From positions 1 through 52,384 of the forward strand of contig CACYPH010000013.1 in NCBI GenBank assembly GCA_902776185.1: 52,384 nt of DNA. The letters run 5' to 3'. A program made the translations under genes and the position numbers. The notes under the pieces are model-generated. The model was given only the letters and a program-made list of their open reading frames with translations. It was not told the origin of the DNA and searched no databases. Source of the DNA: an uncultured Ruminococcus sp. (GTDB lineage: Bacteria > Bacillota > Clostridia > Oscillospirales > Acutalibacteraceae). Shown piece after piece: positions 1 through 52,384 of this stretch. Every line of letters begins with the position of its first letter. The first letter of the stretch is position 1.

Positions 1-456
1 GTCGGCGCTGTAGGACGCGAACGCGGTCGGGATGCACAGGGTTTTGCCCTTGATAAATGCGTAGGAGGTGGGGTCCCATGCGGTGTAGCCGCGCGCCTCG
101 AAGGTCGCGCGCAGTCCGCCGGAGGGGAAGGAGGATGCGTCCGGCTCGCCCTTGATCAGCTCCTTGCCGGAGAACTCCATGATGACCCTTCCGTCGGGCG
201 ACGGAGAGATGAAGCTGTCGTGCTTCTCGGCGGTGATGCCGGTCAGCGGCTGGAACCAGTGCGTGTAGTGGGTCGCGCCCTTCTCGATCGCCCAGTCCTT
301 CATCGCGACTGCGACCGCGTTGGCGACGGTCAGGCTGAGCGACTCGCCCTCGTCGATCGTTTTGCGCAGCTTCTGATAGATCTTACCGTCCAGACGTTCT
401 TTCATGACCTTGTCGTCAAATACCAGACTGCCGAAATACTCTGCTACATTTGCCAT
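1..456 (-). CDS. glnN: Glutamine synthetase type III, N-terminal part (cut by window edge)
   Basis: Cytoplasmic ATP-dependent ligation of ammonia to glutamate. I translated the minus strand directly: 152 codons from ATG at 456 (AGGAGAAGG ribosome site just upstream) run open to base 1. The peptide begins [15 protein letters not shown] and contains [12 protein letters not shown] followed by WDPTSYAF, a hallmark of the GSIII family (about 700 residues), so roughly a fifth of the protein is present and the catalytic barrel lies outside the window. It diverges from the glutamate synthase operon. A consensus promoter and an early hairpin precede it. GSIII is common in gut Clostridia and Bacteroides. 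Very unlikely to be anything else. Confidence 0.93.
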
Positions 457-482
457 AATACCTTCTCCTTTACAGAAAATAG

Positions 483-515
483 AAAAAGCGCCCTGAACTT
501 TCGTTCAAGACGCCT
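483..515 (-). terminator. Attenuator-like hairpin in the glnN leader
   Basis: Read on the minus strand, a 12-bp stem (487-498 with 503-515) closed by a GAAA tetraloop is followed by five U residues. It begins about 11 nt after the predicted transcription start and lies before the glnN ribosome site, so it would end the transcript unless bypassed. Its 5' flank GCAAAGGCGT is shared with the hairpin in the divergent glutamate synthase leader. Confidence 0.7.
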
Positions 516-532
516 TTGCCTTTACGACTTGC

Positions 533-561
533 ATTATACGCGCTGAAAGCGTTTTTGTCAA
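533..561 (-). promoter_or_regulatory. Sigma-A promoter of glnN
   Basis: On the minus strand TTGACA (556-561) is separated by exactly 17 bases from TATAAT (533-538). Transcription would start near 526, about 70 bases before the glnN start codon, and would run almost at once into the hairpin at 483-515. Confidence 0.85.
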
Positions 562-623
562 GTGCAATTTTCGAAAAATTTGCAACTTTTTCAAAAAATC
601 CTGCATTTTTCTTAAAAATAGAA

Positions 624-652
624 TTGACAACCGCATTCTGTGATGCTATAAT
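624..652 (+). promoter_or_regulatory. Sigma-A promoter of the glutamate synthase operon
   Basis: TTGACA (624-629), a 17-base spacer and TATAAT (647-652) match consensus perfectly. The start is expected near 659, which places the ATG at 662 inside the leader and the hairpin at 670 immediately after it. Confidence 0.87.
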
Positions 653-669
653 ATTTCAGTAATGAGCAA

Positions 670-713
670 AGGCGTTCATTCAGGTTATGCCCTGAGTGAC
701 GCCTTTTTGTTTT
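670..713 (+). terminator. Attenuator-like hairpin in the glutamate synthase leader
   Basis: A stem of about 13 bp with one bulged T (670-684 with 691-704) and a six-base loop TTATGC is followed by TTTTTGTTTT. It sits directly between the predicted transcription start and the GGGAGGA ribosome site of the next gene, so it has the geometry of a conditional terminator. The loop lacks the A1/G4 pattern reported for ANTAR-bound hexaloops. Confidence 0.72.
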
Positions 714-727
714 GGGAGGAAACTGTT

Positions 728-1816
728 ATGAAACGAGAAGGCGAATTCCGAAATCCGTCGGGCTGTGCGATCGCGGCTGTTATTTCGAAAGAAGGCAGAC
801 GCTTTTCCGCCGAAAAGATCATCGAGAGCATGATCCCCATGCATGACCGCTCTAACGGTCTGGGCGGCGGCTTTGCGGGATACGGGATCTATCCGAAGTA
901 CAAGGACTTTTTTGCATTCCACCTGTTCTTTGACGACAGACACATCAAAAAGGACGTCGAGGAATATCTGAAAGAACGGTATGAGATCGTTCTCAGCGAA
1001 GAGATCCCCACCCGCAAGATCCCCGAGATCACCGACGAGCCGATCATCTGGCGGTATTTTTTGAACCCGCTGAAATCGGTTTTGCGCTCGGCGCAATTGG
1101 ATGAAAAAGAGTTTACCGCGCGCGTCGTCATGCACATCAATACAAAAATGAACGGCGCGTATGTCTTTTCGTCCGGAAAGAACATGGGTGCGTTCAAGGC
1201 GGTCGGATTTCCCGAGGACGTCGGACGCTTTTATATGCTCGACGAATATGCAGGCTACAGCTGGACGTCGCACGGCCGCTATCCGACCAATACTCCCGGA
1301 TGGTGGGGCGGCTCGCATCCGTTCGGACTGCTCGACTACAGTGTTGTTCACAACGGCGAGATCAGCTCTTATGATGCTAACCGCCGTTTCATCGAGATGT
1401 TCGGCTATAAATGTACGCTGCAGACCGATACCGAGGTCATGGCGTATATCGCGGATTTTCTCTTAAGACGCAAGGGTCTGACGCCGAAGGAGATGGCAGA
1501 GGTCATCGCCGCGCCGTTCTGGTCGACGATCGAAAAGAAGGACGAGGCAGAAAAGGCGCGCCTGACTTATTTTAGAACCATCTATTCCTCGCTGTTGATG
1601 ACGGGTCCGTTTTCTATCGTCGTCGGTTATACCGGCGGGCTGATGGCGCTGAATGACCGATTGAAGCTGCGCTCGATGGTAGCGGCTGAGAAGGACGACA
1701 TGGTCTATATCGCGTCCGAAGAAACCGCGATCCGCGTGATGACCCCCGAGGTCGACAAGATCTGGTCGCCCGCAGGCGGCGAGCCGGTGATCGTAAATGT
1801 AAAGGACGGTGTATGA
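728..1816 (+). CDS. Glutamate synthase, class II glutamine amidotransferase subunit (split archaeal type)
   Basis: Glutaminase subunit that releases ammonia from glutamine for the synthase subunit encoded next. From ATG 728 (ribosome site GGGAGGA, spacing 7) it is 362 residues. The upstream in-frame ATG at 662 is rejected because it would translate through the leader hairpin. The probable N-terminal nucleophile Cys13 lies in SGCAIAAV after a 12-residue propeptide. HGRYPTN and the VVHNGEISSY segment are typical of class II amidotransferases. The stop overlaps the next start by four bases (ATGA), which indicates translational coupling. In canonical bacterial GltB this domain is fused to the rest; here it is a separate protein. 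Confidence 0.9.
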   Translation: MKREGEFRNPSGCAIAAVISKEGRRFSAEKIIESMIPMHDRSNGLGGGFAGYGIYPKYKDFFAFHLFFDDRHIKKDVEEYLKERYEIVLSEEIPTRKIPEITDEPIIWRYFLNPLKSVLRSAQLDEKEFTARVVMHINTKMNGAYVFSSGKNMGAFKAVGFPEDVGRFYMLDEYAGYSWTSHGRYPTNTPGWWGGSHPFGLLDYSVVHNGEISSYDANRRFIEMFGYKCTLQTDTEVMAYIADFLLRRKGLTPKEMAEVIAAPFWSTIEKKDEAEKARLTYFRTIYSSLLMTGPFSIVVGYTGGLMALNDRLKLRSMVAAEKDDMVYIASEETAIRVMTPEVDKIWSPAGGEPVIVNVKDGV

Positions 1817-3324
1817 TAATGCCGATCAATTATATCTTACCTGAATTTGAAGTCGAGCGATCTGACTATCGCTGTATCCGCTGCCGCGTCTGCGAGCGTC
1901 AATGCGCCAACGGCGTCCACCGCTATGACGCCGACGGCGATATCATGCTCTCTGACGAGTTTCAGTGCGTCGATTGCCAGAGATGTGTTTGTCTGTGTCC
2001 GACGCACGCGCTGAAAATCAGAAAGAATGAAAATGAACTGCGCGAAAACGCGAACTGGAAGCAGAATACGATCCTTGAGATCTATAAGCAGGCAAATACC
2101 GGCGGCGTACTGCTCAGCTCGATGGGCAATCCCGAGCCGTTCCCGGTATATTGGGATAAGATCCTGATCAATGCGTCGCAGGTCACGAACCCCTCGATCG
2201 ACCCCTTGCGCGAGCCGATGGAAACGCGTGTGTTCCTCGGCAAAAAGCCGCATGATATCGAACGGGACGTGAACGGTAATATCAACACGGAACTGCCGCC
2301 GCAGGTTGAGCTGCAGATCCCCGTAATGTTCTCCGCGATGAGCTACGGTTCGATCAGCTACAACGCGCATCAATCGCTCGCTACCGCCGCCGAAGCACTC
2401 GGCATCTGCTACAACACCGGCGAGGGCGGTCTGCACGAGGACTTTTATCAGTACGGAAAGAATACCATCGTACAGGTCGCGTCGGGACGCTTCGGCGTTT
2501 ATAAAGATTACCTCGAAGCGGGCGCGGCGATCGAGATCAAAATGGGTCAGGGCGCAAAACCCGGCATCGGCGGTCATCTGCCCGGCACCAAGGTCGGCGC
2601 GGATGTATCGAAGACCCGTATGATCCCCGAGGGTAGCGACGCGATCTCTCCCGCGCCGCATCATGATATCTATAGTATCGAGGATCTGCGGCAGTTGGTA
2701 TTCTCGCTGAAAGAGGCGACGGATTACAAAAAGCCCGTGATCGTCAAGGTCGCGGCGGTACATAATATTGCGGCGATCGCATCGGGTATCGCACGCAGCG
2801 GTGCGGATATCATTGCGATCGACGGTTTCCGCGGCGGTACGGGCGCGGCTCCTACGCGCATCCGCGACAATGTCGGCATCCCGATCGAGTTAGCGCTCGC
2901 CGCAGTCGATAAGCGGCTGAGGGATGAGGGCATCCGTCAGAATGTTTCGCTGGTCGTCGGCGGTTCAGTACGATCCGCAAGCGACGTCATCAAGGCGATC
3001 GCGCTCGGTGCGGACGCGTGCTATATCGCGACCTCGGCGCTGCTCGCACTCGGCTGTCACCTCTGCCGCACCTGTCAGAGCGGCAAGTGCAACTGGGGTA
3101 TCGCGACGCAGGATCCCGAGCTGGTCAAGCGGCTGAATCCCGAGACCGGTAAAGAGCGGCTGGTCAACCTGCTGACGGCTTGGAAGCATGAGATCAAAGA
3201 AATGATGGGGCTCATGGGTATCAACTCCATCGAAGCGCTGCGCGGTAACCGACTGATGCTGCGCGGCGTCGGATTAAATGAAAAGGAGCTTGAGATTCTC
3301 GGTATCTCACACGCGGGCGAATGA
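1813..3324 (+). CDS. Glutamate synthase, FMN/Fe-S catalytic subunit with N-terminal ferredoxin domain
   Basis: Central synthase subunit that makes glutamate from 2-oxoglutarate and ammonia. It has 503 residues. The N-terminus has two CX2CX2CX3C clusters (C21-C31 and C52-C62), a 2x[4Fe-4S] ferredoxin module. The remainder is a glutamate-synthase FMN barrel with GQGAKPGIGGHLPG, GFRGGTGAAPT and, near the C-terminus, a CHLCRTCQSGKCNWG segment expected to hold the 3Fe-4S cluster. ATG at 1819 is an alternative start two codons downstream. It overlaps both neighbours by four bases, so the operon is tightly coupled. This layout is the archaeal-type GOGAT found in many anaerobes. Confidence 0.92.
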   Translation: MIMPINYILPEFEVERSDYRCIRCRVCERQCANGVHRYDADGDIMLSDEFQCVDCQRCVCLCPTHALKIRKNENELRENANWKQNTILEIYKQANTGGVLLSSMGNPEPFPVYWDKILINASQVTNPSIDPLREPMETRVFLGKKPHDIERDVNGNINTELPPQVELQIPVMFSAMSYGSISYNAHQSLATAAEALGICYNTGEGGLHEDFYQYGKNTIVQVASGRFGVYKDYLEAGAAIEIKMGQGAKPGIGGHLPGTKVGADVSKTRMIPEGSDAISPAPHHDIYSIEDLRQLVFSLKEATDYKKPVIVKVAAVHNIAAIASGIARSGADIIAIDGFRGGTGAAPTRIRDNVGIPIELALAAVDKRLRDEGIRQNVSLVVGGSVRSASDVIKAIALGADACYIATSALLALGCHLCRTCQSGKCNWGIATQDPELVKRLNPETGKERLVNLLTAWKHEIKEMMGLMGINSIEALRGNRLMLRGVGLNEKELEILGISHAGE

Positions 3325-3755
3325 AACGAGTATATGTGAATGAAGAATGGTGTCTCGGATGCCATCTATGCGAATACAACTGCGCCTACTCCAATTCCGG
3401 CATCAAGGATATGGTCAAGGCGCTCAAAGGAAAGACGATCACCCCGCGCATCCATGTGGAGGACGGCGGAAAAATCCACTACGCGGTTTCCTGCCGCCAC
3501 TGCGAAGATCCCTTATGTATCAAGGGCTGTATCTCCGGCGCACTGACAAAGGATGAAAACGGCGTGGTCACTATTGATCACGATAAATGTGTCGGGTGTC
3601 TGACCTGTATGCTGCTGTGTCCTTACGGCTGTATCACGACGGATGAGAATGAAACCGTTCTCAAGTGCGAGCTGTGTATCAAAAACGGCGGTATCCCGGC
3701 GTGTGTGCAGGGGTGTCCCAACCGTGCGATTATCTTTGAGGAGGCAGAGGAATGA
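3321..3755 (+). CDS. Polyferredoxin-type 4Fe-4S electron-transfer subunit
   Basis: Small (144-residue) iron-sulfur protein resembling HycB/PsrB-type electron-transfer subunits. It shows several cysteine clusters, including CLGCHLCEYNC at the N-terminus, CRHCEDPLCIKGC in the middle and CVGCLTCMLLCPYGC, followed by CELC and CVQGCP. Up to four [4Fe-4S] clusters are possible. It overlaps the upstream and downstream genes by four bases each. By position it probably carries electrons between the FAD oxidoreductase encoded next and the synthase subunit. No signal peptide, so cytoplasmic. Confidence 0.87.
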   Translation: MKRVYVNEEWCLGCHLCEYNCAYSNSGIKDMVKALKGKTITPRIHVEDGGKIHYAVSCRHCEDPLCIKGCISGALTKDENGVVTIDHDKCVGCLTCMLLCPYGCITTDENETVLKCELCIKNGGIPACVQGCPNRAIIFEEAEE

Positions 3756-4990
3756 AATATGTGATCATCGGCAACGGCCCTGCCGCGGTATCGTGTATCG
3801 ACGGTATCCGTTCTGTGGATGCAGAGGGCAGTATCACCGTTGTTTCCAAGGAGGCACATCCCGCCTACTTCCGTCCCCTGATCTCCTACTACTTAGAGGG
3901 AAAGAGCAAAGAGGACAATATTTATTGCAGACCCGAAAACTTTTATCAGAAAAAACACGTTGAGACCGTCCTCGGCGAGGCGGTCGCGATCGATACGAAC
4001 AACAAGATCGTCGCACTCTCCGGCGGCGAAAATATCCCGTATGACCGGCTGTGCATCTGCTCGGGATCATCCCCTTTCGTCCCGCCGATGAAGGGGCTCG
4101 ATACGCTGGAGAAGCAATTCACCTTTCTGACCATCGACGACAGCTTTGCGCTGGAGCAGGCGGTGGATAAAGACAGCCGCGTGCTGATCATCGGCGCGGG
4201 TCTGATCGGGCTGAAATGCGCCGAGGGTCTCAGAGACAGAGTGAAACAAGTGACCGTGTGCGACCTTGCGCCGCGGGTACTGTCGTCAATCCTCGACGAT
4301 GAGTGCGCTGCTGTAGTGCAGGAGCATTTGGAATCCTGCGGGATCACATTTGCGCTCGCGAATACCGCCGATCATTTCGACGGCAGCACCGCCTATATGA
4401 AGGACGGCTCAGAGATCGAATTTGACGTATTGGTACTGGCGCTCGGCGTGCGCCCGAATATCGGATTTTTCAAGGATGCGGGCGGCGAATGTAATCGCGC
4501 GATCATCGTGAATAATGATATGAAAACGTCCATCGACGGAATCTTTGCCGCGGGCGACTGTGTCGAGCAGGAGGATATCACCTTCGGCAACAAGCGCATC
4601 ATGGCGCTCCTGCCGAACGCCAACATCGGCGGCTATACGGCGGGCGTGAATATGGCAGGCGGCGAACAGCAATTCGATAATGCGCTCCCGATGAACTCGA
4701 TCGGTTTCTGGGGTCTGCACATCATGACCGCGGGAACATACGCCAATGATGGAAACGCACAAATGATAGAGGAAAAAGGCGAGAAGAGCATCAAGCGGTT
4801 TTTTGTTAAGGAGAATAAGCTCATCGGGTTTATCCTGATCGGCGACGTCAAAAGCGCGGGTATCTATACGAATCTCGTCCGTTCACAGGCGGATATCTCC
4901 GCATTTGATTTCGATGCGCTGATCAAAAATCCGAATTTGTTGCCCTTCGGTGAAATTTACCGTAGAAAAACGCTGAGAGGAGTGGTATAA
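3752..4990 (+). CDS. FAD/NAD(P)-dependent oxidoreductase of the glutamate synthase operon
   Basis: 412-residue pyridine nucleotide-disulfide oxidoreductase-like flavoprotein. It has an N-terminal FAD-binding motif in IIGNGPAAVSCIDGI, a second dinucleotide fold around VLIIGAGLIGLKCAEGL (NAD(P)H), and the ATG/FAD motif in DGIFAAGDCVEQED. The family includes rubredoxin and nitrite reductase NADH-binding proteins. In this operon the likely role is to feed electrons from NAD(P)H through the adjacent ferredoxin to glutamate synthase, replacing the canonical GltD. It overlaps the upstream gene by four bases and the downstream gene by one (TAATG). Confidence 0.87.
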   Translation: MKYVIIGNGPAAVSCIDGIRSVDAEGSITVVSKEAHPAYFRPLISYYLEGKSKEDNIYCRPENFYQKKHVETVLGEAVAIDTNNKIVALSGGENIPYDRLCICSGSSPFVPPMKGLDTLEKQFTFLTIDDSFALEQAVDKDSRVLIIGAGLIGLKCAEGLRDRVKQVTVCDLAPRVLSSILDDECAAVVQEHLESCGITFALANTADHFDGSTAYMKDGSEIEFDVLVLALGVRPNIGFFKDAGGECNRAIIVNNDMKTSIDGIFAAGDCVEQEDITFGNKRIMALLPNANIGGYTAGVNMAGGEQQFDNALPMNSIGFWGLHIMTAGTYANDGNAQMIEEKGEKSIKRFFVKENKLIGFILIGDVKSAGIYTNLVRSQADISAFDFDALIKNPNLLPFGEIYRRKTLRGVV

Positions 4991-5712
4991 TGGTATCGTT
5001 AGACGCTAAAGCGTTAAATCATCAAAGTCTGAATCAGCAGATCAAATCAGTCGATGAAAACGTCAAGCTGATCAATGTTCTCGGTCAGCGGTTCATCGCG
5101 GCGGGCGCCGCGGACAAAAGTCTTGATATCTACGGCACTCCCGGCAACGCCCTCGGCGCGTATCTCAACGGCGCTGTTATCAATGTCTACGGCAACGCGC
5201 AGGACGCGGTGGGCGATACGATGAACTCGGGACAGATCAATGTTTTCGGCAATATCGGCGATGCGCCCGGATATGCGATGCGCGGCGGCAGGATCTATGT
5301 CAAGGGCGACGCGGGTTATCGCGCGGGCATCCATATGAAAGCCTATAAGGAGCATCTCCCCGTGTTGATCATCGGCGGCAAGGCAGGTTCCTTCCTCGGC
5401 GAATATCAGGCGGGCGGCATCATCATCGTGCTGGGGCTGACGGACGACGATAAGGATATCGTCGCGAATTTCCCCTGCACCGGGATGCACGGCGGCAAGA
5501 TGTTCTTGCGTTCCAAGTGCGAGGGCATCCACTTTCCGCATCAGGTGACGGCGGCATCCGCGGATGCTGAGGATATCGATCTGATCCGCGGGTATGTCAG
5601 CGAATTCTGCGAGGTTTTCGGCTACGATGCTGATGAGATCCTCAATGCGGATTTTACCGTCATCACCCCCGATTCAAGAAATCCTTACAAGCAGATGTAT
5701 GTTGCGAATTGA
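4990..5712 (+). CDS. Glutamate synthase GXGXG (alpha-subunit C-terminal) domain protein
   Basis: 240 residues forming a right-handed beta-helix of the GltB C-terminal type. The repeated glycine pattern is visible in GAYLNGAVINVYGNAQDAVG, in SGQINVFGNIGDAPGYAM and in GGRIYVKGDAGYRAG. In canonical GltB this region is fused to the amidotransferase and synthase domains and has a structural role. Here it is a stand-alone subunit (GlxC-like). Last gene of the five-gene operon, starting on the stop codon of the previous one; a palindromic repeat element follows immediately. Confidence 0.9.
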   Translation: MVSLDAKALNHQSLNQQIKSVDENVKLINVLGQRFIAAGAADKSLDIYGTPGNALGAYLNGAVINVYGNAQDAVGDTMNSGQINVFGNIGDAPGYAMRGGRIYVKGDAGYRAGIHMKAYKEHLPVLIIGGKAGSFLGEYQAGGIIIVLGLTDDDKDIVANFPCTGMHGGKMFLRSKCEGIHFPHQVTAASADAEDIDLIRGYVSEFCEVFGYDADEILNADFTVITPDSRNPYKQMYVAN

Positions 5713-5713
5713 T

Positions 5714-5916
5714 AAAGCCTTCCCCTCAGGGGGAAGGGGGACCGCTTGCGGTGGATGAGGGGCAGGCTTTTCCTATAGCGCCCCGGATTCAGTGAAGCTG
5801 AACGATTACCATAATAACAGAGAGGATTAACTCTCTTTGCAGACTGGATATTGATGAAAGGTTAGCCCCTCATCAGTCAGCTGCGCTGACAGCTTCCCCC
5901 CGAGGGGAAGCCTCTA
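5714..5916. repeat. MITE-like palindromic repeat element (about 200 bp)
   Basis: Near-perfect terminal inverted repeats read GCCTTCCCCTC at the left (from 5717) and GAGGGGAAGCCTCT at the right end (5902-5915). A second inner pair is GATGAGGGGC (left) and GCCCCTCATC (right). The two arms are each about 52 bp, and a small AGAGAG/CTCTCT hairpin lies between. No open reading frame inside. This type of GC-rich dispersed element recurs in many gut Clostridia genomes. It separates the glutamate synthase operon from the next gene and could act as a transcript-end structure. Confidence 0.75.
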
Positions 5917-5934
5917 AGAAAAGAGGTAGTTTAT

Positions 5935-7146
5935 ATGACCCATTCCGAACTGGAAATCATGCAGTATATCGAAGAGGAGGACGTCAAGTTTATCCGGCTT
6001 GCATTCTGCGATATCTACGGCGCACAAAAGAATATTTCGATCCAGCGCGGGGAGCTCCAGCGCGCCTTTGAGCACGGGATCGCGATCGACGCGTCCTATA
6101 TCGCGGGCTTCGGCGGCGATTACGGCGAGGATATCTGGCTCCATCCCGAGGCGGATACCATCACGGTTCTGCCGTGGCGTCCCGAGCACGGCAAGGTGGT
6201 GCGGATGTTCTGTTCGCTCAGCTATGCCGACGGTACACCCGTCGAAGCCGATACCCGCACCATCCTCAAAAATGCGGTCGCCTACGCGCGTGAAAGGGGA
6301 TATCGCTTCCATTTCAAGAGCGAACTGCAGTTCTATCTTTTTAAGACCGACGAAAACGACGAGAGTACCCATACCCCCTATGATAACGCGGGTTATATGG
6401 ATATCGCGCCGCGCGACAAGGGCGAGAATGTCCGCCGCGAGATCTGTCTGACCCTCGAGCAGATGGGCATCGCGCCCGAAAGCTCTCACCACGAGGCTGG
6501 CCCCGGTCAGAACGAGATCGATTTCACCTATGCCGATCCACTTTCTTCGGCGGACAACACGGTGACGTTCCTCTCGGTCGTCCGTACGATCGCGGCGCGC
6601 AACGGACTGTATGCGGATTTCTCGCCGAAGCCGTTCGCCGACAAATCCGGCTCGGCGCTGCACATTACGATGTCGGTTCATTCTAAAAGCGGCGAACAGG
6701 TGACAGACTACGCGATCGCCGGTATGCTGGATCATATCGCCGCGATGACGGTGTTCCTCAATCCGACCGACGACAGCTATCGCCGATTCGGACGGCTCAA
6801 AGCGCCGAAGTATATCACCTGGTCGTCAAAGAACCGCGCTCAGCTGATCGCGGCAACCTTGACCAAGAACGGCAATCCGTGCCTGCAGCTGCGTTCGCCC
6901 GATCCCGAGGCGAATCCTTATCTCGCTTTTGCGCTGATGATCTATGCAGCGGTGGAAGGCATCGAGAAAAAGACCGCGCTTTCTTCGTCGACCGACAAGG
7001 ATGTGCTGTTCATGTCAGCTGAGGAGCAGAAGCTTTTCCGACTGCTGCCCGACACCATCGACAAGGCGCGCTCTGCGGCGCATGACAGCGGCTTCATCAA
7101 GGCGCATATCCCGGATCACGTACTCAAAGCCTACTGTAATAGATAA
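5935..7146 (+). CDS. glnA: Glutamine synthetase type I-like enzyme, short form
   Basis: 403-residue member of the glnA family (glutamate + NH3 + ATP to glutamine). Recognisable blocks are ELQFYLF (metal ligand region), HHEAGPGQNEIDFTYADP, FSPKPFADKSGSALHIT and RSPDPEANPYLAF. It is about 40 residues shorter than usual GSI (about 440-470). The loss falls after the SGSALHITMSV segment, where normal enzymes carry a longer helix-loop, and the usual H-x-H signature there reads LHIT. It may therefore be a true glutamine synthetase or a divergent gamma-glutamyl ligase of the family. A ribosome site (AGAGGT) precedes ATG 5935. The ANTAR gene lies 44 bp downstream. Confidence 0.8.
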   Translation: MTHSELEIMQYIEEEDVKFIRLAFCDIYGAQKNISIQRGELQRAFEHGIAIDASYIAGFGGDYGEDIWLHPEADTITVLPWRPEHGKVVRMFCSLSYADGTPVEADTRTILKNAVAYARERGYRFHFKSELQFYLFKTDENDESTHTPYDNAGYMDIAPRDKGENVRREICLTLEQMGIAPESSHHEAGPGQNEIDFTYADPLSSADNTVTFLSVVRTIAARNGLYADFSPKPFADKSGSALHITMSVHSKSGEQVTDYAIAGMLDHIAAMTVFLNPTDDSYRRFGRLKAPKYITWSSKNRAQLIAATLTKNGNPCLQLRSPDPEANPYLAFALMIYAAVEGIEKKTALSSSTDKDVLFMSAEEQKLFRLLPDTIDKARSAAHDSGFIKAHIPDHVLKAYCNR

Positions 7147-7190
7147 GAGGCGCGACAGCGTTGTTATGAAAAGGAGAGGAGGGGAGCAAA

Positions 7191-7775
7191 ATGTCTTTAT
7201 CAGAGCGCGTCTATCACGCGCTGATCGTATCGCGATCGGAAAAATTCATCAACGAGATCGGCTCCCTTCTGACAGTGGAGCAATTCAAAAAAGACTATGC
7301 CGCCGGCGCGGGAGAAGCGCGGCGCAAGATGCTGGAGCGGTCGTATGACTTTATCATCGTCAACGCGCCGCTGACGGATGAATTCGGCTCGCGGCTGAGC
7401 ATGGATGCAAGCGCATCGGCGGGTACAATCGCCGTATTGTTTGCGATGTCGGACGTATACGACGAGATCGTCCACAAGACCGCCTCCCACGGCGTGTTCA
7501 TCATCAAAAAACCCGCCTCGCGATCGATCGTCACCCAGTCGCTGGCGCTGCTGATATCGGCGCGCGAAAGGCTGAGATCGGTCGAAAAGAAGGCGGGCAA
7601 GGCAGAAAGCAAGATCGAAGAGATCCGCGTCGTGAACAAGGCGAAATGGTTCCTCATCGATAACGAGGACATGAGCGAGAACGACGCGCATAAATATATC
7701 GAAAAAGCCGCTATGGATGCGGGCATCACCAAGAAACAGGCGGCTCAGATCATCATCGAGAAATATAATACGTAG
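7191..7775 (+). CDS. ANTAR-domain antiterminator with pseudo-receiver domain
   Basis: 194 residues: a receiver-like fold (about 1-120), a coiled-coil linker (about 121-140) and a C-terminal ANTAR three-helix RNA-binding domain (about 140-190, KAKWFLIDNEDMSENDAHKY then AAMDAGITKKQAAQII). ANTAR proteins prevent transcription termination by binding paired hairpins in nascent RNA. In the receiver the segment expected to carry the phospho-Asp reads DFIIVNAPLTDEFG, without Asp at the strand end, so phosphorylation control is doubtful. Strong ribosome site (GGAGAGGAGGGG). Similar proteins (for example NitR of clostridia) sit beside glutamine synthetase genes. I infer a role in nitrogen control. Its TAG stop is contributed by the repeat that follows. 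Confidence 0.85.
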   Translation: MSLSERVYHALIVSRSEKFINEIGSLLTVEQFKKDYAAGAGEARRKMLERSYDFIIVNAPLTDEFGSRLSMDASASAGTIAVLFAMSDVYDEIVHKTASHGVFIIKKPASRSIVTQSLALLISARERLRSVEKKAGKAESKIEEIRVVNKAKWFLIDNEDMSENDAHKYIEKAAMDAGITKKQAAQIIIEKYNT

Positions 7776-7819
7776 GGACGACCATTTGCCGTCCGCGGAC
7801 GAGCGATGCTCGTCCCTAC
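7772..7819. repeat. Short palindromic repeat
   Basis: Inverted ends GTAGGGACGA (7772-7781) and TCGTCCCTAC (7810-7819) enclose GCCGTCCGCGGACGAGC. The element would fold into one hairpin. It supplies the TAG stop of the ANTAR gene and lies 22 bp before pyrG. The type is common as a dispersed repeat in gut Clostridia. Confidence 0.65.
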
Positions 7820-7841
7820 AGATAATGGGAGATAGAATGGT

Positions 7842-9437
7842 ATGACAAAATATATCTTTGTAACAGGCGGTGTTGTGTCGGGACTCGGCAAGGGGATCAC
7901 CGCCGCTTCTTTGGGCAGACTGCTCAAGGCGCGCGGGCTGAAGGTCGCGTCGCAAAAGCTCGACCCCTATATCAACGTCGATCCCGGTACGATGAGCCCC
8001 TATCAGCACGGCGAGGTCTATGTTACCGAGGACGGCGCGGAGACCGACCTTGATCTTGGCCACTATGAACGGTTCATCGACGAGGATCTGAACAAGTACA
8101 GCAATCTTACGACAGGTAAGGTCTACTCGAACGTGATCTCTAAGGAGCGCCACGGTGAATATCTCGGCAAAACCGTGCAGGTCATCCCGCACATCACCGA
8201 CGAGATCAAGCGGTTTATCTACAATGTCGGCAAGCAGACCGACGCCGACGTCGTCATCACCGAGATCGGCGGTACGATCGGCGATATCGAATCCCAACCG
8301 TTCATCGAGGCGATCCGTCAGGTGGGACATGAGGTCGGTATCGAAAACCGCCTGTATATCCATGTCACCCTCGTACCGTATCTGAAAGCCTCGGGCGAGC
8401 ATAAAAGTAAGCCGACCCAGCACAGCGTCAAGGAGCTGCAGGGCTTAGGCGTATCGCCCGATATCATCATTCTGCGTACCGACGAGCCGATCACGGACAA
8501 AGGGATCTTTGACAAAATCGCCGGCTTCTGCAACGTGTGGCCGGACTGCGTGATCGAGAATCTGACCCTGCCGATCCTCTATGAGGCGCCGCTGATGCTC
8601 GAGAAGGCGCATATCTCCGACATCGTCTGCCGCGAGCTGAATCTAAAGTCCCATAAACCGGACTTGTCGGACTGGGAGCATATGGTAGAGCGCATCAAAA
8701 ATCGCGAGCGCACGGTCAAGATCGGTCTGGTCGGCAAGTATGTCGAGCTGCATGACGCGTATCTGAGCGTAGCGGAAGCGCTCCGTCACGCGGGCTTCTA
8801 TCAGGATTCGTTCGTCGATATCGACTGGGTCGACTCCGAGAAGATCACTCCCGAGAACGCGGAGGAGCTCCTCGGCGGGATTGACGGCATCATCGTTCCC
8901 GGCGGCTTTGGTCAGCGCGGGATCGAGGGCATGATCACAGCGGCAAAATATGCACGTGAGCATGAGCTGCCGTATTTCGGCATCTGTCTTGGTATGCAGA
9001 TCGCGGTCATCGAATATGCGCGGAATGTCGCGGGTATCGAAAACGCCAACTCCGGCGAATTTGCCCAGAATGTGCCGAAGGTGATCGACTTCATGCCCGA
9101 CCAGAACGACGAGATCGACAAGGGCGGCACGCTGAGATTGGGCGCTTATCCGTGTCATATCGCACAAGGTACCGCGATGGAACGCGCCTACGGCACGCGA
9201 GAGATCAGCGAGCGCCACCGCCATCGCTATGAATTCAACAACGATTACCGCGAAACACTACAGAACGCGGGGATGACCCTCTCGGGCTTTTCTCCCGACG
9301 GCAGACTGGTCGAGACCGTCGAGCTGAGCGACCGTCCCTTCTATATCGGCGTACAGTATCATCCCGAATTCAAATCGCGCCCGAACAAGCCGCATCCGCT
9401 GTTCACGGCGTTCATCAAAGCGGCGCTGAAAAAATAA
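7842..9437 (+). CDS. pyrG: CTP synthase
   Basis: Cytoplasmic amidotransferase that converts UTP to CTP with glutamine and ATP. 531 residues, normal for the family. The N-terminal synthetase domain begins with [17 protein letters not shown] (P-loop) and carries [12 protein letters not shown]. The C-terminal class I glutamine amidotransferase domain has the nucleophile Cys in YFGICLGMQ and the His/Glu pair in QYHPEF. No reiterative-initiation signal (run of G at a start site), as used by Bacillus pyrG, is evident. The nearest upstream feature is a palindromic repeat. Placement beside the nitrogen genes fits its use of glutamine, but no common promoter is proven. Confidence 0.97.
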
Positions 9438-9480
9438 GCGCACCGGTAAAATCAGAACGCGCTGAAAATGAAAAAGCATC

Positions 9481-9509
9481 TTGACACATCAAGATGTTAG
9501 TGCTATAAT
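9481..9509 (+). promoter_or_regulatory. Promoter of the trp operon
   Basis: TTGACA at 9481-9486 and TATAAT at 9504-9509 with a 17-base spacer. Transcription would start near 9516, at the head of the T-box leader. Confidence 0.85.
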
Positions 9510-9514
9510 ACGGT

Positions 9515-9801
9515 AAACCGTTGAAGCGGAGATAAAGGCGATTATGCTTTCACAGAGAGCCCGCGATGCTGAGAATCGGGTAAAAAACAGATCGTATTAT
9601 CGGTAGGAGCTATCGGTATGAAATGGACCGCTGAGGGCGCATCCAAATGAGAACGCGCAAATCTCAGAGTATGATGCGACGGGACGTCCCGTTACCGGCG
9701 AGGGATATGAAGTATCCTCAAAGCGCACGAAACATCGTGAATCAAGGTGGCACCGCGGATTTTTCCGTCCTTGACAGTATGACTGTCGAGGACGTTTTTT
9801 T
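9515..9801 (+). ncRNA. T-box leader, tryptophan specifier
   Basis: About 285 nt leader that senses uncharged tRNA. Visible parts are the AGAGAG motif of stem I (9554-9559), a specifier region with UGG (9624-9626) in GAAATGGACC, the T-box AAGGTGGCACCGCG (9744-9757) whose UGG pairs with the tRNA end, and a terminator (9767-9801). The UGG codon and the downstream trpEGDCFBA genes agree, so it should switch the operon on when tRNA-Trp is uncharged. Confidence 0.92.
9767..9801 (+). terminator. T-box intrinsic terminator
   Basis: GTCCTTGACAGT (9767-9778) pairs with ACTGTCGAGGAC (9782-9793) around a three-base loop and is followed by seven U. The 5' arm lies just after the T-box sequence, as needed for a mutually exclusive antiterminator. 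Confidence 0.9.
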
Positions 9802-9832
9802 GTTCCCGACATGACATGAAAGGAATGGTAGT

Positions 9833-11296
9833 ATGAAAATTCGTCCGTCGATCGAAGAGGTACGGATGCTGAGGGACAAGGGACTGTACGATATCGTCCC
9901 CGTGTCGGCAGAGATCCTCTCCGATATCTGCACGCCCATCGAGGCGATGAAAAAGCTCAAAGCGGTCTCCGACCATGCCTATATGCTCGAAAGTGTCGAG
10001 GATAAGGAGAACTGGGGACGCTACACCTTTATGGGCTTTGACCCGAAATTTGAGATCACCTGTATCGACGGTGTGCTGAAAAGTGACGTCGAGCGGCTGC
10101 GCGTCAAAGACCCCTCGGGCTATCTGAGAGATCTAATGGCGGTTTACAGAAGCCCTAAATTTGATTATCTTCCGCCGTTTACCGGCGGTCTGGTCGGATA
10201 CTTCTCCTATGATTACCTCGCCTACAGCGAGCTGAGCGTTCGGTGCGAGGTAGAGGACGAGGAGCGGTTCAGGGACTGTGACCTGATGATGTTTGACAAG
10301 GTGATCGCCTTTGACAATTTCCGCCAGAAGATCGTACTGATCGTCAATATGAAGCTGAACGATCTTGAGTATCAATATGAAAAAGCAGTCAAGGATATCG
10401 AATATCTCAAAGAACTGCTGACAAAGGGAGAGGCTAAGTCCTTCCCGGGAAAGCTCCTCGGCGAGGTCGAACCGCTGTTTGACAAAGAAACCTACTGCGG
10501 GATGGTCGATCGCGCAAAGCGCTATATCAGAGAAGGCGACATTTTCCAGATCGTGCTGTCGAACAGATTATCAGCGCCCTTTGAGGGCAGTCTGCTGAAT
10601 ACCTATCGCATCCTGAGAACGCTCAACCCCTCGCCGTATATGTTCTATTTTTCGGGCACTGACGTCGAGGTCGCGGGCGCATCTCCCGAAACACTGGTCA
10701 AGCTCGAGGACGGCGTCCTGCATACCTTCCCGCTGGCGGGGACGCGTCCGAGAGGAAAAACGTCCGAAGAAGATGCGGCGCTTGAAAAGGAGCTGCTGGA
10801 AGACGAAAAGGAGCTTGCCGAGCATAATATGCTGGTAGACCTCGGGCGCAACGACCTCGGAAAAATCAGCAAATTCGGCACGGTCGAGGTGGAAAAGCTC
10901 CATTCTGTCGAGCGTTACTCCCACGTGATGCACATCGGCTCGACCGTCCGCGGCGAGATCCGTCCTCCGTACGACGCTTTCTCGGCGATCGAGGCGGTAC
11001 TGCCCGCCGGAACGCTGTCCGGCGCACCGAAGATCCGCGCGTGCCAGCTGATTGCAGAACTGGAGAACAATAAGCGCGGCATCTACGGCGGCGCGATCGG
11101 CTACATCGACTTTACCGGCAATATGGATACCTGTATCGCAATCCGTCTGGCATATAAAAAGAACGGCAAGGTGTTCGTTCGCAGCGGCGCGGGGATCGTT
11201 GCCGACTCCGTTCCCGAAAAGGAATATCAGGAATGTATCAACAAGGCGCAGGCGGTCGTGTCGGCGCTCAAGACCGCAGGGGAGGAAGAGCTATGA
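9833..11296 (+). CDS. trpE: Anthranilate synthase component I
   Basis: Chorismate-utilising enzyme that makes anthranilate with ammonia supplied by TrpG. 487 residues. The chorismate-binding domain is clear: LPAGTLSGAPKIRACQL, IYGGAIGYIDFTGNMDTC and FVRSGAGIVADSVPEKEY. HTFPLAGTRPRG is the conserved active-site segment. The AGGAATGG ribosome site and ATG 9833 follow the T-box. PabB was considered as an alternative, but the UGG specifier and the following six trp genes settle it as TrpE. Its stop overlaps trpG by four bases. Confidence 0.96.
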   Translation: MKIRPSIEEVRMLRDKGLYDIVPVSAEILSDICTPIEAMKKLKAVSDHAYMLESVEDKENWGRYTFMGFDPKFEITCIDGVLKSDVERLRVKDPSGYLRDLMAVYRSPKFDYLPPFTGGLVGYFSYDYLAYSELSVRCEVEDEERFRDCDLMMFDKVIAFDNFRQKIVLIVNMKLNDLEYQYEKAVKDIEYLKELLTKGEAKSFPGKLLGEVEPLFDKETYCGMVDRAKRYIREGDIFQIVLSNRLSAPFEGSLLNTYRILRTLNPSPYMFYFSGTDVEVAGASPETLVKLEDGVLHTFPLAGTRPRGKTSEEDAALEKELLEDEKELAEHNMLVDLGRNDLGKISKFGTVEVEKLHSVERYSHVMHIGSTVRGEIRPPYDAFSAIEAVLPAGTLSGAPKIRACQLIAELENNKRGIYGGAIGYIDFTGNMDTCIAIRLAYKKNGKVFVRSGAGIVADSVPEKEYQECINKAQAVVSALKTAGEEEL

Positions 11297-11856
11297 TTTT
11301 GTTGATCGATAACTACGACAGCTTTTCCTATAACCTGTATCAATATATCGGCGAGATCGATCCCGACATCAAGGTCATCCGCAACGACGAGCTGACGGTG
11401 GACGAGATCGAAGAGCTCGCCCCTGACAGGATCATCCTCTCGCCCGGACCGGGTCGACCCGAGAACGCGGGCGTTATCATCGAGCTGGTGCAAAGGCTCG
11501 GCAAAAAGTTCCCGATCCTCGGCGTATGTCTGGGGCATCAGGCAATCTGCGCGGCATACGGCGCGACCGTGACCTATGCTAAACAGCTCATGCACGGCAA
11601 GCAAAGCATCACTCAATTGGATACCGACAGTCCGCTGTTCAAGGATTGCTCGGAAAAGACAGCGGTCGCGCGGTATCATTCGCTCGCGGCGGACGCAGAT
11701 ACCCTGCCGGATGAATTAAAGGTGATCGCAAGAACCGACGACGGCGAGGTGATGGCGGTAGAGCATAAAAGCTATCCCGTCTACGGCGTACAGTTCCACC
11801 CCGAGTCGATCATGACCCCCGAGGGCAAGCAAATGTTGAGAAATTTTATCAAATAA
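11293..11856 (+). CDS. trpG: Anthranilate synthase component II, glutamine amidotransferase
   Basis: 187-residue class I glutaminase that supplies ammonia to Trp[16 protein letters not shown] at the N-terminus, oxyanion motif SPGPGRP, nucleophile Cys in [11 protein letters not shown], and the His-Glu pair in VQFHPESI. I chose ATG 11293, which overlaps the trpE stop (ATGA) and follows GGAGGAAGAG, over an upstream in-frame extension from 11233 that would lie within trpE. Not fused to trpD as in enterobacteria. Confidence 0.95.
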
Positions 11857-11875
11857 GGTATATGAGGTGAAAACA

Positions 11876-12901
11876 ATGATCAAAGAAGCAATTGTCAAAA
11901 TCGTGAACAAAGAAGACCTGACCTATGACGAGGCATACGCCGTCATGAACGAGATCATGTCCGGTGAGACCACGCCGACCCAGAATTCCGCATTCTTAGC
12001 GGCGCTGTCCACCAAAAGCGCTCGCGCTGAAACCGGTGCCGAGATCGCCGGCTGTGCGGCGGCGATGCGCGACCACGCGATCAAATGCGATACCGACCTC
12101 GATCTGTTCGAGATCGTCGGTACCGGCGGCGACAACGCCCACAGCTTCAATATCTCCACCACCTCCGCGCTGGTCGCGGCGGCAGGCGGGATGAAGGTCG
12201 CGAAGCACGGCAACCGCGCCGCATCGTCCAAGTCCGGCACAGCCGATTGTCTGGAGGCGCTCGGCGTGAACATCCAGCAGGATCCCAGACTGTGCCGCTA
12301 TCTGCTCGACGAGGTCGGGATGTGCTTCTTCTTCGCACAGAAATACCACACCTCGATGAAATACGTCGGCGCGATCCGCAAAGAGCTTGGATTCCGCACC
12401 GTATTCAATATCTTAGGCCCGCTGACGAACCCCGGCTCGCCGAAAATGCAGCTACTGGGCGTATATGACGAGTACCTGATCGAGCCGCTGGCACAGGTAT
12501 TGATGAGCCTCGGCGTGGAGCGCGGTATGGTCGTTTACGGCACCGACAAGCTCGACGAGATCTCCATGTCCGCTCCGACCAAGATCTGCGAGTTCAAGGA
12601 CGGCTGGTTCAAGAGCTACACCATCACTCCCGAGGACTTCTCACTGCCGATGTGCGAGAAATCCGAGCTCGTCGGCGGCACGCCCGAGGAGAACGCTGAG
12701 ATTACCCGCAACATCCTCAAGGGGATCGAGCGCGGCGCAAAGCGCAACGCCGTCCTGATGAATGCGGGCGCGTCCCTCTATATTGGCGGCAAGGCGGAGA
12801 CCTTCTCGGACGGTATCGAGCTTGCCGCGGAGCTGATCGACTCCGGCAAGGCGTACCAGACCCTCGAAAAGCTGATCGAAGTGAGCAACAGCATTATCTG
12901 A
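11876..12901 (+). CDS. trpD: Anthranilate phosphoribosyltransferase
   Basis: Second step of tryptophan synthesis: transfers phosphoribose from PRPP to anthranilate. 341 residues. PRPP and Mg sites are visible in [33 protein letters not shown] and ILGPLTNP. The GTG at 11867 is in frame but lies inside the GAGGTG ribosome site, so ATG 11876 (spacing 6) is the likely start. Third gene of the operon, 19 bp after trpG. Confidence 0.95.
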
Positions 12902-12920
12902 TTGCGGACAGGAGCAAGCT

Positions 12921-13703
12921 ATGACCATCCTTGACCGACTGGCGGAGCACGCCCGCGAGCGTGTCGCCGCCGACAAAAACAATCTTTCGCTCAAAAGCAT
13001 TCAGGCACAGGCGTTATCCATGCCGAAGGGCGATTTTCGGTTTGAATCTGCGCTCAGAAAGGACGGCGTATCGTTCATCTGCGAGTGCAAGAAAGCCTCG
13101 CCGTCAAAGGGCGTTATCGCCGAAGATTACCCCTGCCTCGATATCGCGAAAGCGTATGATAAGGCGGGCGCGGACTGCATCTCCGTGCTGACCGAGCCGA
13201 AGTGGTTCCTCGGCAGTATCGACCATCTCAGCGCGATCGCCTCTGCCGTAAGGATCCCGGTCATCCGCAAGGATTTCACCGTCGATCCCTACATGATCTA
13301 TCAGGCAAAGCTCTGCGGCGCGTCAGCCGTACTGCTGATCTGCTCGATCCTCGAGCGCGCCGAGATCGCGGAATATCTCGCGATCTGCGACGAGCTGGGA
13401 CTTTCCGCGCTGGTGGAAGCGCACGACGAAAAGGAGATCGAGACCGCCCTTACGGTGAACGCCCGCATCGTCGGCGTGAACAACCGCAACCTCAAGGATT
13501 TTTCGATGGATTTTTCCAATTCCGCGAACCTCAGAAGCCTTGTTCCGCAGGACGTGGTTTTCGTGTCCGAAAGCGGCGTCAAAAGTCATGACGACGTTGT
13601 GCGGCTCGCGGCAATCGGTGTCGACGCGGTACTGGTCGGTGAAACGCTGATGCGCGCCGCGGACAAAACCGCTATGCTGCAGGAACTGAGATACGGTAAA
13701 TAA
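12921..13703 (+). CDS. trpC: Indole-3-glycerol-phosphate synthase
   Basis: TIM-barrel enzyme that closes the indole ring of carboxyphenylamino-deoxyribulose phosphate. 260 residues. ECKKASPSKGVI is the family signature with a catalytic Lys. IRKDFTVDPYMIYQAK and VGVNNRNLKDFSMD are the other conserved active-site segments. A GGAG ribosome site precedes ATG 12921. Stand-alone, not fused to TrpF. Confidence 0.96.
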   Translation: MTILDRLAEHARERVAADKNNLSLKSIQAQALSMPKGDFRFESALRKDGVSFICECKKASPSKGVIAEDYPCLDIAKAYDKAGADCISVLTEPKWFLGSIDHLSAIASAVRIPVIRKDFTVDPYMIYQAKLCGASAVLLICSILERAEIAEYLAICDELGLSALVEAHDEKEIETALTVNARIVGVNNRNLKDFSMDFSNSANLRSLVPQDVVFVSESGVKSHDDVVRLAAIGVDAVLVGETLMRAADKTAMLQELRYGK

Positions 13704-13704
13704 G

Positions 13705-14298
13705 ATGACGAAGATCAAATTTTGCGGCATTCGCCGCACAGAAGACGTCGGCTATGTCAACGAGCTGCACCCCGATTATATCGGCTTTGTGTTTTGGGAA
13801 AGAAGCAAACGGTATGTTACGCCCGAAACGGCAAAGGTATTGAAAGAATCACTTGCGCCCGGGATCAAAGCGGTCGGCGTATTTGTTGATGAAGATGCAG
13901 AGATTGTCGCCGACCTGTGCGATCGCGGGATCATCGATATCGCACAGCTGCACGGCGGCGAGAGCGAGGAATATATCGCCGCGCTGAGAGAGTTGACCGA
14001 CGCCCCGATCATCAAGGCGTTCAAGGTCAAGTCGGCTGAAGATATCGAATCGGCAAAGATCAGCTCAGCCGATATGGTTCTGCTCGATTCAGGTTACGGG
14101 ACGGGCAAGGTGTTCGACTGGAGTTTGTTTTCGTCGCTCGACCGCCCCTTTTTCCTCGCGGGCGGGATCTCGGCGGAGAATCTCGGCGAAGCGATCGACC
14201 GCTTTCATCCCTATGCTGTCGATCTCAGCTCGGCGATCGAAACCGACGGCGTCAAGGACAGAATAAAAATGAAAGATATCATGGATATCTTAAGATAA
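13705..14298 (+). CDS. trpF: Phosphoribosylanthranilate isomerase
   Basis: 197-residue TIM barrel that isomerises phosphoribosylanthranilate before TrpC. The catalytic Cys is in IKFCGIRR at the N-terminus and the catalytic Asp in LLDSGYGTGKVFDW. FLAGGISAENL binds phosphate. It starts one base after the trpC stop and has only a weak ribosome site, so translation is probably coupled to trpC. Confidence 0.95.
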   Translation: MTKIKFCGIRRTEDVGYVNELHPDYIGFVFWERSKRYVTPETAKVLKESLAPGIKAVGVFVDEDAEIVADLCDRGIIDIAQLHGGESEEYIAALRELTDAPIIKAFKVKSAEDIESAKISSADMVLLDSGYGTGKVFDWSLFSSLDRPFFLAGGISAENLGEAIDRFHPYAVDLSSAIETDGVKDRIKMKDIMDILR

Positions 14299-14310
14299 AG
14301 GAAGGGTAGT

Positions 14311-15501
14311 ATGAATGAGAGAAAAGGCCGCTTCGGCATCCACGGAGGTCAGTATATCCCCGAAACGCTGATGAATGCCGTGGCAGAGCTGGAGGAAGCC
14401 TACAATTATTACAAGAACGATCCTCAGTTCAACCGCGAGCTGACGGAGCTGTTCAACGAATATGCGGGCAGACCCTCGCGGCTTTATTACGCAAAGCGCA
14501 TGACCGAGGATCTCGGCGGTGCGAAGATCTATCTCAAGCGCGAGGATCTCAACCATACCGGCGCGCACAAGATCAACAATGTTCTGGGACAGGCGCTGCT
14601 CGCGAAAAAGATGGGCAAGACCCGCCTGATCGCCGAGACCGGCGCGGGTCAGCACGGCGTTGCCACCGCGACCGCCGCGACCCTCTTCGGCATGGAATGC
14701 GTCGTGTTCATGGGCGAGGAGGACACCATCCGTCAGGCGCTGAACGTCTATCGTATGCGATTGCTCGGCGCTGAGGTCATCCCCGTCAAAACCGGCACGG
14801 CGACGCTCAAGGACGCGGTATCGGAGGCGATGCGCGAGTGGACCTCCCGCATCAGCGATACCCACTACTGCCTCGGCTCTGTGATGGGACCGCATCCGTT
14901 CCCGACAATTGTCCGCGATTTCCAAGCGGTCATTTCCAAGGAGATCAAGGAGCAGATGCTCGAAAAAGAGGGCAGACTGCCCGACGCAGTGCTTGCCTGT
15001 GTCGGCGGCGGCTCTAACGCGATCGGTGCGTTCTATCACTTTATCGACGACGAAAACGTCCGTCTGATCGGGTGCGAGGCGGCAGGCAGAGGTATCGACA
15101 CCTTTGAGACCGCCGCGACCATGAACGTCGGCCGCTTAGGCATTTTCCACGGCATGAAATCCTATTTCTGTCAGGATGAATACGGTCAGATCGCGCCTGT
15201 CTACTCGATCTCGGCGGGACTTGATTACCCCGGTATCGGTCCCGAGCACGCGTATCTCCACGATACTGGCAGGGCGGAATATGTGCCTGTTACCGACGAG
15301 GAGGCAGTCTGCGCCTTTGAATATCTGTCAAAGACTGAGGGAGTGATCCCGGCGATCGAATCCGCTCATGCGGTCGCCCACGCGATGAAGCTCGCGCCGA
15401 CCATGGACAAGGACAAGATCATCGTCATCAATATCTCCGGCCGCGGCGACAAGGACGTAGCGGCGATCGCGCGCTACAGAGGGGAGGATCTGCATGAGTA
15501 A
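14311..15501 (+). CDS. trpB: Tryptophan synthase beta chain
   Basis: PLP enzyme that condenses indole with serine. 396 residues, the usual length of the TrpB1 type. The PLP lysine lies in [14 protein letters not shown], the phosphate loop is [15 protein letters not shown], and the [18 protein letters not shown] segment is the conserved indole/Ser site. GGAAGGG ribosome site before ATG 14311. The end overlaps trpA by eight bases, consistent with an alpha2-beta2 complex. Confidence 0.97.
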
Positions 15502-16267
15502 TATCAGAAAAGCCTTTGAAAACGGCAAGGCGTTCATCCCGTTTATCACCGTCGGCGATCCCGATATCGCCACGACGAAAAAAGCCGTCCTCGCGATGGT
15601 CGAGAACGGCGCCGATCTGATCGAGCTCGGTATCCCTTTTTCCGATCCGACCGCTGAGGGCCCCGTGATCCAGGGGGCGAATATCCGCGCGCTGAAGGGC
15701 GGCATGACCACCGACAAGGTATTCGACTTTGTCCGCGATATCCGCAGGGACACCGACGTTCCGATGGTATTCATGACCTATGCCAATGTTGTTTTTTCCT
15801 ATGATGCGGAAAAATTTATCTCCACCTGCAGAGATATCGGGATCGACGGACTGATCCTGCCCGATCTGCCCTATGAGGAAAAGGATGAATTTCTGCCGAT
15901 CTGCCGAAAGTACGGCGTCGATCTGATCTCGCTGATCGCCCCGACTTCTGCACAGCGCATCGCGATGATCGCTAAGGATGCAGAGGGCTTCCTCTATATT
16001 GTGTCGTCGCTCGGCGTGACCGGCACGCGCTCACAGATCACCACCGACCTCGATGCGATCGTCAAGGTGGTGCGCGAGAATACAGATATTCCCTGCGCGA
16101 TCGGCTTCGGTATCTCTACGCCCGATCAGGCGAAGAAGATGGCGGGGATCTCCGACGGAGCGATCGTCGGTTCCGCGATCATCAAGCTGCTCGAAAAACA
16201 CGGTGTCGACGCGCCTGCACCCATCGGCGAGTATGTGCGATCGATGAAAGAAGCCGTCCTCTCCTGA
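15494..16267 (+). CDS. trpA: Tryptophan synthase alpha chain
   Basis: TIM barrel that cleaves indole-3-glycerol phosphate to indole for TrpB. 257 residues. The catalytic Glu is in [18 protein letters not shown] and the catalytic Asp in [25 protein letters not shown] is the phosphate-binding part. It overlaps trpB by eight bases and is the last gene of the operon; a terminator follows 34 bp downstream. Confidence 0.96.
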
Positions 16268-16301
16268 ATGCGGCATACACGCATAAAAGTGAAATAATGA
16301 T

Positions 16302-16342
16302 AAAAAGCCTGCGTATTTCGTGATGATTTACGCGGCTTTTTT
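16302..16342 (+). terminator. Terminator of the trp operon
   Basis: AAAAGCC and GCGTA (one bulged T between) pair with TACGC and GGCTTTTTT. The stem ends in a run of six T. Located 34 bp after trpA. Confidence 0.85.
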
Positions 16343-16467
16343 GCATATTCTGTGATTGAAGGAAATTACATTATATGCAGTCGCTTTGTTTGATTTGTAT
16401 TGCAGATGATTATGGAAGAATACACGGCGCGAAGCCCATGAAAAGCTATGCTGTGTATCGCATCAGA

Positions 16468-16495
16468 AAACGCGAGGGAATGCTCCCTCGCGTTT
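16468..16495 (-). terminator. Terminator of the NRPS gene
   Basis: Perfect 12-bp arms AAACGCGAGGGA / TCCCTCGCGTTT with a four-base loop. On the minus strand it ends GTTTTC and lies 49 bp after the NRPS stop. The same hairpin ends CGTTTGTT on the plus strand, so it may act both ways. Confidence 0.75.
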
Positions 16496-16543
16496 GTTCT
16501 GTATATGGTCAGAGTTCGATTTTGACGGTGGCTCCGAAACGTA

Positions 16544-19534
16544 TTATTTTTTCCATCTGAAAATGCTGACAAATTCCGTAAAGAAATTCTTTTTGTCGGA
16601 AATCTTCTTTTTGATCTCTCCGATCGTGACGTCAGCCTGAGAGTTATGGGTGACCATCGCCTGTGCCAGTCTGACATAGATGCTCTTGAATTTCTCGATG
16701 CTCTCTTCGTCATACAGGCTCGCGGCGAAGTCAATCATCACCTGTAAGCCGTCGGCGCCGTCGAGTATCTCGATATCGAGGATCGTCTGGGACGCCGCCT
16801 GATTCTGGCGCACATCGACCGGCTGGATGTCAAAGCCCTCGAGACCGCCCATATCGCGGATATCCTGCTGATAGAGCAGATATGCCGCCTCGCCGCTGCC
16901 GACCTGGTTGACCGAGTCGACATAGGGATAACAGCTGTGCTCGATACTCTTCTGTACCTGTTCATGGACGTCGGCAAAGACGTTGCGCAGGGTGTCGCTG
17001 TCCTTGAAACGGATACCGATCGGCAGATCGCGGAACATCAAGCCCACGGAGCTGAGCATCTGCAAATCCTCTCTGCCGTTGTAGATCCACGACAGCTTGA
17101 TATCGGAGGCGTTGTTGTAGACCGAGATCGCCAGCGCCGCCACGGTGATAAAGAACTCGTTGCGGCTGATCTTGTAGGCGCGTTCGACCGCCTTCATCTG
17201 TGCCTGCTCGATGTCCAGCTCTCCGAACAGCTCGCCCATCTTGTTTTCGCGGGACTCGTGGTCGGTCTTGGGATAGCAGGACCAGTCGATATTGTCGTAG
17301 CGGTCCTCGAAGTATTTTTTGCTCTCTTCATAGAACGCGGTATTCACCGCATCCTCACGCTGCTTGAGCATGAGATAGTAGTAGTCCTTGTCCATCTCCA
17401 TGCCCATGTACGCCTTGCCGACGTCGCCGAGGAAAACCTTCAGCGAGGTGCCGTCGAACAGCGAATGGTGAACGTCAAAGAAGATATAGCCTGCTTTTTC
17501 AGTCTCGAAAACACGGCAGCGGAACAGCTTGCCGCCGACGATCTTGAAGGGATACACCAGCGTATCCTTCACAAATCTCATCTCGAATTCGGACAGCTTC
17601 TCCACGTGGATATCCGTCAGGTTCTCGGGAGTGTATCTCTGTACCAGCTCGCCGTCCTCGTTCCATGCAAAGGTGGTCAGGAGAGCGGGGTGGTTCATGA
17701 TCGCCTTTTTCAGCGCTTCTGCCATCTGCTCCATATTGAAGAGCTCGGTGCTGACCTTCATCATCGAGAACAGGTTGTACATCGTGGAGTTCGGGGTATA
17801 CAGCTGATAGTCGACCATATAAAGCTGTTCGGTCGTCAGCGGATGCTCCTCCTTGAGCGATGCATCGTTCTTTTCGTCGGGGCTTTCACCGTCGTTGTTC
17901 TCGAGTATCTCCTGATACAGCGCGGCGATCTTCGCGGGTGTTCTGCCGCGGAAGACCTCGGAGGTATTCAGACCGGGGAGATCTGCTTCGGTGATCAGCT
18001 CGATGGAGCTGAGCGAATCGCCTCCCATTTCATAGAAGTCGTCATTGATACCGACCTGCGAGAGCTTTAAGACCTTTTCCATCGCGTGACAGATCTTTTC
18101 TTCGATCTCGTTCGTCGGCGCGGCATAGTCGCTCTTGAAGTCGTCTATATTAGGTGCGGGCAGTCCTTTTCGATCGAGCTTGCCGGTCGCCTTGAGGGGT
18201 GCCTTATCGATCTTGATGTAATAGGCGGGGATCATATAGTAGGGCAGACGCTTCAAAAGCTCCGCGCGGAGCGATTCGGAGTCGATCTGCACATCAGCGG
18301 TGTAATAGGCGCAAAGGTAGCTTTTGCCGCCCTCCTCAAAGCCGCGTACTGCCGCCCATTCGATACCGAGCGCCTGCTTGACGGCGGCTTCGATCTCTGC
18401 CGGCTCGATGCGGTTGCCGTTGATCTTGATCATATCGCCCGATCTTCCGAGCAGGACATAATCTCCGTTTGCGTCCTTTTTGGCAAGGTCGCCGGTGTGA
18501 TAGATCCCGTTTACGAACGCCTTTGCGTTCTCCTCAGGCAGGTTGATGTAGCCGCGGACATACGGGTTCTCAAAGCACAGCTCGCCGGTTTCGCCCTCGG
18601 CGACCTCGTTGCCGTCTTCGCCGAGAAGGATGATCTTCGTGTCGATCTCCGGCTTGCCGATCGGGCAGGTCTCGTAAGAGCGGTCTATCTTAAAAATACC
18701 TACCGCAAAGCCGCTTTCGCTGGCGGCGTATACGTTGATAAGATCTACGTTCTCATTATATACATTGTTCGCGGGTTCAGATCCGACGATCAGTATTCTG
18801 AGGAAAGGTCCGGTCTGATTTCCCAGCTTACGGACATAGGACGGCGTCAGGAAGGTGACGGTGATGCGCTTGGTGATGAAGTATTTTGCGAGCGCGGCGG
18901 GATTCTTGATGGTGGCGTAGGATACGACAAAGGTCTTTCCGCCGAAGATGCTCAGCGCTTTCAGGATAACGATGACCGAAGCGACGAAGTTCATCGGCGC
19001 GAGCAGCGCAAGCCGGTCGGAGCTTTTGAAGGGGGTCTGACCGTCGACCTTGATGGATTCGATCGCGCGGCTGAGGTTGCCGTATTCATGCAGAACGCCC
19101 TTGGGGTTGCCGGTGGTACCGGAGGTATAGATCGCATAGGCGGCGTCGTGATCGCCGTGCGCCGCATAGCCGCTCAGCGGTTCGGTGTGCATGATCTCGT
19201 CCCAGTTATCGGCGCAAAGATCCAGCTTGCAGCCGCAGTCCTCGCGGATGAAGTTGATGCGCTCCGGCGCGTAAGTGTCCTCTACCAGCGCCCATGCCGC
19301 ACCTGCCTTCCATACGCCGAGCATCGCGATGATCGGGAGGATGCCGCGCGGCAGATTGATGAGGACAAAGTCCTCTTTACCGATACCGTTCTGCTTTAAA
19401 TACGCATAGACGCGTCCGGTCATCTCGTCAAACTGCGCATAGGTGATGCCCTTGGTGTGCGTGTCGTCAAACAGGATCGATCCGTTGGGGTTTTCAGCGG
19501 TATACTGCTCCAGCAGTTCTAAAATCTCGGTCAT
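16544..19534 (-). CDS. Single-module nonribosomal peptide synthetase: adenylation, carrier, condensation
   Basis: 996 residues. The adenylation domain (about 1-465) has YAIYTSGTTGNPKGV (133-147), NVYAASESG (267-275), YHTGDL (345-350), GRSGDMIKINGNRIEP (363-378) and ATGKLDRKGLP. The carrier domain follows (about 475-545) with phosphopantetheine Ser507 in GGDSLSS, then a condensation domain (about 563-985) with intact HHSLFDG (689-695). There is no thioesterase or reductase. At the position of the Asp that binds the alpha-amino group (Asp235 in PheA) the segment reads MNFVASV, apparently Val184, so the substrate may not be an alpha-amino acid. Order A-T-C suggests activation of an acyl unit that is passed to a free amine or alcohol. 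It starts one base after the STAS gene and is probably cotranscribed with it. Product unknown. Confidence 0.88.
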   Translation of the reverse strand: MTEILELLEQYTAENPNGSILFDDTHTKGITYAQFDEMTGRVYAYLKQNGIGKEDFVLINLPRGILPIIAMLGVWKAGAAWALVEDTYAPERINFIREDCGCKLDLCADNWDEIMHTEPLSGYAAHGDHDAAYAIYTSGTTGNPKGVLHEYGNLSRAIESIKVDGQTPFKSSDRLALLAPMNFVASVIVILKALSIFGGKTFVVSYATIKNPAALAKYFITKRITVTFLTPSYVRKLGNQTGPFLRILIVGSEPANNVYNENVDLINVYAASESGFAVGIFKIDRSYETCPIGKPEIDTKIILLGEDGNEVAEGETGELCFENPYVRGYINLPEENAKAFVNGIYHTGDLAKKDANGDYVLLGRSGDMIKINGNRIEPAEIEAAVKQALGIEWAAVRGFEEGGKSYLCAYYTADVQIDSESLRAELLKRLPYYMIPAYYIKIDKAPLKATGKLDRKGLPAPNIDDFKSDYAAPTNEIEEKICHAMEKVLKLSQVGINDDFYEMGGDSLSSIELITEADLPGLNTSEVFRGRTPAKIAALYQEILENNDGESPDEKNDASLKEEHPLTTEQLYMVDYQLYTPNSTMYNLFSMMKVSTELFNMEQMAEALKKAIMNHPALLTTFAWNEDGELVQRYTPENLTDIHVEKLSEFEMRFVKDTLVYPFKIVGGKLFRCRVFETEKAGYIFFDVHHSLFDGTSLKVFLGDVGKAYMGMEMDKDYYYLMLKQREDAVNTAFYEESKKYFEDRYDNIDWSCYPKTDHESRENKMGELFGELDIEQAQMKAVERAYKISRNEFFITVAALAISVYNNASDIKLSWIYNGREDLQMLSSVGLMFRDLPIGIRFKDSDTLRNVFADVHEQVQKSIEHSCYPYVDSVNQVGSGEAAYLLYQQDIRDMGGLEGFDIQPVDVRQNQAASQTILDIEILDGADGLQVMIDFAASLYDEESIEKFKSIYVRLAQAMVTHNSQADVTIGEIKKKISDKKNFFTEFVSIFRWKK

Positions 19535-19535
19535 A

Positions 19536-19844
19536 TCAGTCTGCTCCTTCTATATCCAGAATATCCGAGAATCCTGTGACTTCAAAAATTTCCATGACGG
19601 TTTCGTTGACGTTGCAGACAGTCATTTTGCCCTGCTTGTTCATGAGCTTCTGAGCAGCGAGCAGTACTCTCAGTCCTGCGGAAGAAATGTAGCTCAGGTC
19701 TTTCATATCGATCGTCAGTGTTGTGACGCCGAGGAGGGACCTTTTCAGCTCCTGATCAAGCTCGGGAGCCGTCGTAGTGTCCAGACGACCCTCAAGAGCG
19801 AAAACAGCTGCGGCATTGTTGATTGTTTTTTTGATGTTGAGCAT
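19536..19844 (-). CDS. STAS-domain protein (anti-sigma factor antagonist-like)
   Basis: 102 residues, a single STAS domain of the SpoIIAA/RsbV type: FALEGRLDTTTAPELDQEL, then LTIDMKDLSYISSAGLRVLL with the phosphorylatable Ser of the ISSAG motif. Family members bind anti-sigma kinases or regulate partner proteins by phosphorylation. No anti-sigma kinase or phosphatase gene is nearby. A GGAG ribosome site for the NRPS lies within its last codons, and the gap to the NRPS is one base, so the pair is tightly coupled. A role in controlling the NRPS is my inference. Ribosome site AAAAGGAGAA before the start. Confidence 0.87.
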   Translation of the reverse strand: MLNIKKTINNAAAVFALEGRLDTTTAPELDQELKRSLLGVTTLTIDMKDLSYISSAGLRVLLAAQKLMNKQGKMTVCNVNETVMEIFEVTGFSDILDIEGAD

Positions 19845-19984
19845 AATTATCAGATTCTCCTTTTCCTATTATTTATTTAGTATATGCTTGAGTGCTTCGA
19901 CGTTCGAAAGCACGACAGGTCTGAGCAGATTCTCGATGATCAGCGATACGCGCCGATCCCTTTTATATGGATTCCGAGAAGCTG

Positions 19985-20746
19985 TTATTGATTGAATTCA
20001 AAAAAGTTCATCTGTGCGAAGCCCGTCGGCAGCGGTATCGTACACATATAAATGATACCGAAAACCAGAAATACGACCGCGATTGACAGGACTGCAATCC
20101 GATTCGGCATATTCTTGAAAGTGCCGACGATGCCGAGCAGGAATAGCACCAGCGAATAGATGACGGTAACAAGCTGATAGGAATCACCCTTAGTATTATC
20201 CCGCTTTCCTTCTGCGAGCAGCTCCTGAGATCGATCGGACGTTTCCTGCGCTGACGCAGAATATTGTTCAATCATGCCGGGCATATTGAAGGGATTGTCT
20301 TCGTTGTTTTCTTCCATCCATTTTATGCCTTTGGCAAGTGTGTCGCTGATACTCTGCTTCTTGAATATCTCGATCTTGCCGTTGATGAGATCGATCTTTG
20401 TCTGATCTCCGTCAACCTTTGCCGCTTCCAGCTCATAGGTATAATCCTTCAGGGTGTTCCATGCCATATAATCGGCAAGATACGCCTGCGTACCGAGGTT
20501 GTATTCCGCGGTACCCTGCGACGCCGTGTTATTGCTCTCGGTAAAGTGGATGGACTGGAGCCCTCCGTGCAGATGACCGATCCATGCGGCCCATGCCGAG
20601 AGCAGCGTGGTGACGCCGAGAAGCACTGCGACGACGGTTTCGAGCCTTTTGGGGGTCAGGATGGTTTTTTTGCCATCGATCGCGTTGCCGGGAGGAGTAT
20701 CACTGTGCTTGGCGGTTTCGCTTTTTGTTGATTCGGTTTTATTCAT
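19985..20746 (-). CDS. DUF4337-like membrane protein
   Basis: 253 residues with no known function. A hydrophilic Ser/Thr/Lys-rich N-terminus (1-35) is followed by a transmembrane helix (about 37-55, VVAVLLGVTTLLSAWAAW), a long extracytoplasmic region with charged helices (60-175) and two C-terminal helices (about 192-209 and 217-237). The opening pattern TAVLLG..TLLSAWAAW followed by a helical outside domain and a C-terminal helix pair resembles DUF4337 proteins, but I cannot confirm it. It ends 140 bp before the STAS gene and starts 11 bp after the glycerophosphodiesterase stop, so those two are probably one unit. Confidence 0.65.
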   Translation of the reverse strand: MNKTESTKSETAKHSDTPPGNAIDGKKTILTPKRLETVVAVLLGVTTLLSAWAAWIGHLHGGLQSIHFTESNNTASQGTAEYNLGTQAYLADYMAWNTLKDYTYELEAAKVDGDQTKIDLINGKIEIFKKQSISDTLAKGIKWMEENNEDNPFNMPGMIEQYSASAQETSDRSQELLAEGKRDNTKGDSYQLVTVIYSLVLFLLGIVGTFKNMPNRIAVLSIAVVFLVFGIIYMCTIPLPTGFAQMNFFEFNQ

Positions 20747-20757
20747 ATCGATGATCC

Positions 20758-21666
20758 TTACTGTACCAAAGAGTACGCCTTTTGGAGAATGATTTCGAGC
20801 GGCGAGCGCTTGGAGAGCTGTTCCTTTATCTCTCCCGACAGTTTCACGGAATCGGTAATGATCGCGTCGGCGTCGCTTGTCATGAAATACTCGATATCGT
20901 CTTCTTCATTGACGGTCCATACCATGACCTTCTTGCCCTTGTCGTGGATCGCGGCGATCGTCTCGTCGGTCGAGATCTCTTCCTCAAGAGCCAGATAATC
21001 GAAGGGGGTGCTCTCGATCTGACCAAAGGAGATAAAGGCGAGATAGCCGGTCTGCATCTCGGGGTATTTCTGCTCGATATACTCCAGTATATCATATTTC
21101 AGTGAGATTAGCACTACCTGATTTTCCATTTTCTTTTCTTTGACAATCCTGACGGCATCATCTGCCATTTGATTGTCAGCAGTCTCGCCCTTGAGCTCGA
21201 CAAAGAGGATCACTTTGTCGCGGGACGCGTCGAGCATTTCTTCCAGCGACGGGACAGGTTCGCCGTCCACCCGAAGCTCCTTGACCTCACTGAGCGTCAT
21301 TTCGTTCGGTGTTTTGCTGACGCCCGCAACGCGCTCAAAGTCTGCGTCATGGTTGACGACATAGTATCCGTCCGAGGTGCGCTGGATATCGATCTCACAG
21401 CCCTTGGCGCCGAGTTCATAGGCGGCCTCGATACCCTTGACGGTATTTTCGGGAGCTTCAACGCCGCCCGCGCGGTGCGCGATGATCTCAGCCGTGATCG
21501 TATGGAAGACCTCGTCAAATCGGTTGACGCCGATGACAGAGAACCCGACACAGAGTGCCAGCACAAGCACTGCGGCAGTGATGACGGACGGATTCTCCCC
21601 GTCAAGGAGCTTTGCGCCGTAGATGACCAGAGCATTCAGCTCGACCGCGACGTATGAGATGACCAT
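20758..21666 (-). CDS. Glycerophosphodiester phosphodiesterase, N-terminally short membrane form
   Basis: 302 residues. One or two transmembrane helices (about 1-47) precede a complete GDPD domain: AHRAGGVEAPENT (His-Arg pair), KGCEIDIQRTSDGYYVVNHD (Glu, Asp, His metal ligands), LFVELKGE and VMVWTVN. It hydrolyses glycerophosphodiesters to glycerol-3-phosphate and an alcohol, probably with the active site outside the cell. Membrane GDPDs of Firmicutes usually have a long multi-helix N-terminal domain (about 600 residues in total). Here the open frame continues about 38 codons upstream of ATG 21666 without a start codon and then meets TAA, which suggests the 5' half was lost. It may be functional from ATG 21666 or a 5'-truncated pseudogene. 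Confidence 0.8.
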   Translation of the reverse strand: MVISYVAVELNALVIYGAKLLDGENPSVITAAVLVLALCVGFSVIGVNRFDEVFHTITAEIIAHRAGGVEAPENTVKGIEAAYELGAKGCEIDIQRTSDGYYVVNHDADFERVAGVSKTPNEMTLSEVKELRVDGEPVPSLEEMLDASRDKVILFVELKGETADNQMADDAVRIVKEKKMENQVVLISLKYDILEYIEQKYPEMQTGYLAFISFGQIESTPFDYLALEEEISTDETIAAIHDKGKKVMVWTVNEEDDIEYFMTSDADAIITDSVKLSGEIKEQLSKRSPLEIILQKAYSLVQ

Positions 21667-21851
21667 CAGCAGGACACGAGATGAAATGTCAGCAGCTTTG
21701 GGATCGCCTGATAAAACGGAAGGAGTCGATTTTTCAGTTTTATGACATTACCTCTTTGATTTTTTGCGCAAAGCGGGGAAGAATCGCGCAAAGGAAGTTA
21801 TGTATCCGCGTGCATACGGCGGATACGGTTATCGTATTGATCAGCGAATGC

Positions 21852-22370
21852 TTAATCTCTGGCGGCAAAGCCGCTGAACATGAGGGTGAAGCCCGTTTCG
21901 ATAAAATAGATGCCGACCAAAACGCCGAGAGTGACCGCCATGCGCAGGGGCTCGAAGAACGAGCCGACGCCGACAAGAACTGCGAGGATGCCGAAGATCA
22001 GCTGCAGGATCCATAATCCGCTTCCGAATTTTCTTGTCACCGATACGGCATTGGTGATCGTGACGATACCCATCAGTACGAACCATATCGCTGTCATGAT
22101 CAGCATAACGCCTTCGGCAAAGAGCAGAGATTCGGGAAACGAAAGCATGACGATACCCAGTATTACGCTCAGAATATCAAACACAAAGTTCACGCCGAAT
22201 CGTTTTTCGACAATGGCTTGGATGATGCCGATAATGCCGAAAACAAACATCAGTATCACGACAAAATAACCGGTGTTCATGAAGGTAAGCAGCGGAGTGA
22301 AGATACAGGAAAAGCCTCCGGCAACTAACAGGACACCCAAAATAATGAATAAGACGGTCATAAAAAACAC
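21852..22370 (-). CDS. HdeD/DUF308 family membrane protein
   Basis: 172 residues with six predicted transmembrane helices and short loops, typical of the DUF308/HdeD family (for example VFGIIGIIQAIVEKRFG, WFVLMGIVTITNAV, LQLIFGILAVLVGVGSFF). In enterobacteria HdeD is linked to acid stress; in Firmicutes its role is unknown. It reads away from the regulator genes on the plus strand, and the shared intergenic region carries the palindrome at 22513. Its 3' end lies about 185 bp before the truncated GDPD gene. Confidence 0.82.
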   Translation of the reverse strand: MFFMTVLFIILGVLLVAGGFSCIFTPLLTFMNTGYFVVILMFVFGIIGIIQAIVEKRFGVNFVFDILSVILGIVMLSFPESLLFAEGVMLIMTAIWFVLMGIVTITNAVSVTRKFGSGLWILQLIFGILAVLVGVGSFFEPLRMAVTLGVLVGIYFIETGFTLMFSGFAARD

Positions 22371-22512
22371 CTCACAAAAAATTTATCTGAATCCGAATCC
22401 TGAGGCATAACACAGGACACGGACTGACAGAACGCTGCTGATGATTATTATTTCGAACGAAATAATACATAATCCCACTCTATTTTACTATTTTTATTTG
22501 TATTATCCAATA

Positions 22513-22535
22513 AGATGTTCCATAATGGAACATCT
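22513..22535. promoter_or_regulatory. Palindromic operator, site 1
   Basis: Perfect inverted repeat with 11-bp arms around one central base; the core is TGTTCCATAATGGAACA. The centre is 28 bp upstream of the -35 of the next gene. The same core occurs at 24673 and 30983, each upstream of a gene in this neighbourhood. Confidence 0.75.
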
Positions 22536-22551
22536 AAATTCATAAAAAAAC

Positions 22552-22581
22552 TTGTTTTTGGTTATTGTTTTTGTTTATAAT
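22552..22581 (+). promoter_or_regulatory. Promoter of the two-component regulator operon
   Basis: TTGTTT (22552-22557), an 18-base spacer and TATAAT (22576-22581). The weak -35 next to an upstream palindrome fits an activated promoter. Confidence 0.6.
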
Positions 22582-22640
22582 AATATCAAAATAGCGCAAA
22601 AATAACAAGAGTATAATCAAAAACTACGGAGAATAACAAA

Positions 22641-23240
22641 ATGAGTCAGTTTTTTTCGGATACATTGCGAAAGCTGAGAACTGAAAAAGGACTTTCACAG
22701 CAGATCTTGGCGGATAAGATGTACGTTACCCGTTCCACGGTAGCCCGGTGGGAGACCGGCTACCGTCTGCCGGACGTCGCTATGATATCCCGCCTCGCTG
22801 AGATTTTGAGCGTAGACGTCAATATGCTGCTCTCCGCAGCAGCGCAAAGCGACAAGTGCCCTAACGTCATCATGGTGGATGACAGAAAGCTGATCCTGTT
22901 GGGCGGTTTACCGATACTGGAAGAGGTCATGCCGAACGCGAACGTCATAGGCTTTACCGATGCGGCGGAAGCTGTTGAATTTGCAAAGGCGAACCGTATC
23001 GCGCTTGCCTTTTTAGATATCGAGCTGAGAAATACAAGCGGACTGGATCTGTGCCGCGAGCTGCTCCGGATCAATCCGCGTACCAATGTTGTGTATCTGA
23101 CGGCATACAGCGAGTATGCTCTTGATGCATGGAGTACGGGCGCGATCGGTTTTATGCTCAAGCCTGTCACACCCGAAGGCGTCAGGGAACAGCTCAAAAA
23201 TCTGCGATATCCGTTTTGGACGGGAGGCGAAGGCGCATGA
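22641..23240 (+). CDS. Response regulator with N-terminal XRE helix-turn-helix and C-terminal receiver
   Basis: 199 residues. Residues 5-62 form an XRE/HTH_3 domain (LRTEKGLSQQILADKMYVTR then STVARWETGYRLP). Residues 75-195 form a receiver with acidic pair D80-D81, phospho-acceptor D126 (AFLDIEL), T154 and K174. The receiver resembles those of LytTR regulators (AYSEYALDAWSTGAIGFMLK), but the usual C-terminal LytTR domain is absent; the DNA-binding unit is at the other end and of another fold. The next gene overlaps by four bases and encodes the kinase. A perfect palindrome lies upstream, so autoregulation is likely. GGAG ribosome site 10 bp before ATG. Confidence 0.92.
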   Translation: MSQFFSDTLRKLRTEKGLSQQILADKMYVTRSTVARWETGYRLPDVAMISRLAEILSVDVNMLLSAAAQSDKCPNVIMVDDRKLILLGGLPILEEVMPNANVIGFTDAAEAVEFAKANRIALAFLDIELRNTSGLDLCRELLRINPRTNVVYLTAYSEYALDAWSTGAIGFMLKPVTPEGVREQLKNLRYPFWTGGEGA

Positions 23241-24505
23241 ACGACTGGACCATTGTCGCAGGTTATTCGCTGGGAGGCGCGATGCTGGTAATGATGGCGA
23301 TCGGTATCGCGTTCTCTGCTTTTATGCCTGCGCTCGACCGGTGGAGCAGGCGCTATTTCCTCACGTTCTTTTCGATTCTTTTTCTGTATGCCGTTGTCCT
23401 CTTTTTTGATTTGATCTTCTATGTCGATCCCGATATGGCGGAGCCGCAAAAGGTAGTCATTATTCTGGAATACCTGTTTTTCTCTGTGCTGACGCCGATG
23501 CCGATGCCCTTTCTGCTGCATTCCTGCTCAGAAAGCCTAAAACGCAGCGTTCCGTTACGCGCAGTTATGGCGTTGTGGGGCGTATTCTGCTTCATACTGG
23601 TCGCTGCTCAGTTTACGGACGTCATCTACTACTCTACGCCCGATAATCAGTACTTTCGCGGTCCGCTGTTCGCGCTGCTGATGATTCCGCTGGCGCTGAT
23701 CATGATTCTCAACATACAGGGCTTGATCAAAAGACGCAAAAAGCTCTCCAAAAGGTTTTTTACCGCCCTTCTTATCTATCTGCTGCCCACAGCGATTTTC
23801 ATCATCATGTATATGTTCATCGCCGTTGATGTGCTGGTTTCGTTCTGGATGTTCCTCTGTGCGATGACGATGTTCGGCCTTGTCCTTATGGATAACGTGG
23901 AAAAGTATATGCGGCAGCAGCGCGAAATCGCCAACCAGCGCGCCGGCATCATGGTGCTGCAGATGCGGCCGCACTTCATCTATAACACCATGATGGGGAT
24001 CTACTACCTTTGCGATCAGGATTCCTCAAAGGCAAAGCAGGTAACACTGGACTTCACCACCTACCTGCGCAAGAACTTCGCCGCTATCGCGAGCGAGGAT
24101 ACCATTCCCTTTTCGGCGGAGCTGGAGCATACCCGCGCTTACCTTGCCGTTGAACAGGCGCAGTTTGAGGACAGCCTCTTTGTCAGCTTTGATACGCCGC
24201 ACACGCTGTTTCGCGTGCCGCCGCTGACGCTGCAGCCTATCGTTGAGAACGCCGTCAAGCACGGCATGAGCGCTAGCAGCGATCCGATCCATATCTCTGT
24301 CGTTACCCGACTGACGGATATAGGGAGCGAGATCATCGTCGAGGACGACGGTCCGGGCTTCAATCCGGTCGATGACAACGAGCCGCATATCGCCTTGAAT
24401 AATATCAGACAACGGCTCGAAATGATGTGCAAAGGCACGCTCATGATCACGCCGCGTGAGGGCGGAGGAACAAGGGTGAAGGTTACGATACCTCGTTCCG
24501 AATAA
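23237..24505 (+). CDS. LytS-type sensor histidine kinase
   Basis: 422 residues from ATG 23237, which overlaps the regulator stop (ATGA). An in-frame upstream ATG lies inside the regulator gene and is rejected. Six or seven transmembrane helices fill residues 7-218. The cytoplasmic part has the His_kinase H-box QMRPHFIYNTMM with phospho-His246, the N-box PPLTLQPIVENAVKHG and the G-box VEDDGPGF. The many-helix, loop-poor sensor resembles quorum or antimicrobial-sensing kinases. Partner of the XRE-receiver protein. Confidence 0.92.
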   Translation: MNDWTIVAGYSLGGAMLVMMAIGIAFSAFMPALDRWSRRYFLTFFSILFLYAVVLFFDLIFYVDPDMAEPQKVVIILEYLFFSVLTPMPMPFLLHSCSESLKRSVPLRAVMALWGVFCFILVAAQFTDVIYYSTPDNQYFRGPLFALLMIPLALIMILNIQGLIKRRKKLSKRFFTALLIYLLPTAIFIIMYMFIAVDVLVSFWMFLCAMTMFGLVLMDNVEKYMRQQREIANQRAGIMVLQMRPHFIYNTMMGIYYLCDQDSSKAKQVTLDFTTYLRKNFAAIASEDTIPFSAELEHTRAYLAVEQAQFEDSLFVSFDTPHTLFRVPPLTLQPIVENAVKHGMSASSDPIHISVVTRLTDIGSEIIVEDDGPGFNPVDDNEPHIALNNIRQRLEMMCKGTLMITPREGGGTRVKVTIPRSE

Positions 24506-24568
24506 GAGATTTCGGTATTAATCTGTAGCTTTACCGTTAATATAAAAAATATTAAAAGAGGGGATGTC

Positions 24569-24655
24569 ATGTTCAAATTACTTTTCAAAAACATGAAGGC
24601 AAAGAACTGGGTATCAGTCATTCTTTTTTTTGCTACTGTAACGACTCTATTGTAA
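24569..24655 (+). pseudogene. Remnant N-terminus of a membrane protein, probably an ABC exporter
   Basis: An ATG with a good ribosome site (AAAAGAGGGG) opens a 28-codon frame MFKLLFKNMKAKNWVSVILF... that ends at TAA. The start resembles the first helix of fused ABC exporters (LLKYMKKYW..VLLI type). It lies 63 bp after the kinase gene, where an exporter gene would be expected in such a regulator cassette. The rest is gone: a hairpin and an unrelated promoter follow. It could instead be a real 28-residue membrane peptide; the remnant reading is an inference from the N-terminal pattern. Confidence 0.5.
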
Positions 24656-24664
24656 ACCTACAAT

Positions 24665-24699
24665 CCAAGGGGGTGTTCCATTTTGGAACACCCCCTTGG
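24665..24699. promoter_or_regulatory. Palindromic operator or hairpin, site 2
   Basis: 16-bp perfect arms around TTT; the inner part TGTTCCATTTTGGAACA matches the core of sites 22513 and 30980 with identical spacing. The outer CCAAGGGGG/CCCCCTTGG arms are extra. No U tract follows, so it is a poor intrinsic terminator. It ends 51 bp before the -35 at 24751. Confidence 0.65.
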
Positions 24700-24750
24700 A
24701 ATTTGTGTGAAAATATATTACAATATTAATATATAGTTTATTGAAAGGAC

Positions 24751-24779
24751 TTGACACAGCGATGATGATGGGCTACACT
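24751..24779 (+). promoter_or_regulatory. Promoter upstream of the giant secreted protein
   Basis: TTGACA (24751-24756), 17-base spacer, TACACT (24774-24779). Start near 24786. No better promoter is visible between here and the gene at 25028. Confidence 0.65.
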
Positions 24780-24785
24780 TGCACA

Positions 24786-24899
24786 GCACAGCACTGTATA
24801 GCGGATCACTCCGTTCTGTTTCGTACGCCCTTTTTCAACAGAATAACCCTTATCAACTGACACAGACGTAGTGTATCACTGCGCCTGTGTTTTCTTTTG
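24786..24899 (+). ncRNA. Candidate small RNA or attenuated leader
   Basis: Between the promoter at 24751 and a strong hairpin lie about 75 nt without a start codon in good context. The hairpin has 14 pairs (24860-24873 with 24877-24890, one A-C mismatch, loop TAT) followed by TTTTCTTTT, an intrinsic terminator. The product would be a 110-nt RNA, or a leader that must be read through to express the gene at 25028. No known riboswitch is recognised. Bases 24900-25015 show nothing further. Confidence 0.5.
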
Positions 24900-25027
24900 T
24901 CAACCTTTGTTTTATTTGTTCGGCTTTACGCCAATACCCGGTATAGCACAGTACACGGTCAGCGGGCAGATCCAAATAAAACAGTTTTTCTAAATTCAAA
25001 ATGCAAAATACAAAAGGAGAGAAAATT

Positions 25028-28000
25028 ATGCAGAACAAAAAAATAAGCAGAAAAATAATAAGTCTAGTACTGTCTTTACTGATGATACTGACAGCTATAC
25101 CGGCTATGAGCCTGACGGCGTATGCGGATAATACCGAAACATTGCTTACAACCATTACAGCAACCGGTGTAGGACAGGCAAGTTACAGCAAAGAGAACGT
25201 TGCAACTGTTTCGTTCGATGGTGCAGATTATTATATGGACAACGGCTGGACCGGAATTTCCGGTTCTGTAACCGTCAACGCTGCTGAGGGATATACTATT
25301 ACCAAATGTGTATTCTTTACACCCGACGGCAACTCTACTGACGATGCAGCACCATTTACAATTCGTTTTAGTCGTCTTAGACCGAGAGTAACAAAGGTTG
25401 AGGTGTACGGTTATTCCAATACGTCGGCGGTCAGCACCAGTTATGTTGACGGAAGCGGTACTTCGCAGACCGCGGACGCAACAGAACTTGCAGCGGACAC
25501 TACAAGCTGGACTGACGGTTTGTGGTATATTGCACCTGCAGGCGGTCTTACCATCAGCGGACGTATCACCGTCAACGGTACAGTAAATCTTATTCTTCGT
25601 GACGGCGCGACACTTACAGCAAACGCAGGCATCACAACCACAAATGCAACGCTTAACATCTACGCACAGAGCGCCGGAACGGGCGCACTTACTGCAAAAG
25701 GCAGTACCGGTTGTGCGGGCATAGGCGGCCGTGTCGGTGGCTATGGAAGCAACGGTGGCGCAGGAGGCACAGTTAGTATATTTGGTGGCACTGTTACCGC
25801 GACCGGTGGTACTGCTGCTAATTGCGACGGCGCTGGAGCAGGCATCGGCGGTGGTGGAGCAGGCTTAGGCATGGGCGACACCGGTGGCGCAGGGGGCACA
25901 GTTAGTATATTTGGCGGCACTGTTACCGCGACCGGTGGTACTGCTAATAGTGGCGGTGGTGCTGGAGCAGGCATCGGCGGTGGTGGCAAAGATATGAGAG
26001 GAAGTGATGGAGCAAGCGGCACACTGACCCTCGGCAAAGGCGTAAAGCTGTATAGTGGTACTAATAATTCCGGAACAGTTCTTGATGGAAGTGATAGCAC
26101 CGAACGTTCTTACAATGGCAGCAGACCACAGAAGATGTTTGCTGAGTTTATCTCCGGGGGTTCGGCGGCTAACGACATAATAATAAACAGTGCAGAGCAT
26201 GGTTCTGTTACTGCAAATCCTGCTTCGGCTGCTGCCGGTACAACTGTAACTTTGACTGCACAGCCTGATGAAGGCTGTAAGTTGAAAAATATCAGCGCAT
26301 ACAAAGGAATAGTATCAGATAGCTTTTCTAGCCAATATGATGTGTATGATTATTCTGGTACACATTTTAATCTTAAGGTAGATGAAACATCAGCATACGG
26401 TTGGACAATAGGCTATGGTAAAGATGATCCTGTAGTAAAAGTTACTTCAAAAAGTGATACATCTATAGATAGAGTAGTATTAGAAGCAGATGCTAAGATA
26501 GGTATCAGAGGTACAATTAAAGCCAATGTCGGGACAGTAACAAGAAACGGCAATACCATCACAGTGAGTGGTATAAACAACAAAACAGTTACTATATATT
26601 CTGAAGATTATGCATACAGCTCTATCGAGAGTGCTGAGGTATACGGAAAAACTGCTGATTATGGTGAATTGACGCTTACAGGTACAGACGACCCGAATGT
26701 TTTTACTTTCACAATGCCTGATAGTGCTGTAAGTGTTTCAGCGGAGTTTGAAGTGAGCGTTGACAAAACAGACCTTAATACAGCCATCACAGCAGCCCAA
26801 ACACTGTATGACAGCATTAAGGATAATACGGATTATTCTACTATCGCAAGCACACTTAAAACTGCGATAGACGCTGCAAAAGAAGTTGCAGATAGTGAAA
26901 CTGCAGACCAGGACGCTGTTGATACCGCTAACGGAGCAATTTCAGACGCAACAACAGCAGCAGTAGTTGGAATGATTAACGCTCTTCCTGCAAGCACGGA
27001 GGTTACCACTTCCGACAAAGATAAGATTGAGAAAGTCAGAGCAGCTTATGATAACCTTACCGATGCGCAGAAGGAATCGTTTGATACCGACACTCTTAAG
27101 AAGCTGACCGACGCTGAAACCACATTACAGGACGCTATTGATACCGAGGCAGCGGGTGCTGCAACGAATACTATCAACGCACTTCCTGCAGCAGACGAGG
27201 TAACAACTGCGGACAAAGACGCTATTGAAGCCGCAAGAAAGGCGTATAACGACCTTACCGACGACCAGAAGAAAAAGGTAAGCGACGATACACTTAAGAA
27301 GCTGACCGACGCAGAGGACGCTCTCAAAGCGGCAACCGTAAGCGAGACCATCGGCGCGATTCCCGCGACCGACGAAATCACCCTCGAAGATAAGGATGCT
27401 GTCGAAACAGCCCGCGCCGCTTATGACGCGTTGACCGATGATCAGAAGACTTATGTTGACGAAGATACCGTCAAGAAGCTGACCGACGCCGAGAAGGCGA
27501 TCGAAGACCTCGAAACCGCAAAAGCGGTGACCGATTCGATCAACGATCTGCCCGCAGCCGCTGACGTCACCCTCGAAAACAAGGATGCGGTTGAAGCATC
27601 CCGCGCCGCTTACGACGCGCTGACCGACGATCAGAAGGCTCTTGTATCCGAAGATACCTTAAAGAAGCTGACCGACGCTGAGACCGCTATCGCGAACCTC
27701 GAGGCCGCAAAAGCGGTTTCTGATGAGATCAACGATCTGCCTGCAGCCGCTGACGTCACCCTCGACGACAAGGCTGACGTCGAAGCAGCCCGCGCCGCGT
27801 ATGACGCGCTGACAGACGATCAGAAGGCTCTCGTATCCGAAGATACATTAAAGAAGCTGACCGATGCCGAGAAGAAGATCGCGGATCATGAGGCGGCTAA
27901 AGAAGCCGGTGACACAATCAACGCTCTGCCTAAAAACGTCACCGTCAGTGATATAAAAGAAGTGAAGGCTGCCCGTGAGGCGTACGACGCGCTGACCGAC

Positions 28001-30826
28001 GATCAGAAGGCTTATGTCGATCAGGATACCGTAGACAAGCTGACCGCTGCCGAGAAGAGGATCACCGATCAGCAGGCGGCATTACCCGTCATCAGCAAGA
28101 TCAGCAGACTGCCCAACGATGTAACGCTTCAGGATAAAGGCGATATCTTAGCGGCCCGCGCCGCATACGACGCGCTGACCGACGATCAGAAGCACTGGGT
28201 CAATGTCAGCACATTGAAGAAGCTGACCGACGCCGAGACCGCTATCGCAAATATCGAGGCGGCCGCAGCTGTTACCGATACGATCAACGCGCTGCCTGAG
28301 GATGTCAGCGTAGATGACAAGGATCAGATCGAAGCAGCCCGCGCCGCTTATGACGCACTGACCGACGATCAGAAGGCACTTGTATCCGAAGATACTCTGA
28401 AGAAACTGACCGACGCGGAAGAAAAGCTCGCAGAATCCCAGAGCTTATTTGAAGATTTATCGGCGGCGATGGCTGTCGTATTCAAGATCAGCGAACTGCC
28501 GACCGATGTTACATATAAGGATCGTGACGTCATTGAGAACACTCGCGCCGCTTATGACGCGCTGACCGACGACCAGAAGGCTCTGATAAGCGACGAAGTC
28601 CTTAAGAAACTCACCGACGCGGAAGATGCGCTCGCCGAAACCGAAAAAGCCTCTATCGTAACCGAGGCGATCAACGATCTGCCCGCAGCCGATGATATCA
28701 CTCTCGACGATAAGGCTGACGTAGAAGCAGCCCGCGCCGCTTATGACGCACTGACCGATGAGCAGAAGGCTCAGGTCGAAGAAGAAACCTTAAAGAAGCT
28801 GACCGACGCCGAAGCCGTGATCGCAGACCTCGTGGCTGCAAAAGGCGCTGACGATAAGATCAACGCGCTGCCCGCAGCCGCTGACGTCACCCTCGAAGAT
28901 AAGGATGACGTAGAAGCAGCCCGCGCCGCTTATGACGCACTGACCGACGATCAGAAGGCTCTGGTTGACGAAGATACCGTCAAGAAGCTGACCGACGCCG
29001 AGACCGCTATCGAGAATCTTGAAGCAGCCAAAGCGGCTACAGATAAGATCGACGAGATCCCGGATGACGTCACCCTCGACGACAAAGAAACTGTTGAAGC
29101 CGCAAGAGAGGCTTATGACGCACTGAGTGACGACCAGAAGGCTCTGGTTGACGAAGATACCGTTAAGAAGCTGACCGACGCCGAGACCACTATCGAGAAT
29201 CTCGAGGCTGCCAAAGCGGCTACAGATAAGATCGACGAGATTCCGGATGAGGTCACCCTCAACGACAAAGAAACTGTTGAAGCCGCAAGAGAGGCTTATG
29301 ACGCGCTTAGTGACGACCAGAAGGCTCTGGTTGACGAAGATACCGTCAATAAATTGACCGACGCTGAGACCGCTATCGAGAACCTCGAGGCTGCCAAAGC
29401 GGCTACAGATAAGATCAACGCGATCCCCGCAACCGATGAAATCGCTCTCGATGACAAAGCGGACGTCGAAGCCGCAAGAGAGGCTTATGACGCGCTGACC
29501 GACGACCAGAAGGATCTGGTTGACGAAGATACCGTCAAGAAGCTGACTGACGCCGAGAAGGAAATTGCCGATCTCGAGGCTGCAAAAGCAGTTGCAGACG
29601 AGATCAACGATCTGCCCGCAACCAAGGAAATTACCCTCGACGACAAGGCGGATGTCGAAGCCGCAAGAGAGGCTTATGACGCGCTGACTGACGATCAGAA
29701 GGCGAAAGTTGACAAAGATACCGTTAAGAAGCTGACCGACGCTGAGGAAAGAGAAACTGTATTACAGGCTGCGAGCGAGGTTTCTGCAAAGACAGGCAGC
29801 GACGCAACCTATAACGGCGATGAGATCCGGTTGGTTAACGCTCCGACAACCGAACTGCCGGAAGGCTACACGATGCAGTATGCACTCGGAACAGATCCGA
29901 CTACTGCTCCCGCAGACGATCAGTATGGTTCTGAGATTCCTACAGCCAAGGACGCCGGTACCTACTATGTATGGAGCAAGGTCGCGGGCGACGATGAGCA
30001 TACCGGCACCGAAGCCGAGTGCAAGACCGTCAACCTCGCAAAGGCGAAACTGACCGTTACCGCAAAGAACCAGTATGTCGCTTACGGATCAGCCGTCGAT
30101 CAGAGCAAGTATACCGTACAGGGGCTTGTTGACGGCGACAAAATCAGCGTCAAACTCCATTACAGTATCTCTGCAAACAAGATCAGACCCGAGATCGTTG
30201 ACGGAAATCTTGATAACTATGACGTAACGTATGTTAACGGCGTATATGGATTCTACGGCTCTCCCATCGCAAGAGTTGCGATCAGCGGCTCCAATTACAA
30301 AGTAGCATGGACTGCGGTCAAGAACGCTGACGGTTATGACGTCTATGCAGGCTACACCGGAACGGGCAGTTATCCGCTCGTCACTTCCGCAAAGTCCGGT
30401 GATACATCTTACGTCATTTCCAAAATCAACGGCAAAACGATCGACGCTTCTAAGAACGTATTCATTTACGTCGTGGCTTACAAGATGGTAGACGGCAAAA
30501 AGGTCACCCTCGTAAGAAGCGCGTCCATCCGTTCCGTTGCTATCAATAACACGAAGTACACCAACGCGTCGAAGATCACCGCTGCCCAGACTGCTTATAC
30601 ACTGTCTGTAGGCAGAAAGGCGACCATCAAGCCGACTGTGAAACTCGTAAATTCGGGCAAGCAGCAATTGAAGGGACAGATCGCAGTTCGTTATGAATCC
30701 TGCAATAAGAATATTGCTAAGGTCGATGCGAACGGTGTGATCACCGCAGTCGGTAAGGGTACTTGCAACCTCTACGCTTTCACACAGAATGGTATGAGAG
30801 TGAAGATCGTAGTGACCGTAAAATAA
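25028..30826 (+). CDS. Giant secreted repeat protein (adhesin-like)
   Basis: 1,932 residues from ATG 25028 (AAAGGAGAG ribosome site; an ATG at 25001 precedes it). The signal peptide is residues 1-33, ending SLTAYAD. Then come a beta-rich domain (about 40-220), a Gly-rich region (224-331) with two near-identical 43-residue units around GGTVSIFGGTVTATGGTA, a Gly-Ser-Val bacterial repeat (AEHGSVTANPASAAAGTTVT), a FIVAR-like helical domain (about 578-644), 15 helical repeats (645-1580), an MBG-like domain (about 1586-1755), an Fn3-like domain and a C-terminal Big_2-like domain. It has no LPXTG, SLH or dockerin, so its attachment is unclear. Codon use is AT-richer in the N-terminal third than in the repeats. 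Probably a surface or matrix protein for binding; the ligand is unknown. Confidence 0.85.
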   Translation: MQNKKISRKIISLVLSLLMILTAIPAMSLTAYADNTETLLTTITATGVGQASYSKENVATVSFDGADYYMDNGWTGISGSVTVNAAEGYTITKCVFFTPDGNSTDDAAPFTIRFSRLRPRVTKVEVYGYSNTSAVSTSYVDGSGTSQTADATELAADTTSWTDGLWYIAPAGGLTISGRITVNGTVNLILRDGATLTANAGITTTNATLNIYAQSAGTGALTAKGSTGCAGIGGRVGGYGSNGGAGGTVSIFGGTVTATGGTAANCDGAGAGIGGGGAGLGMGDTGGAGGTVSIFGGTVTATGGTANSGGGAGAGIGGGGKDMRGSDGASGTLTLGKGVKLYSGTNNSGTVLDGSDSTERSYNGSRPQKMFAEFISGGSAANDIIINSAEHGSVTANPASAAAGTTVTLTAQPDEGCKLKNISAYKGIVSDSFSSQYDVYDYSGTHFNLKVDETSAYGWTIGYGKDDPVVKVTSKSDTSIDRVVLEADAKIGIRGTIKANVGTVTRNGNTITVSGINNKTVTIYSEDYAYSSIESAEVYGKTADYGELTLTGTDDPNVFTFTMPDSAVSVSAEFEVSVDKTDLNTAITAAQTLYDSIKDNTDYSTIASTLKTAIDAAKEVADSETADQDAVDTANGAISDATTAAVVGMINALPASTEVTTSDKDKIEKVRAAYDNLTDAQKESFDTDTLKKLTDAETTLQDAIDTEAAGAATNTINALPAADEVTTADKDAIEAARKAYNDLTDDQKKKVSDDTLKKLTDAEDALKAATVSETIGAIPATDEITLEDKDAVETARAAYDALTDDQKTYVDEDTVKKLTDAEKAIEDLETAKAVTDSINDLPAAADVTLENKDAVEASRAAYDALTDDQKALVSEDTLKKLTDAETAIANLEAAKAVSDEINDLPAAADVTLDDKADVEAARAAYDALTDDQKALVSEDTLKKLTDAEKKIADHEAAKEAGDTINALPKNVTVSDIKEVKAAREAYDALTDDQKAYVDQDTVDKLTAAEKRITDQQAALPVISKISRLPNDVTLQDKGDILAARAAYDALTDDQKHWVNVSTLKKLTDAETAIANIEAAAAVTDTINALPEDVSVDDKDQIEAARAAYDALTDDQKALVSEDTLKKLTDAEEKLAESQSLFEDLSAAMAVVFKISELPTDVTYKDRDVIENTRAAYDALTDDQKALISDEVLKKLTDAEDALAETEKASIVTEAINDLPAADDITLDDKADVEAARAAYDALTDEQKAQVEEETLKKLTDAEAVIADLVAAKGADDKINALPAAADVTLEDKDDVEAARAAYDALTDDQKALVDEDTVKKLTDAETAIENLEAAKAATDKIDEIPDDVTLDDKETVEAAREAYDALSDDQKALVDEDTVKKLTDAETTIENLEAAKAATDKIDEIPDEVTLNDKETVEAAREAYDALSDDQKALVDEDTVNKLTDAETAIENLEAAKAATDKINAIPATDEIALDDKADVEAAREAYDALTDDQKDLVDEDTVKKLTDAEKEIADLEAAKAVADEINDLPATKEITLDDKADVEAAREAYDALTDDQKAKVDKDTVKKLTDAEERETVLQAASEVSAKTGSDATYNGDEIRLVNAPTTELPEGYTMQYALGTDPTTAPADDQYGSEIPTAKDAGTYYVWSKVAGDDEHTGTEAECKTVNLAKAKLTVTAKNQYVAYGSAVDQSKYTVQGLVDGDKISVKLHYSISANKIRPEIVDGNLDNYDVTYVNGVYGFYGSPIARVAISGSNYKVAWTAVKNADGYDVYAGYTGTGSYPLVTSAKSGDTSYVISKINGKTIDASKNVFIYVVAYKMVDGKKVTLVRSASIRSVAINNTKYTNASKITAAQTAYTLSVGRKATIKPTVKLVNSGKQQLKGQIAVRYESCNKNIAKVDANGVITAVGKGTCNLYAFTQNGMRVKIVVTVK
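26964..29770 (+). repeat. Fifteen in-frame tandem repeats of about 186 bp
   Basis: Each unit encodes about 62 residues around EAARAAYDALTDDQKALV followed by LKKLTDAE and a helical spacer. I count 15 units. Units 12 and 13 are almost identical in DNA (recent duplication), whereas 6, 7 and 9 are the most divergent. The motif is common in Firmicute surface proteins but usually in few copies. Prone to copy-number change by recombination. Confidence 0.9.
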
Positions 30827-30882
30827 ACACCCGACCGCAAGAGCCGAAAGGCTTGATGCATAGAATTACATAGAAATGTATA

Positions 30883-30917
30883 AGTGGGACTGTCGCGTTC
30901 AGCGCGGCAGTCCCACT
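30883..30917 (+). terminator. Hairpin after the giant protein gene
   Basis: AGTGGGACTG pairs with CAGTCCCACT, with additional GC pairs nearer the loop. No clear U run follows, so it may be a transcript-end stabiliser rather than a full terminator. The rest of 30827-31149 holds the operator and promoter described separately. Confidence 0.5.
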
Positions 30918-30979
30918 GCTGTTATGATAAGCATTTTGCTGATATCTATGTAAGCTTATCCCTTATCAAATATACGATA

Positions 30980-31000
30980 GATGTTCCATAATGGAACATC
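30980..31000. promoter_or_regulatory. Palindromic operator, site 3
   Basis: 10-bp perfect arms around one A; the core is identical to site 22513 (TGTTCCATAATGGAACA). Both sites are followed within about 20 bp by CATAAAAAAAC and then a -35 element, so the promoter layout is conserved as well as the palindrome. Confidence 0.75.
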
Positions 31001-31023
31001 CCCTAAAAAACATAAAAAAACAC

Positions 31024-31052
31024 TTGAGGTATTGTGCATCTTATTGTAAAAT
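31024..31052 (+). promoter_or_regulatory. Promoter of the CotH-dockerin gene
   Basis: TTGAGG (31024-31029), 17-base spacer, TAAAAT (31047-31052). The start would be near 31059, leaving a leader of about 90 nt. Confidence 0.65.
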
Positions 31053-31149
31053 TATATTCAGAGAAAGTATACTTTTGTTCAATAAGCGTGTAAACCGTTC
31101 GCAAATCATTGGTTGTATGTTATCAAACAGGAAGGATGCTCATATCGTC

Positions 31150-32637
31150 ATGAAAAGAACCGTTTCTATATTATTCAGCCTGTATCTGATACTCGGGATG
31201 ATAACAGCGATCCCGGCGTCAGCCTCTGCCGAAACGATCGATTCTGTTCCGCGCATTACGATCACCACCGAAAACGGCAACGGCACTGCTCTTGAAAAAG
31301 CCGACGGCTATGTCAACGCCGAGATCACCGTCACCGACGTCAACGGCGAATCGCTGACCGACAGCGTCCTGTTCAAAGTGCGCGGGCACAGTACCGCGCT
31401 TGCCTTTGTCACGAAGAAGGCGTTTACGTTCAAATTCAGCAAGAAAAAGGACCTCCTCGGCATGGGCGCAGGAAAAAAGTGGGCGCTTCTCGCGAACACC
31501 TTCGATCCCACCCTGCTGAGAAATTACATCGCTTTTGACCTAGCTAAAAGGATGGGGTTAGCGTATACCAGCGAACAGCGGTTTGTGGAGCTGTGGGTCG
31601 ACGGAAGCTTTCGCGGCTGTTATACCCTCATGGAACCGGTGCAGGAGGGTAAGGCTCGCGTAGACATCGACATCGAATCGAACGGCGGCATGAACGACTT
31701 TTTGATCGAGCTGGAGGCTACACGGTCTGAGAGCGACGTCACGTATTTCAAGACCGACGGCATTCGCTTCGCGGTCAGCGAGCCGGAGGAACCGAACGCC
31801 GAGCAGCTTGCCTATATACAGTCCACGATGGACGATATTACGGCGACTGTCAAAACCGGGGATCGCGACGCTATCTCGGCAAAGATCGACATCCCTTCCT
31901 TTACGAAATTTTATCTGCTCAACGAGCTTTATAAAACGGTAGACTTCAATTTCAGCTCCGTGTTCTTTTATTATAAGGACGGCGTGCTTTATGCCGGACC
32001 CGCATGGGACTATGATCTCGCCGCGGGCAACAGTAATGCCGCCTATTCTGCCAACGCGGCGGCATGCGCTGCATCTGACGGACTATCTGCGGCGAACTGT
32101 CATCTGTATCGATATCTGTGTTCCTGCGATTGGTTCAATGAAGAGGTACACAAAGCCTTCCGCTTGTATTATGACGATTTTGCGGATCTGGCGGCAGAGG
32201 GCGGTATGATCGACCGTCTGCTGGATGAATACCGACCTCTTTTTGATCGCAACTATACCGACGCCGGCTGGAACGTCGGCAAGTGGTGGGTAAATGTGCA
32301 GAAAAAACCTCTATCCACCTATGACGAGAACGTCGGATATCTTCGCGGCTGGCTTTCTGACCGCGTCGGTTGGCTCAATGAGTATTACCCGCCGATTGAC
32401 GAGCCGATTGTCGTCTATGTTCGCGGCGACGCTGACGGCGACGGAGCGGTGACGATACTCGACGCGACCGCCATTCAAAGAAAACTCGCCGAGCTGGCGA
32501 CCGCTTCTTTTAACGATGCGGCTGCCGATGTTGACGGTGACGGACTCAACATTATCGATGCAACGAAGATCCAGCGGTATTTGGCTGAGTTCGAAAACAT
32601 TTATCATATCAATGAACCTGTCTCCGAATCACCATAA
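31150..32637 (+). CDS. Secreted CotH-kinase protein with C-terminal dockerin
   Basis: 495 residues from ATG 31150. The open frame extends to 30991 but would run through the operator and promoter; the signal peptide MKRTVSILFSLYLILGMI... with PASASA cleavage fits this start. The CotH domain (about 40-400) has CYTLMEPVQEGKARVDIDIE, FLIELEATRS and FYYKDGVLYAGPAWDYDLAA, the segments that carry the kinase-like active site in this family. Residues about 426-485 are a type I dockerin with two calcium loops (GDADGDGAVTILDATAIQRK and DVDGDGLNIIDATKIQRY). A dockerin implies attachment to a cohesin scaffold encoded elsewhere. CotH proteins phosphorylate proteins in spore coats. The target here is unknown. 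Confidence 0.9.
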   Translation: MKRTVSILFSLYLILGMITAIPASASAETIDSVPRITITTENGNGTALEKADGYVNAEITVTDVNGESLTDSVLFKVRGHSTALAFVTKKAFTFKFSKKKDLLGMGAGKKWALLANTFDPTLLRNYIAFDLAKRMGLAYTSEQRFVELWVDGSFRGCYTLMEPVQEGKARVDIDIESNGGMNDFLIELEATRSESDVTYFKTDGIRFAVSEPEEPNAEQLAYIQSTMDDITATVKTGDRDAISAKIDIPSFTKFYLLNELYKTVDFNFSSVFFYYKDGVLYAGPAWDYDLAAGNSNAAYSANAAACAASDGLSAANCHLYRYLCSCDWFNEEVHKAFRLYYDDFADLAAEGGMIDRLLDEYRPLFDRNYTDAGWNVGKWWVNVQKKPLSTYDENVGYLRGWLSDRVGWLNEYYPPIDEPIVVYVRGDADGDGAVTILDATAIQRKLAELATASFNDAAADVDGDGLNIIDATKIQRYLAEFENIYHINEPVSESP

Positions 32638-32642
32638 AGAAG

Positions 32643-32792
32643 AGGTATATATGGAACAAAACTGTTTTCGTGAATGCCTTTTTGAAGGAATCGGAGGAGA
32701 ACGGGATCGTGTACGATCTTCAGGACGTCAACGAACCGGAGCTTCCGAATATAAATATGATAATCTTTTCTCACAAGAAAAAGGAGAGGTGA
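32643..32792 (+). pseudogene. Possible C-terminal remnant of an unidentified gene
   Basis: Between the CotH gene and the HAD gene a frame without an own start codon encodes about 49 residues including FLKESEENGIVYDLQDVNEP and ends KKKER at TGA, four bases before the next ATG. It reads like protein, but I do not recognise the family. It overlaps the ribosome site AAAGGAGAGG of the HAD gene. It may be the tail left by a deletion, or chance. Confidence 0.3.
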
Positions 32793-32796
32793 CATT

Positions 32797-33435
32797 ATGA
32801 ATGTATATGATTTTGACGGGACGATTTTCCCCGGGGATTGCTCGATAGGCTTTGGCTTCTGGTGCATGAGGAGGCATCCTAAAATGTATTTCACTATTTT
32901 ACCGAAAGTGATCCGCAACCTGATTTTGCGAAAGATGGGAAAAATGCCGGAGTATCTGATGCAGCGTAAGATGTTCGGCTATCTGACGCTGATAGATGAC
33001 TTCGATGAACAGATCGAGCGATACTGGGATAAGAACGAGAAGAAGATCGCTCCTTGGTATCTCGCGCAAAAAAGGTCTGACGATCTGATCATCAGCGCGT
33101 CGCCGGACTGCATCATCGGACCTATTGCAAAGAGGCTTGGTGTGAATTTTATGGCTACGGAATTTGACCGTGAGTATGGGGTGTTTCTGAATAACATGAT
33201 GTATGCTAAGGAAAAGGCAAAGTACATCATCGATCAAGGGTTTCCGCTGATCGAGAATTTCTATTCTGATTCTCTTGCCGATACGCCGCTCGCATTGTGT
33301 GCCGAAAAAGCCCATCTGGTAAAGGATAAAGCAAGCACCGTGATCGACTGGCCTGATCTGAACAAAGAGACGATGAGTAAGGTCAAAGAGAAAATCGACA
33401 CGGGATGGAACATCCATCTAAAAGAGGAAGAGTAA
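32797..33435 (+). CDS. HAD-superfamily (IB-type) phosphatase
   Basis: 212 residues, cytoplasmic. Motif I is at the extreme N-terminus (VYDFDGTIFPGD). Motif II Ser is in DDLIISASPDCIIG. Motif III/IV is in FYSDSLADTPL. The helical cap between motif I and II (about 15-90) is of the IB subclass (phosphoserine phosphatase-like). Substrate unknown. The next gene starts directly after the stop codon, so the pair is cotranscribed with the sugar kinase. Ribosome site AAGGAGAGG, 7 bp before ATG. Confidence 0.85.
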   Translation: MNVYDFDGTIFPGDCSIGFGFWCMRRHPKMYFTILPKVIRNLILRKMGKMPEYLMQRKMFGYLTLIDDFDEQIERYWDKNEKKIAPWYLAQKRSDDLIISASPDCIIGPIAKRLGVNFMATEFDREYGVFLNNMMYAKEKAKYIIDQGFPLIENFYSDSLADTPLALCAEKAHLVKDKASTVIDWPDLNKETMSKVKEKIDTGWNIHLKEEE

Positions 33436-35025
33436 GTGTATATCATCATTTATGATTTCGGAACAAGCGCTGTAAAAACCTGCTTGTTTGAGATCGGCGC
33501 GGAGATTCGTCTTGCTGCAAGCTCCACTGCCGGTTACGGTATTTACATATCCGACGATGGCGGAGCAGAACAGGATACAGAAGAATGGTGGGCGGCGCTG
33601 TGCTCGACCACTCGCGATCTGCTTAAACAGTCCGGGGTCACGCCTGCCGAGATAGAAGGCATGGCGTTTTGCTCACAGATGCAGGGGGCTGTTTTTGTAG
33701 ACGAGAACGGTAACTCCCTTCGCCGCCCGATGAACTATCTGGATCAAAAGGGCGTCAAAGAGTACAAGGATTGTATGGCCCGCGGCGTCATTAAGGTATC
33801 CGGCTGCAGCCTATATAAACTTCTTCGGAATCTGATCGTCAATTACGCCGGTTCGACCAGTGCAAAAGACCCGGTCTGGAAGTACAAGTGGGTGGAAAAT
33901 AACGAGCCGGATGTATTCAAAAAAATATATAAATGGCTGGATATCGGCGACTATCTCGTTTCTCGCTGTACGGGCAGGATCGTCAGGACTGCGGACACTG
34001 CTTTTGCGACCTTCCTTTATGACACGAGAAAGGGAAAGGAAGGCTGGAACAAAGGGCTTTTGAAGATGTACAAGGTGGATCCCGACCATATGCCTCAGAT
34101 CATCGACTGTACGGATTTAGTCGGCGGACTCACAAAGACTGCGGCTCAGGAGCTGGGACTCGTTGAAGGCATCCCGGTCTTCGGGGGCGGCGGAGACACG
34201 ACGTTTGTCAATATCGGTGCCGGATGTACGAAACCCGGCGACACCCATATCTACGTAGGAACGTCGGGATGGGTCTCAACCTTTATGGATCATCAGACCG
34301 TCGATATCAAGGCCATGATTACCGGCGTCCTGTCTGCCAAACACGGATACTTCAATTATTACGCAGAGTTGGAAACAGCCGGAAAGTGCTTTGAATGGGT
34401 CATGGAGCATCTTGCACTGGATGAGATAAATGTATATTTGGATCAAACCAAAGTTACGGATGTTGAGAGCAAATACCTAAGCCTTTATGATTATCTTTCT
34501 GAAGAAGTCAGTAAAGTCCCTCCGGGAGCAAACGGCGTGATCTTTACCCCTTGGCTGCACGGTAACCGCTGTCCGTTTGAGGACTCAAATGCCGGCGGAA
34601 TGTTCTTTAACATCCGAATCGAAAACGGCAAAAGAGATATGATCCGTGCGGTTTTGGAAGGTATTTGCTATCACCTGCGATGGCTGCTGGAATGCTCAGA
34701 GAAAAAGGTAAAGGCATCTGATCCGATCCGCTTTGTCGGCGGAGGGGCATTATCTCCCGTTACCTGCCAGATGCTGGCGGATATTACCGGACGAACCATA
34801 GAGACGGTAGGTAATACGCAGGAGGTAGGCGCAATCGGAACGGCTCTTGTCGTAGCGGCGGGCATCAAAGGCGAGGATGTACTTGAATTGTCCCGCCGGC
34901 TTGTTAAAGCCAACCGCGCTTATATTCCGAATTTGAAGAATAAAGGCGTATACGACCGCAACTACACGGTGTTCAAAAAGCTCTACAAATCAAACGCCGC
35001 AAATTACAAACAGTTGAACTCCTGA
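33436..35025 (+). CDS. FGGY-family carbohydrate kinase (xylulokinase-like)
   Basis: 529 residues with a GTG start adjacent to the previous stop. It has the two actin-like ATPase domains of FGGY kinases: phosphate-1 loop YDFGTSAVKTCLFE, substrate region CSQMQGAVFVDENG and NYLDQKG, phosphate-2 loop HIYVGTSGWVSTF, and the C-terminal FVGGGALSPVTCQMLADITG. Phosphorylates a pentose or related polyol or ketose; the sequence alone does not fix the sugar. Located between a HAD phosphatase and a sugar symporter, so uptake and phosphorylation of the same sugar are likely coupled. Confidence 0.88.
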   Translation: MYIIIYDFGTSAVKTCLFEIGAEIRLAASSTAGYGIYISDDGGAEQDTEEWWAALCSTTRDLLKQSGVTPAEIEGMAFCSQMQGAVFVDENGNSLRRPMNYLDQKGVKEYKDCMARGVIKVSGCSLYKLLRNLIVNYAGSTSAKDPVWKYKWVENNEPDVFKKIYKWLDIGDYLVSRCTGRIVRTADTAFATFLYDTRKGKEGWNKGLLKMYKVDPDHMPQIIDCTDLVGGLTKTAAQELGLVEGIPVFGGGGDTTFVNIGAGCTKPGDTHIYVGTSGWVSTFMDHQTVDIKAMITGVLSAKHGYFNYYAELETAGKCFEWVMEHLALDEINVYLDQTKVTDVESKYLSLYDYLSEEVSKVPPGANGVIFTPWLHGNRCPFEDSNAGGMFFNIRIENGKRDMIRAVLEGICYHLRWLLECSEKKVKASDPIRFVGGGALSPVTCQMLADITGRTIETVGNTQEVGAIGTALVVAAGIKGEDVLELSRRLVKANRAYIPNLKNKGVYDRNYTVFKKLYKSNAANYKQLNS

Positions 35026-35081
35026 CGGATGGCGGCAAACGCGATTTGTATGATTTCAGATCAGTAAACGAGGAGGAAAAA

Positions 35082-36578
35082 ATGGATGACAACGTTAAAA
35101 TCAATTGGAAAGTAAAGTTTTTCTATGGTTTGGGGGATTTGTCCGCCAATATTTTGCTTGCCGCTTTTTCTTTTTATCTGCTGTTTTTCATGGTCAGCAT
35201 CGGCGGTCTCAAACCGGCTCTTGCTTCGCTTGTCTTTTTGGTCGCGAAAATCTGGGACGCGATAACAGACGTGTGGATGGGACGGATAAGCGACAACACA
35301 AAATCCAAATTCGGAAAAAGACGCGTCTATATGATATTCGGAGCCATTCCGTTTGGATTGATGTTCATCATATTATGGCTCTGCCCCTTCTCCGTAGAGA
35401 CGTCTCAATTTGTTAAGTTCGTTTATTATCTGATGGCGTATTGCCTGTTTAACACCACGTATACGATCGTGTACGTTCCGTATAACTCGCTCACTGCGAA
35501 TATTACAGACGATTACGACCAGAGAAGCAGCTTGACGACTGCAAGAATCGTGCTTGCCAACGTGGGGCTGATACTTGGCGCGGCTTTGTTCGGACTGCTT
35601 GCCGGAGACAATACCGTATTCTCGGATTTGTTTATTGACGCCGGATACACCCGATTTGAAGCAATAAAAAACTCGTATCTGGTCTCGAGCGCGATATTCG
35701 GCGTTCTTGCCAGCGTGACGATGCTGATCTCCGGCTTAAATGTCAAAGAAAGATATACGGGCAATGAAGAGAAAAACCCGTACGGACTGTTCAGGACTCT
35801 GTCTCAGTTCATTAAAATGAAGGAATTCAGATACACGACGGCGTATTATCTGACCAGTATGCTGGGATTCGATATCCTCTTGGCGTTGTTTATGTTTTAT
35901 ATCCAGGACAGTCTCGGATATGCGCCCGACGGTATCCTTTCGATGATTTTTGTCGCAATACCCCTGCTTGTGGCGATGGCGACGTCTGTCGTTTGGGACA
36001 AATTGTCGGCAAAATTTGAAAAACACAGAGTGTATTTGTTCTCGGTGATAATCACCTCCATCGGGCTGATCATCGCTCTGCTCGTCCCTTCTTTCAAAGG
36101 CGAAATGTATCAGTCTGCCTCAGCTTCGATGGGGGAACTGCTTTCATCCGGTACTACGATAGTCCTGACGCTGGCGGTATTTGTAGTCGGGTGCGGAATG
36201 AGCGGCATTCAAATCCTCCCATACGCATCTATTCCGGATATCGTCGAACTCGACGAATATACATACGGAATCCGGAGAGAGGGCGCATATTACGGTGTGC
36301 AAAGTTTTATCTACAAGCTTTCAAACGGCATCGCGCTTGCGCTTGTATCTCTTCTTCTGCAGCTGTTCCAGTACAAAGAGACCCCTTTTCTGGACGAGGG
36401 AACGGGCGAAGTCGTTTACGCATACGTACAACCTCAAACGGCACAAGATGCAGTCAGAATCATCTTCTGTGTTCTTCCGGTAGCAATATTCGTTATTTCA
36501 ATCATATGCGCATTTAAAGCCAATATGGGAAGAAACAGATTTAATTCCATAAAAGAAGAATTGGCTAAAAGAAGATAA
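35082..36578 (+). CDS. GPH-family sugar:cation symporter (MelB-like)
   Basis: 498 residues with about 12 transmembrane helices. Family signature after the second helix: KIWDAITDVWMGRISDNTKS then KFGKRRVYMIFG. Start ATG 35082 after AGGAGG; an in-frame ATG at 35046 precedes the ribosome site and is rejected. Transports glycosides or pentosides with sodium or protons across the cytoplasmic membrane. It follows the FGGY kinase by 56 bp. MFS members of other families lack the DxxMGxxSDxT pattern seen here. Confidence 0.9.
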   Translation: MDDNVKINWKVKFFYGLGDLSANILLAAFSFYLLFFMVSIGGLKPALASLVFLVAKIWDAITDVWMGRISDNTKSKFGKRRVYMIFGAIPFGLMFIILWLCPFSVETSQFVKFVYYLMAYCLFNTTYTIVYVPYNSLTANITDDYDQRSSLTTARIVLANVGLILGAALFGLLAGDNTVFSDLFIDAGYTRFEAIKNSYLVSSAIFGVLASVTMLISGLNVKERYTGNEEKNPYGLFRTLSQFIKMKEFRYTTAYYLTSMLGFDILLALFMFYIQDSLGYAPDGILSMIFVAIPLLVAMATSVVWDKLSAKFEKHRVYLFSVIITSIGLIIALLVPSFKGEMYQSASASMGELLSSGTTIVLTLAVFVVGCGMSGIQILPYASIPDIVELDEYTYGIRREGAYYGVQSFIYKLSNGIALALVSLLLQLFQYKETPFLDEGTGEVVYAYVQPQTAQDAVRIIFCVLPVAIFVISIICAFKANMGRNRFNSIKEELAKRR

Positions 36579-36639
36579 TAACACAGTTTCCTTAGATTAT
36601 CGAAACAAATCGTAAAAATATTAATCAGGAAGTGGTAGT

Positions 36640-38082
36640 ATGATCTCACTGTTGATATCATTTGCCGTTTTGATCGTAGGCTATATCGTCTACGGCAGAG
36701 TGGCGGAAAAAATCTTTGCGCCGGATGACAGGCAGACGCCTGCGATCGCGATCAACGACGGCGTCGACTGCGTTCCCATGAAGAAATGGAAGGCGTTTTT
36801 GGTGCAGCTCTTGAATATCGCCGGTACGGGACCGATCTTCGGCGCGCTGATGGGCGCGGTGTTCGGACCGGTGGTGTTCTTATGGATCGTGTTCGGTTCG
36901 ATCCTCGGCGGCGCGGTACATGATTATATGAGCGGCATGATCAGCTCGCGTCATAAGGGTGCGTCGATCGCTGAACTGTCAGGTACTTATTTAGGAAAAG
37001 CCGCAAAGTGGTTTATGAGACTGTTTTCGGTCGTTCTCCTGGTGCTGTGCGGCACGGTGTTCGTCACCAGTCCTGCCGTACTGCTCGACAAGCTCACGCC
37101 CGATTCGATGAACGGCACCTTTTGGGCGATCGTCATTCTTGTCTATTATTTGCTGGCAACGCTCCTGCCGATCGACAAGCTGATCGGAAAGCTGTACCCG
37201 ATTTTCGGCGTCCTGCTCATCGTTATGGCAATTACGGTATTGGGCGGTATCCTTTTCTCGGGCGGCAAATACACCATTCCCGAGCTGTCATTTCAGAATC
37301 TCCATCCCGATGGTACGCCGGTATGGCCGTATATGTTCGTTACGGTCGCCTGCGGTGCGGTATCGGGTTTTCACGCGACACAGTCGCCGATGATCGCCAA
37401 GTGCATCAAGTCCGAAAAAGAGGGCAGAAGCATCTTCTACGGCGCAATGATCAGCGAGTCGGTGATCGCGCTTGTATGGGCTGCCGCAGGCGTAGCCTTT
37501 TACGGAACGACCGAGCTGCTCAGCGAGGCGCTGAAGAGCGGCGCATCTGACGTCGTATATGAGATCTCGACCGGCGTTCTCGGCGTTTTCGGCGGCGTTC
37601 TCGCCGTTGCGGGCGTCATTATCTGCCCGATCACTTCGGGCGATACCGCGTTTCGATCTGCAAGACTGATCCTCGCGGAGACTTTCCGGTTGGATCAGAA
37701 GAAGATCACGAACCGTCTTTTGATCACGATCCCGTTGTTGGTGATCGGCGGGTTGTTGACATGGTTTGCCAGTGTCAACGACGACGGATTCCAGACGGTC
37801 TGGCGTTACTTTTCATGGAGCAACCAGACGCTCGCGATGGTCGCGCTGTGGGTAGCGACCGCATACTTGCTCAAAAAAGGAAAGTATCGCTTCGGCTCTC
37901 TGCTTACCGCGCTGCCCGCGACCTTTATGACCGCGGTGAGCGTAACATATCTCCTTATCGCTAAAGAAGGCTTCCAATTGGATCAAACCGTTTCTTATAT
38001 CGCAGGAGCAGCTGCAGCGGCGCTGCTGTTGATCGTATACCTGATCTTCCTGATAAAGAAACTTCGATCCGTAAAACGATAA
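36640..38082 (+). CDS. cstA: CstA-family carbon starvation/peptide transporter
   Basis: 480 residues, about 13-14 transmembrane helices. The CstA signature is at the N-terminus: GYIVYGRVAEKIFAPDD, then GTGPIFGALMGAVFGP and GAVHDYMSGMISSRHKG. FHATQSPMIAKCIKSEKEGR is a further conserved block. CstA proteins carry peptides or pyruvate. This is the short Gram-positive/anaerobe form (about 480-560 residues; enteric CstA is about 700). Ribosome site AGGAAGTGG. The next gene starts 32 bp downstream. Confidence 0.88.
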   Translation: MISLLISFAVLIVGYIVYGRVAEKIFAPDDRQTPAIAINDGVDCVPMKKWKAFLVQLLNIAGTGPIFGALMGAVFGPVVFLWIVFGSILGGAVHDYMSGMISSRHKGASIAELSGTYLGKAAKWFMRLFSVVLLVLCGTVFVTSPAVLLDKLTPDSMNGTFWAIVILVYYLLATLLPIDKLIGKLYPIFGVLLIVMAITVLGGILFSGGKYTIPELSFQNLHPDGTPVWPYMFVTVACGAVSGFHATQSPMIAKCIKSEKEGRSIFYGAMISESVIALVWAAAGVAFYGTTELLSEALKSGASDVVYEISTGVLGVFGGVLAVAGVIICPITSGDTAFRSARLILAETFRLDQKKITNRLLITIPLLVIGGLLTWFASVNDDGFQTVWRYFSWSNQTLAMVALWVATAYLLKKGKYRFGSLLTALPATFMTAVSVTYLLIAKEGFQLDQTVSYIAGAAAAALLLIVYLIFLIKKLRSVKR

Positions 38083-38114
38083 CACAATAACACTATAAAG
38101 AAAGAGGGAACACT

Positions 38115-39323
38115 ATGGAAAAAACAACGAAGCAAATGAAGGTCTGGCGCGTTGTCGCTATCATCACGATCTGTGCGCTGCTGACGGTCAGTACACTTTA
38201 CGCCGCCGGCGTGGGCTGGAAGCAAACCGAATCGGTTTCCGCAGACAAGACTGCCCCCGCTGATGAAACTGCCCCTGCTGATGAAACCGTCCCCGCGGAT
38301 GAGAATGTCACCATTGACGGGAATGAAGCGCTGTCGCTCTGGAACGACGGTACCGGCGCCAAGAAAAACCTGATCGATTATGTGAGCGCTGTTACAAAAG
38401 ACGGCTCAGCCGATTTTATTCCGGTCGATGACCGCATCGCGGTGTTCGATATGGACGGCACGCTTGCCTGCGAAACCTTCTATACGTACTATGACACGAT
38501 GATGTTCATCGAATACTGCCTGCACGATCATCCCGAGCGCGTTTCAGACGAGCTCAAAGAGGTTGCCGCGTCGATCAAACCCGGCTACGTTGCCGACGAA
38601 ACGCTTGCGCGGAACTTTGCAAAGGCTTATGCGGGCATGACCGTCGAGGAGTTCTATAACTACGCGGTGGAATTCGGCAAGAAGGAGACCGCGAGCTTTA
38701 ACAATATGCGCTACATCGACAATTTCTATCTGCCGATGGCTGAGCTTGTAGAATATCTCTATGATAACGGATTCACGATCTGGGTCATCAGCGGCACAGA
38801 GCGTACCACCACCCGCGCTATCGTCGCCAACTCTCCGATCAAAGACTATGTTGAGCCGGAGCACGTGATCGGTACCGATTTTGAGGTAAAGGTAAAGGGT
38901 CACGAGGATGAGCCGTCCAATATGGACTTCAAATATGAGAACGGCGACGAGCTTGTTCTTACCGGCGGCTTTATACAGAAAAACCTGAACGCCAACAAGT
39001 CCATCTACGTCGAGCGTGAGATCGGCAAACGTCCGGTGCTTGCTTTCGGCAACAGCGGCAGCGACACCAGCATGATGAACTACGCCCTTGACGAAAGAAA
39101 TCCCTACAAGGCGCAGGCGTATATGGTCGTCGCCGACGATAATGTCCGCGAATGGGGAACACAGGACTTCAAAGAAAAATCAGAGGAATACACTGAAAAA
39201 GGCTTTATATCGATCTCAATGAAGGATGATTTTGCAAAAATCTACCCGGACGAAATCACTAAGGCGGAGCAGCAATATATCCCCGACGATGCTCAGTCTG
39301 AGGATACTGCTAAAGCGGCATAA
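38115..39323 (+). CDS. Exported HAD phosphatase
   Basis: 402 residues. An N-terminal signal anchor (14-32) is followed by three imperfect ADETAP-type repeats (about 43-65), a linker, then a HAD domain: IAVFDMDGTLACETF (motif I), FTIWVISGTERTTTRAI (motif II), and LAFGNSGSDTSMMNYAL (motif IV). The cap resembles phosphoserine phosphatase-like enzymes. The active site is expected outside the cell, anchored or released, so it may recover phosphate or cleave an organic phosphate. Ribosome site AAAGAGGG. Confidence 0.82.
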   Translation: MEKTTKQMKVWRVVAIITICALLTVSTLYAAGVGWKQTESVSADKTAPADETAPADETVPADENVTIDGNEALSLWNDGTGAKKNLIDYVSAVTKDGSADFIPVDDRIAVFDMDGTLACETFYTYYDTMMFIEYCLHDHPERVSDELKEVAASIKPGYVADETLARNFAKAYAGMTVEEFYNYAVEFGKKETASFNNMRYIDNFYLPMAELVEYLYDNGFTIWVISGTERTTTRAIVANSPIKDYVEPEHVIGTDFEVKVKGHEDEPSNMDFKYENGDELVLTGGFIQKNLNANKSIYVEREIGKRPVLAFGNSGSDTSMMNYALDERNPYKAQAYMVVADDNVREWGTQDFKEKSEEYTEKGFISISMKDDFAKIYPDEITKAEQQYIPDDAQSEDTAKAA

Positions 39324-39646
39324 AAGATGCAATAGCTTAGCTTTTTGCTTGCTCACGGCTTTAAAAAAGGACAGAACGGAACGGTGACTGAAACCGGTTC
39401 GGCGAAGGCGTGCATTCTGTTCTCGCCCTCCGGGTTCGGCATCAACCTGATCCAGCATATCCGGGAATAAGTATTTGAAAATCTGCTCAGCTCTGCTGCG
39501 GTGGAGGCAGGACCTTTTCTCCGCCGCGGGGCTGATGCTTTTCGTTTGGTTATCTAAGGAATGAATCTCCGTATGGACTGCACTCCATGCGGAGATTTTT
39601 ATAGACAAAAATCCTGTTTTCTGGTATTATACATTCAGAATTATCC
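39324..39646. other. Gene-poor spacer with terminator and possible coding remnant
   Basis: Bases 39340-39470 read on the plus strand as 43 open codons ending CILFSPSGFGINLIQHIRE and TAA, with no start codon; the family is unknown and it may be a decayed gene tail. Bases 39470-39560 show nothing. At 39564-39600 a 14-bp stem with six-base loop and five T residues forms an intrinsic terminator. Confidence 0.5.
39564..39600 (+). terminator. Intrinsic terminator
   Basis: AATCTCCGTATGGA pairs with TCCATGCGGAGATT (one T-G pair) and is followed by a T run. It ends the transcript of the transporter and phosphatase genes. Confidence 0.85.
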
Positions 39647-40429
39647 GTGAAGATTGGGGTGGGATACTTGAAGCCGGAACTGATGCTCAGGCAGCTTGAC
39701 GCACCTGTTACCGTGAAAAATTTTGTGCGCAACGATCCGAAGTGCAATTATGAGTTTTACATGGTAGAGCTGTTGAATCACTCTGCTGAAATGCTCAGAC
39801 GTCACCCGCCGGAGTTCGTATGGCGTATGGCGCAGGCTCACGCCGAGTGCGATGCATATTCGGGGGATTACGGTATCGACTTCAAGCTGATCGCGTCCCA
39901 GTCAAGTATGAAGGCTTCCAGTATGCTTTCGCCCCGCTATGAGATCGATGACAACGGTATGATCGTCGGTTATGAGAGCAGACAGGATCAGCTCGGCGTT
40001 GAGAGCGAGATCACGGTGACGCGCATGCACGCCGCTCTGCGTCAGATGACTTTAGCAGATTTGGAACGGGTACGCCGTGGCGAGGATCTGCAAAACTATG
40101 AAAAGGACGTCAAGGTCTTCCTGGAAAAGCTCGAAACGAAAAAGAACCTGCTGCTGTTCTACCCCTACGAATATCGGTTTTCTGAGAATCGTCGTCCCGA
40201 TGACGGGGTTGAGAGATTGACGGATGCGCTGCAGTTCAGCTTCAGGAGCGCTATTCGGTATCGCAGCAAGCTCGTCCCGCAATATGAAACTTACCTCACG
40301 ACAGTGTATTACGACGACTTCGTTCTGCTCGGGATCACGAATAATCAGCTGTATTTGATGGATGTTGTTCCGGGGTATCAATGCCCGACCTTCGAACACC
40401 TGAGACGGTACGACTGGATAGGCAGATAA
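39647..40429 (+). CDS. Protein of unknown function
   Basis: About 260 residues; not recognised. The GTG at 39647 is the longest start. TTG at 39668 has a better ribosome site (GGGGTGGGA), giving about 253 residues beginning with KPELMLRQLDAP. The sequence is hydrophilic, has no signal peptide or membrane helix, and is rich in Arg, Glu and Tyr, with a charged helical stretch about 125-170. Near the C-terminus an alternating hydrophobic run YLTTVYYDDFVLLGITNNQL suggests beta strands. A TATTAT box lies 20 bp upstream. It stands alone between two terminated units. No family call is justified. Confidence 0.65.
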   Translation: MKIGVGYLKPELMLRQLDAPVTVKNFVRNDPKCNYEFYMVELLNHSAEMLRRHPPEFVWRMAQAHAECDAYSGDYGIDFKLIASQSSMKASSMLSPRYEIDDNGMIVGYESRQDQLGVESEITVTRMHAALRQMTLADLERVRRGEDLQNYEKDVKVFLEKLETKKNLLLFYPYEYRFSENRRPDDGVERLTDALQFSFRSAIRYRSKLVPQYETYLTTVYYDDFVLLGITNNQLYLMDVVPGYQCPTFEHLRRYDWIGR

Positions 40430-40525
40430 AATATGAAAGGCAAAGGATATATGAATACGGCGATCCCGACGCTTAATTGACACTCTTAACGATATACAGA
40501 ATTACTGCCGGAAAAGGATGGTTTT

Positions 40526-43486
40526 ATGAAAAAAAGAATTCTATCATTAACGCTCGTTATGCTTCTGTTGTTCCTGACAACCGCTGTGACACCGACAGCC
40601 GCGGCAGAGAGCAATGCGGAGCAGTATCTCGCTTCGATGTCTACCGAGGATAAGATCAGCATGATGATCATGCCGGCTTTCCGATGGAAAACGGATGAAG
40701 ATGGCAACCGATCCGATGTGACAGAGATCACCGAAGATATTGCCGCCTCGCTCGGCAAACACAGCTTTGCCGGCGTGATCCTGTTTGCACAGAACACAGC
40801 GACCAACGAGGGAACCGTACGATTTGTCGACGCTTTGCAGAAGACGAACGCCGCAGGCGGCGATCGTCCCCAGCTGCTGATCACCACCGATCAGGAGGGC
40901 GGGAACGTTACCCGCTTGACTCAAGGCACAATGATGATGGGCAACATGGCGCTCGGCGCGATCAATGATAAAGATACGACAGCGCAAGTCGCCGCGGCCA
41001 TCGGCAGCGAGGCAAAAACGCTCGGTATCAACGCGGATTTTGCGCCCGATGTAGATGTCAACAGCAATCCCGCTAATCCGATCATCGGCGTCCGATCTTT
41101 CTCAGACGACCCGCAGATCGTTGCGGCGCAAGGCAGTGCTTTTGTGCAGGCACTGAATGATACAGGCGTCATCTCGACCCTCAAGCATTTTCCCGGCCAC
41201 GGCGATACCGATACCGACAGCCATACCGGTCTGCCGAGCATCGACAAAACCTATGAAGAATTACAGCAGAACGAGCTGATTCCGTTTCAGGCGTGCATCG
41301 ACGCGGGATCACAGATGATCATGACCGCGCATATCGTCTATCCGCAGATCGAAAAGGATACTTATACATCAAAGCTGACCGGCGAGACGATCAATCTGCC
41401 CGCTACCCTCAGCAAGACCATCATCACCGATATCTTGCGCGGAGATATGGGATATGACGGCGTCGTCATTACCGACGCGATGGAGATGGACGCGATCGCC
41501 AAGCACTTTGACAAGTACGACGCGGCAAAGTTGGCGATCGAAGCGGGCGTTGATATTTTGCTCATGCCGTTTGTCCCCCAGTCGCATGATGATTTTGTTG
41601 AATTAGATACCTATATCGCAACACTGGCACAGATGGCAGATAACGGCGAGATCGATATGGATATGATTGACGCGGCTGTTCTCAGGATATTGAAGCTGAA
41701 AGAGAACAACGGTCTATTCACCCCATATGACGGCTCGGATATCGAAAGCCGTGTGCAGAACGCGGTTAACTCTGTCGGTACGAAAGACAGCCACGATAAA
41801 GAGTGGGAGCTCACCAAAAAGGCGATCACCCTTGTTAAGAACGACGATAACACCCTGCCGTTGACAAAGGAAAATCAAAAGACCGTTGTGCTGGTTCCGT
41901 ATGACGACGAGACCATCCCGATGAATTACGCGGTCAGAAAGCTAAGTGCAGACGGCAAGCTCCCCAAGGGAGCAGATGTGACCGCGTATTCCTACTACCG
42001 CAAATCCGCGGATGAAGTTCTGCCGATGATCGACGGTGCGGATAATGTCGTCTTTATGTCCGAGATCTACGGCGCTTATGCCTTGAAAAACGATACGGCA
42101 AAGATGGCGGATACTCTTGCCGATACCATCCATGAAAACGGAGGCAAGTTCATCGTGATGTCCGTTAGCCTGCCGTATGACGCCGCGCGTTTTGAAAAAG
42201 CGGACGCGATCATGATCGCCTATCTCGCACGGTCAATGCCGGTCGATCCCGGAGAAAAGACGACCGAGATCACGCAGTACGGTCCGAATATGCCGGTAGC
42301 GCTCTATATGATGTTCAGCGCCGACGATGCGCCGACCGCAAAGCTGCCGATCAATATCCCTGCGCTCGATGATGAATATAATTATACCGATACGCCCCTT
42401 TATGTCAGAGGCTTCGGGCTGACTTATCGAAATACGCCGGTTCCCGATACGTCGATCCTCGGCGATGTGGACGGCGACGGAAAGGTGACCGTTGTTGACG
42501 CGACCGCCATCCAGCGGAAGCTTGCGTCGCTTTCGGTATCAGCCTTCAACGAGAAAGCGGCTGACACCGACGGCGACGGTGAGGTAACCATCATCGACGC
42601 GACCGCGATCCAGCGCTGGTTAGCGGGTCTCTCCGCTCCCGAGGGGATCGGCGAACCGATCGGTGCTCAGCCTTCCGAGATCGAACACAAGCTGCTGAGC
42701 TGTGTCGATACCTATCAATGGGATAATGAATATGAGGATTGGGAGCTGTCCCAGACAACGACTGTCGAGTATGAGAACAGCTATCCTGTCCTGTTCGATA
42801 CGCTTGAAAACTACGATGACGCGGAACACGTTCTGACAAACATTACCTATACCTTTGACGGCGATCTTCCGCTGACCCGCACAGAAATCAAAGAATCCGA
42901 TGATTCTAAAACGACCGTCGAGTATTCGGACGGCAGGGTGTATAATCTCAAGCAGGAAACCATCGGTTCCGGAAGTTACGCAAAGCAAATGTACCAGTAC
43001 GGACACGGCGACGGCTACTTTACGGTAGTACTGCACGATACGTGTCGAGCAGGAAATGAATGGAATCCCGACATACATATGGAAGAAGTCGACTCTGTTT
43101 CGATCACGACGGAGAACGGCTTGCTGAAAAGCACGACGAATACCGGTATGTACGCGTACTGGAGTGAACGGGAAGAGAAGAAATGGATACGGTTCAGAGG
43201 TATCTATACCGCCGATTATGACGCCGACGGAATCGTCAGTCTGATGACCGCGGATTATGCCGATATCGGTACTCAGCAGCAGGCAAAATATGAAGTCATC
43301 AAAGAGAATGGCAGGATCACCGAGATCATCCAGTATACATTCGACGGCGAAGGCGGATGGAGCCCATTCACCAGATACGAGTTCGAGTATAACGATACCG
43401 AGATCAGCGCCGCAAGATACGCCTCGATGATGAATGATTTTATCACCAATCACGGCGGCAACTATTATATCTTCAACTGGTATTGA
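40526..43486 (+). CDS. Secreted GH3 beta-N-acetylhexosaminidase with internal dockerin
   Basis: 986 residues. Signal peptide 1-27 (ends TAAAES). The GH3 barrel (about 30-390) is of the NagZ subtype: KHFPGHGDTDTDSH (220-233) supplies the Asp-His acid/base pair and D317 in VVITDAMEMDAI is the likely nucleophile. A C-terminal GH3 subdomain follows (about 410-640). A type I dockerin lies at about 645-710 with two repeats (GDVDGDGKVTVVDATAIQRK; DTDGDGEVTIIDATAIQRW). It is not at the C-terminus: about 275 more residues follow, rich in beta strands with YD-repeat-like patterns. It releases N-acetylhexosamine from glycans or peptidoglycan outside the cell while tethered to a scaffold. Confidence 0.9.
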   Translation: MKKRILSLTLVMLLLFLTTAVTPTAAAESNAEQYLASMSTEDKISMMIMPAFRWKTDEDGNRSDVTEITEDIAASLGKHSFAGVILFAQNTATNEGTVRFVDALQKTNAAGGDRPQLLITTDQEGGNVTRLTQGTMMMGNMALGAINDKDTTAQVAAAIGSEAKTLGINADFAPDVDVNSNPANPIIGVRSFSDDPQIVAAQGSAFVQALNDTGVISTLKHFPGHGDTDTDSHTGLPSIDKTYEELQQNELIPFQACIDAGSQMIMTAHIVYPQIEKDTYTSKLTGETINLPATLSKTIITDILRGDMGYDGVVITDAMEMDAIAKHFDKYDAAKLAIEAGVDILLMPFVPQSHDDFVELDTYIATLAQMADNGEIDMDMIDAAVLRILKLKENNGLFTPYDGSDIESRVQNAVNSVGTKDSHDKEWELTKKAITLVKNDDNTLPLTKENQKTVVLVPYDDETIPMNYAVRKLSADGKLPKGADVTAYSYYRKSADEVLPMIDGADNVVFMSEIYGAYALKNDTAKMADTLADTIHENGGKFIVMSVSLPYDAARFEKADAIMIAYLARSMPVDPGEKTTEITQYGPNMPVALYMMFSADDAPTAKLPINIPALDDEYNYTDTPLYVRGFGLTYRNTPVPDTSILGDVDGDGKVTVVDATAIQRKLASLSVSAFNEKAADTDGDGEVTIIDATAIQRWLAGLSAPEGIGEPIGAQPSEIEHKLLSCVDTYQWDNEYEDWELSQTTTVEYENSYPVLFDTLENYDDAEHVLTNITYTFDGDLPLTRTEIKESDDSKTTVEYSDGRVYNLKQETIGSGSYAKQMYQYGHGDGYFTVVLHDTCRAGNEWNPDIHMEEVDSVSITTENGLLKSTTNTGMYAYWSEREEKKWIRFRGIYTADYDADGIVSLMTADYADIGTQQQAKYEVIKENGRITEIIQYTFDGEGGWSPFTRYEFEYNDTEISAARYASMMNDFITNHGGNYYIFNWY

Positions 43487-43521
43487 TGTTGATCCGGTTT
43501 TTCGGTACATCGCAAAAAGAT

Positions 43522-43562
43522 ATCCCCACCGCAGTATCTGTAATAGATACTGCGGTGGGGAT
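43522..43562. terminator. Long hairpin between convergent genes
   Basis: 18-bp perfect arms around a five-base loop (43540-43544). On the minus strand it is followed by ATCTTTTTG, so it best serves the operon from 49034. The GH3 gene ends 35 bp away on the other side. Confidence 0.8.
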
Positions 43563-43598
43563 CTTCAATTAATGATTCAACGGCGAGTACATTCCGGC

Positions 43599-44897
43599 CT
43601 ATTCTGTTTCTTTCGGCTGTTCCGCTTCGTCGGGATGCGGCTCGTCGCCCATCTCGGATCTTTCCTCCGGCCCCTGAGTCGGTTCATTCTCGCCCGATGA
43701 ATCGGCTTCATCCGAAAGATCATTCTCATCCGCGATTTGCGGTTCTTTGAACAGCTGTTTGAAAACTACGGCATCCAGCTTGACTGCAGTGAAGAGCATC
43801 AGCACGACGGTCAGGATGAACAGGACCAGCGCGGTGATGCATGTTGCCGTAAACAAATGGCTGTAATAGAGATTTCCGACCGTCAGATCGGAATTGCTGA
43901 TCTGCACCGCGGATCTGAATGCGTTGTAATACCAGCCGATGTCAAAGATATTATCATAAGGGATGTATGACAGCGGGAGGACCAGCTTGGGCGGGAACAG
44001 CACGAGCAGGGCGATCGGAACAGCGATGACAGCCGCCGCGATCAGCATCCTTGCGAGCAGGAACCATTTGCGGCGTTTGATGATCTGCGGCACAGTATAA
44101 CGCTCGTATTCCGGGCTCAGTCTGCGCCGTGTATGATGGAACAGGCGTTTCAGATTCTTGATGCAGTACACCGCGATCACGACCGTCAGGGCAAAGATCA
44201 GCGCAGTCGGGAAATTCGCAACGATATCATGCTTGACGGCGATATCGTTTTCCAGATAATAGTCCGTGTCTGTTTGCGTCATTCCGAGAAGCGCGAGCGC
44301 CTTTTCGGCATAAGAGCCCTTCGGCGCGGCGAGGGTATCGATCGCAAGCTCCTGATAGCCGCTGCGGCAGGTGTACGGGATATAGACACGCTCATAAAAA
44401 TCCGACGAGATCCCGCGCGGAAAACCTGCGGGCTTTTTGTAGATACCGATGATCGTGAATTCCTTGTCATACAGCGTGATCGTCCTGCCGATGACGCTTT
44501 CGTCGGAAGCTAAATCGCGAGCGGCCCTGTCGCTGATGACCGCCGCGGGCGTGTGAGCCGTGATCTGGTAGTTCGTGATCGCCGAACCGTCCACGGCGAT
44601 CCCGTAGGTATCAAAGAAGTATTCGTTGACCAGCACCGGCTTGACCTCGCCGAGCGCGTCGACGGTTTGCGTATCCAGCTCCGTATCGATCGCGAGCTTT
44701 TCGGTAAAGGACTCATTCGGGAGCTTTTCATAGACCGAAAAGGTGACGCCGTCGGAAAGCCGGCTGCGCTTGTACTCCAAAATCCTCGGCAATTCATCGG
44801 CGGTGTTGATCGAGATCATAAAGAACAGCGTGCCGAACAGAATCAGCAAAACGCCGGCAAGCGATAATGAAACGATCTGTTTGATTTTCTTAGTCAT
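43599..44897 (-). CDS. MacB/FtsX-like membrane protein without ATPase
   Basis: 432 residues. One N-terminal transmembrane helix (about 9-29), a large extracytoplasmic MacB-PCD-like domain (about 35-230; includes AAVISDRAARDLASDESVIG and KEFTIIGIYKKP), and three further helices (about 233-250, 285-305, 357-380). The C-terminus is a 45-residue acidic tail rich in Glu, Asp and Pro. The domain order matches macrolide-export type permeases, but the ABC ATPase gene that normally accompanies them is absent from the window. It overlaps the HlyD-like gene by eight bases, the usual pairing for such export complexes. Confidence 0.75.
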   Translation of the reverse strand: MTKKIKQIVSLSLAGVLLILFGTLFFMISINTADELPRILEYKRSRLSDGVTFSVYEKLPNESFTEKLAIDTELDTQTVDALGEVKPVLVNEYFFDTYGIAVDGSAITNYQITAHTPAAVISDRAARDLASDESVIGRTITLYDKEFTIIGIYKKPAGFPRGISSDFYERVYIPYTCRSGYQELAIDTLAAPKGSYAEKALALLGMTQTDTDYYLENDIAVKHDIVANFPTALIFALTVVIAVYCIKNLKRLFHHTRRRLSPEYERYTVPQIIKRRKWFLLARMLIAAAVIAVPIALLVLFPPKLVLPLSYIPYDNIFDIGWYYNAFRSAVQISNSDLTVGNLYYSHLFTATCITALVLFILTVVLMLFTAVKLDAVVFKQLFKEPQIADENDLSDEADSSGENEPTQGPEERSEMGDEPHPDEAEQPKETE

Positions 44898-45978
44898 CTA
44901 CAATCACCCTCTGTCCGTCCTCGAGCGCCTTGGAGCTTGTCAAAACCAGCGGCAGTGATTCTGCGGTCATATCCACGGCGGCATAAAATTCATTCTCGGC
45001 GATGATCGAAACCGGCACCTGATAGACATACCGCTTTTCATCCGGGTTCTTCGTAATGACGTAGACATAGCTTTCGTCATGGATCGCCGACTTCATCACG
45101 ATGTGGGCATATTGGCGGCTTTCGAACTCCGTTTCGATGATGACCGGATCGCCGTAGGTCGGCATGGTCTCGCCGTCTTCGAGCTTGACGTCCTTGATCT
45201 CCGCCGTACATTCGACGCCGTTTTGCGTACTCTTCTTCTCAATGATTACCGCAGAGCCTTTTCTGTACACAGGCTCTCCCTCATCCGATCTCAGGGGAAC
45301 CCGGATCGTGATCTTCGAATTGGTGAATATCAGCTCGCCCAGTGCAGGGTCGCAGGTAAAGCGGATCTGCAGCGCCGACGGATCGGCAGCATAGTAAAAC
45401 AGGGCTGTCCCCTCGGGAACGGTCGCCCCGATCCCTGCGCTGACGGAGGCGATCTCCATGTCCTTGCCGGCAAGCAGCCATCCCTCGCTGTCAAAACGGC
45501 TGACAAAGTTGTCATATGTTTCCTGCGCCGCTTCCAGTGCGGCGTGGGTCTCCTGCAGAGCATCCATCGCGCTTTGCGCCGACAGCTTGTCTTTGGCGGT
45601 TGTGTATTCGGTATACAGCTTTTCCTGCTCCGATTCCAGACGCTCGACATTCTCGCCGAGTGTCTTTTTTGTCGCGGCGTATTCCTGTGCATCATACTGC
45701 AGCAGGCGTTCGCCCTTGCTGACAGACGAACCCTCCCGTACAGCGATATCGCCGACGGGAAAATCGATCGGAAGCGCATACGCTTTTGATGCGGGCGGTC
45801 GTTCAACGACAGTATCGGTATGCAGATGGTACTTGAGCGTACCGTCGCCGCCGAGGGTCTTGGTGACATGCGGCAGGAGATAATTATCGATCTGACCCGA
45901 AAAATACGTCATCAGTGCGACGATCAGGATAAAGGCGATCGATATTTTGATGATGGTAGGTTTTAAGGATGATTTCAT
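44890..45978 (-). CDS. HlyD/MacA-like membrane-fusion adaptor
   Basis: 362 residues. N-terminal signal anchor (about 10-29), half lipoyl domain (FPVGDIAVREGSSVSKGERL, about 74-93), coiled-coil hairpin (about 95-160), second lipoyl half (ASVSAGIGATVPEGTALFY), then beta-barrel domains. Such adaptors connect exporters to the outside and, in Gram-positives, act with MacB-like permeases. It sits between the sugar permeases (gap 9 bp) and the MacB-like gene (overlap 8 bp). A purely signalling role cannot be excluded. Confidence 0.82.
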   Translation of the reverse strand: MKSSLKPTIIKISIAFILIVALMTYFSGQIDNYLLPHVTKTLGGDGTLKYHLHTDTVVERPPASKAYALPIDFPVGDIAVREGSSVSKGERLLQYDAQEYAATKKTLGENVERLESEQEKLYTEYTTAKDKLSAQSAMDALQETHAALEAAQETYDNFVSRFDSEGWLLAGKDMEIASVSAGIGATVPEGTALFYYAADPSALQIRFTCDPALGELIFTNSKITIRVPLRSDEGEPVYRKGSAVIIEKKSTQNGVECTAEIKDVKLEDGETMPTYGDPVIIETEFESRQYAHIVMKSAIHDESYVYVITKNPDEKRYVYQVPVSIIAENEFYAAVDMTAESLPLVLTSSKALEDGQRVIVDD

Positions 45979-45987
45979 AGTCTCACC

Positions 45988-46812
45988 TTATACTCTTGCA
46001 TTTTTGAATTCCTTGCTGTGATAGAGGAAGATCAGCAGCGCGGGGATCATGAAGATCACGCCGCAGGCAAAGATGATCCCGGTATCGGTGCCGGCGTATT
46101 CGCTCAGCGCGACCGACAGCGGATATTTGTCCTTGTCGGTGATGTAGATGATGACCTGCTCGACCATGTTCCAGCTGTCGATAAAGGTCAGGATCATCAG
46201 CGAAGCGACGCCCCCTTTGACCTGGGGCAGAACGATTTGGAAAAGGATCCTGAATACCCCGCAGCCTTCCATCCGCGCCGCCTCAATGGTTTCGTCCGGC
46301 ACATAGCGCATCGACTGTCTTAGGAGGCACACGCCGAACGCCGTAAATGCGGACGGCAGGATCAGCGACCAGATCGTGTCCAGCAGTCCCATCTTCTGGA
46401 TCATCATGTAGTTCGGTACCATCGTGACCCACGACGGCAGGATCAGCAGGATGATGAAGATGAAGAAGAGCACATCGCGCAGCGGAAACTCGAATTTGGT
46501 GAATGCAAACGCGGCAAAGATCGAGATCAGGCATTGGATCAGGACGATCGGCACGGTGATGAGCACCGAGTTCCAGAACAGCTTGAGAAACTGCGGCCTG
46601 CGTAAAAACGCCTGATAATACTGCTCAAGGCTGAACTGATCGGGGATCAGGTGAAAGCTCGCATAGTGATCGGCGGAGGAGGTATAGGCTTCGGTGATCT
46701 CCTTCGTCGGCATAAAGGAGTTCATGACCATATAGAGGATCGGCAATAAAAAAATCGCCGCGATGATCGCAAGTACAATGTATTTCGAAGTGATGACAGC
46801 ACGTTTTTTCAT
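45988..46812 (-). CDS. Carbohydrate ABC transporter permease (MalG type)
   Basis: 274 residues, six transmembrane helices. The EAA loop that contacts the ATPase reads EAARMEGCGVFRILFQIVLP, and the N-terminus has ILYMVMNSFMPTKEI typical of MalG-type (CUT1) permeases. It pairs with the permease encoded just upstream, with a four-base overlap. The ATP-binding subunit is not encoded here; in Firmicutes a shared MsmK-type ATPase often serves several such systems. Confidence 0.9.
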   Translation of the reverse strand: MKKRAVITSKYIVLAIIAAIFLLPILYMVMNSFMPTKEITEAYTSSADHYASFHLIPDQFSLEQYYQAFLRRPQFLKLFWNSVLITVPIVLIQCLISIFAAFAFTKFEFPLRDVLFFIFIILLILPSWVTMVPNYMMIQKMGLLDTIWSLILPSAFTAFGVCLLRQSMRYVPDETIEAARMEGCGVFRILFQIVLPQVKGGVASLMILTFIDSWNMVEQVIIYITDKDKYPLSVALSEYAGTDTGIIFACGVIFMIPALLIFLYHSKEFKNARV

Positions 46813-47654
46813 TGGTCGTTCCTCCTTTCGATCAGAAAGAATACCAGCATGATAATGATGATGAAAACGCTCAGGATCACTGATGCGGCGCTCAGCCGCG
46901 GATAGTTGAGGTTGTTGAAATTGTTGTTCATATAATGCTGGATCATGTAGATGTTTTCGTCGGGATACATCCCGTAGAGCAGATACACCTCTCGGAAGAT
47001 CTTGAAGGAGCTGATCACGGTCAGCAAAAAGACAAAGAAGGTCGTCGGACGCAGGATGGGGATCACGATACGGGTTATGACCGTAAAGTCGCTCGCGCCC
47101 TCCAGCCGTGCGTACTCGCGGACGTCCTTCGGGATCTTTCTGAGTCCCGCGGAAAACAGGATGATATTATAGGCGCAGTTTTTCCATACGAAGATGATGA
47201 CAACCAGTACCATCGACCACGGTCCCTTAAAGAAGGAGACAGGCTCCAGACCGAGCTTTTGCAGTAAATTGTTCACGACGCCGTAGTCGGTGAAAAAGAT
47301 CTGCCATACATAGATCACCGACGCGATCGGGATGATCAGCGGGGACAAAAACAGCGAGCGGAAAAAACCGGTGTGCTTGTCGAAGGTGGATAAAAACAGC
47401 GCGATCAAAAACGGGATGATCATGGCGAGCGGGATCGCGGTCAGCGCAAAGATCGTCGTATTTTTCATCGAGAGCCAGAAGGTCTCGGATTTCATCAGCG
47501 TTACAAAATTCGAAAAACCGACGAATCGGTTTTGGAGCGTAAACGCGTAGTAAAGGCTGATGCAATACGGGATCAGGTAAAAGACGAATATTCCGATGAG
47601 AGCGGGCAGGGCGAACATGATGCCCGTCCACGCCTGTTTTGTTTTGAGTTTCAT
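46809..47654 (-). CDS. Carbohydrate ABC transporter permease (MalF type)
   Basis: 281 residues, six transmembrane helices. GIFVFYLIPYCISLYYAFT is the typical first helix. The EAA loop is EYARLEGASDFTVITRIVIP. CUT1 family, importing an oligosaccharide or glycoside. It follows the binding protein gene by three bases. The first residue of the canonical EAA motif is kept, so it should dock an ATPase supplied from another locus. Confidence 0.9.
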   Translation of the reverse strand: MKLKTKQAWTGIMFALPALIGIFVFYLIPYCISLYYAFTLQNRFVGFSNFVTLMKSETFWLSMKNTTIFALTAIPLAMIIPFLIALFLSTFDKHTGFFRSLFLSPLIIPIASVIYVWQIFFTDYGVVNNLLQKLGLEPVSFFKGPWSMVLVVIIFVWKNCAYNIILFSAGLRKIPKDVREYARLEGASDFTVITRIVIPILRPTTFFVFLLTVISSFKIFREVYLLYGMYPDENIYMIQHYMNNNFNNLNYPRLSAASVILSVFIIIIMLVFFLIERRNDQ

Positions 47655-47657
47655 GGT

Positions 47658-49034
47658 TTACTCCTCAAGATAGATCTTAGTCGCAGTCGTCAGACCGCCG
47701 ATGAGTTTGTCGATATTGATTTTGCCGTCTCGGTAGTCCTGTAGGATCGGCGTGACCACGTTTCGGTTATAATAGGAGCCGTTGACGTCAAAATACATCG
47801 AAACGGAATTGAGCTTTTCGATGTGCGTCAGCAGCGCCATCGTCATCTCGGAAAGCTCGTCCTTGACGCCGATCTTCTCGCCGTAAAGATCGGTGATCTT
47901 GTGGGCGTCTCTGACACAGTTATCAAAGGCGGAGTTCAGGACGGGCAGGCAGTCCGCGCCGCCGCCTGACCAGTACTCTTCATCCGTACCGGTGACCAGA
48001 TTCTGGAAATGCTCGCCGAGCAGGTATTTGAGGAACGGCAGCACCTTTTCGCTTTTTGCTGTATTCGCGTTGACATATACGGCTTCGACGACGCCTGCGG
48101 AATAGGTATCGGCGTCCTTCTCAAAGCAGGAGTACAGGATCGGCTTGCCCGTATCTTCGTCGCTTTCCCTCGCTGAATTGCTCGCCGTACGTTCCATCCA
48201 CATCGGATTGGAATAGGCGGAGGTATCGAACAGATAGGTCTTTTCAGCTCCGTCATCAAAGACGACCGGCAGCTCTGCATCAGCGCTGTCGGAGTGTTCG
48301 CGCAGCTTCAGCAAAAGTTCGAGCTGCTCCTTGAACTCGTCGTCAAAGGCGATGCTCCTTTCTTTGAAATCCACACGCGAATCAATCAGCATAAGGATGA
48401 GCGTATCGGCGCTGACTCCGCTGCTGTCCGTAAGCCCGCTCATGAAGCGGACGTCGCCGGGATCATTGAGATAGGCGGATAAAACTTCGTCCATATTTTT
48501 AAAGGTCAGGTGAAAGCCCTGCTCTGTCGGCATTTTATATTGTTTGAAGAGCGCTTCCCAGCCGGTGAGGGATCGGATGCTGTAAAACGCCGGGATCGCA
48601 TAGCGCTTCCCGTGATAGACGCCTGCGTCCATGACCGCCTCGTTGTATTCGGAAAGGTCGATCTTGTCCGTCGCGGTATCGTTTTCGATCAGGTCGTTAA
48701 GGTCGAGGAACGCATTGTTCTGGATCAGCTTTTCAAACGGCAGATCCATGTAATTGGAAAACAGATCGGGTCCCCCGCCTGACATGACCTCGATATTCAT
48801 CCGCTGGATCATTGTGTTGTAGTCCTCGAACTCCACCAGCTTGATTTTCATATCGTCGGAAGAATGAGAGCTGCACCAGCGGTTATAGCGCTTGATGATC
48901 TCTACCATATCGTCGCCGTAACCGGCGGCGTACCAGTAGGTCAGCTGTTCCCCGCCGTTTTCATCGACGGAGGAGCAGGAACAGCAGAGGATCAATAACA
49001 GCAAAGATAAAAATATGCAGATTGTTCTTTTCAT
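47658..49034 (-). CDS. Extracellular solute-binding lipoprotein
   Basis: 458 residues from ATG 49034. The open frame begins at 49046, but the GGTGA ribosome site lies between the two ATGs. A lipoprotein signal peptide ends with a cluster of cysteines (LLLILCCSCSS), so it is lipid-anchored outside the cell. Then a family 1-type binding fold: YAAGYGDDMVEIIKRYN, GGGPDLFSNYMDLPF and a hinge with many Trp and Tyr. It captures the solute for the two permeases. Because those are accompanied by an efflux-type pair, the ligand may also be a signal or drug; unknown. Confidence 0.87.
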   Translation of the reverse strand: MKRTICIFLSLLLLILCCSCSSVDENGGEQLTYWYAAGYGDDMVEIIKRYNRWCSSHSSDDMKIKLVEFEDYNTMIQRMNIEVMSGGGPDLFSNYMDLPFEKLIQNNAFLDLNDLIENDTATDKIDLSEYNEAVMDAGVYHGKRYAIPAFYSIRSLTGWEALFKQYKMPTEQGFHLTFKNMDEVLSAYLNDPGDVRFMSGLTDSSGVSADTLILMLIDSRVDFKERSIAFDDEFKEQLELLLKLREHSDSADAELPVVFDDGAEKTYLFDTSAYSNPMWMERTASNSARESDEDTGKPILYSCFEKDADTYSAGVVEAVYVNANTAKSEKVLPFLKYLLGEHFQNLVTGTDEEYWSGGGADCLPVLNSAFDNCVRDAHKITDLYGEKIGVKDELSEMTMALLTHIEKLNSVSMYFDVNGSYYNRNVVTPILQDYRDGKINIDKLIGGLTTATKIYLEE

Positions 49035-49048
49035 TTCTATCACCATGT

Positions 49049-49054
49049 ATTATA
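49049..49054 (-). promoter_or_regulatory. -10 element of the binding-protein operon
   Basis: TATAAT on the minus strand, 12 bp from the CTACAGA pair at 49067-49084 and without a TTGACA-like -35. The spacing is that of an OmpR/PhoB-activated promoter. It would give an unusually short leader of about 8 nt before ATG 49034. Confidence 0.5.
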
Positions 49055-49066
49055 ATAAAACTGCCG

Positions 49067-49127
49067 TCTGTAGATGGTCTGTAGATTTTGCAGAAAAAAA
49101 TAATAAAAACTACAGAAAAACTACAGA
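49067..49127. promoter_or_regulatory. Two opposed pairs of CTACAGA repeats, probable response-regulator sites
   Basis: On the minus strand CTACAGA occurs at 49067-49073 and 49078-49084; on the plus strand at 49110-49116 and 49121-49127. Both pairs have 11-bp period, one helical turn, as in OmpR/PhoB direct-repeat boxes. One pair faces the transporter operon, the other the regulator gene, with 25 bp between them. Confidence 0.75.
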
Positions 49128-49154
49128 TAATGAACGTATCATAAGGGTGAGAGT

Positions 49155-49826
49155 ATGTATCGGATCCTGCTGGTCGAGGATGACCCGCATATCCGCGAGA
49201 TGATATGCGACTATTTTCATGATAAAAGCGGCAGTTCTCTGAATGTAGAGATCGCCGCCGACGGACAAAAGGGCGTTGAAATGGCGTATGAAACCGCCTA
49301 CGATCTGCTGATACTGGACGTCATGCTGCCTCAGCTTGACGGCTTTGAAGTATGCCGCGAGGTGCGGAAAAACAGCGATGCGCCGATCCTCTTTCTCACC
49401 GCTCGGGTGACCGAGGAGGATATGCTTAAGGGCTATGCGCTCGGCTGTGACGACTATATCACCAAGCCGTTTCCGCTGGCAGTCCTGTACGAAAAGGTCC
49501 GCGCACTGCTAAAGCGCTCTAAGGGTCTGGTGCGGTCACATCTGCTGACGGCGGGGACGATGACTATGAACCCGAACAACGGCATGGTTTTCTCGGACGG
49601 CTGCGAGGTGAAGCTCACCGCGCGGGAGTATGAGATCCTCAGACTGCTGCTCGAGAACAAGGGACGGATCGTAAGCCGCGAGGCGATCATCGTCAAGCTG
49701 TGGGGCTACGATACCGACGCCGATAACCGCGTGCTGGACAACCATATCCGCAACATCAGAAAAGCCCTCGGCGATAACGGCAGGCTGATCAAGACCGTTA
49801 TCCGCAGAGGGTATAAGATAGAGTAA
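49155..49826 (+). CDS. OmpR-family response regulator
   Basis: 223 residues. Receiver (1-115) with acidic pair E8-D9-D10, phospho-acceptor D55 (LLILDVMLPQ), Thr in LFLTAR and Lys in YITKPF. C-terminal winged-helix DNA-binding domain (about 128-223): KLTAREYEILRLLLENKGRI, NRVLDNHIRNIRKAL and IRRGYKIE. AAGGGTGAG ribosome site. Its kinase follows 29 bp downstream and the transporter operon is divergent. The CTACAGA direct repeats in between are the obvious target. Confidence 0.94.
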   Translation: MYRILLVEDDPHIREMICDYFHDKSGSSLNVEIAADGQKGVEMAYETAYDLLILDVMLPQLDGFEVCREVRKNSDAPILFLTARVTEEDMLKGYALGCDDYITKPFPLAVLYEKVRALLKRSKGLVRSHLLTAGTMTMNPNNGMVFSDGCEVKLTAREYEILRLLLENKGRIVSREAIIVKLWGYDTDADNRVLDNHIRNIRKALGDNGRLIKTVIRRGYKIE

Positions 49827-49855
49827 CGCCCGGCGCTTTCGGGCGCGGAGGAAAA

Positions 49856-51625
49856 ATGGAGAAAAAGCTCAAAAAACAGCGAAAAAAACTGATTTTCAGA
49901 ATCACGGCGATCCTCATATCGGTATGGCTGATCCTTTCCGCCGCCTATGCAGCGATCGCGCTCAATAACGAGAAGGATCACGCGGCGAATGAAGCGCAGA
50001 TCGCTTTTTCCGTGTGGCTGAAAAACGTTGAACCCTATTCCCGCGAACCCGTCCTCTTTCTGGACGATATCCGCAAAACAGCGACCGTCGAGAACCGAAG
50101 CGACAATCCGGCAAAATCGAAAATCACCTATACGTATGACCGAAACGTCAATATGGTCATCGGAGATTTCTCCTCATCCGTGTCCTACGACTCGGACGAT
50201 ATCATCGATATCACCCTGACCGCCGAGATCGACAGTCCCGAATACCGCGAGCCTTTTTTCGGATATATCAGCTTCAAACGGTTTCGGGATTCCATCACCG
50301 ACGAACAGTACGAAAAGATTCTCGATTACCTCGATCATCAGCCCGAAGGCGACGAATACTACGAATTGCTCGCCACGGATTTCTGTCAGAATTCGGACAG
50401 CGAATTGATTCTGAAAGCCGTGCAGATCGTAAAGACAAGCGAAGTGAATAAATGGTATGTACAGGATACGCCGGTCGAGACCTTTGCGCTTAAGCCGACA
50501 GGCACAGATCATCTGACTGTGTACCATATCTCCTATCAGCAGCGCAACGCCCTTCCGAAGGAATTTGTCCGCGATTCCTTCGGCAGCTCCGGATTGGTGA
50601 AAGAAGCGCAGGATCTCGCTGAACAGCAAGCTGTTCGGGAGGAACAGGACGAAACACTGAGCCTTTCCTGTCTGCTCAAGGTCGGCGCATTTGAGTACAT
50701 CTATTATGACGTCAGCCCCTTTACCGCCAATATCATCGCATTCAAGAATGATTATCCGGATACGGACAGAGAGCCCTTGCTGTCCGACGCGATCACCTAC
50801 TCTTACGGAAAGCCGTTTGAAGTATGCTATGCCAAGCGGCTGAACATCCTTGACAACTGTATCGGGAATATCCTGATTGCCGTCGGGATCATGCTCGCGT
50901 TTTTCGTCATGATCGGCGTACTGCTCAACGTGATGATGCAAAAAAGCATGAAGGTTCATCTTCTTGAGGAGCAAAAGCGCACCGATATGGTCAACACCCT
51001 TGCCCACGACATCAAAACACCGCTGTTCATCCTCTCCGGCTATGCAGGGAATCTGAAAGAAAATGTGCAGACCGATAAGCGCGATCATTACGCTGACGTC
51101 ATCGTAGAGCAGGCGCAGGAGGTCAATCGGCGCGTCAACCGGATGCTGGAGCTGAGCAAGCTCGATTCTGAGGACCTTGAACCGGATCTGCAGGAATTCG
51201 ACCTCAAAGAACCCGTCAGAGAGATCCTCTCATTCTACGAAGTCCTGCCCGACGATAAAAGCATCTCGTTTTCTGCGGATGACGGTCCGTGTACCGTTAC
51301 CGCCGACCGCGGTCTGATGAAGCGGGCGATCGAAAACCTGATCGACAATGCGGTGAAGTACGCCGATCCCGACAGCCTCATCCACGTGACACTGTCCGGC
51401 GGCGTGTTCAGCGTTTCCAACTGCTGTTCCTCTATGGATGAATCGGAGCTGACGGAACGCATCAACTCCTCGAAAACCGCTTATAAACCTTCCTCGGCGT
51501 TCTCCTCCGGTAGCGGCTTGGGTATTTCTATCACGAAAGCCGTCATCGCCCTGCACGGATTTGAGCTTTCCCATACCGCTGAGAATCATACCGTCACCTT
51601 CCGCATCAAGCTGTCGGCAAAATAA
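49856..51625 (+). CDS. Sensor histidine kinase with large extracellular domain
   Basis: 589 residues. Helix 1 at about 13-35, an extracytoplasmic sensor region of about 300 residues (36-340), helix 2 at about 342-365, then HisKA with phospho-His in TLAHDIKTPLFILSGYAG, and HATPase_c with NLIDNAVKYADP (N-box) and GSGLGISI (G-box). No HAMP domain is obvious between helix 2 and HisKA. The sensor region is not recognised and could read the substrate of the adjacent binding protein or its state. GGAGG ribosome site before ATG 49856. Confidence 0.92.
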   Translation: MEKKLKKQRKKLIFRITAILISVWLILSAAYAAIALNNEKDHAANEAQIAFSVWLKNVEPYSREPVLFLDDIRKTATVENRSDNPAKSKITYTYDRNVNMVIGDFSSSVSYDSDDIIDITLTAEIDSPEYREPFFGYISFKRFRDSITDEQYEKILDYLDHQPEGDEYYELLATDFCQNSDSELILKAVQIVKTSEVNKWYVQDTPVETFALKPTGTDHLTVYHISYQQRNALPKEFVRDSFGSSGLVKEAQDLAEQQAVREEQDETLSLSCLLKVGAFEYIYYDVSPFTANIIAFKNDYPDTDREPLLSDAITYSYGKPFEVCYAKRLNILDNCIGNILIAVGIMLAFFVMIGVLLNVMMQKSMKVHLLEEQKRTDMVNTLAHDIKTPLFILSGYAGNLKENVQTDKRDHYADVIVEQAQEVNRRVNRMLELSKLDSEDLEPDLQEFDLKEPVREILSFYEVLPDDKSISFSADDGPCTVTADRGLMKRAIENLIDNAVKYADPDSLIHVTLSGGVFSVSNCCSSMDESELTERINSSKTAYKPSSAFSSGSGLGISITKAVIALHGFELSHTAENHTVTFRIKLSAK

Positions 51626-51667
51626 AATTGAAGGAAACAACATAACTGTTTCAAATCACTGCATGTA

Positions 51668-51698
51668 AAACACCTCCGCCCGAGCGGAGGTGTTTGTT
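51668..51698 (+). terminator. Terminator of the regulator-kinase pair
   Basis: 12-bp perfect arms AAACACCTCCGC / GCGGAGGTGTTT with a CCGA loop and GTT after it; 42 bp after the kinase gene. Confidence 0.8.
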
Positions 51699-51704
51699 AT
51701 AGGA

Positions 51705-51785
51705 TACAAAGAATTCATCGTAGGGCAGGCTGTCGCCGAGGATGATCACACGGCTTTTGTCGGTAATGCCGAGGTTGCGGAAACC
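51705..51785 (-). pseudogene. Fragment of a HAD-superfamily hydrolase gene
   Basis: On the minus strand one frame reads FRNLGITDKSRVIILGDSL, matching the motif III/IV region of YjjG-like HAD hydrolases (usual form L.IGDS). There is no start codon, the frame meets a stop about 30 bp upstream, and after GDSL the usual T/S-D-I-x-G-G sequence does not follow. Only about 25 residues are left, so this is a scar of gene loss or rearrangement. Confidence 0.5.
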
Positions 51786-51900
51786 ATTCCTCGCGATCTA
51801 TTAAGTGGAATCACAAAAAAGAAAATGAGTGTTGATAACTTAAGTCCGTTATCAACACTCATACTGGGTGCGGGGGTTGGAGACCTTTCCTCGCGACCTA
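51784..51900. repeat. 17-bp direct repeats 100 bp apart flanking a hairpin
   Basis: CCATTCCTCGCGATCTA (51784-51800) and CCTTTCCTCGCGACCTA (51884-51900) match at 15 of 17 bases. Between them 51825-51839 and 51848-51862 form a perfect 15-bp inverted repeat (ATGAGTGTTGATAAC arm). No gene lies inside. Possibly the footprint of an excised or degraded mobile element. From 51901 to 52160 the DNA becomes AT-rich, with two TGCAACATT copies (near 51963 and 51981) and no credible gene. Confidence 0.45.
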
Positions 51901-52160
51901 AAGAGAAGAAGCCACCCATATAAGGATGACTTCTTTGGCAAAAAACTCACTAAATGATACAATGCAACATTCGGGCAAAATTGCAACATTTTCTGTTTTT
52001 TGCAGCAATCAAACGATTGCCCTAGGCGTAATTGAGTAGTGATGAGGAATAGGAGCAGTGATATTAACTGTATCAGATTTGGTAAAACTAGATGGCGACC
52101 GGAATCTCGGAGAAATTATTATATAAATATGAATATGTTCACAAAATGTTTACGTAAGAA

Positions 52161-52187
52161 TTAGCACTCTCCTATTGACAGTGCTAA
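52161..52187. promoter_or_regulatory. CIRCE operator (HrcA site)
   Basis: TTAGCACTC (52161-52169), nine bases, CAGTGCTAA (52179-52187). It differs from the consensus inverted repeat at one position. It overlaps the -35 box of the next promoter, so repression by HrcA and heat induction are expected. Confidence 0.88.
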
Positions 52188-52203
52188 ACAACGGTGCTAT
52201 AAT
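52175..52203 (+). promoter_or_regulatory. Heat-shock promoter
   Basis: TTGACA (52175-52180), 17-base spacer, TATAAT (52198-52203), overlapping the CIRCE repeat. The leader to the gene at 52301 is about 90 nt. Confidence 0.87.
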
Positions 52204-52300
52204 CATAATCGAACAGAGGAATGAAGATCGAATAGATGACCTCCATCCCCTTGCTCAGGTAACAAACAAAAAGATTGCAGTATCAAAGGAGGCATGACTT

Positions 52301-52384
52301 ATGTTACCGAGTATTTTTGGAGAGAGTTTGTTTGATGACTGGATGGGCTTCCCGTTCAGAGGCTTTGAATCCGATGTGGATCGC
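52301..52384 (+). CDS. Small heat-shock protein Hsp20, N-terminus only
   Basis: 28 codons from ATG 52301 to the window end: MLPSIFGESLFDDWMGFPF and onward. The consensus ribosome site AAAGGAGG ends 8 bp before ATG. The short aromatic-rich N-terminus (LPSIFG..LFDD) is typical of clostridial Hsp20 chaperones, and the CIRCE-controlled promoter upstream agrees. The alpha-crystallin domain lies outside the window. ATP-independent holdase in the cytoplasm. Confidence 0.8.
   Translation, partial: MLPSIFGESLFDDWMGFPFRGFESDVDR

Follow-up and report, generated by a model that had tools for sequence, protein, structure and literature searches.

The palindrome TGTTCCA-N3-TGGAACA is very probably the operator of a local two-component system, read by the XRE domain of its response regulator, and would serve to activate the genes of the locus. 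It occurs in three exact copies (22516–22532, 24674–24690 and 30982–30998) in the window, by which we mean the whole analysed stretch of 52,384 nucleotides from an uncultured Ruminococcus sp. The first-pass annotation had placed the centres at 22524, 24682 and 30990, with identical 7-bp half-sites and a 3-bp spacing, which is correct at all three sites. We computed the identity of the sites, their confinement, conservation, co-variation with the regulator, promoter geometry and co-occurrence with the regulator; from these we infer binding, dimerisation, phosphorylation and activation.

Operator 1 (TGTTCCATAATGGAACA, 22516–22532, arms of 10 bp) lies between divergent genes. On its minus-strand side is the gene of a DUF308 (HdeD-like) membrane protein of 169 residues (21852–22361), a putative divergent target, whose predicted promoter (TTGGAT-17 nt-TAAAAT, 22482–22510, minus strand) is 5 nt from the operator. 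On the plus strand, the predicted promoter of the regulator-kinase operon (TTGTTT-18 nt-TATAAT, 22552–22581) lies 19 nt downstream, in a layout class that recurs in relatives. The response regulator (22641–23240, plus strand) has an N-terminal XRE helix-turn-helix (HTH_3, residues 9–60) and a C-terminal receiver (76–185); the sensor histidine kinase (PF06580 and HATPase_c, 23237–24505, plus strand) overlaps its stop codon. An ABC exporter gene (MsbA-like), which is intact, encodes 585 residues and is placed after the kinase in some relatives, has been cut down in the window to a remnant of 28 codons with the start MFKLLFKNMKAKNWVSVI (24569–24655, plus strand), just before operator 2.

Operator 2 (TGTTCCATTTTGGAACA, 24674–24690) forms the centre of a longer perfect palindrome (24664–24700), whose arms measure 17 bp. 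A predicted promoter (TTGGAA-17 nt-TACAAT, 24696–24724, plus strand) lies 5 nt downstream, ahead of the gene for a giant repeat protein of 1932 residues (25028–30826, plus strand) with a signal-like N-terminus, repeats, and InlB B-repeat-like and weak MBG matches. Both flanks of operator 2 read CCCCCTTGG outward, giving a 5-nt gap and a -35 box on each side, with a matching -10 box at 17 nt on the plus side only. Operator 3 (TGTTCCATAATGGAACA, 30982–30998, arms of 9 bp) is 25 nt upstream of the predicted promoter (TTGAGG-17 nt-TAAAAT, 31024–31052, plus strand) of the CotH-dockerin protein, which has 495 residues from its likely start at 31150 (31150–32637, plus strand); the start of the longest open reading frame, at 30991, would be within operator 3. 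The sites do precede the regulator, the giant protein and the CotH-dockerin gene, as annotated, but site 1 additionally faces the divergent DUF308 gene. Elsewhere in the window, an NRPS-like gene (16544–19534, minus strand) encodes adenylation, carrier and condensation domains; in relatives, genes of AMP-binding enzymes are found repeatedly behind operators.

The arms of the three sites differ in length, so that just 7 bp are common to all. It is the exactness of the sites that is unusual and not the number of weak matches, since 6 of 100 shuffles reached the four matches found in the window with up to three mismatches (shuffle mean 1.49). In the organism's own genome (G000; 1,883,090 bases in 74 contigs, 86% complete), a search allowing one mismatch returned only the three window sites, and the backwards-read control returned none. 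The looser pattern GTTCCA-N3-TGGAAC with one mismatch gave two extra matches (C2:38836 and C25:5256), both, as judged by eye, inside apparent coding sequence. The scatter over the genome that the first-pass annotation had named as a refuting outcome is therefore not seen; exact copies occur only at this locus. Across 161 genomes of the genus we found 39 exact sites in 22 genomes, the backwards control giving none in any genome; among these sites, G046:C47 and C175 look like one place on two contigs, and those in G113:C120, G117 and G132 have no called gene on either side. Chance repetition of the palindrome is rejected by its confinement in the own genome and by the counts in the 161 genomes against the backwards control.

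The regulator matches PF01381 (HTH_3, E 9e-14) and PF00072 (receiver). Receiver residues D80, D81, D126, T154 and K174 are invariant in two alignments of 17 and 27 homologues, and the receiver therefore looks functional as judged from its sequence. The pair has the marks of a two-component system, namely a receiver with the acceptor aspartate and the conserved acid, threonine and lysine, and a kinase gene alongside. Of the 106 homologous loci with enough DNA, 104 have a kinase gene after the regulator, and in 12 of 72 loci an ABC exporter of one family is encoded on its downstream side, within 3 kb of the regulator. In the own genome, one regulator match spans both domains and 12 others cover only one. 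Counting the own genome each time, regulator homologues are present in 52 of 161 genus genomes (E 1e-50) and in 11 of 200 genomes drawn from the family (E 1e-60), and full-length homologues in 2 of 299 drawn from the phylum. Among the 80 listed of 546 confirmed relatives, submitters' names include Ruminococcus, Clostridia and Clostridiales, many are from the ruminant gut and a few are from other groups. One homologous regulator (L170:6001–6594) carries an in-frame stop codon. Related kinase genes also occur directly behind an exact operator with no regulator between (L104:7273–8556, L077:2836–4119, L097:2210–2878); PF06580 is confirmed for the first of these only.

A motif fit places a related operator ahead of 95 of 108 homologous regulators, the window's included; run on five shuffled upstream sets, it recovered 10–13 of 108. 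The motif fit was chosen because a palindrome-only scan missed an asymmetric clade; its reversed-sequence control (93 of 108) is invalid because the mirrored motif is found again, and the shuffled control alone counts. The 7-3-7 palindromes upstream of the regulators fall into several types (TGTTCCA, GTTACC, GTACC/GTGAC, TGTGTCA and others). In the R21 regulator clade (L153, L181, L157, L190, L090 and others) the operators are asymmetric, with GGTTCCA on the left and GGTGACA or TGTGACA on the right, and some genomes show a single such regulator. Counting against the operator reading, 13 of the 108 regulators have no above-threshold site, among them L075, which has a clear palindrome by eye. 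Two features of an XRE-family regulator, an HTH_3 domain with a recognition helix and a conserved, gene-associated palindromic operator, are present.

The operators also recur within the loci of their own regulators: across 95 loci (872,067 bp), we found 16 additional sites that match the locus' own variant when one mismatch in 14 is allowed, two of them in the window, whereas foreign variants gave 0.38. For two variant operators from other clades, matches are present in 4 and 7 of the 161 genus genomes, directly upstream of a regulator in 3 of the 4 and 4 of the 7, and in neither case in the own genome; single matches may be due to chance, since each pattern gave one control match in a genus genome. 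The exact palindrome is present in 15 of 23 genomes with a close regulator (a full-length match of at least 75% identity among the 20 or fewer candidates scored per genome) against 7 of 138 others (p 1.2e-10 by Fisher's test, counting the own genome and making no correction for kinship). G086, which has a 75% match of 151 residues at a contig end, was left out of the 15 of 23. The 8 close-regulator genomes without the exact palindrome and the 7 that have it without a close regulator count against the association; genomes are incomplete, and near-variants exist.

The position of the operators relative to predicted promoters bears on what the bound regulator would do. At the 39 exact sites, a promoter-like hexamer pair was found on 47 of 78 sides. 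The gap between operator and -35 box in these 47 calls was 5 nt in 16, 18–21 nt in 15 and 24–26 nt in 6; that the other 10 lie at different gaps counts against a set spacing. By annotation, the genes behind the 16 promoters at a gap of 5 come from nine families, and in one place no gene is called, so that this spacing does not result from common descent alone. At the 95 regulator operators, for which shuffles served as the control, 64 have a TTG at exactly 5 nt on the divergent side, where 58 of 63 promoter calls show this gap; the shuffles yielded 9 calls there, of which none had a gap of 5. Towards the regulator there were 86 promoter calls against 18 in shuffles, with gaps of 17–21 nt in 58, 25–26 nt in 7 and 30–32 nt in 15.

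In the window, the divergent DUF308 side of site 1 shows the commonest geometry, as does site 2. From the predicted promoters, transcripts would start near 24731 and 31059 on the plus strand and near 22475 on the minus strand. The first-pass annotation had noted a shared CATAAAAAAAC element after sites 1 and 3, which is indeed present at both; their similar distance to a weak -35 box holds roughly, but the actual gaps differ (19 and 25 nt); site 3 being spaced unlike site 1 counts against a common layout. The -35 boxes in the window are weak matches and the -10 boxes better ones. Set operator distances upstream of weak -35 boxes suggest activation, and the proposed layout of an activator site gains support from this spacing.

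It is unlikely that the regulator binds the palindrome but represses, the unphosphorylated protein blocking the promoters until phosphorylation releases it, or that it works both ways. Many XRE proteins are repressors. Against repression, there is no overlap between the operators and the predicted core promoters; the operators stand ahead of the -35 boxes and in most cases at one of a few set gaps. The weakness of the -35 boxes next to better -10 boxes in the window also speaks against it. A dual role has a precedent in the XRE-type response regulator DigR, whose sites are located in activated as well as in repressed promoters (PMC3509222).

In a pairwise regression in which overall divergence was modelled, positions 31, 21, 32 and 35 ranked first to fourth of 186 in tracking operator differences, and 6 of the top 10 positions fell into residues 20–39 (nominal hypergeometric p 4e-5); since the pairs are non-independent, t values and nominal p can be used only to rank the positions. 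For five segments of neighbouring DNA, this regression placed 0, 2, 0, 1 and 0 of the top ten in this range. Some noise stems from sites that are mis-registered or reversed (L178 versus L171). An AlphaFold2 model of the regulator (mean pLDDT 86, pTM 0.63) has helix 2 at residues 20–27 and helix 3 at 31–39, from which the four positions are predicted to be helix-turn-helix residues. In the pair L143/L164, whose receivers differ by 7%, the half-sites are GTTACC and TGTTCC and the changes include K31R, A32S and S35V. Natural variants of the TGTTCCA type have R31, S32 and A or V at 35, those of the GTTACC type K31, A32 and S35. In a Mantel matrix test, in contrast, the XRE domain and the receiver were about equally good correlates of operator distance (partial correlations 0.233 and 0.228), which counts against this reading. 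Taken together, the co-variation with positions 31, 21, 32 and 35 lends indirect support to a reading of the operator by the recognition helix.

The same results make it very unlikely that another DNA-binding protein reads the palindrome and simply has the local regulator among its targets, as could be supposed from the fact that the regulator gene is itself preceded by a site, like any target. The operator tracks helices 2 and 3 of the regulator above its other positions, and operator variants follow regulator variants even among paralogues within one genome, of which there are up to four (G082). Five results support the first-pass prediction of a palindrome read by the local XRE domain: the operators at 95 of 108 regulators, the co-variation with helices 2 and 3, the own-variant sites, the co-occurrence and the confinement in the own genome.

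That the palindrome is no operator but a transcript hairpin, a terminator or a dispersed mobile repeat is highly improbable: site 2 does fold strongly (−36 kcal/mol, z −6.4) and fits a loose terminator pattern, but sites 1 and 3 have predicted promoters on their downstream side, there are three copies only in the genome, and the distances to the -35 boxes are set across loci. A terminator at site 2 was rejected for its poor T-run, despite the long hairpin, and a search of 22000–32800 gave no Rfam match.

The regulon proposed by the first-pass annotation consisted of surface proteins. The sites at the giant repeat and CotH-dockerin genes are real, but relatives add membrane, export and signalling genes. 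Behind the 39 exact sites we counted 13 regulators of this type, 7 DUF308 genes and 11 secreted or surface genes, where one site may serve two sides and the secreted genes were judged by eye from their N-terminus or Pfam matches. The secreted and surface genes include β-helix and leucine-rich-repeat proteins; the others comprise an MsbA-like ABC exporter, a GGDEF-EAL protein, SpoIIE, lone kinases and AMP-binding enzymes. One gene behind an exact operator (L079:1–3585, minus strand) encodes a leucine-rich-repeat protein of the BspA type that has a signal-like N-terminus and contains a ubiquitin-family domain (PF00240, E 9e-20). At the 95 regulator loci, a gene divergent to the regulator was called in 76, belonging to a membrane GGDEF-type family in 17, to DUF308 in 7 and, by eye, to secreted proteins in 17.

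Relatives also shed light on the history of the locus. In G042, the region syntenic with the window contains DUF308, operator and promoter, and the ABC exporter; the regulator pair is absent there and lies on another contig with its own operator. This split arrangement suggests action in trans. When this pair is aligned to the window (L092:6030–8003 against 22516–24492), the first aligned base is that of the palindrome and the last lies close to the stop codon of the kinase, limits which suggest that palindrome, regulator and kinase may have moved as one cassette.

In the scheme we favour, the histidine kinase (23237–24505) would phosphorylate the receiver of the regulator (22641–23240), and a regulator dimer would bind TGTTCCA-N3-TGGAACA via its N-terminal XRE domains, the half-sites being read by residues 31, 32 and 35 of helix 3 and residue 21 of helix 2. 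Bound upstream of a weak -35 box, at 5, about 17–21 or about 24–26 nt, the regulator would recruit RNA polymerase. Its regulon here would be one locus, in which operator 1 may control the DUF308 gene and the regulator-kinase operon, operator 2 the giant repeat protein and operator 3 the CotH-dockerin protein. More tentatively, and less probably than not, such palindrome-regulator-kinase cassettes of rumen Ruminococcus-like bacteria might have moved as units and seized envelope genes by placing an operator 5 bp from the -35 box; paralogues with diverged operators and matching helix 2–3 residues might then form insulated parallel channels, a natural DNA-specificity code. An anonymous repeat has become a testable regulatory circuit for a giant repeat protein and a dockerin protein in a rumen bacterium. 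The 95 natural regulator-operator pairs of the inverted XRE-receiver architecture are enough to propose DNA-specificity residues, and the promoter geometry, with 5 bp to the -35 box, is directly testable.

Kinases of the PF06580 family pair in LytS/LytR- or BtsS/BtsR-type systems, and the system in the window has this kinase family in common with them. Regulators of the LytR and BtsR type have a LytTR output domain, whereas the window regulator has an XRE output and a reversed domain order: its output domain is HTH_3, with no LytTR match at E 0.001, and its best NCBIfam match, BtsR, extends over the receiver and is far below the cut-off. One-component XRE regulators of the SinR and lambda CI class share the HTH_3 domain and the palindromic operator; they are not known to carry a receiver domain or to have a histidine kinase partner.

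We found no description of a regulator with N-terminal XRE and C-terminal receiver in the open-licence literature searched, and the terms 'Xre' and 'HTH_3' are absent from a 2010 survey (PMC3018481). The nearest characterised design that we found is SgmT/DigR of Myxococcus xanthus (PMC3509222). There, DigR has an N-terminal receiver and a C-terminal XRE domain, is encoded by an orphan gene and has a cytoplasmic hybrid kinase as its partner; the site mapped for it is a palindromic sequence of 24 bp, and its regulon includes secreted proteins. Compared by these descriptions, the two systems are alike in their XRE-type response regulator, palindromic site, secreted proteins in the regulon and several promoter positions. 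They differ in that DigR has the opposite domain order, is an orphan and has another site, whereas the regulator in the window has its XRE domain at the N-terminus followed by the receiver, its kinase gene adjacent and its operators mostly at set distances. We therefore regard the system in the window as a predicted two-component system whose regulator has the XRE and receiver domains in inverted order.
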